Under the pieces are notes generated by a model. It did no database searches, was not told where the DNA came from, and was given only the letters and a program-made list of their open reading frames with translations. A stretch of 25,569 nt of DNA from positions 1 through 25,569 of IMG/VR virus record IMGVR_UViG_3300007734_000512. The stretch is one strand, 5' to 3'. The position numbers were made by a program, and so were the translations under genes. Every line of letters begins with the position of its first letter. Position 1 is the first letter of the stretch. The DNA comes from a virus. Positions 1 through 25,569 of the stretch are shown piece after piece.

Positions 1-2
1 CG

Positions 3-584
3 CGGCACCACGGCGCGGAGGTGCTGGCGCGTCCGGCCGTCTACGCGCTCGACAGTTCGCCAGACATCGAATGGCTGCGCCACGCGATCGACGCGATTGG
101 CCGGCCGGCGCTCCTGCGGTGGGCCATCCTGCGCCCAACCTCACCGTTTCGCACCGCTGACACCATTCGGCGCGCGTGGCGCACGTTCCTCGAGAACGAT
201 TGCGCAGACGGGATTCGGGCCGTAGAGCCGGTGAGCCAGCACCCCGGCAAGATGTGGACACAGGACGGCGTGGGAATGCCCATCAAGCCCCTGCTGGACA
301 AGCGCCACGCAGACGGGACGCCCTGGCACTCCTCGCCTACGCAGTCCCTGCCGCGGTACTACGTCCAAAACGCCTGTCTGGAGATGGGCTGGGGCGCGAA
401 CGTCTGGACGCACGGCACGCTGCACGGCAAGAAACTCGCCCCGTTCTTCACGGAGGGGCACGAAGGATTCGACCTCAACTATGCCCGAGACCTCCGAGAA
501 GCCGCCTACCTCCTCGCCAGCGGGGAAGCGACACTGCCGCCCGTATCTGTGGCCCCTCTGGCAGCACACGTACCGGCAGTCTGA
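3..584 (+). CDS. CMP-sialic-acid-synthetase-like cytidylyltransferase, 5'-truncated
   Basis: The frame is open from the window edge with no start codon in view, so the N-terminus with the nucleotide-binding signature lies upstream. The visible part fits the acylneuraminate cytidylyltransferase (NeuA-like) family. It has a stretch resembling the family's 'GAEVL-RPA---DSSPDIEWLRHAID' region, then 'ILRPTSPFRTADTIRRAW', then 'QHPGKMW', and a C-terminal 'FDLNYARDLREAAYLL' resembling the family's usual end. Such enzymes activate a nonulosonic acid with CTP to give a CMP-sugar. The last 104 bases overlap the next gene in another frame. Its position just ahead of the capsid genes suggests sugar modification of the virion or of the host surface; that is inference. 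Assignment to sialic acid rather than to another cytidylyl-activated sugar (e.g. KDO) is not certain. Confidence 0.75.
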   Translation, partial: RHHGAEVLARPAVYALDSSPDIEWLRHAIDAIGRPALLRWAILRPTSPFRTADTIRRAWRTFLENDCADGIRAVEPVSQHPGKMWTQDGVGMPIKPLLDKRHADGTPWHSSPTQSLPRYYVQNACLEMGWGANVWTHGTLHGKKLAPFFTEGHEGFDLNYARDLREAAYLLASGEATLPPVSVAPLAAHVPAV

Positions 585-1506
585 CGCGCCGATCCTCGTC
601 GGCCCCTTCCTCGGGGAAGTGGGCTTCGAGGCGCTGTACTGGCTCCCGTGGCTGCAACAGTGGCGGCACACGATGGGCATCGACCGAGAGCGGATCATCC
701 CCATCAGCCGGGGCGGTGCGTCTCTCTGGTACGACGCCCCGAAGGGGATCGAACTCTTCGAGATGCGCACCCCGCAAGCCGTGCGTGTCGAAAACCGCCT
801 GCGGCATCAGGACACCGGCCAGTTGAAGCAGACGCATGTGCGCGACTTCGATCGCCAGGTCTACCGCGATGTGGCCGACACGCTGGGCCTGCGCACGTAT
901 CAGACGCTGCACCCGGCGTGGATGTACCAGAGCCTACGGGCGTTCTGGGAAGCCGAACACGGCATCGCGTGGCTGCAGGACCGCGTCAGGTTCGCCCCGC
1001 TGCCCACGTTCGCATTGGAGGGGGTGACACTGCCGGAGAAGTTCGTGGCGGTCCGCTTCTACTTCCGGCCGACGTTCATGCGCTCGCCGCTGAACCTCGA
1101 ATTTGCCACGCACTGCATCCGCATGATTGCGAAGCAGCAGCACGTCGTGGTGCTGAACAACCCCCACACGATCGATGACCACCTCGACTTCATCCCGAAG
1201 GACACGCCCAACGTGACCGTGCTGTCCGACGTGGTCGACCTGACGCCGCAGAACAACCTGGCGGTGCAGTCGGCAGTGCTCCAGCGGGCGCTCGGCTACG
1301 TGGGCACCTACGGCGGCATGGCGCAGCTCGCGCTCCGACTGGGCAAGCCGTCCATCTCGTTCTATGACGAGTGGCACGGGACCGCGCTGCCGCACCGGCA
1401 CCTGTCCGACGCGCTGGCCCTGAGCCTCAAAGTGGGCTTCAACGTGCTGCGCGTGGGGGATCTCCCGCTGCTGCAATCCGTGCTTCCCAGCGTGATCGTA
1501 AATTAA
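481..1506 (+). CDS. Glycosyltransferase-like protein
   Basis: 341 residues. After a variable N-terminus of about 38 residues comes 'LVGPFLGEVGFEALYWLPWL'. This is the type of glycine-rich opening seen in GT-B-like proteins of polysaccharide clusters. The C-terminal half has alternating hydrophobic strands and 'YVGTYGGMAQLALRLGKPS', which resembles the donor-site region of GT-B enzymes (a surveillance 'seen in queue, fetched by glycine loop' pattern). The ATG at 481 is preceded by GAAGGA at 462-467 and is the only plausible start. The next in-frame ATG, near 673, would remove the conserved opening. It overlaps the cytidylyltransferase by 104 bases. The pairing suggests that a CMP-sugar made by the neighbour is a substrate in the same pathway, but acceptor and donor cannot be read from sequence. 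A polysaccharide pyruvyl-transferase-like fold is an alternative. Confidence 0.6.
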   Translation: MPETSEKPPTSSPAGKRHCRPYLWPLWQHTYRQSDAPILVGPFLGEVGFEALYWLPWLQQWRHTMGIDRERIIPISRGGASLWYDAPKGIELFEMRTPQAVRVENRLRHQDTGQLKQTHVRDFDRQVYRDVADTLGLRTYQTLHPAWMYQSLRAFWEAEHGIAWLQDRVRFAPLPTFALEGVTLPEKFVAVRFYFRPTFMRSPLNLEFATHCIRMIAKQQHVVVLNNPHTIDDHLDFIPKDTPNVTVLSDVVDLTPQNNLAVQSAVLQRALGYVGTYGGMAQLALRLGKPSISFYDEWHGTALPHRHLSDALALSLKVGFNVLRVGDLPLLQSVLPSVIVN

Positions 1507-1520
1507 CCGCGATAGATCGC

Positions 1521-1549
1521 TTGCGAGGGAAGAGAAACCCTTCGATACT
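1521..1549 (+). promoter_or_regulatory. Candidate sigma70-type promoter ahead of the capsid genes
   Basis: TTGCGA at 1521-1526 and GATACT at 1544-1549 are separated by exactly 17 bases. Each hexamer matches the sigma70 consensus at 4 of 6 positions. It lies just after the glycosyltransferase stop, at the left end of the 379-base gap before the head genes, where a late promoter would make sense. Such matches occur by chance, and the host's promoter rules are unknown. Confidence 0.3.
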
Positions 1550-1634
1550 GGCATCGTCGCACGGTTGCTTGTTCCTCCTCCCGGTGACGGGCCGGTCTGC
1601 TCAACCCAGATCGGCTCGTGCATCGGCCGCCGCG

Positions 1635-1778
1635 ACCCGGCCGCCACGGATAAGGGCGTTTCGCGACTCGGTTGCGTGTTCACCGACTGAGTCCGTACCC
1701 GGCAGTGAACGCACCCGGCCGCCTCGGGCAACAGGGCGTTTCGCGGGCCGCCTCCGCGTCGTACGACAGGGCGTTTCG
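1635..1778 (+). repeat. Three imperfect direct repeats in the pre-capsid gap
   Basis: AGGGCGTTTCG occurs at 1653-1663, 1733-1743 and 1768-1778. The first two copies share a longer unit of 31-33 bases that starts ACCCGGCCGCC (from 1635 and from 1713). The third is preceded by a related GGGCCGCCTCC. The copies fall in three different reading frames, which argues against a coding repeat. The 1507-1885 gap holds no gene I can support. These repeats and the candidate promoter at its left end are all I see in it, apart from the ribosome-binding site GGAGGGG at 1870-1876 for the next gene. Confidence 0.6.
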
Positions 1779-1885
1779 GGTAGTCGACGTGCTTGGTCAG
1801 CGTCGGGTACCGGCATCGCTTCTGACCCCACCTCACAACAGCAGTTCGTGATCCGCGCCGAACGTGCGCGGAGGGGTATTCGTAC

Positions 1886-2434
1886 ATGGCAGACATCACT
1901 CCCAATTCGGGCGACTTCGTTCGTCCGCACAAGTCGCCCTGGGGCGCCTTCCCGGCCCGCAGCATGAAGCTGTCGACGGGCATCAGCTCCAACACCGTCC
2001 GCGTCGGTCAGCTCGTGGGCCTCGATACGGCCTCCACGTCGTTCACCGACTGCATCGTCCCGATCGCCCAGTCCAGCAACTCGCTCAACCCCGGCGCCGG
2101 CACCGTCGTCGGTTTCGCCGCGGAGAACAGCACCGCCAATGGCTCGCAGACCGCACAGGGCACCGTCGTGCCGGTGTGGGAAGCGAACCCGCTGGTCGAG
2201 TTCCGCGCCCGTACGCGCTTCGGTCTGCTCAACTCCACCATCGTGGGGCAGCCGAAGGAACTCCACCGCGACTCCACGCTCGGTATCGATCTGGTGAACC
2301 TCGGCGCGTCCTCGCTGGCGACCCCCGCGAAGTGCGTCATCGTCACGGGCCTCATCGACAACGCTGGCGACAGCGGCGGTGCGGTCACGTTCCGGTTCAA
2401 CACGTCGTCGGGCTTCCTGGCGTTCTTCAAGTAA
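1886..2434 (+). CDS. Putative head decoration/stabilisation protein
   Basis: 182 residues, small, beta-rich and Ser/Thr/Gly-rich, with no catalytic motif. It has a good ribosome-binding site (GGAGGGG, 1870-1876) and ends 14 bases before the major capsid gene. A protein of this size immediately upstream of the capsid gene is usually a capsid decoration or stabilising protein (the lambda gpD/DUF2190-type position). The sequence near 'VRVGQLVGLDTAS...VPIAQSSNS' and 'GTVVGFAAEN' is compatible with the small beta-tulip or beta-barrel fold of such proteins. The assignment rests mainly on position and composition. It could also be a scaffold-related or minor head protein. Confidence 0.5.
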   Translation: MADITPNSGDFVRPHKSPWGAFPARSMKLSTGISSNTVRVGQLVGLDTASTSFTDCIVPIAQSSNSLNPGAGTVVGFAAENSTANGSQTAQGTVVPVWEANPLVEFRARTRFGLLNSTIVGQPKELHRDSTLGIDLVNLGASSLATPAKCVIVTGLIDNAGDSGGAVTFRFNTSSGFLAFFK

Positions 2435-2448
2435 GCGAGGGCTGAGAC

Positions 2449-3369
2449 ATGGCACAGGTACGCAGCACGTTTGACGCCCTCAACGACAACGTCGACAAGA
2501 CGTTGATGGGCATCATGAAGGGGCAGCTCAAAGAGCTGCCGAAGATCTACACCGACTACTTCAACATCAAGTCGTCCGACCGCAAGTTCGAGCGCGTGGT
2601 GACCTACGTGCCCTTCGGGGACACGCAGGCGAAGGCCGAAGGTGACACCTTTGCGATGGATCAGATCCGTCAGGGGTACACCAAGGACTTCACCCACACC
2701 GAGAACGGCCTCGGCTTCGAGGTGACGCAGACGGCGCTCGAAGACGACGCCGAAAACCTGCTCTCCCGCGCGGGTGAGTGGCTGGCGTTCTCGGCGCGCT
2801 ACGTCGAGGAAGGCCGCGCGGCGAACCCGCTGAACAACGGGTTCACCACCGAAACCACGCCGGATGGCGTTTCGCTGTTCAGCACCGCGCACGTTCTGCG
2901 CGCGGGCGGCACGGCGAAGAACCGTCCGTCGACCGACGCGGACCTCTCGGCACAGTCGCTGGCACAGGCGATGATCGACCTCCAGACCGACCAGAAGGAC
3001 GAAGCGGGCCACCTCGCCGCGCCCGTCACGAGCTGGAATCTGGTGATTCCGCCGTCGCTCGAGTTCCTGGCTGACCGTCTGATCAACTCGACGGGCCTGC
3101 CGGGCAGCACGGACAACGACCGCAACCCCATCAAGGCGCGTCGGACGTGGAACATCATCGTCAATCCGCGCCTCACGGACGCCGACGCGTGGTTCCTGCT
3201 GGCGGGCAACAAGAGCCAGCACGGGCTGACCTTCTACCGCCGCGTTCCGATCACGCTGGAGCCGAGCACGAAGGACGCGCGCACCGGCAACAGCATCTTC
3301 AAGGTGCGCCACCGTTTCTCGGTGGGCGCGTGGACGTGGGTCGGCACCTACGGCAGCGCGGGCGCCTAG
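2449..3369 (+). CDS. Major capsid protein, Mu gpT / HK97-like fold
   Basis: 306 residues, typical size for an HK97-fold shell protein. Recognisable family features are an N-terminal helical part with 'PKIYTDYFNIKSSDRKFE', a middle 'DGVSLFSTAHVLRAGGT-KNRPSTDADLS' block, and 'SWNLVIPPSLEFLADRLINS'. These match the Mu-like major head subunit (gpT) type, in which 'DG--LFS--H' and 'L-VPP-L---A--LL' are conserved. It builds the procapsid shell together with the small protein encoded just upstream. GAGG at 2437-2440 serves as ribosome-binding site. A strong hairpin follows the stop codon. This is the best anchor for calling the window a tailed-phage genome. No separate scaffold or protease gene is visible near it. 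Confidence 0.85.
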   Translation: MAQVRSTFDALNDNVDKTLMGIMKGQLKELPKIYTDYFNIKSSDRKFERVVTYVPFGDTQAKAEGDTFAMDQIRQGYTKDFTHTENGLGFEVTQTALEDDAENLLSRAGEWLAFSARYVEEGRAANPLNNGFTTETTPDGVSLFSTAHVLRAGGTAKNRPSTDADLSAQSLAQAMIDLQTDQKDEAGHLAAPVTSWNLVIPPSLEFLADRLINSTGLPGSTDNDRNPIKARRTWNIIVNPRLTDADAWFLLAGNKSQHGLTFYRRVPITLEPSTKDARTGNSIFKVRHRFSVGAWTWVGTYGSAGA

Positions 3370-3378
3370 TTCTGGATC

Positions 3379-3402
3379 GTGGGGCGGCGTGAGTCGCCCC
3401 AC
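3379..3402 (+). promoter_or_regulatory. Strong hairpin with GTGA loop after the capsid gene
   Basis: GTGGGGCGGC (3379-3388) pairs with GTCGCCCCAC (3393-3402): ten base pairs with a single G-U, closed by the GNRA-type loop GTGA. No T-run follows (next bases ACCCATTC), so it is not a standard intrinsic terminator. It lies between the capsid stop and the next ribosome-binding site (AAGGAG, 3411-3416). It may stabilise the 3' end of a highly expressed capsid message or partly attenuate downstream transcription. The structure is read directly; the role is inferred. Confidence 0.7.
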
Positions 3403-3425
3403 ACCCATTCAAGGAGACATCACAC

Positions 3426-3902
3426 ATGGGTCTGTCCAGAAAGTCGGGGCCGGTCTACGGCGGCAAGAACCTGCTGGCGTCGGCCACGATTGCGACCACC
3501 AGCACGGGAGCGTCCTCGGCGCTGACCTGCTCGTGGATCGTACCGACGTACGAAGACTGGTTCATCACGGAAATCGCGGGCTACTGCTCGACGTGCTCGT
3601 CGGGCGGCAACACCGTCACCGTCAAGAGCGAGGGCGGCAGCACCACCGCGGCCCTGCGCGACTGGGGCGGCGGCTCCAACAGCACCGTCGCGCAGACGGT
3701 GGGCAGCGTCACCTGGGGCACGTCGACCACGGGGCCGCAGCTCTCGACGCCGACCGCAACCGCGGGCGAGTACGAGGGCAAGTGGGTGCCTGCGGGGTCC
3801 ACGATTCGCGCGGTGATCTCGGTGGTCGCGAACCCGATCGCCTCGCTCAACATCAACCTTCGCGGCTTCACGCGCTTCGTGTCGTCGACGCGGGCGGAAT
3901 AG
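3426..3902 (+). CDS. Hypothetical virion protein (beta-rich)
   Basis: 158 residues, rich in Ser, Thr and Gly, with regular short beta-strand patterns, no membrane segment and no motif I recognise. 'WFITEIAGYCSTCSSGGNTV' and 'WVPAGSTIRAVISVVANPIASLNINLRGF' look like strands of a beta-sandwich. A clear ribosome-binding site (AAGGAG at 3411-3416, nine bases ahead) and its place directly after the capsid gene make it a real structural gene. It is likely a minor head, decoration or fibre-attachment protein. Confidence 0.6.
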   Translation: MGLSRKSGPVYGGKNLLASATIATTSTGASSALTCSWIVPTYEDWFITEIAGYCSTCSSGGNTVTVKSEGGSTTAALRDWGGGSNSTVAQTVGSVTWGTSTTGPQLSTPTATAGEYEGKWVPAGSTIRAVISVVANPIASLNINLRGFTRFVSSTRAE

Positions 3903-3905
3903 CCG

Positions 3906-4283
3906 ATGGCGTACTTCAACTGGGGGAACCGGCCGATCTTCTCGACCTCGGCCCCAACAGCCGCGCCGAGTACCGCCACGGTGGTGGCGTTCCTCGATTC
4001 GACCCAGTTGGGCACGGCGAGCTTCCAGCAGGGCCAGTCGATGTGCGTCCGCGTGACGCTCATCGCGGGCTGTGACACGAACGCGGCGTGGCAGTTTGAG
4101 CGCCGTGATTCGTCCACGTTGGCCGACCCGGCCAAAGAAACCGTCTGGTTTCGGTCCCCGAGCAACCAGAGCGGCCAGTACGTGTTCGCGACGTGTCTGG
4201 AGAAGAACGAATTTCTCCAGTTGCGCATGGCGAGCACGGGGGCGAACGCCACAGCCTACATCCAGGCGGAACCGCTCACGTAA
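3906..4283 (+). CDS. Hypothetical virion protein
   Basis: 125 residues. The N-terminal 'MAYFNWGNRPIFSTSAPTA' is followed by a beta-rich body ending 'QLRMASTGANATAYIQAEPL'. There is no recognised domain. The start lies three bases after the previous stop and the stop overlaps the next start (TAATG), so it is translated as part of the head operon. Similarity of layout to its left neighbour (small, beta-rich, Ser/Thr-rich) suggests both decorate or plug the capsid, but this is inference. Confidence 0.55.
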   Translation: MAYFNWGNRPIFSTSAPTAAPSTATVVAFLDSTQLGTASFQQGQSMCVRVTLIAGCDTNAAWQFERRDSSTLADPAKETVWFRSPSNQSGQYVFATCLEKNEFLQLRMASTGANATAYIQAEPLT

Positions 4284-4801
4284 TGCCCGTTCAGAGCTGG
4301 GCACATTCTCAGTACTGGACGGACAGCGGCAGCACGGTGGTGACTCCGGTTGTGCCCACCTCGGGCCAGCCGGGGTATCCGCTCTGGCAGGGCAGCGTGA
4401 TTATGGCGTCAGGGTTCGGAGCGATCAGCGGGTGGGCGTCCGTGTGGGCCGACCGGGTGCGCGTACTGTGGCAGGTCGCGCGCCGGCTGTGGCTGCTCTC
4501 GCCCATGCAGCGGGCGGTGGTGTGGCGCACGGTGGATCTGGTGGAATCGCCGGTCTTTCCCGTGGCCGTACAGGCTGTGCAGCGAACGGCCACCCATCTC
4601 GGGTTCAACCGGCCGGAAGCGTGGGGCGATCTGAAAGCCGAACTGAAACGTGACCCCGGCAACGCTGAGAACACCTTCCGGCACCTCCAGACGGTCAACA
4701 CGCTGCGTCTGAACTACACGGGGTCCACCATGACGAACCCGATCGCGCATTTGGTCGTGGAACTCGCGTACCACGGCTACACGCTGCGAAAGGTCCGGTA
4801 A
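4283..4801 (+). CDS. Hypothetical protein of the head operon
   Basis: 172 residues when started at the ATG at 4283, which overlaps the preceding TAA. A longer in-frame reading from 4193 would overlap the previous gene without reason. The middle is rich in Trp and hydrophobic residues ('WASVWADRVRVLWQVARRLWLL'), an amphipathic helical region rather than a clear membrane span. The C-terminus is 'IAHLVVELAYHGYTLRKVR'. I do not recognise a family. The following gene starts at the base after its stop. Confidence 0.5.
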   Translation: MPVQSWAHSQYWTDSGSTVVTPVVPTSGQPGYPLWQGSVIMASGFGAISGWASVWADRVRVLWQVARRLWLLSPMQRAVVWRTVDLVESPVFPVAVQAVQRTATHLGFNRPEAWGDLKAELKRDPGNAENTFRHLQTVNTLRLNYTGSTMTNPIAHLVVELAYHGYTLRKVR

Positions 4802-7129
4802 GTGGCCTTCAATAACCTCGGGCTGCAAGAACCCTCGACGATTACGGCGCGGGTCGCAACGGTCACGATCCAGCGCGGGTCCACGGTCGAGCACCAGGAA
4901 ATTCTGGTCATTGGTGATGCGACCTCGAGCAACGCCGTCGCGCAGGTCACCAACGCGGCCCCGTCCACCTCTGCGTATGGCCTCGCCGTACGTCAGGTGG
5001 ACGCCGTCCAGAGCGCCCAGAGCGGCGCGTGGACCGTTCGGGCAAACCTCTCCTCGACCAGCGCCGATAACCCCGTCACGGCAGCGCAGAGCGGCACCTG
5101 GACGGTGCGCGCGAACCTGTCGAGCACCTCCGCGGATAACCCCGTGACCGCCGCACAGGCCGGAACGTGGAACATCGGCACGGTGACGGCGGTGTCGGGC
5201 AAGGTGTCGGTGGTCAACTCGTCGGCGGCGGATCTGAACGTCACCGTCGCGGGCTACAGCACCACCGTCAACGTGTCCTCGCTCGCGGGGATTGTGGCGG
5301 TCCGTCCCTCGGACACGAACTGGGCCTCAAGCGCAGGTTTCCATTTCAACTCGTCGGGCGAGCTCCTGACGGTGGCGGCAGTCGCCACGTCGACCACGGT
5401 GAATGTCTCAAGCCTGGCTGGGCGTGTGGCGTTCGCGGGCTACCACGCCAGCGGCTCGATCGTGAACGTCACCGACTCGACCAACAACGCCATCAACGTG
5501 AACGTGGTGGCGGGGTCGGCAGCGGGGTCCACGGTTGCCACGATCTCGCGCTTTCAGGACTCCAGCAATAACGGCATCGCCGTCGCCGATTCGGTCAACA
5601 ACGCACTCCGCGTGAACGTCGTGGCCGGATCGGCCGGCGGGTCCACGATCGTCACGGTCAGCACGGGGTCTGTGCGCGTCCACCAGTCGACCGCGGCGGA
5701 TCTGCAGGCGACCGTCGCGCAGGCATCGACGGTGTGGGCGGTGCAGGTCGGCGGCTACTCCACCACGGTCAACGTGTCCTCCCTTGCCGGGAAGGTCACG
5801 GTCATCAACAGCAGCGCCGCCGACTTTCTCGCGACGGTGTCGCAGGCGGGAACGTGGAATATCGGGACGGTGACGACGGTGTCGTCGCTGGCCGGCATCG
5901 TGGCCGTGCGCCCGAGCGATACGAACTGGGCCAGCAGCGCCGGGTTCCACTTCAACTCCAGCGGCGAACTGCTGATCCGTGACGCCCTGAGTACCACCGT
6001 CTCGGTGTCGAACTTCTCGACGACCGTCAACGTGTCGAGCCTCGCGGGGCGCGTCACCGTGGCCCCGTCTGACACCAACTGGGCGTCCTCGGCGGGTTTC
6101 CACTTCGACTCATCTGGCGCGCTTCAGATCAGCGGCACGATCAACGCATCCGCCTCGACGGTCACGACGGTGTCGGCCTTCTACGACTCCTCGAACGTCG
6201 CCGTGCAGCCGGGCGATGCGACGAACAAGGCCATCCGCGTCAACGTGGTGGCCGGCACGATCGTCGGCGGGTCGGGTGGGACCGCGCAAGCGGACCAGAG
6301 CGCGTTTACCACGAACAGCGGATCGATTACGCCCATCGGGGGCTACTTCAGCACCACGGCGTCGGTCGTCCCTGAAGCGAAAGTGGGCGTGCTGCGCATG
6401 TCCTCGGTGCGCGCCCTCTGGACGCTGCCGGTGGACTCGACCGGCGGCGACATGACCGACTCAACCAACCGCGCCCTTCGCATGAATGTGGTGGCGGGCG
6501 GCTCGACCACGGTCAATGTGTCCTCGGTCGGTGGCGTCGTCACGATTGCCCCGGTGGCCGGGTCCACATGGACCGTCCACATCGGGTCAGAACACCAGAG
6601 CACCGCCGTCCAGCCTGCCAACAGCAGCGCGCTGAATGTGCGCGTCGTGGGCGGCGTGTCCAGCGCGGCCGATTTTCAGGTGACGGCGCGCGTCGAGGAC
6701 AACCTCGGGAACGACATCGAATCCAGCACGAGCGCGGTCGGCACGAACAGCACGCGGCGCGGTCTTGCCGTGCGGTCCATGCTGCCCCTGAGCACGTACG
6801 TGTCCGCGCAGGCGGCGTCGAGCGGCGACGTGACGGTCTTCACCAGCGTGGCCGGGCAATCCATCTACGTGTACGGCGTCTGCCTCCACTGGGGCGGCGT
6901 AATGACGACGAACACCAACCAGCTTGTGCGTCTCCAGGACGGGAACAGTTCGGCGACCGAGTACATGCGCTGGCGCTTTCAGGTGTCGGCCATCGGCGCA
7001 ACCACGCAGCCGTTACAGGCGTTCGTGTCGCCGCCCGCGTATCTGTTCCGCACGGCGGCTGGCACCAATCTGCGCATCAACACCGCGTCCTCTGGGCTGA
7101 GTTACAGCTTGCAGTGCTGGTACGAGTGA
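4802..7129 (+). CDS. Large repetitive fibre-like virion protein
   Basis: 775 residues read from GTG at 4802, directly after the previous stop; no better in-frame start is evident. Most of the length is built of short beta repeats. The unit 'AQSG-WTVRANLSSTSADN' appears twice in tandem (23-residue period, 5015-5083 and 5084-5152). 'STTVNVSSLAG' recurs about six times, 'VxPSDTNWASSAGFHF' three times, and 'N-A-RVNVVAG' about four times. This is the architecture of elongated beta-helical or beta-prism fibres. The non-repetitive C-terminus (about 100 residues, 'GVCLHWGGVMTTNTNQLV' to 'SLQCWYE') could be the receptor-binding or trimerising tip. Its position in the head block suggests a capsid fibre, though a tail fibre is possible. 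Confidence 0.6.
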   Translation: MAFNNLGLQEPSTITARVATVTIQRGSTVEHQEILVIGDATSSNAVAQVTNAAPSTSAYGLAVRQVDAVQSAQSGAWTVRANLSSTSADNPVTAAQSGTWTVRANLSSTSADNPVTAAQAGTWNIGTVTAVSGKVSVVNSSAADLNVTVAGYSTTVNVSSLAGIVAVRPSDTNWASSAGFHFNSSGELLTVAAVATSTTVNVSSLAGRVAFAGYHASGSIVNVTDSTNNAINVNVVAGSAAGSTVATISRFQDSSNNGIAVADSVNNALRVNVVAGSAGGSTIVTVSTGSVRVHQSTAADLQATVAQASTVWAVQVGGYSTTVNVSSLAGKVTVINSSAADFLATVSQAGTWNIGTVTTVSSLAGIVAVRPSDTNWASSAGFHFNSSGELLIRDALSTTVSVSNFSTTVNVSSLAGRVTVAPSDTNWASSAGFHFDSSGALQISGTINASASTVTTVSAFYDSSNVAVQPGDATNKAIRVNVVAGTIVGGSGGTAQADQSAFTTNSGSITPIGGYFSTTASVVPEAKVGVLRMSSVRALWTLPVDSTGGDMTDSTNRALRMNVVAGGSTTVNVSSVGGVVTIAPVAGSTWTVHIGSEHQSTAVQPANSSALNVRVVGGVSSAADFQVTARVEDNLGNDIESSTSAVGTNSTRRGLAVRSMLPLSTYVSAQAASSGDVTVFTSVAGQSIYVYGVCLHWGGVMTTNTNQLVRLQDGNSSATEYMRWRFQVSAIGATTQPLQAFVSPPAYLFRTAAGTNLRINTASSGLSYSLQCWYE
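5015..5152 (+). repeat. Tandem 69-base coding repeat (two units)
   Basis: Two adjacent 23-codon units (5015-5083, 5084-5152) encode nearly the same residues, with one clear difference (Ala/Thr in AQSG-W). Many synonymous positions differ between the copies. A degenerate third start (AQAGTW) follows at 5153. Confidence 0.8.
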
Positions 7130-7410
7130 TGACGTTCCCCCTGGTGGAAGTCAAGGTGTCCTCGATTCGCCGGGAGACGGCAGAACCTCGCACGTCGGCG
7201 CTGGTGCGCGTCTACCGCGTCGACGACGGGGGCATCGTCAACGGGCAGCAGCAGTATGCGCGGACGCTGCGCCGCGAGCGGTGGGTCAAGCGCGTGGGCG
7301 TGTGGGCGACGGATGCCGACATTGTGGCCGCCGTACGCGAGCGCGTGATGGACTGGCTGAGTGATCTCGGCGTCAACCTTCCACCGGAGCGCGTGATTTG
7401 CACCCTGTAG
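7129..7410 (+). CDS. Hypothetical small virion-operon protein
   Basis: 93 residues from the ATG at 7129, which overlaps the TGA of the fibre gene (TGATG). It is basic in the middle ('QYARTLRRERWVKRVGVW'), and a C-terminal helix 'DADIVAAVRERVMDWLSDLG' follows. No known motif is visible. Its end overlaps the next gene by 13 bases. Candidate roles are an adaptor or a chaperone for the preceding fibre, but nothing in the sequence proves this. Confidence 0.5.
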   Translation: MTFPLVEVKVSSIRRETAEPRTSALVRVYRVDDGGIVNGQQQYARTLRRERWVKRVGVWATDADIVAAVRERVMDWLSDLGVNLPPERVICTL

Positions 7411-8408
7411 TCTTCTCACCGGAGTGGTTTGCGCAGCACCAGACGTGGATGCTGCGCCTGCTGGCGTGGCCTCTCGTCGGGCGTGTGATGCGTCGGGTGC
7501 TCGCCATTCGTTCCCATGATGTTGGGTGGGCCAAGCCCATCGTGCAACTGCTCCCTCACGCCTACACAGTGGACAACGGGGACGGCACCTTTACCACCGA
7601 CTTCAGGACGCACCCGAAGTACGCCAAGCGGTTGTTCTATGTCCTGTGGCCACTCTGGGTCGCGCTCCATGCGTGGGACTCGTGGGTCGCGAACCCGTGG
7701 GTGCCTGCGCTCAATCTGGGCTTCGACACGCTGACGGTATATCCCGATCCTGGCGACCCTGGTCTTACGACCTTCGACGGCATCGTGCGGCGCTTCGCAA
7801 ATGCTGGAGTCGAGTCGTTCACGACCGTGCGGAACTCCGCGGGCAACTCCACGTACAACTCGGTGGCGGATAGCTTCGTGGAGATCACGGCTGATACGGT
7901 GTCTAACACATGGGCGCGTATCTACCGAGGCGTGTTGACGTTCGACACACGCCCACTCGGCGATCTCGCGACACTCTCGTCCGCGTCGGTGTCCTTGTAC
8001 GATTTCGGGGGTGGCACCGACAACGGCTATGGGCCAAGTATCGACCTCGTGAGTGTCGCACCTGCGTCGTTCAACGCAGTCGTCAATGCCGACTACGGAA
8101 CATTCGGCACGACGAGCTACACCGGCAGTCCGAAGACCATCGCGGGATGGACCGCCAACGCTTACAACACCTTCACACTGAACACCACCGGACTCGCAGC
8201 CGTGTCCAAGACGACGATCACCTGTATCGGCGCTCGTGAGGCTACCTACGACATCACGGGAACGACTCCGACATGGTCGAGTGGCTTGGGCATGGCATTC
8301 GGCATCTATTTCAGCGACCAGACCGGCTCGTCGAATGATCCGAAACTCGAAGTGACCTACACCGTGCCCAATTTCCTACTGGTGACGCTGTTGGGGACGA
8401 CGCCATGA
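7398..8408 (+). CDS. Virion protein with C-terminal DNRLRE-like beta-sandwich
   Basis: 336 residues from TTG at 7398, supported by GGAG at 7386-7389 eight bases upstream; an ATG at 7449 is the alternative. The N-terminal ~120 residues hold two hydrophobic, Trp-rich stretches ('MLRLLAWPLVGRVMRRVL' and 'LFYVLWPLWVALHAWDSW') followed by 'LNLGFDTLTVYPDPGDPG'. The C-terminal ~200 residues read like a DNRLRE-type carbohydrate-binding beta-sandwich: 'RIYRGVLTFDTRPLGDLATLSSASVSL' fits the 'F-FDTS-L--A-I-SA-LSL' pattern, and it ends 'SNDPKLEVTY'. This suggests a surface or tail protein that binds glycans. The hydrophobic N-terminus is unusual for a virion surface protein and could anchor it. Stop overlaps the next start (ATGA). 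Confidence 0.55.
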   Translation: MHPVVFSPEWFAQHQTWMLRLLAWPLVGRVMRRVLAIRSHDVGWAKPIVQLLPHAYTVDNGDGTFTTDFRTHPKYAKRLFYVLWPLWVALHAWDSWVANPWVPALNLGFDTLTVYPDPGDPGLTTFDGIVRRFANAGVESFTTVRNSAGNSTYNSVADSFVEITADTVSNTWARIYRGVLTFDTRPLGDLATLSSASVSLYDFGGGTDNGYGPSIDLVSVAPASFNAVVNADYGTFGTTSYTGSPKTIAGWTANAYNTFTLNTTGLAAVSKTTITCIGAREATYDITGTTPTWSSGLGMAFGIYFSDQTGSSNDPKLEVTYTVPNFLLVTLLGTTP

Positions 8409-9160
8409 CGCAGTTCTCCAGCCTCTACGGCGCACGCCTCGACCGCGAACTCGGGTCGGCTGACTCCACGCAGCTCTTCACGACGGCGCGGCGGAAAGCG
8501 GCCATCAACGAAGGGGTCCAGCAGTTTGCGGACCTGACCGAGTGCTACAAGAGCTTCGACGCGCTGACGTGGCCCAGTCAGCAGGCAGAACTCAACCTGT
8601 CGACGCTGGTCGGGACGGGCGACTTCGTGCGACTTGATGCCGAAGGGGTCACGCTCACGTATACCGACTCGGCTGGCACAGCGATCGCCATCGGTGGAGA
8701 TGATCTCCCGCGCGTCGACCGTACTTGGCTGACGCGGTATCGCCCCGGCTGGCAGACGAGCACGGTCAGCACGGCCACGTTGCAACTCCCAACGGCCTAT
8801 TACGTCGTGCAGGATGCGGGCGAACTGGTCGTGGGTCTGTCGCCGACGCCGAGTGCCGGGTCAACGGCCGCGTCGATGACGCTCACCGTCGCCTACGTCG
8901 CGCGCCCGGCGACGTTGACGCAGGACACAGACGAGCCGTTCGCGGACGGCGGCAACGTGCGCGCGGACCTGCGCATCTACCACCAGGCGGCGGTCCACTA
9001 CGCCGCGGCGCAGTTAGAAAAGTACCGCCGCGATACGCAAGCCGCTGCCGAGCAGATGCAAGCGTTCATGGGCTACGTGCAGCGGTTCGTGGGCGCGTCG
9101 AAACGCAAGGGCGGGCAGGCGATCGCACTCGCGACGAACTACTTCCGGCGGGGCCGATGA
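8405..9160 (+). CDS. Head-tail adaptor-like protein
   Basis: 251 residues. It begins with a helical part ('LFTTARRKAAINEGVQQFADLTECYKS'), has a beta-rich insertion, then a long C-terminal helix 'RIYHQAAVHYAAAQLEKYRRDTQAAAEQMQ'. An N-terminal helix with 'R---IN-G' and a C-terminal 'H--A--YAA--LE' are typical of podovirus adaptor (gp4/gp11-like) proteins, which form the ring under the portal. Coupled by ATGA at both ends to its neighbours. The nozzle-like protein follows two genes later, which fits the usual adaptor-nozzle order. Family is inferred from pattern, not proven. Confidence 0.55.
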   Translation: MTQFSSLYGARLDRELGSADSTQLFTTARRKAAINEGVQQFADLTECYKSFDALTWPSQQAELNLSTLVGTGDFVRLDAEGVTLTYTDSAGTAIAIGGDDLPRVDRTWLTRYRPGWQTSTVSTATLQLPTAYYVVQDAGELVVGLSPTPSAGSTAASMTLTVAYVARPATLTQDTDEPFADGGNVRADLRIYHQAAVHYAAAQLEKYRRDTQAAAEQMQAFMGYVQRFVGASKRKGGQAIALATNYFRRGR

Positions 9161-9312
9161 TTCGGCTGATCTTCCGCTGTGGGCATCGGCAGGACTGGCA
9201 GGACGGCGACGAGCCGGTCTGTCGGACGTGTGGAGAACGGCAGATTGCGCGCAGTGTCGCGCCACCGCCTCGGATTCGCGGCGCGGCCTCCGGGCCGCAT
9301 GTGCAGGGCTAA
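9157..9312 (+). CDS. Small zinc-ribbon-like peptide
   Basis: 51 residues. The start codon overlaps the stop of the adaptor-like gene (ATGA at 9157-9160). 'FRCGHRQDWQDGDEPVCRTC' supplies Cys-Gly-His and Cys-x2-Cys ligands spaced like a treble-clef or zinc-ribbon knuckle. Role unknown; perhaps a small virion assembly factor. Short but well supported by coupling and by its Cys/His pattern. Confidence 0.5.
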   Translation: MIRLIFRCGHRQDWQDGDEPVCRTCGERQIARSVAPPPRIRGAASGPHVQG

Positions 9313-9316
9313 ACGT

Positions 9317-9769
9317 ATGGACACCTACGGCATCTCGTTTTCACCCACGCAGTCGATGGACAAGAGCCAGCCGCCCACCGACCCGAACGCCAACGTGCAG
9401 GAGGCGATTCGGACGCTCGCGCTACGCCTCCCGAAGGTCACCGGGGCGAAGGGCTTTGCACCTGACGCGCTGATGGGCGGCATGGGCGCGCAGGGCCAGC
9501 AGAACGGCGCGCTCGGCCTCGACCGTCTCCTCGCGGCCATCTTCGGAGCGGGTGGTCAGGGTGGCATGGGCACCATGGGCGGCGGCCCGGTGGCGGCCCC
9601 GCGTGTGACCGGCATCGATGATCCGGGCCGTCCGATCGACCTCGTGCAGAGCCCGGCGCCGGAGGCTCCGCAGGCGCCACAGATGCCGCAGGAGCAAGCG
9701 CCGCAGGCGATGCCCCCGCGCACCTATAACAAGCCGATGAATCCCGGCGGGTACTCGACGGACTACTGA
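9317..9769 (+). CDS. Low-complexity Gly/Pro/Gln-rich protein
   Basis: 150 residues starting at the ATG at 9317, four bases after the previous stop. A short helical segment ('NVQEAIRTLALRLPKV') is followed by a Gly/Met-rich stretch and a Pro-Gln-Ala-rich tail ('EAPQAPQMPQEQAPQAMPP') that should be disordered. The stop overlaps the next start (TGATG). No domain recognised. Such disordered proteins between adaptor and nozzle genes are often minor virion components, but this is inference. Confidence 0.5.
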   Translation: MDTYGISFSPTQSMDKSQPPTDPNANVQEAIRTLALRLPKVTGAKGFAPDALMGGMGAQGQQNGALGLDRLLAAIFGAGGQGGMGTMGGGPVAAPRVTGIDDPGRPIDLVQSPAPEAPQAPQMPQEQAPQAMPPRTYNKPMNPGGYSTDY

Positions 9770-11694
9770 TGGCGAAGTCGGCGGGACAGACACGCGCGGC
9801 GAAAACGGCGCGCGTGTACCAGATGCTGCCGGTGATCGGCCCCTCGGCGGGGCTGGATCTCCGCACGGCGCCGACGCTGATGCAGCCGGATCGCGCCCGC
9901 ACGCTCGTGAACTTCTCGCTGGCCGAACCCGGCGCGCTCGTCATGCGCGCGGGATTTCAGGTGTGGTCGACCGCCAGCCTCGGAGCGGGCCGCATTCAGG
10001 GCGCCAAGCGCGTCTACCTGAACACGGCGATTCCCAATCAGGCCAGCACGGTGTTCACGCTGGTGGGCTACAACGGGGGCGTCTACAACCAGACGGACTC
10101 GGGCGGGTGGCTCTCGACCACGCCGCAGCTCTCAGGATTGTCCACGGGCGACCTGCACTTCGTTAATGACCGCGACGTGGTGGCGGTGTTCGATGGCGCG
10201 TCCACGGCCATCCAGAAGAGCACCAACGGCACGAGCTGGACGCGCTTCGGGATCGCGAAGGGCAACTCCGGGCCGACGCTGTCGACGCTGTCCACGGGTG
10301 GCATCTCGTCGGGCGAGTACGCGCTGACCTACACCTACAAAGACCGCGACCAGGCGTACGAGTCCAACGCGCCGACCGAGTCCACGATTACGCTCTCGGC
10401 GTCCTCGGGGGCCATCAACGTCGTCATCCCCAACAGCACCGATGCGCAGGTCGACGCGATCGTGGTCTACGCCCGCAAGGTGAGCGCAGGCGAAACCGTG
10501 GCCCGGAAGGTGTCCAGCCTCGCGCAGTCGGGTGGGGTCAGTTCCACGCTGGTGGTGACCTCGACCTCGTGGACGACAAGCGACGAAGTCCCCACGGACC
10601 ACAACCCGCCGCCGGCCCTCGCCTTCGGCGTGGTGTGGAAGAACCGCTGGTGGGCGCGGGACGCCTCGGTCACCAACCGGATTCGGTTCACGCAGATCTT
10701 CGAGCCGCAGTCGTGGCCCGCGACCTACTACATCGACATCCCCTTCGAGCAGGGCGATGAGGTGCGCGCGCTGTATCCGCTCGGCGACACGCTGATCATC
10801 TTCGGCAACACCAAGATCTTCATCATCCTCGGCCAGTCGTCGCTCGACTTCGAGGTACGCCCGTCGCTCGGGTCCGAAGATGGGGCGCTTGGGCCGCGGG
10901 CGGTAGCGGCGATCGAGAACGGCGTGGCCCATGCCGGCGCGTCGGGCGTGTACGTGTTCGATGGGACCAGCGACAAGCTGCTGTCCTTCGACATCGAGCC
11001 GGGCTGGCTTGACCTGGTGCAAAACGCCTCGGCGTCGGCGCTTGGACGCGTGTCGCTGGTCTACCACAAGCGGCTGAAAGAACTCCGCGTGGCGGTCCCG
11101 CGCCGGTATCCCTCGGGCGCTGCGGGGGAGTGGGTGCTGGACCTGAACCAGACCCGCGCCAAGCAGAACCCCGCGTGGACGTCGACCGACCGGGACATCG
11201 CGGGCTACATCCCGCACGACGGGCCTGAAGCGCAGACCGGCGACCGGGGCCGGATGCTGTCGTGGCCGACCAGCCCCGCGCGGCTCTACGAAGAGGGCGT
11301 CGGCTACTCGGCGAACTCCTCGAACCTCACGGGCGAGTACGAAGGACCGGGCCTGACGCTCGGCCCCTTCCGCGCCCGGTTCATCGACCTGCGGGGGGAG
11401 TACGAGCCGCACACGGGGACGTTTGGCGTGGAACCCGTCGTGGACGGTGTGACCGCTGGGTCCATGTCGGTGCCGATGACGCCGGGCGGCGTGGCCTACG
11501 GCGCGGCGACCTACGGCACCTCGGTCTACGCGGGCGGCGTCACGCGACGGCAGTTCTACAAGGAACTTCCGCTCACCGCCGAGGGCCGGTCATTCGTCCT
11601 GAAGGCGATCTACACCGGGCAGGAACGCTTCCGGCTCTTTAGTTACCACGTCGGGCTGGTGCCGGAAGTTACGTCGCGTTCTTTTTCTGAATGA
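9769..11694 (+). CDS. Tail nozzle / stabilisation-like protein
   Basis: 641 residues. The opening 'PSAGLDLRTAPTLMQPDRARTLVNF...PGALVMRAGF' matches the podovirus tail-nozzle pattern, in which an 'ALNV---E-G-L--R-G' segment starts a beta-propeller. The body is beta-rich throughout, with repeated 'Y..L.D.L..F....I..L' strands ('VRALYPLGDTLIIFGNTKIFIILG'). T7 gp12- or P22 gp10-like proteins close the tail below the adaptor. The last eight residues (VTSRSFSE) are encoded by DNA that overlaps, on the other strand, the end of a homing endonuclease gene, so the native C-terminus may have been replaced. Confidence 0.6.
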   Translation: MAKSAGQTRAAKTARVYQMLPVIGPSAGLDLRTAPTLMQPDRARTLVNFSLAEPGALVMRAGFQVWSTASLGAGRIQGAKRVYLNTAIPNQASTVFTLVGYNGGVYNQTDSGGWLSTTPQLSGLSTGDLHFVNDRDVVAVFDGASTAIQKSTNGTSWTRFGIAKGNSGPTLSTLSTGGISSGEYALTYTYKDRDQAYESNAPTESTITLSASSGAINVVIPNSTDAQVDAIVVYARKVSAGETVARKVSSLAQSGGVSSTLVVTSTSWTTSDEVPTDHNPPPALAFGVVWKNRWWARDASVTNRIRFTQIFEPQSWPATYYIDIPFEQGDEVRALYPLGDTLIIFGNTKIFIILGQSSLDFEVRPSLGSEDGALGPRAVAAIENGVAHAGASGVYVFDGTSDKLLSFDIEPGWLDLVQNASASALGRVSLVYHKRLKELRVAVPRRYPSGAAGEWVLDLNQTRAKQNPAWTSTDRDIAGYIPHDGPEAQTGDRGRMLSWPTSPARLYEEGVGYSANSSNLTGEYEGPGLTLGPFRARFIDLRGEYEPHTGTFGVEPVVDGVTAGSMSVPMTPGGVAYGAATYGTSVYAGGVTRRQFYKELPLTAEGRSFVLKAIYTGQERFRLFSYHVGLVPEVTSRSFSE

Positions 11695-12310
11695 GAGATT
11701 CGAGTTGCCTGATTCGAGCCTGAAGACACTTTACGTAGGTGTAATGCTCGTGATCTTTGCGAGTCGTGAGAGCCAAGTTCTCGGGGCGGTTGTCCGTGCG
11801 GATTCCGTTCATGTGATGAACGATTTCGTCTCGCGTCAACGGCCTTCCGATAAGGCGCTCCATTACGACTCGATGTTCAAGCGCGTATCGGCGCTTTTGA
11901 CGCCGGGAAGGATGGTCGTGGTAGACCACGACATAACCTCTGGATATGTGTCTCCCGCCAGACCATGCCGGGTTGTTCTCTCCCCTCCGAGTAGGGTAGA
12001 CGGCGACTTCTCGTATGGTCACGCCCGCGTTTCGCAGGATCGCGTAAACGGCTGCCGGTGTGACGCCGAGTTGCTTGGCGACCGAATATCCCGACATGCC
12101 CCCGTTGTACAGAGCAAGCGCGTGCTCTTTGGAAGCCGAGGCGTACCGCTCCCACCTGGTGCGCCTTGGAATATTCAGCGTTCTCATGCGGTAGGAAACG
12201 CTTGCTTGGCTGATCCCGAGTTCACGCGCTATTTGGTACTGGTCTTTCCCAGCAGCATACATAGCAGCGATTTTCTCAGTCGATACGTCTGGGCGTGACT
12301 TGTTCAACAT
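11669..12310 (-). CDS. HNH homing endonuclease with two helix-turn-helix modules
   Basis: 213 residues on the strand opposite to its neighbours. Two helix-turn-helix modules (about residues 12-46, with 'YQIARELGISQASVSYRM', and about 62-97, with 'YSVAKQLGVTPAAVYAIL') precede an HNH_3-type nuclease: EHR at 145-147, HHMNG at 165-169 and Asn/Glu-rich 'DNRPENLALTT' at 173-183. A short charged helix closes the protein. HNH enzymes of this type nick or cut the target DNA and spread their own gene. Base composition is visibly less GC-rich than the flanking genes, a sign of transfer. Its last 26 bases overlap the end of the nozzle-like gene. The HTH repeats likely read the target site. Confidence 0.85.
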   Translation of the reverse strand: MLNKSRPDVSTEKIAAMYAAGKDQYQIARELGISQASVSYRMRTLNIPRRTRWERYASASKEHALALYNGGMSGYSVAKQLGVTPAAVYAILRNAGVTIREVAVYPTRRGENNPAWSGGRHISRGYVVVYHDHPSRRQKRRYALEHRVVMERLIGRPLTRDEIVHHMNGIRTDNRPENLALTTRKDHEHYTYVKCLQARIRQLESLIQKKNAT

Positions 12311-12327
12311 AGTTTAAAGAATAACAC

Positions 12328-12978
12328 ATGGCCAGCTACCCGAACGCAGTCAAGAGTTTCACCACCAAGAACGCGGGCGACACGATCCAGCCGGCGCACA
12401 TCAACGATCTGCAGGACGAAATCGCCGCGCTGGAAGACGGCTTGCTGAACGGCACCGCGCCGATCAACTCGTCGCGCCTCACCGCGCCGGCCGCGCAGAT
12501 CACCAACAGCACCGTCAACACCCTGAGCGTGTCCTCGGTGGCCACGGCCCTCTTGCAGCCGTCGCTGCGCGTCTACTCCACGTCGGTGATTGGGCAGAGT
12601 TCCAATAGCCAGGTGGCGGTGTCGTTCACCGCGCAGGACTTCAACGTTGGCAACTTCCATTCAACGGCGACGAACCCTGACCGCATCACCGTGGCGACTG
12701 GGTCCAGCGGCGTCTACTTGGTAGCGGGCGCGGTGGAACTGCTCACGCTGAACTCGGCCATCTCGCTGCACCTGACGAAGAACTCGACGGTGGAAGTCAC
12801 GACGTATGACTCCACCCCTGCCGGCGCAGGGCGCACGATTCAGGTGAGCGGGCTGGTGCGGTGCAACGCAGGCGACATTCTCCGCTTGGAAGTGCAGAAC
12901 GGCGCGGCCAGCACGATCAGCTACGGCTCGACGGCTGCGACACGGGGCAACCGTCTCCAAGTGCAGAAGGTGTGGTAA
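12328..12978 (+). CDS. Fibre-like virion protein with C1q/TNF-like C-terminal domain
   Basis: 216 residues. The N-terminal 'AVKSFTTKNAGDTIQPAHIN' and 'LQDEIAALEDGL' is a common attachment module of phage fibres, followed by a Ser/Thr/Asn-rich shaft. The last ~110 residues resemble a C1q-like jelly roll: 'PDRITVATGSSGVYLVAGAV', then 'SLHLTKNSTVEVTTYD', then 'VRCNAGDILRLEVQNGA'. Such domains trimerise and bind receptors. It starts right after the homing endonuclease region; only weak AAAGA lies upstream, as if its original ribosome-binding site was affected by the insertion. The next gene begins at the base after its stop. Confidence 0.6.
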   Translation: MASYPNAVKSFTTKNAGDTIQPAHINDLQDEIAALEDGLLNGTAPINSSRLTAPAAQITNSTVNTLSVSSVATALLQPSLRVYSTSVIGQSSNSQVAVSFTAQDFNVGNFHSTATNPDRITVATGSSGVYLVAGAVELLTLNSAISLHLTKNSTVEVTTYDSTPAGAGRTIQVSGLVRCNAGDILRLEVQNGAASTISYGSTAATRGNRLQVQKVW

Positions 12979-13332
12979 ATGGCCAGCGGCTACGTTGACA
13001 CGCTCCTGAACGCGCTGCCCGCTGACACCAAGCGGGTGCTCACCCAGGTGTTTGACTACCTCCAGAACAACTGGAAGGTCGGCACGGGGCCGCGAGCGAA
13101 CAACGCGCAGTGGTATCGGATCGAGTCGACAACGGCGAGTGTGGCGAACGTGGAATTCAGCGTGAAGCATGGCCTCGGCGTGGCGCCGCACACGCTGATT
13201 CCGGTGGTGGATCTGACGCAGGCGGGCGCGAGTCTCGTGCCGTTGACGGTGAGCAAAGCGGCGGATGCGGAGCGCATCTACCTGACGAGCAGCAGCACGG
13301 GTGCGGTGGTGACCTTTTTCGTGGAGAGCTAA
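12979..13332 (+). CDS. Small virion protein, unknown function
   Basis: 117 residues starting directly after the stop of the fibre-like gene. A short N-terminal helix ('VDTLLNALPADTKRVLTQVFDYL') is followed by a beta-rich C-terminal half ending 'ERIYLTSSSTGAVVTFFVES'. I recognise a general pattern of small tail or fibre proteins but no named family. Stop overlaps the next start (TAATG). Confidence 0.55.
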   Translation: MASGYVDTLLNALPADTKRVLTQVFDYLQNNWKVGTGPRANNAQWYRIESTTASVANVEFSVKHGLGVAPHTLIPVVDLTQAGASLVPLTVSKAADAERIYLTSSSTGAVVTFFVES

Positions 13333-14162
13333 TGGAACGCTTTGCGATTGTAGGCACGGCTGGCTCGTGGACGCAGACCCCGTGGAGTGATCCGGGGCTG
13401 AAGATTCTGAGCCTCAACGACGCCTACCGGCTGAAGGGGTTTCAGCGGGCCGATGCGTGGTATGACCTGCACCCGCTTGACCACTTCGTGCATCCCGAGG
13501 GCGACGGCCCGATGTTCGCGCACCAGATCCCGCCGGGCTATTACGTGCGCCCGAAGGAACACCGCGCGTGGCTGGCGCAGCAGGACATCCCGGTGTGGCT
13601 GCACCCGGAGTATGCGCAGCAGTGGCCCGACGCGGCGAAGTGGCGCACAGCGCGGGCGTTCCCGAAGAACGACATTGAAGCGGCGTTTGGGCGCTACTTC
13701 ACCTCGTCGCCCGCATGGATGCTGGCCCACGTCATCCTGCAGGGCGCGAAGGAAATCCACATCTACGGCATCCACCTCGCGACCGAGCACGAGTACATCG
13801 AGCAGCGGCCGAACTTCGAGTACCTCCTCGGGCGCGTGCTCGGGCCGTCGAAGGTCACCGTGACCGAGAAGGACAACTGCCGGTACTACGAGACGAAGGA
13901 TGGCCTCGTCGTGCTGCCGCAGTCCACGCCGATTCTGGCGTCGAATTTCCAGTACGCGTTCCAGCCGCGGCCTCGGGCAAACGTGGAGCCGCTGAAGTGG
14001 GAACTCCACAAGTACCAGGTGAAGGCCAACCGCGAACTGGCAAAGCTGAAGGGCGCGAAGTGGTGGACGCCGACCGGGCAGATCAAGCGCGATCTGGCGC
14101 TGTACGAAGCCTACATCGCGGATACGCAGGACCAGCTCGCACGGACGCAGATCGGAGCATAA
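13332..14162 (+). CDS. Rossmann-like protein (MptE/DUF115-like?), unknown function
   Basis: 276 residues from the ATG at 13332 (TAATG overlap). It opens with 'FAIVGTAGSWTQTPWSD' and 'ILSLNDAYRL', resembling the nucleotide-binding opening of DUF115/MptE-like or glycosyltransferase-associated Rossmann proteins ('vvG.gpSl...I.aind'). It continues with 'ADAWYDLHPLDHF' and 'GAKEIHIYGIHLATEHEYIE', also seen in that type. The C-terminus is a basic helix ('KYQVKANRELAKLKGAKWW'). A role in glycosylating virion proteins would fit with the cytidylyltransferase and glycosyltransferase at the window start. This is inference; the enzyme activity is unknown. Confidence 0.5.
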   Translation: MERFAIVGTAGSWTQTPWSDPGLKILSLNDAYRLKGFQRADAWYDLHPLDHFVHPEGDGPMFAHQIPPGYYVRPKEHRAWLAQQDIPVWLHPEYAQQWPDAAKWRTARAFPKNDIEAAFGRYFTSSPAWMLAHVILQGAKEIHIYGIHLATEHEYIEQRPNFEYLLGRVLGPSKVTVTEKDNCRYYETKDGLVVLPQSTPILASNFQYAFQPRPRANVEPLKWELHKYQVKANRELAKLKGAKWWTPTGQIKRDLALYEAYIADTQDQLARTQIGA

Positions 14163-14166
14163 GCAC

Positions 14167-14724
14167 ATGAAGGACAACGAAATCGACAAAGTGATGTCGC
14201 CCTCCCTTGGCGGTGGAGGGTCCGGTTGGGAACGCAATATCAGCAATCCCAACTCGCAGGACGTGTCGATGCTGCGGCCAGTGTACGACCCCCTGACAGG
14301 GCAGTGGCAATTCCAGTTCCCCAACGGGTCCAATCTGATGGCGGGGCAGGGCGGCAATAGCGCGATTGGGCCATATCGGGGCAGCTACCGCAACGACCCC
14401 GCGATGATGCCGCCGCCGTCGCTGCAAAGTCCCGAGGTGTACTTCGGCCCGGGTGGCGGCGCAGAGACGACGGCCCCCAAATTCGGGGCCCCCGGCGGTG
14501 TCGGTGTGCCCCTCAACAAGATCGCCAAACTCTTGCCCGTCGCCGCGGCGTTGAAGAACGGCGTTCCCGGCAGCGGATCACCCGATGGCAGCAACGGCAG
14601 CATGTCGCCCGAACTGCAGCAACTGCTGGCGCAGGCGCTGAAGCGCATGTCCTCGCAGGACGGACTCTTCGCGGCGATCAACAAGCAGGCGATGGCGGGC
14701 CTTCCGACCATCTATCAGCAGTAG
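14167..14724 (+). CDS. Low-complexity virion protein
   Basis: 185 residues, Gly/Pro/Ser/Asn-rich with 'LGGGGSGWERNISNPN' and 'PGGGAETTAPKFGAPGG'. A predicted helical C-terminus follows ('SPELQQLLAQALKRMSSQDGLFAAINKQ'). It looks like the first member of the ejection-protein block. No family recognised. Confidence 0.5.
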   Translation: MKDNEIDKVMSPSLGGGGSGWERNISNPNSQDVSMLRPVYDPLTGQWQFQFPNGSNLMAGQGGNSAIGPYRGSYRNDPAMMPPPSLQSPEVYFGPGGGAETTAPKFGAPGGVGVPLNKIAKLLPVAAALKNGVPGSGSPDGSNGSMSPELQQLLAQALKRMSSQDGLFAAINKQAMAGLPTIYQQ

Positions 14725-14731
14725 GGGACAC

Positions 14732-16168
14732 ATGGCCGTCTATCAGCCCACGACGAACTGGGACGACGTGAACGCGCGGGGCGGGGTCGCAGGCACCACG
14801 CAGGCGCCCGCGACGACGCCGTACGACCCGAACGCCGAAACCACGACGACGGACTGGGCCGGGGTGCTGAATCGTGGCGGCGCGTCAGGCTCGCCCGGTC
14901 AGCAGCCGCCCACGGTGGACGGAGGGACGCCGCGCACGGTCGTCGTCAACACGTCAAACGATGCGGGCATTGCGGCGGCGTACAAGAAATACCTGGGCCG
15001 GGACATCAGCGCCGATGAATACGACTACTGGCGTAATGTCTCGAACTACGAGTCGGGTATTGCCAACTCTACGGAAGCGCGTCAACGATCCGCGTCCACG
15101 ACGCCGCCTGCGGATACGCCTCCGACCACGTCACAGCCGAGCGGGCCACCGAACGGGATGAACCCGGATCAGTACGCCTATCAAAAGCAGGCGCTGATCA
15201 ACGCGTACTGGAAGTATCTGTATCGGTTACCCGATCAGGCCGAAATCGACGCATTCGCAGGCAAGTCGTCCGCCCAGTTCAAAGCGCATCTGGATTCGAT
15301 TCCTACGTCGTGGGAATCTCTGCGTGCCGTGCAGCAGCGCGGAGGCAAGACGAACGACGGGGCCATTCCATCTGGCACCACGTCGACGACAACTGATACG
15401 TCGTCGAGCGGGTCTACGTTTACACCGGGGTCGATGGACTGGGTCCGTCAGCAGCTCGGGAAGTTCAAGTCCACCGACGATCCGAACTACTGGGTCAGCG
15501 TGATGGCGAAAGACCCGAAGGTGGCCGCGGGGGACCAGAGCGCGATCGACTACTGGCTGTACCGTATGTCGATCGGAGACGGCGCGGAAGCGGTACGCAC
15601 GGGGCAGTTGAAGCCGTTTCAGGACGGCGGCGGATCGGGCGGCGGAGTCAGCAATGGCCCCACGGCCTTCTCAGACCCGGCTACGCAGCAGTGGGAGCAG
15701 TTGGTTCGGCAGCTCACGGACCGGCTCAATAACCCCATGCCTGACTCCGCGAAGGAGTTGCAGCAGACGCAGGCGCTCGACCCGTTGGAACGCCAGCGCA
15801 CGACGATGAAGCAGCAGACCGCCCAGCGGCTGTCTCAGCGCGGCATCACGCCCACGTCCGGCACCTGGGAACAGGCGATGTCGGACATCGACCGCCAGTT
15901 CAACGAGCTGCGCACGCGCACACAGGCGGGCTTTGCCAACTCGTGGGCGCAGAACGAAGACAACCGGATGTTGCAGGCGGCGAACCTGTTCAAGCAGATC
16001 CCGCAGTATCAGGACTCGCGTCTCGAGCTGGCCCGGAACACGCTGATCCCGACCAACGTGGGGTCGCTGCTGCAGATGCAGCAGAACGGCAATCAGTACG
16101 ACCAGATGCAGAGTCAAGCGTTCTGGCAGAACCTCGCCAAGACCATTGCCGACCTTCTGAACCAGTAG
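14732..16168 (+). CDS. Putative internal virion/ejection protein with DUF4214-like motifs
   Basis: 478 residues, AGGGGA ribosome-binding site just before the ATG. The N-terminal third is low-complexity Thr/Gly/Pro, with two copies of a 'WDDVNARGG / WAGVLNRGG' element. Two or three helical pieces resemble DUF4214: 'AAYKKYLGRDISADEYDYWRN', 'NAYWKYLYRLPDQAEIDAF' and 'YWVSVMAKD...AIDYWLYRM'. The last ~150 residues are Gln-rich helix ('QLVRQLTDRLNNPMPDSAK', 'LQMQQNGNQYDQMQSQAF'). Size, helical Gln-rich tail and position after the tail genes fit an ejection protein that leaves the capsid with the DNA. Role inferred. Confidence 0.5.
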   Translation: MAVYQPTTNWDDVNARGGVAGTTQAPATTPYDPNAETTTTDWAGVLNRGGASGSPGQQPPTVDGGTPRTVVVNTSNDAGIAAAYKKYLGRDISADEYDYWRNVSNYESGIANSTEARQRSASTTPPADTPPTTSQPSGPPNGMNPDQYAYQKQALINAYWKYLYRLPDQAEIDAFAGKSSAQFKAHLDSIPTSWESLRAVQQRGGKTNDGAIPSGTTSTTTDTSSSGSTFTPGSMDWVRQQLGKFKSTDDPNYWVSVMAKDPKVAAGDQSAIDYWLYRMSIGDGAEAVRTGQLKPFQDGGGSGGGVSNGPTAFSDPATQQWEQLVRQLTDRLNNPMPDSAKELQQTQALDPLERQRTTMKQQTAQRLSQRGITPTSGTWEQAMSDIDRQFNELRTRTQAGFANSWAQNEDNRMLQAANLFKQIPQYQDSRLELARNTLIPTNVGSLLQMQQNGNQYDQMQSQAFWQNLAKTIADLLNQ

Positions 16169-16175
16169 GGGCCGC

Positions 16176-17555
16176 ATGTATCCACCGACTGACACCCCGA
16201 TCGACCCGCTCGGCCTGCCGCCCGCACCGGCCGCGCCTGCACTGCCCACGCCTGCGCCCGCGAAGAGCATGAACCCGATTGCGAAGTCGGTGCTCGTGGC
16301 GCTCGCGGCGATGGCAGGGCCGGGACGTGGCACGGGCATTCTGCAGGGGCTGAGTCTCGCGGACCAGCAAGCACAAGCCCGCGCGCAGCAGCAGAACGCG
16401 ATGGCCGTGCAGGACTACACCCGCCAGCACCAGGCGTATCAGGACGAACAGCGGACATACCAGCAGCAGCAGAACCAGCGGGCGGCCATGCTGAAGAACG
16501 TGCTGGACAGCTTCCAGATGGAACTGGGGAACACCACCTCGGACGCCGAAGCGGAGAACCTGTATCAGTCAGCCGGGCAGTTGCTGACCGCGCAGGGGTT
16601 CCGTGGGTTCGACGCGGCCAGCCTGAAGCGCAAGTACCACACGCCATCCGCGCAGGAACGCGCCTCAAAGGCGGTCAACAAGTTCCTCGGTGACAAGGCC
16701 GCGCAGCAGACGCTGGAGAACGACCCGGACAGCCTGAACAGCGTGATGATCGACCTTGGCAATGGGGTCATGGTGCCGTTTGCGTCAGCGCGGGAACAGG
16801 CGGGCCTCGCGCCGCTCAAGGGGAAGCCCAAGACGGCCACGCCGCGCCAGCCTGCGTCCGTAGGCTCGTTTGAGGACTTTGTCGCGCGCACCTACGGCGA
16901 GAACCCTACCTCTGCGCAGATTCTGCAGGCGCGAAAGGACTACAACCAGGCCGACGACCGAGCGCGGGCGTCTGGTAACGGACCTCGGGATCGGTTCTCT
17001 ATCCAGCAGATCACCAACGCGGACGGCACGACGGGCCTTGTGCGCGTCAACTTGGAGACGAACGAAGTATCTCCGGTCGTTCTGCCGAATGGTGCAGGCG
17101 CAGGGCGTCCGACTGAGAAGAATCAGTCGTCGGCCGACTACCTCGGGCGCACCTACGCGGCTGATTCCGATGCGTCGTCATTCGAGGGCGATCTCTCGAA
17201 GTTGGGCGCGCAGATGAACGTGCAGATTCCGAACATGCTGCGCTCGCCCAAGGGGCAACTGTACCGCGCGGCGCAGGACGAATTCATTAACGCGGGCCTG
17301 CGTGACGAGTCGGGCGCCGCGATCCAGCCGTCCGAGTACGACCGCTACCGAGCGATCTACTTTGCGGTGCCGGGAGATACGGCGGAAACCATCAAACGCA
17401 AACAGCAGGCGCGTGCGCGCGTGATCAAGGGGTTGCGATCAAAGGCGGGCAATTTGGCCTCGGGCGTGACACCGCCCGTCGCACCGATGTCGTCGCATGG
17501 TGACAACACCGTGACGATTGGCGGCAAGAAATTCGGTGTACAGGTGATCCCCTAA
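16176..17555 (+). CDS. Putative internal virion/ejection protein, Gln-rich
   Basis: 459 residues. Pro/Ala-rich start, a short hydrophobic part ('IAKSVLVALAAMAGPGRG'), then a long Gln-rich coiled-coil-like helix (about residues 60-110, 'DEQRTYQQQQNQRAAML'). The rest is mixed alpha/beta with no known motif. It sits between two proteins of the same style, and the last base of its stop is the first base of the next ATG (TAATG). No transglycosylase motif seen. Confidence 0.5.
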   Translation: MYPPTDTPIDPLGLPPAPAAPALPTPAPAKSMNPIAKSVLVALAAMAGPGRGTGILQGLSLADQQAQARAQQQNAMAVQDYTRQHQAYQDEQRTYQQQQNQRAAMLKNVLDSFQMELGNTTSDAEAENLYQSAGQLLTAQGFRGFDAASLKRKYHTPSAQERASKAVNKFLGDKAAQQTLENDPDSLNSVMIDLGNGVMVPFASAREQAGLAPLKGKPKTATPRQPASVGSFEDFVARTYGENPTSAQILQARKDYNQADDRARASGNGPRDRFSIQQITNADGTTGLVRVNLETNEVSPVVLPNGAGAGRPTEKNQSSADYLGRTYAADSDASSFEGDLSKLGAQMNVQIPNMLRSPKGQLYRAAQDEFINAGLRDESGAAIQPSEYDRYRAIYFAVPGDTAETIKRKQQARARVIKGLRSKAGNLASGVTPPVAPMSSHGDNTVTIGGKKFGVQVIP

Positions 17556-18862
17556 TGCCGACATTCATCTACACCGCCCCGAGCGGACGTCGGATCAAGG
17601 TGACTGGAGAAACCCAGCCGACCGCGCAGGAACTGGAGCAGATTTTCCGCAACGCAGGCGTGCTGGATGACGCGCCGCCAGCGCAAGCACCGGAGCGGAC
17701 GTGGACGGACACCGCTGTAGACGCGTTACCAACAGTAGCCGCTGGCGTCGGTGGGCTGATCGGAGGGGCTGGCGGCACCGTGATGGGCATGGGCGTAGGC
17801 GGTGTACCTGGGGCTGTAGGTGGGGCCGCGCTGGCTGGCGCTGCGGGCGAAAGCGCCCGGCAGTTAATCAATCGGGCGCGAGGTAAGGCCGCACCGGCTA
17901 CGCCGATGGACGCCGCAAAGGCGATTGCGACTGAGGGTGCCACACAGGGGGCGTCAGAACTCGCAGGCGCTGGCGTGGTGCGAGGTGCCAAGATGGCCGC
18001 GCACGGCCTGATGGACTTCGCCATCCGCCCGGCCCCCACAGTGGCTGAAGAGTTTGGCGACATCGCCGCGACAGCCATCAAGGAACGTCTGCCCGTGGGC
18101 GCAGTCGTGCCGGGCGCGACTAAAGGTAGCCAACGCGCTCGGGTCGCACTACGTCAGGCGAGTCAGGACACCACGAAACTGTACACCGACGCAGGAGCGC
18201 ATGGCGTGTCGTTCACGCCCGGTGGTATCGCCGCTGGCCCCGTGCGCGACCTTGTGACAGACATTGCGAAGCAGCCGCTGTCGCAAAGCGAGATCAAGCA
18301 GGTCGCTGGCATGTTCAGTGAGTATCTGAGCAATCAGAACAGCCGCATGACGCCGCTGGCCGTCAAGGACTTGAAGCAGGCTGCGCAGCGCATCGCACGG
18401 CCTATCTTCAGGGCGATCAATCAGGGCAACGTACCTGGAGCCGGTGATGCCGTAAAAGCGCAGTTCAACAAGGCGATTGCCGATGGCGCGAAGAACGCAC
18501 TGGAATCAGCAATTCCAGGCGTGGCCGCCGCTGAGGCGAAGACACAGGGGCTGATCGGCGCGACGAAGGCTATCCGCCGTGCGGAGTCGCGCCGGTTGCC
18601 ACTCATCGCGGAAATCGCTGCGCCAGTGGTGGGCGGCATCGCTGGCGGTGCATCTGGTGGCGACCTTGAAAGCGTGGGCAAAGGTATCTCTGCCAGCCTG
18701 CTCACGCGGGCGCTTTTGTCGCCACGTACGACATCAAGGGCGGCGCTCGCGCTCACGAATGCTCAGGTCGAACAGATCCTGCGCCAGATGCCACGCGCGA
18801 GCGTATATGCGCTACTCAACGAAGTTACAGGAACGACCACAGGATCAGCAGAAGCGCGATAA
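17555..18862 (+). CDS. Putative internal virion protein with Gly/Ala-rich hydrophobic segments
   Basis: 435 residues, TAATG-coupled to the previous gene. Two Gly/Ala-rich hydrophobic stretches (about residues 57-100, 'GVGGLIGGAGGTVMGMGVGG', and about 352-370, 'IAAPVVGGIAGGASGG') resemble the membrane-active segments of phage ejection proteins. Between them lies an alpha-helical region. No catalytic motif is visible. It may form part of the channel through the host envelope. Its last 38 bases overlap a short ORF on the other strand. Confidence 0.5.
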   Translation: MPTFIYTAPSGRRIKVTGETQPTAQELEQIFRNAGVLDDAPPAQAPERTWTDTAVDALPTVAAGVGGLIGGAGGTVMGMGVGGVPGAVGGAALAGAAGESARQLINRARGKAAPATPMDAAKAIATEGATQGASELAGAGVVRGAKMAAHGLMDFAIRPAPTVAEEFGDIAATAIKERLPVGAVVPGATKGSQRARVALRQASQDTTKLYTDAGAHGVSFTPGGIAAGPVRDLVTDIAKQPLSQSEIKQVAGMFSEYLSNQNSRMTPLAVKDLKQAAQRIARPIFRAINQGNVPGAGDAVKAQFNKAIADGAKNALESAIPGVAAAEAKTQGLIGATKAIRRAESRRLPLIAEIAAPVVGGIAGGASGGDLESVGKGISASLLTRALLSPRTTSRAALALTNAQVEQILRQMPRASVYALLNEVTGTTTGSAEAR

Positions 18863-18935
18863 GCATGACGAACCACGCTCCTGCGCCTATGACCACGTCC
18901 AGCGAGTCCCACAACGACTGTAGGCGGTGCTTCAC
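18825..18935 (-). CDS. Possible 36-residue single-span membrane peptide
   Basis: On the - strand, GTG at 18933-18935 opens a frame ending at TAA (18825-18827). The product begins with a basic, amphipathic part (MKHRLQSLWDSLDVV) and then a strongly hydrophobic span 'AWFVMLIALLLILWSFL'. It faces the lysis genes and overlaps the ejection gene's end. No ribosome-binding site is obvious, and a TTG five bases upstream of the GTG is an alternative start. It could be a small membrane regulator of lysis, or a chance frame. Confidence 0.35.
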   Translation of the reverse strand: MKHRLQSLWDSLDVVIGAGAWFVMLIALLLILWSFL

Positions 18936-19009
18936 TCGCAAGGCAGTCTACCAAACCCAGCGGCCGGCGTCCGCTTCACTTTCTGAAGTAGCAGATGGCA
19001 TAGAACCCG

Positions 19010-19219
19010 ATGACACACGACGAGCAAGGGATCGGCGGGAACACCGTTCTGAGCGTGAACTTGGTGGTGCAGATTGGCTTCTGGTTGGTCGCGGCCATGT
19101 TGACCTATGCGGCGGTGGTCGCACGGGTGAGCGTGGTGGAGAACCAAGTATCAGCCATCGAGCGACGGCTTGATCGCATCGAGACCAAGGTGGATCAACT
19201 GCTGGACCGCCGCCCGTGA
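19010..19219 (+). CDS. Small membrane protein with coiled coil, holin-like
   Basis: 69 residues: short polar N-terminus, one hydrophobic span ('LVVQIGFWLVAAMLTYAAVV', about residues 18-37), then a charged coiled coil ('VENQVSAIERRLDRIETKVDQLL'). That layout is common for single-span holin or antiholin-type proteins. Located directly ahead of the SleB-type hydrolase gene, with a GTGA overlap to the next membrane protein. The 147 bases before it (18863-19009) contain only the possible - strand peptide. Confidence 0.6.
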   Translation: MTHDEQGIGGNTVLSVNLVVQIGFWLVAAMLTYAAVVARVSVVENQVSAIERRLDRIETKVDQLLDRRP

Positions 19220-19437
19220 CGGACCTCTCCCTGCTGCTGCTCGTGCTCGTGCTCATCGAAGCGTTCGTGATCATCCGTTTCGAGCTGCGCTTCGAGGCGT
19301 ACCTCAAGACAGTGCAGGCGTGGACGAACGCGATGGAGCAGGCCACGTACGCCGTGCGCGAGCGCGTGGCGCGAGTGGAGACGCTGACCGAGTGCCGCGC
19401 CCGTCGAGAGTGTCCGAACTGCCAGGGCCACGCATGA
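19216..19437 (+). CDS. Small membrane protein with coiled coil and C-terminal cysteines
   Basis: 73 residues from GTG at 19216, overlapping the previous TGA. An N-terminal membrane span ('LSLLLLVLVLIEAFVIIRF') is followed by a helical coiled coil and a Cys-rich end (CRARRECPNC). The single-span plus periplasmic coiled coil layout is like an i-spanin (Rz). The cysteines could form disulphide-linked oligomers. ATGA-coupled to the hydrolase. Spanin or holin partner cannot be decided from sequence. Confidence 0.55.
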   Translation: MTDLSLLLLVLVLIEAFVIIRFELRFEAYLKTVQAWTNAMEQATYAVRERVARVETLTECRARRECPNCQGHA

Positions 19438-19853
19438 CCGACCGCGATGTCGTCGGGCTCACGCTCTACGGCGAGGCTAGGGGCGAACCGCTGGAGGGCC
19501 AGCTTGCCGTGGCCTCGGTGCTGCTAAACCGCAGAGCGGATGGCCGGTGGGGGCAGACCTTCACGTCGGTATGTCGCGCCCCGTGGCAGTTCTCCTGCTG
19601 GAACGTGACTGACCCGAACCGCGCCACGCTCGACCGGCTGGCGGCTGACCTCGAGCACGGGACGGTGACGGACGCCGCGCTGCGCCGCTGCCTGTGGATT
19701 GCGGACGGGGTAGTGGCGGGTGTGCTGCCGTCCACCGTGCGGGCGGCCACGCATTACGTCGTGGCGACACTATCTCCACAGCCTAAATGGGCAAAGACCG
19801 GCCATTTGGTCGCGATTATTGGTCGCCACGCCTTCTATTCGATGGTGGCGTAG
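19434..19853 (+). CDS. SleB-type cell wall hydrolase (endolysin) with replaced C-terminus
   Basis: 139 residues, ATGA-coupled. Clear Hydrolase_2 (SleB) features: 'LYGEARGE' with the catalytic Glu at 14, 'AVASVLLNRRADGRWG', 'VCRAPWQFSCW', then 'ATHY' and 'WAKTG...IGRHAFY'. It cleaves peptidoglycan to free progeny and is the main lysis enzyme here. Residues from about 105 on come from DNA that looks less GC-rich. The last 38 bases overlap, antisense, the end of a homing endonuclease. A second copy of this C-terminus (20485-20589) follows the endonuclease. So this C-terminus was probably brought in with the insertion. No signal peptide is present; export would need the holin-like proteins. Confidence 0.8.
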   Translation: MTDRDVVGLTLYGEARGEPLEGQLAVASVLLNRRADGRWGQTFTSVCRAPWQFSCWNVTDPNRATLDRLAADLEHGTVTDAALRRCLWIADGVVAGVLPSTVRAATHYVVATLSPQPKWAKTGHLVAIIGRHAFYSMVA

Positions 19854-20484
19854 GGTGACGGCGCAACAAATCTTCTACGTCGTCAGAGCAGCGAGAGAGG
19901 TGGTCGCGAAGCTGTTTTTGGTTCCAACCTATGAGATTCGCCAATTCAGACAGTGTGTACGACTCGCCTCGAAATGGCACGCGATGATGCCGACGTCGGT
20001 TGTTGGCCTGTGTTTTCTGGTCGGCCCATCGGCAGTTGCTTTTCTCATAGTTCCCATTTACGTCGATGCGGTCGAGCGTATGACGGGGAGGACACGGACC
20101 CATATCGCGCAGAAACCGTGCAAACGACACTTGCCACGCACCATCCATGGTGATTCCGCGGGCTCCATAGTGAATGAACTCTTTGACCCGAGGGTCAAAG
20201 CATCTTCGCTTCGCATGGTGCCACGAGGTGTATTCGCGACTATGTCGGACCCGTCCATTCGATCGGCTGGTGTGACCGTGACGCAGAAGCCTATTGCGAT
20301 GCAGCGCGGTGCGAAGGCAGTTGCAACTGCGCGTCAAACCGCGCTTGAGGTTGCTGTCGTAGAAGTCTCTCAACCGACCGCAGTCGCACTGGCAGACCCA
20401 GTACCTATTCCGTTCGCTCTTGGCGATAACCACCAAACGCCCAAATCGTTGTCCGACCATAACGAGCAGTATATCTCAGGCTCT
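19749..20484 (-). mobile_element. Homing endonuclease cassette inserted in the hydrolase gene, with a replacement 3' end
   Basis: Borders are approximate and set by the two copies of the hydrolase C-terminus: the first begins at about 19749 (THY), the second at about 20485 (THY). Between them lies the - strand endonuclease gene. The left side supplies the C-terminal codons of the working hydrolase. The right side leaves the old 3' end without a start. No terminal repeats are visible. Confidence 0.6.
19816..20460 (-). CDS. Phage homing endonuclease, NCRW-type
   Basis: 214 residues on the strand opposite to the lysis genes. The N-terminus 'GQRFGRLVVIAKSERNRYW' with C-x-C-x-C (23, 25, 27) and Cys46/Cys48 forms a probable zinc knuckle. 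Then comes 'EYTSWHHAKRRCFDP', 'YGARGITMDGAW', 'FLRDMGPCPPRHTLDRID' and 'GNYEKSNCRWADQKTQANNR', the hallmark of a widespread phage endonuclease family (AP2/HNH-associated in annotation). A C-terminal helix-turn-helix ('YTLSELANLIGWNQKQLRDH') probably reads the target. It is unrelated to the endonuclease at 11669-12310. Composition is less GC-rich than the flanks. Confidence 0.8.
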   Translation of the reverse strand: MVGQRFGRLVVIAKSERNRYWVCQCDCGRLRDFYDSNLKRGLTRSCNCLRTALHRNRLLRHGHTSRSNGRVRHSREYTSWHHAKRRCFDPRVKEFIHYGARGITMDGAWQVSFARFLRDMGPCPPRHTLDRIDVNGNYEKSNCRWADQKTQANNRRRHHRVPFRGESYTLSELANLIGWNQKQLRDHLSRCSDDVEDLLRRHPTPPSNRRRGDQ

Positions 20485-20589
20485 ACGCACTACTACGCCA
20501 CGAGCCTCCGCGATACCCCACGCTGGGCGAAGAGCGGCACGCTGGTCGGGCGGGTGGGCAACCACCTCTTTTTCGAGCATGTCGCCTGA
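20461..20589 (+). pseudogene. Remnant of the original hydrolase C-terminus
   Basis: In frame, 'YISGSTHYYATSLRDTPRWA' and following residues end '...GNHLFFEHVA' at a TGA (20587-20589). Aligned without gaps from THY onward (34 residues) with the end of the hydrolase at 19434-19853, 16 residues are identical, including T-H-Y, P, W-A-K, G, L-V, G, H, F and V-A. No start codon or ribosome-binding site serves it. It is the 3' end of a SleB-type hydrolase gene left behind by the insertion. Confidence 0.75.
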
Positions 20590-20599
20590 AAGGACACGA

Positions 20600-22003
20600 A
20601 TGAACACACGCGAGCAGTGGTCAGCGTTCGCCGTCACGGGGTCGCTGGCCCTGATGATCCTGATGGCGCTGTTGGCGGTGGTCGCTGTCGTCACCTCGGG
20701 CTGTGTGCCCGTCCGCCCGCCGCAGCCCCCACAGCCGCCCACCCCGGCTCCCCCACGGGTACTGGTGGCCACCGTGCGAACGCCGGATGGGGCGATTGTG
20801 CGTGAGGGGACCGGGACGCTTGCCGACGACTTCGGTCACACCGTCCCGTGCGTGTGGGGTGGCGACCGCCTGACCTGTACGCCTGCGGAGATCATCAAGC
20901 CGGGATGGCAGGCGTATCTCCGCATTAGCGACGTGCCTGACCTCGACCCGTACGAGCAGCGCATTCCGCAGTTGCCGTCCGACGCGATTACCGACCTGGG
21001 CGAGATTCACCTGGAGTCCGCGCACTACAACCCGGCATCGGTGCCGCTCGAGCAGCTCGCCCGCATTCGTGGCGCGATGTGGACCGAGACGTGGGCGTGT
21101 GACCTCGGCCCGCGCCCGTGGCAACCGAACAACATCTGCGCCACCGATTTCTTGTGGAACTACAGCGAGGCGCAGCGGGCCGCGCTCGTGCAGAACCTGC
21201 GGAGCCTCGGCTACACCCACGCGGTGATTGGTCCCATCGTGGACAGCGACGGCTACCACGGCGCGTGGTCGCCGAACGATTGGCGCGGGAAGTTCGACCA
21301 GTTCCTCGACATGGCGCAGTACCTGTGGGATTCAGGCTTGGCCCCAGTGGTGTTCATCCACCCGGACAACTGGACGCTCGAACAGACGCAACAGCTCACG
21401 CCGCTCTTTCAGACGGAGCGAGCGCAGCGCCTGCTCCGCATCATCGTGCCGGCCGGCTGGGAACCCACGAAGTACGAGTGGTCGAACGCAACATGGACCG
21501 GCTACATGCAGTGGGGGCGGCAGACCTTTCCGAATGCGCTGATCCTGCTGCACACCGTCTGCGACGTGGACGCGCCGGTCGGGACCGATGCGCGGGGCGA
21601 TGACAACGGTCGCCCGAACGCGGAAGGATGGGTCCGCATTGCGCCGTACCTCCACGGCTGGCTGACGCAGTCCTGCACCTTCGAGAACCCAGACGGTCGC
21701 GACGATCCGCCCTACACGAACTTCGAGAACTGGACGCGGTTGTTCAACCCGAACGTGCGCGGCAGCTACCAGGACCGCTTCCGTAACGGATACGCCGGAT
21801 GGCCGCGTGGTAGTGCGTGGGGGCCAGCTACGCCGCTGAAGGTCTACGCCGGGGAGTACATGGCCTATCCCGTGTTTTGGCAGGGCGGCAAGAAGGAGAC
21901 GGCGCGGCAGTGGGGCGATGCCGCGATGCAGCAGGGCAGCGACGGATATCTCGATGGGGGCAGCGTGCCGGTCGGTGCCGGTCCGGTGCCGTGGCAGCGG
22001 TAA
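20600..22003 (+). CDS. Lipoprotein with Pro-rich linker and glycoside-hydrolase-like domain
   Basis: 467 residues from the ATG at 20600 (AAAGGA at 20589-20594). The N-terminus has a signal peptide-like hydrophobic span and a lipobox ending at Cys35 ('VVTSGC'), then a Pro-rich linker ('PPQPPQPPTPAPPRV'). A beta-rich module follows ('VATVRTPDGAIVREGTGTL'), and a large C-terminal domain starts near 'LARIRGAMWTETWACDLG'. The last resembles a TIM-barrel glycoside hydrolase: 'LGYTHAVIGPIVD', 'GLAPVVFIHPDNW', 'FPNALILLHTVCDVDAP', with several acidic residues at strand ends. A membrane-anchored sugar hydrolase made late could modify the host envelope or exclude other phages. Catalytic residues not identified. 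Confidence 0.55.
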   Translation: MNTREQWSAFAVTGSLALMILMALLAVVAVVTSGCVPVRPPQPPQPPTPAPPRVLVATVRTPDGAIVREGTGTLADDFGHTVPCVWGGDRLTCTPAEIIKPGWQAYLRISDVPDLDPYEQRIPQLPSDAITDLGEIHLESAHYNPASVPLEQLARIRGAMWTETWACDLGPRPWQPNNICATDFLWNYSEAQRAALVQNLRSLGYTHAVIGPIVDSDGYHGAWSPNDWRGKFDQFLDMAQYLWDSGLAPVVFIHPDNWTLEQTQQLTPLFQTERAQRLLRIIVPAGWEPTKYEWSNATWTGYMQWGRQTFPNALILLHTVCDVDAPVGTDARGDDNGRPNAEGWVRIAPYLHGWLTQSCTFENPDGRDDPPYTNFENWTRLFNPNVRGSYQDRFRNGYAGWPRGSAWGPATPLKVYAGEYMAYPVFWQGGKKETARQWGDAAMQQGSDGYLDGGSVPVGAGPVPWQR

Positions 22004-22020
22004 ACCAAGGAGACAGAGAC

Positions 22021-22206
22021 ATGAAGAAGGCGATCATCAAGAACGTGCTGGCGCTCGCGCTCGGCGGGGCCATTTCCTCGATGGTGGGCGTGAAGATCGA
22101 TCCGGACCACTTCGGCAAGTCGTTGAAGGAACTGGGCACGCAGGCGGCAATGGGGGCCGGCCTAACCGTGATCGGCCTGAACGTGCGCGCTCCGAAGGAC
22201 GAATGA
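22021..22206 (+). CDS. Small hydrophobic protein
   Basis: 61 residues with a strong ribosome-binding site (AAGGAG, 22007-22012). Basic start ('MKKAIIKNVLALALGG'), a weakly hydrophobic N-terminal segment and a second one ('GTQAAMGAGLTVIGLNV'). Possibly membrane associated. ATGA overlap with the next gene. Function unknown. Confidence 0.5.
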   Translation: MKKAIIKNVLALALGGAISSMVGVKIDPDHFGKSLKELGTQAAMGAGLTVIGLNVRAPKDE

Positions 22207-22373
22207 GCCGCAGACGGCGGTATCAGATGTCAGGCTGGTTCCTACTGCTGGCAGGGGCGCTGTTGGTCGCAGGCGCGTGTCATATGACATCGGCCGTTGC
22301 GATAGTGCCGTCGGCATCGGTGAGCCAGCCTGACCGCCTCGTGATTCAGCGTTTCCACGCGCAAGCTGATTGA
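22203..22373 (+). CDS. Small lipoprotein-like peptide
   Basis: 56 residues from the ATG overlapping the previous TGA. Basic start (MSRRRRYQ), hydrophobic span 'GWFLLLAGALLVAGAC' with a plausible lipobox (VAGAC), then a short polar tail. Size and lipobox recall o-spanins (Rz1-like), but it is far from the hydrolase and lacks a Pro-rich tail. Function unknown. Confidence 0.45.
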   Translation: MSRRRRYQMSGWFLLLAGALLVAGACHMTSAVAIVPSASVSQPDRLVIQRFHAQAD

Positions 22374-22380
22374 GGAGTGC

Positions 22381-23430
22381 ATGGCCGCGAAACCCCTAGC
22401 CCTCTCGGTGATGCGCGAGACGCTCGATGCCTACGAACGGCACCAGCGGTCGCGCCAGAACGCGGCGGCCGAACTTGGGCTGTCGGTGCCGACCTTCGAG
22501 AGCCGTCTCAAAGCCGCGCGCGTGGCCGAGCAGCTCGGGCGTCTCGCGCCGAAACCGTTCGATATTCCAGAATTACCGAACACTCACATCGACATCGACG
22601 AGCTGATCGCGCAGCGGTTGAAGAAGTTTTCGCAGAAGGCCACCGCGAAGGATGCGCGCAAGCTGATCCCGGTGCGCATCAAAGAGACCGGACCGTTCGG
22701 CGTGGCCATCTTCGGCGACCCGCACGTCGATGACGACGGCACCGACCTGCGCACGCTGAAGGCCCATCTCGACATCGTCGCGCGCACACCGGGGCTCGTC
22801 TGTGGCCAGATTGGCGACGTGAACAACAACTGGGACGGCCGATTGATGAAGCTCTGGGCCGAGCAGTCGACCAGCGCCGACGAGGCGTGGGGGCTGGCTG
22901 AATGGTTCCTGCGCAGCGTCACCTGGCTGTTCTGGGTGAAGGGCAACCACGACGCCTGGAGCCAGTCGCGCGACCCGATCCAGCGGCTGGCCCAAGAACT
23001 CGACGTGCTCTACGACAATCAGGTGCGCATCGCGCTGACCACACCGAAGGGCCGAGAGATTCGCCTCAACGCGCGGCACGACTTCCGTGGGCACTCGATG
23101 TGGAACTCGGCGCACGGCGTGTCCAAGGCGGCGCAAATGGGCTGGCGTGACCACGTTCTCGTGTGCGGCCACACGCACCAGAGCGGCTACCAGCACCTGC
23201 GCGACCCCATGACGCGCCTGATCTCGCACGCGATCCGCGTGGGCTCCTACAAGACGTTCGACCGCTACGCCGACCAGCTCGGGCTACCTGACCAGACGGT
23301 TACGGTGTGCCCGGTGATCGTGTTCCAGCCGCGCTACGGTGACGATGACCCGCGGCTGATCACCGTGTTCAACGACCCGGAGGTCGGCGCCGACTTCCTG
23401 ACGTTTCTGCGGAAGAAGAAGGCAGCCTGA
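22381..23430 (+). CDS. Calcineurin-like metallophosphoesterase with N-terminal HTH
   Basis: 349 residues. A helix-turn-helix-like start (residues ~15-50, 'NAAAELGLSVPTFESRLK') is followed by the five metal motifs of the family: GDPHVD (112-117), GD..NN (145-149), GNHD (188-191), an Asn/His segment (230-238, with H233 and H238) and GHTH (263-266). These bind two metal ions and hydrolyse phosphoesters. Related phage proteins include lambda phosphatase-like enzymes, but an HTH with a phosphoesterase suggests action on DNA or on a protein bound to DNA; that is inference. It ends where the next gene begins (TGATG). Confidence 0.8.
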   Translation: MAAKPLALSVMRETLDAYERHQRSRQNAAAELGLSVPTFESRLKAARVAEQLGRLAPKPFDIPELPNTHIDIDELIAQRLKKFSQKATAKDARKLIPVRIKETGPFGVAIFGDPHVDDDGTDLRTLKAHLDIVARTPGLVCGQIGDVNNNWDGRLMKLWAEQSTSADEAWGLAEWFLRSVTWLFWVKGNHDAWSQSRDPIQRLAQELDVLYDNQVRIALTTPKGREIRLNARHDFRGHSMWNSAHGVSKAAQMGWRDHVLVCGHTHQSGYQHLRDPMTRLISHAIRVGSYKTFDRYADQLGLPDQTVTVCPVIVFQPRYGDDDPRLITVFNDPEVGADFLTFLRKKKAA

Positions 23431-23819
23431 TGCCGGCCGTCGTGCGCTTCCAAGTCTCGCGCGGAGAAGGGGACTGTGCCCTGGTGGCGCTGTCGATCTA
23501 CCTGCAGGTCGGCTATGAGGACGTGCTGTCGGAGGCCGTGCGCGTCACCGGCGCCGAGCGGCCGCACAATCGCGGACTGCACACGCGCGAGATCCGGCGC
23601 ATCGCCAAGCGGCTCGGCACGACGCTCACGCTGCACCGGTCGTTCGACCCTGACGAGGACGAAGGCATCGTGGGCTTCCTGCGCGACAGGGACAGGACCG
23701 GCCACGTCGCGTTCTGTAAGCGTGGGCTCGTGTGGGACATGGACGGGACCATCTGGGAGCTCGACGCGTATCTGGAGGCGACCGGCTACCGGGCCGTATC
23801 GCTGCTGGTGGCCGCGTGA
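23430..23819 (+). CDS. Papain/C39-fold cysteine-peptidase-like protein
   Basis: 129 residues, TGATG-coupled to the phosphoesterase. 'GEGDCALVALSIYL' (Cys16 at the start of a helix), His92 in 'GHVAFCKRG' and Asp103/Asp105 in 'VWDMDGTIWE' give a possible C-H-D triad of the papain-like (C39) fold, in which Cys precedes a helix and His starts a beta-strand. It could process a viral or host protein. It may instead be an inactive homologue. No leader or ABC part is present, so it is not a bacteriocin exporter. Confidence 0.5.
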   Translation: MPAVVRFQVSRGEGDCALVALSIYLQVGYEDVLSEAVRVTGAERPHNRGLHTREIRRIAKRLGTTLTLHRSFDPDEDEGIVGFLRDRDRTGHVAFCKRGLVWDMDGTIWELDAYLEATGYRAVSLLVAA

Positions 23820-23965
23820 GTCCGCGCGTGTTCCCGCTGCTCGTGGGCGTGCTCGAGGGCTGCGCGGCGGTGGTCTATGCGCTGAACCGGCAGTGGTGGC
23901 TGGCACTAGCCTGGGCGTGCTACGCGCTCGCCTGTGTCGGCCTGGCGATGAGCGGAGGAGAGTGA
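23816..23965 (+). CDS. Two-span small membrane protein
   Basis: 49 residues from GTG at 23816 (GTGA overlap). Two hydrophobic spans ('VFPLLVGVLEGCAAVVYAL' and 'WWLALAWACYALACVGLAM') are joined by a short basic/polar loop (NRQ). Its stop overlaps the next ATG. It might act as a small holin-type or accessory membrane protein; location between the peptidase-like and kinase genes gives no clue. Confidence 0.5.
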   Translation: MSPRVFPLLVGVLEGCAAVVYALNRQWWLALAWACYALACVGLAMSGGE

Positions 23966-24507
23966 TGGCCGAGTTTCAGCCCATTCAGGGCGTGACGGTG
24001 ATCGGCGTCGGCTACCGCGCGGAAAGCGGCAAGTCGACCGTCGCCAAGCGGTGGATGCGGACGCACGGCGCCGAGCGTTTCGAGTTGAGCACGTACGTGG
24101 CTACGGTCGCCCGGGTGCACTACGGGATGCGCGAGCGCGACGTTGAGCGACTGATCGCCACGGGTGAAGGGCTGCGCCGCATCGACCCGCAGACGTGGAC
24201 CCGCTGCGCCTACTACGACATCCAGGACAAGCGGCCCGAGATTGCGGTGATCCCGAACGTCAGGACGCGCGACGAGGTGGCGCTGGTGCGGGCGATGGGC
24301 GGCGTGCTGGTGCGCACACGGCGGCTCACGGCCGATGGTCGGCTCTACTTGTCGCCCTCGCGCGACCCGAACGGCAGGCTCGAGTGCGGCCTCGACCACT
24401 ATCAGGACTGGGACCACTACATCGACGCCTCAACCGTCGAGCACCTGGTGGCGCAGGCCGACGACGTGCTCGCGCGGATTGTCGGACGCCATCATGCCGC
24501 CGCGTGA
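23965..24507 (+). CDS. Deoxynucleoside-monophosphate-kinase-like protein
   Basis: 180 residues, GGAGGAG ribosome-binding site (23954-23960) and TGATG overlap. An N-terminal P-loop ('GVGYRAESGKST', Lys at 23) is followed by 'RIDPQTWTRCAYYDIQ' and 'IAVIPNVRTRDEVALVRAMG'. This last matches the phage dNMP kinase (T4 gp1-like) pattern, in which a segment like 'vi-DvRf-nE----k--Gg' follows the Walker B strand. It would phosphorylate dNMPs for phage DNA synthesis. The P-loop has five residues between the Gly and GK instead of four. Late, isolated placement is slightly odd for a nucleotide gene. Confidence 0.65.
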   Translation: MAEFQPIQGVTVIGVGYRAESGKSTVAKRWMRTHGAERFELSTYVATVARVHYGMRERDVERLIATGEGLRRIDPQTWTRCAYYDIQDKRPEIAVIPNVRTRDEVALVRAMGGVLVRTRRLTADGRLYLSPSRDPNGRLECGLDHYQDWDHYIDASTVEHLVAQADDVLARIVGRHHAAA

Positions 24508-24667
24508 GGTGCCATCCTATGCGCTGCGACGGACCCGGATGTACTGCCCGGTGTGTCGGAAAGTTGGCACGGTGACACGCGCAGCGGATCTTGACCCGGT
24601 GCCGTGCCCGCGCTGCGCGGCGCCGCTGCTGGAATCTGACGGGCACGAGTCCGATGCCGCCGCGTGA
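24494..24667 (+). CDS. Small zinc-ribbon protein
   Basis: 57 residues, starting inside the 3' end of the kinase gene (14-base overlap). 'MYCPVCRKVGTVTR' and 'VPCPRCAAPLL' place two CPxC knuckles as in a rubredoxin-like zinc ribbon. An internal ATG at 24539 would give a shorter protein beginning at the first knuckle. Its start region is a 19-base repeat shared with the next gene. Confidence 0.5.
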   Translation: MPPREVPSYALRRTRMYCPVCRKVGTVTRAADLDPVPCPRCAAPLLESDGHESDAAA

Positions 24668-24672
24668 GGTGC
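24494..24672 (+). repeat. 19-base direct repeat at two consecutive start/stop junctions
   Basis: ATGCCGCCGCGTGAGGTGC is present at 24494-24512 and again at 24654-24672. In both places it encodes the last residues and stop of one gene (Ala-Ala then TGA) and, in another frame, the first residues (MPPREV) of the next. Confidence 0.9.
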
Positions 24673-24860
24673 ACACCATCTGGTGCCGCCACTGCCGCAT
24701 GGGCTTTGCGTTGGCGAAACCGTGGCCGCCAGCGTGCCCGAACGCGGAGTGTGCACAGCGGGCCGACTGGGCTGAAGAGTCGCCAGAGCCGCGCGCGGCC
24801 TACAATCTGACAGCCAACGACCGGCGGTTGCTGCGCAGTTTCAAGATCGACCCGGAATAG
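24654..24860 (+). CDS. Small zinc-finger-like protein
   Basis: 68 residues, starting inside the end of the previous gene. It has the same MPPREV beginning. 'WCRHCRMGFAL' and 'ACPNAECAQRA' offer Cys-x2-Cys and Cys-x3-Cys ligands. The C-terminal part is 'YNLTANDRRLLRSFKI'. Its stop abuts the stop of the - strand gene beginning at 25181. It could bind nucleic acid or be a small regulator. Confidence 0.5.
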   Translation: MPPREVHTIWCRHCRMGFALAKPWPPACPNAECAQRADWAEESPEPRAAYNLTANDRRLLRSFKIDPE

Positions 24861-25181
24861 TCAGTGGCGGTTGTAGTGGCCACAACCCCAGCGGGCGCGA
24901 ATCCCGTCTGCCGCAGCGGTGAGCATCGCACGCCGCATCGGATCGTGTCGGGCCACCTCCAGCATCGCACCGGCGAGCTCGTCGAGCTCTTCGATGACAT
25001 AGTCGATGCGGCGGTGCAGTTCTGCCGTAAATGGCTCTGGAGCCCTTTCTATGGTGTCTGCGATCTCCTGCTCAAGTGCGAGCAGTTTGCGCACTAGATC
25101 GGGTGTGTAGGTGATGGGTTGCTTCGTGCATTCCGAAAGGACGTATGCGGCGTTCTTAATGATCTCTTCGATGCTTTGCAT
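24861..25181 (-). CDS. Hypothetical helical protein, convergent to the late operon
   Basis: 106 residues from the ATG at 25179-25181 (- strand); the open frame upstream of it looks non-coding. Almost all helical: 'SIEEIIKNAAYVLSECTK', 'PDLVRKLLALEQEIADTIER' and 'RRIDYVIEELDELAGAMLEVAR'. Ends 'WGCGHYNRH'. It is the only non-endonuclease gene clearly on the - strand. It lies next to a putative attachment site and operator-like repeats, so an early or lysogeny-related role is conceivable. No recognised domain; no good ribosome-binding site. Confidence 0.45.
   Translation of the reverse strand: MQSIEEIIKNAAYVLSECTKQPITYTPDLVRKLLALEQEIADTIERAPEPFTAELHRRIDYVIEELDELAGAMLEVARHDPMRRAMLTAAADGIRARWGCGHYNRH
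24865..24890. terminator. Possible hairpin at the convergent gene ends
   Basis: GGTTGT (24869-24874) pairs with ACAACC (24882-24887) with a 7-base loop. TGG (24865-24867) and CCA (24888-24890) extend it past a bulge. It lies within the end of the - strand gene. No T-run on either strand, so termination is doubtful. Confidence 0.25.
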
Positions 25182-25243
25182 GGGCGGGAGTGTATGCCCG
25201 GTTTTCGGAGCCGACGCGACAGACGTACACCCGTGAACAGCGG

Positions 25244-25260
25244 TGACACTGGATGACACT
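25244..25260. promoter_or_regulatory. Operator-like repeat, one helical turn apart
   Basis: TGACACT at 25244-25250 and 25254-25260, spaced 10 bases start to start, lies about 65 bases upstream of the - strand gene. Such spacing suits two protein subunits on the same DNA face. Chance cannot be excluded. Confidence 0.35.
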
Positions 25261-25372
25261 CCATGCGTCTCGTGTTTGCGCTTGACAGCATGTCCCGCTG
25301 ACCGGCTGGGACTCCCACGCGCCCCGAGTGAAGCCGGGGACGCCCCGTGTGGAAGGCGGTCAGCGGGGCTAC

Positions 25373-25395
25373 GCTGGCACCATCGGCTGGCACCA
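25373..25395. repeat. 10-base direct repeat near the tRNA segment
   Basis: GCTGGCACCA at 25373-25382 and 25386-25395 (13-base period), 45-70 bases ahead of the tRNA segment. Direct repeats of this size next to a phage attachment core often act as integrase arm or excisionase sites; here this is inference. The rest of 25182-25440 shows no gene. Confidence 0.5.
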
Positions 25396-25439
25396 GTCGA
25401 TTTATTCAATGATTTATCTAGGGCGCGTGTTTTCTGGCC

Positions 25440-25489
<50 letters not shown>

Positions 25490-25499
25490 ACCTTTCCTA

Positions 25500-25555
25500 G
25501 CGAATTCCCACACATTCGCGATCGTTTCGCTTCGCACTGGCTTTCGGGCCAGTGC
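25500..25555. other. Two hairpins downstream of the tRNA segment
   Basis: GCGAAT (25500-25505) pairs with ATTCGC (25514-25519). GCACTGGC (25534-25541) pairs perfectly with GCCAGTGC (25548-25555) around TTTCGG. No T-run follows, so they are not intrinsic terminators. They may be the terminator region of the host tRNA or part of the integration site. Confidence 0.4.
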
Positions 25556-25569
25556 AGCAAAATCCAGCC

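Follow-up and report, generated by a model that had tools for sequence, protein, structure and literature searches.

A replacement 3′ end accompanies an HNH endonuclease gene within the SleB lysis gene of a phage

In the stretch of DNA analysed here, a 25,569-base IMG/VR fragment consisting of a single metagenomic contig (the window), a foreign gene end is fused in frame to the native body of a SleB cell-wall hydrolase gene, and the native end of that gene has been left beyond an antisense endonuclease gene. The insert and its borders, relatives with an empty site, the foreign in-gene end, the remnant, the intactness of the ORFs and the recurrence of this architecture at other genes are all observed. 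The account that very probably explains them is that a free-standing HNH gene invaded SleB at its T-H-Y codons, bringing a recoded 3′ end with it and leaving the native end as a remnant.

The SleB gene and its two 3′ ends

Two close relatives of the window were obtained from a scan of viral contigs with SleB, namely IMGVR_UViG_3300007735_000491 (L003), the nearer of the two, and IMGVR_UViG_3300007363_001361 (L004). The features of the locus are as follows.

19434–19757, plus strand: SleB/Hydrolase_2 lysis gene, native body as far as the T-H-Y codons; 85.7% nt and 91% aa identity to L003; G+C 0.70, GC3 0.87
19749–20484 (equivalently 19758–20493), not stranded: insert of 736 bp, comprising the replacement SleB 3′ end and the antisense HNH gene; absent from L003 and L004; ACGCAYTAC flanks; G+C 0.56
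19758–19853, plus strand: replacement SleB 3′ end inside the insert, 31 codons plus the stop; aa identity 42% to both L003 and L004; GC3 0.62
19816–19853, not stranded: antisense overlap of 38 bp, from ORF coordinates, in which one stretch of DNA codes for the C-termini of both the HNH protein and SleB
19816–20460, minus strand: HNH homing-type endonuclease, 214 aa, intact; phrog_374 E 3e-57
20461–20484, not stranded: short non-coding stretch that closes the insert, ahead of the HNH start codon; no L003 match; G+C 0.46
20485–20589, plus strand: orphaned native SleB 3′ end, without a start codon and in a frame that differs from that of SleB; 98% nt identity to the L003 gene end
20600–22003, plus strand: the gene that follows, collinear with its counterpart behind SleB in L003, which shows the side of the insert that is native; nt identity to L003 97%

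The preliminary description of this DNA had taken the SleB gene (19434–19853) to be complete and to share its last 38 bases with the antisense endonuclease gene, and both statements agree with the ORF coordinates and with a full-length Hydrolase_2 match of the 139-aa ORF over residues 17–135 (Pfam E 9e-17). The start-less second copy of the SleB end reported there is equally well founded. The orphan at 20485–20589 matches Hydrolase_2 with E 0.0018 (Pfam) and E 7e-7 (tblastn against its own genome), and it aligns with the in-gene end over 34 residues without gaps and with 16 identities; counted from the H codon, 15/33 residues and 50/99 nt are identical. The alignment scores 86, whereas 20,000 shuffles averaged 18 (sd 3.9) and never exceeded 46; the likeness of the two ends is thus not due to chance.

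The insert, its borders and the endonuclease

The motif ACGCAYTAC stands on both sides of the insert, as ACGCATTAC at 19749–19757 and as ACGCACTAC at 20485–20493, and each copy encodes T-H-Y, so that the alignment of insertion borders called for in the preliminary description returns the same three codons at either edge. The protein encoded at 19816–20460 has a zinc ribbon, an HNH region and a C-terminal helix-turn-helix-like part; it matches phrog_3377 (E 2e-38) as well as phrog_374 in profile searches, and in the family alignment it keeps all family-invariant residues, in accordance with the HNH profile. The HNH residues that fall within the 38-bp overlap belong to the variable tail of the family in that same alignment.

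Between 19720 and 20589, the frame opposite the HNH gene is free of stops for ~290 codons, through to the orphan SleB end. This frame is probably a by-product of the antisense coding sequence.

Empty-site relatives and the foreign origin of the in-gene end

L003 and L004 lack the endonuclease, and each carries one uninterrupted SleB gene that ends in the 20485–20589 type and is followed by the same next gene as in the window. Endonuclease-free relatives with a continuous gene of this type had been predicted, and neither of the two arrangements named as contrary to the prediction (both C-termini together, or an end of the 19749–19853 type followed by an unrelated gene) is seen in L003 or L004. 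Nucleotide identity between the window and L003 is 86% before the insert and 97% over the 1.9 kb from the orphan end onward. From T-H-Y, the orphan end is identical in protein to the end of SleB in L003, with only a few silent changes at the nucleotide level. By this match in protein, the orphan is the native end and the in-gene end is the newcomer.

Amino acid identities along the gene are mosaic. The SleB body of the window is 91% identical to that of L003 and 64% to that of L004, whereas the in-gene end is 42% identical to both; between L003 and L004 themselves the bodies are 63% identical and the ends 87%. Composition changes at the same place: GC3 is 0.87 in the SleB body and 0.88 in the orphan end, as against 0.62 in the in-gene end and 0.61 in the HNH gene, while G+C drops at the insert from 0.70 in the body (orphan, 0.66) to 0.56 in the in-gene end, a value like that of the endonuclease. 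The in-gene end thus has the composition of the HNH gene, unlike that of the phage body and orphan, and together with the mosaic identities this shows that it arrived with the insert. The earlier proposal that the endonuclease was inserted in SleB and supplies its own 3′ end is borne out by the empty sites, the composition and the mosaic identities.

Per 50 bp, identity to L003 is 0.78–0.92 to the left of the insert (19359–19757) and, over the compared stretch 20485–22500 to the right, mostly 0.95–1.0 after 20880. The lower identity on the left could reflect a co-conversion tract or ordinary mosaicism.

Blastn of the window against INPHARED phage DNA returned no relative, and the SleB homologues in INPHARED all have <60% identity. 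A search with SleB residues 73–139 found no donor phage with the same replacement end, and no other SleB locus among the 80 fetched carries such an HNH gene.

Soundness of the hybrid hydrolase

The residues that are invariant in the last third of SleB among 48 homologues (Y108, W119, G130 and H132) are all kept in the hybrid protein, the last three of them within the replacement end at 19758–19853. An AlphaFold2 model built with the 48-homologue alignment has a mean pLDDT of 93, with 91–94 over the replaced end, and Foldseek matches it best to two solved structures of the SleB catalytic domain, 4fet and 4f55; a model made without an alignment reached pLDDT 40 and was discarded. The prediction supports the hybrid SleB as a folded protein.

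Proposed mechanism and alternatives

If a free-standing HNH gene invaded SleB, its point of entry would be the conserved T-H-Y codons, ~34 codons before the SleB stop. The incoming DNA would have carried the last 31 SleB codons, divergent but complete, on the sense strand and the endonuclease on the antisense strand, with coding ends overlapping by 38 bp, and the displaced native end would persist beyond the insert as a non-coding remnant. Since the native body reads into the imported end, SleB still encodes a full hydrolase, and the hybrid enzyme is presumably active. The HNH protein would be expected to cut the empty SleB allele near ACGCACTACTACGCC (at or near the T-H-Y codons) in phages without the HNH gene, and repair of the break would copy the insert, that is, the HNH gene with the adjoining donor gene end, from a co-infecting donor phage. 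Both the imported end, which shares 50% of its nucleotides with the native one, and the splitting of the target would prevent re-cutting of the occupied allele. The endonuclease and the replacement end may have been acquired in a single capture. Since neither a donor with the same end nor a second SleB/HNH locus among the 80 was found, transfer as a ready-made cassette is hypothetical.

A variant of this mechanism, compatible with homing and given a little less than even credence, holds that the donor HNH gene sat behind a divergent SleB gene and that capture was one-sided: repair would have proceeded by homology on the gene side, taking the last codons of the donor, and by joining at the cut on the other side, where the recipient's own gene end would have stayed. 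The replacement end would then be a co-converted flank, not a sequence maintained by the element. The replaced stretch starts within a conserved part of the coding sequence, and in most cases its other limit abuts or overlaps the HNH gene; this agrees with the variant, and which gene end is replaced depends on the side on which the HNH gene lies. Co-conversion of flanks is also normal for free-standing phage endonucleases (PMC2988022). However, the presence of the same 9-bp motif at both borders in the window fits insertion at a single site no less well. A standing cassette and a co-converted flank would both account for junctions that are flush or overlap and for events at either end of a gene.

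Tandem duplication of SleB, with the HNH gene inserted later and the second copy degraded, would also leave the endonuclease flanked by two copies of the SleB end, yet it is very improbable. L003 has a single copy that is 98% identical to the orphan, while the two ends in the window share 50% of their bases; a duplication after the split from L003 could therefore not have diverged so far. The HNH-like composition of the in-gene end also speaks against it.

That the window is a chimera of two phages created in assembly is similarly hard to credit. It is a single metagenomic contig and its base composition shifts at the border; however, the insert restores the frame with a functional-looking SleB end and the sequence resumes exactly at the native codon, and independent viral contigs and bacterial genome assemblies share the architecture.

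Introns often accompany lysis genes and HNH genes in phages, but placing the HNH gene in a group I intron or intein of SleB, a view already rejected in the preliminary description, is the least credible explanation: a search of the locus against Rfam at E<=1 gave no intron match on either strand (the sole match was a chance snoRNA), the HNH gene runs antisense to SleB, the SleB ORF closes inside the insert and needs no splicing, the orphan is read in a different frame, and the same segment of the protein is encoded on either side. Neither an intron core nor a protein-splicing frame was found at the SleB locus.

Recurrence at other phage genes

The two flanks of each gene were compared for 287 HNH ORFs of the phrog_374-type family from viral contigs, bacterial genome contigs and phage records. 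Under a strict rule, which required that one flank of the HNH gene contain an orphan gene end and the opposite flank a longer gene whose end is homologous to it, 7/276 HNH genes qualified as against 3/623 control ORFs (other ORFs of the same loci), the latter three being weak and apparently spurious; at a score of >=51 the counts are 7/276 and 0/623 (Fisher p 2e-4). The strict rule was devised after the first cases were known, so this p value is optimistic and the individual alignments carry the argument. The count of seven leaves out the window and two loci found by eye, L268 and L283. The replaced ends are as follows.

L275, 3′ end: gene of phrog_874 type, whose end is overlapped by the HNH gene by 14 bp; INGPGSWDANPWVWVVEFKKLG, the orphan end, right behind the HNH stop
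L321, 3′ end: weakly RusA-like gene
L091/L216, 5′ end: ResIII/DEAD helicase; orphan MIQLRYYQQEALDALY; replacement MELRYYQKEALDALY overlaps the HNH gene by 11 bp
L332, 5′ end: GH108 lysin
L362, 5′ end: terminase small subunit
L295, 5′ end: XkdF-type protease
L339, 5′ end: head-morphogenesis-like protein, named by sequence resemblance alone
L268, 5′ end: LGFP protein; HNH gene antisense
L283, 5′ end: RusA; native start MRQITLTLPYPINS fused in frame to the HNH protein; replacement start within the 3′ end of the HNH gene

A near relative with an empty site is at hand for the window only; at the other loci the native side was inferred from position, and no empty-site relatives close enough for exact borders were found. 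The preliminary description had suggested testing whether other endonucleases of this family sit at the same place with similar replacement ends; no other SleB locus among the 80 has one, and the further replacement ends lie at other genes.

At L283 (1704–2309), the first 14 residues of the HNH protein are the native start of the interrupted RusA gene; from the sequence, the endonuclease appears to borrow the start codon and ribosome-binding site of its target. At L091 (3980–4507), the HNH gene stops right after the nuclease core, without the C-terminal helix-turn-helix-like part of its relatives, and the replacement start of the helicase begins there. Insertion at this locus may have cost the endonuclease its DNA-binding tail.

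Eight annotated phage matches inspected by region showed no clear remnant of a gene end. HNH genes that overlap the start or end of a neighbour by a few bases, with no visible remnant, are found at L226, L227 and L232 (the Streptococcus phiGBSVK helicase, Acinetobacter YMC-13-01-C62 MazG and Pseudomonas D3 NinB, respectively), and these overlaps are possibly older events of the same kind. At L168 (2846–3728), two similar single-helix membrane segments lie on either side of the HNH gene, which could be another replaced end or two paralogous small proteins. The candidate pairs at L243, L244, L153, L281, L308, L336, L096, L373, L363, L329 and L148 were rejected as artefacts of composition or antisense.

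A broader proposal, on which the balance is even, is that HNH endonucleases of the phrog_374 family invade genes generally in this intron-free manner. They would cut conserved codons close to either terminus of a gene and insert there along with a recoded gene end, by which the gene stays working and the target site is lost; many apparently intergenic HNH genes that overlap the end of a neighbour would then be aged products of this process.

Relation to known systems

The preliminary description knew of no named system of this kind; that view has to be given up, as the mORFs of fungal mitochondria replace C-termini likewise (PMC3630166). In atp6, atp9, cox2 and nad3 of Glomus sp., endonuclease ORFs bring a foreign C-terminus and the native one stays downstream (PMC3630166). 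As cited in that paper, the first case of a hybrid mORF gene was atp6 of Allomyces (A. macrogynus), and atp9 of Rhizopus oryzae and cox2 of Mortierella verticillata are further hybrid genes. In both fungal and phage settings, an endonuclease ORF lies in the 3′ part of a gene that is completed by a foreign C-terminus, with the native one downstream, and, as here, Glomus atp6 shows an overlap between the imported C-terminus and the mORF. By comparison with L003 and L004, the SleB locus has an endonuclease ORF within a protein gene, a foreign end in frame and the native end beyond the endonuclease. However, the fungal elements are mitochondrial and of another endonuclease family (LAGLIDADG in Glomus atp6). 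Thus, with the fungal mORFs as a clear precedent, what is new is a phage HNH gene antisense to its target, with related loci at which 5′ as well as 3′ ends are replaced.

Integrases that enter tRNA or protein genes (e.g. icd) restore the missing 3′ end of the gene. They differ in being site-specific recombinases that restore a near-identical site sequence, whereas the insert here is without an integrase and the new end has 50% DNA identity.

Homing endonuclease genes can also split phage genes, as mobE does in nrdA of Aeh1. As at the present locus, the homing endonuclease gene then lies directly in an essential coding sequence and not in an intron; however, the products of such split genes are two working peptides, whereas SleB is kept whole by the replacement end. 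A nucleotide reductase gene split in this way into two coding sequences is cited in PMC10448857.

Free-standing phage endonucleases likewise lie beside or in conserved genes, and flanking coding DNA is expected to be co-converted with them; however, in the accessible portions of this literature they are described as distant from their own cleavage site, and no orphaned end with a substitute is described. Free-standing endonucleases, co-conversion, split genes and exchange boundaries are all treated in the available parts of PMC2988022, PMC10448857 and PMC12724721, but replacement ends are not; these are open-licence papers only, and an earlier report from phages may exist.

Significance

On the reading that a free-standing HNH gene invaded SleB together with a replacement end, a selfish gene that has neither intron nor intein can invade an essential coding sequence and leave it functional. 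This would link the free-standing endonucleases of phages with the hybrid genes of fungal mitochondria. The named empty and occupied SleB alleles allow a direct test of cleavage. Additionally, such insertions would be a concrete source of mosaic ends in phage proteins, among them a cell-wall hydrolase, a GH108-type lysin, a helicase, a terminase small subunit, an XkdF-type protease, a RusA resolvase and the products of head-morphogenesis genes.
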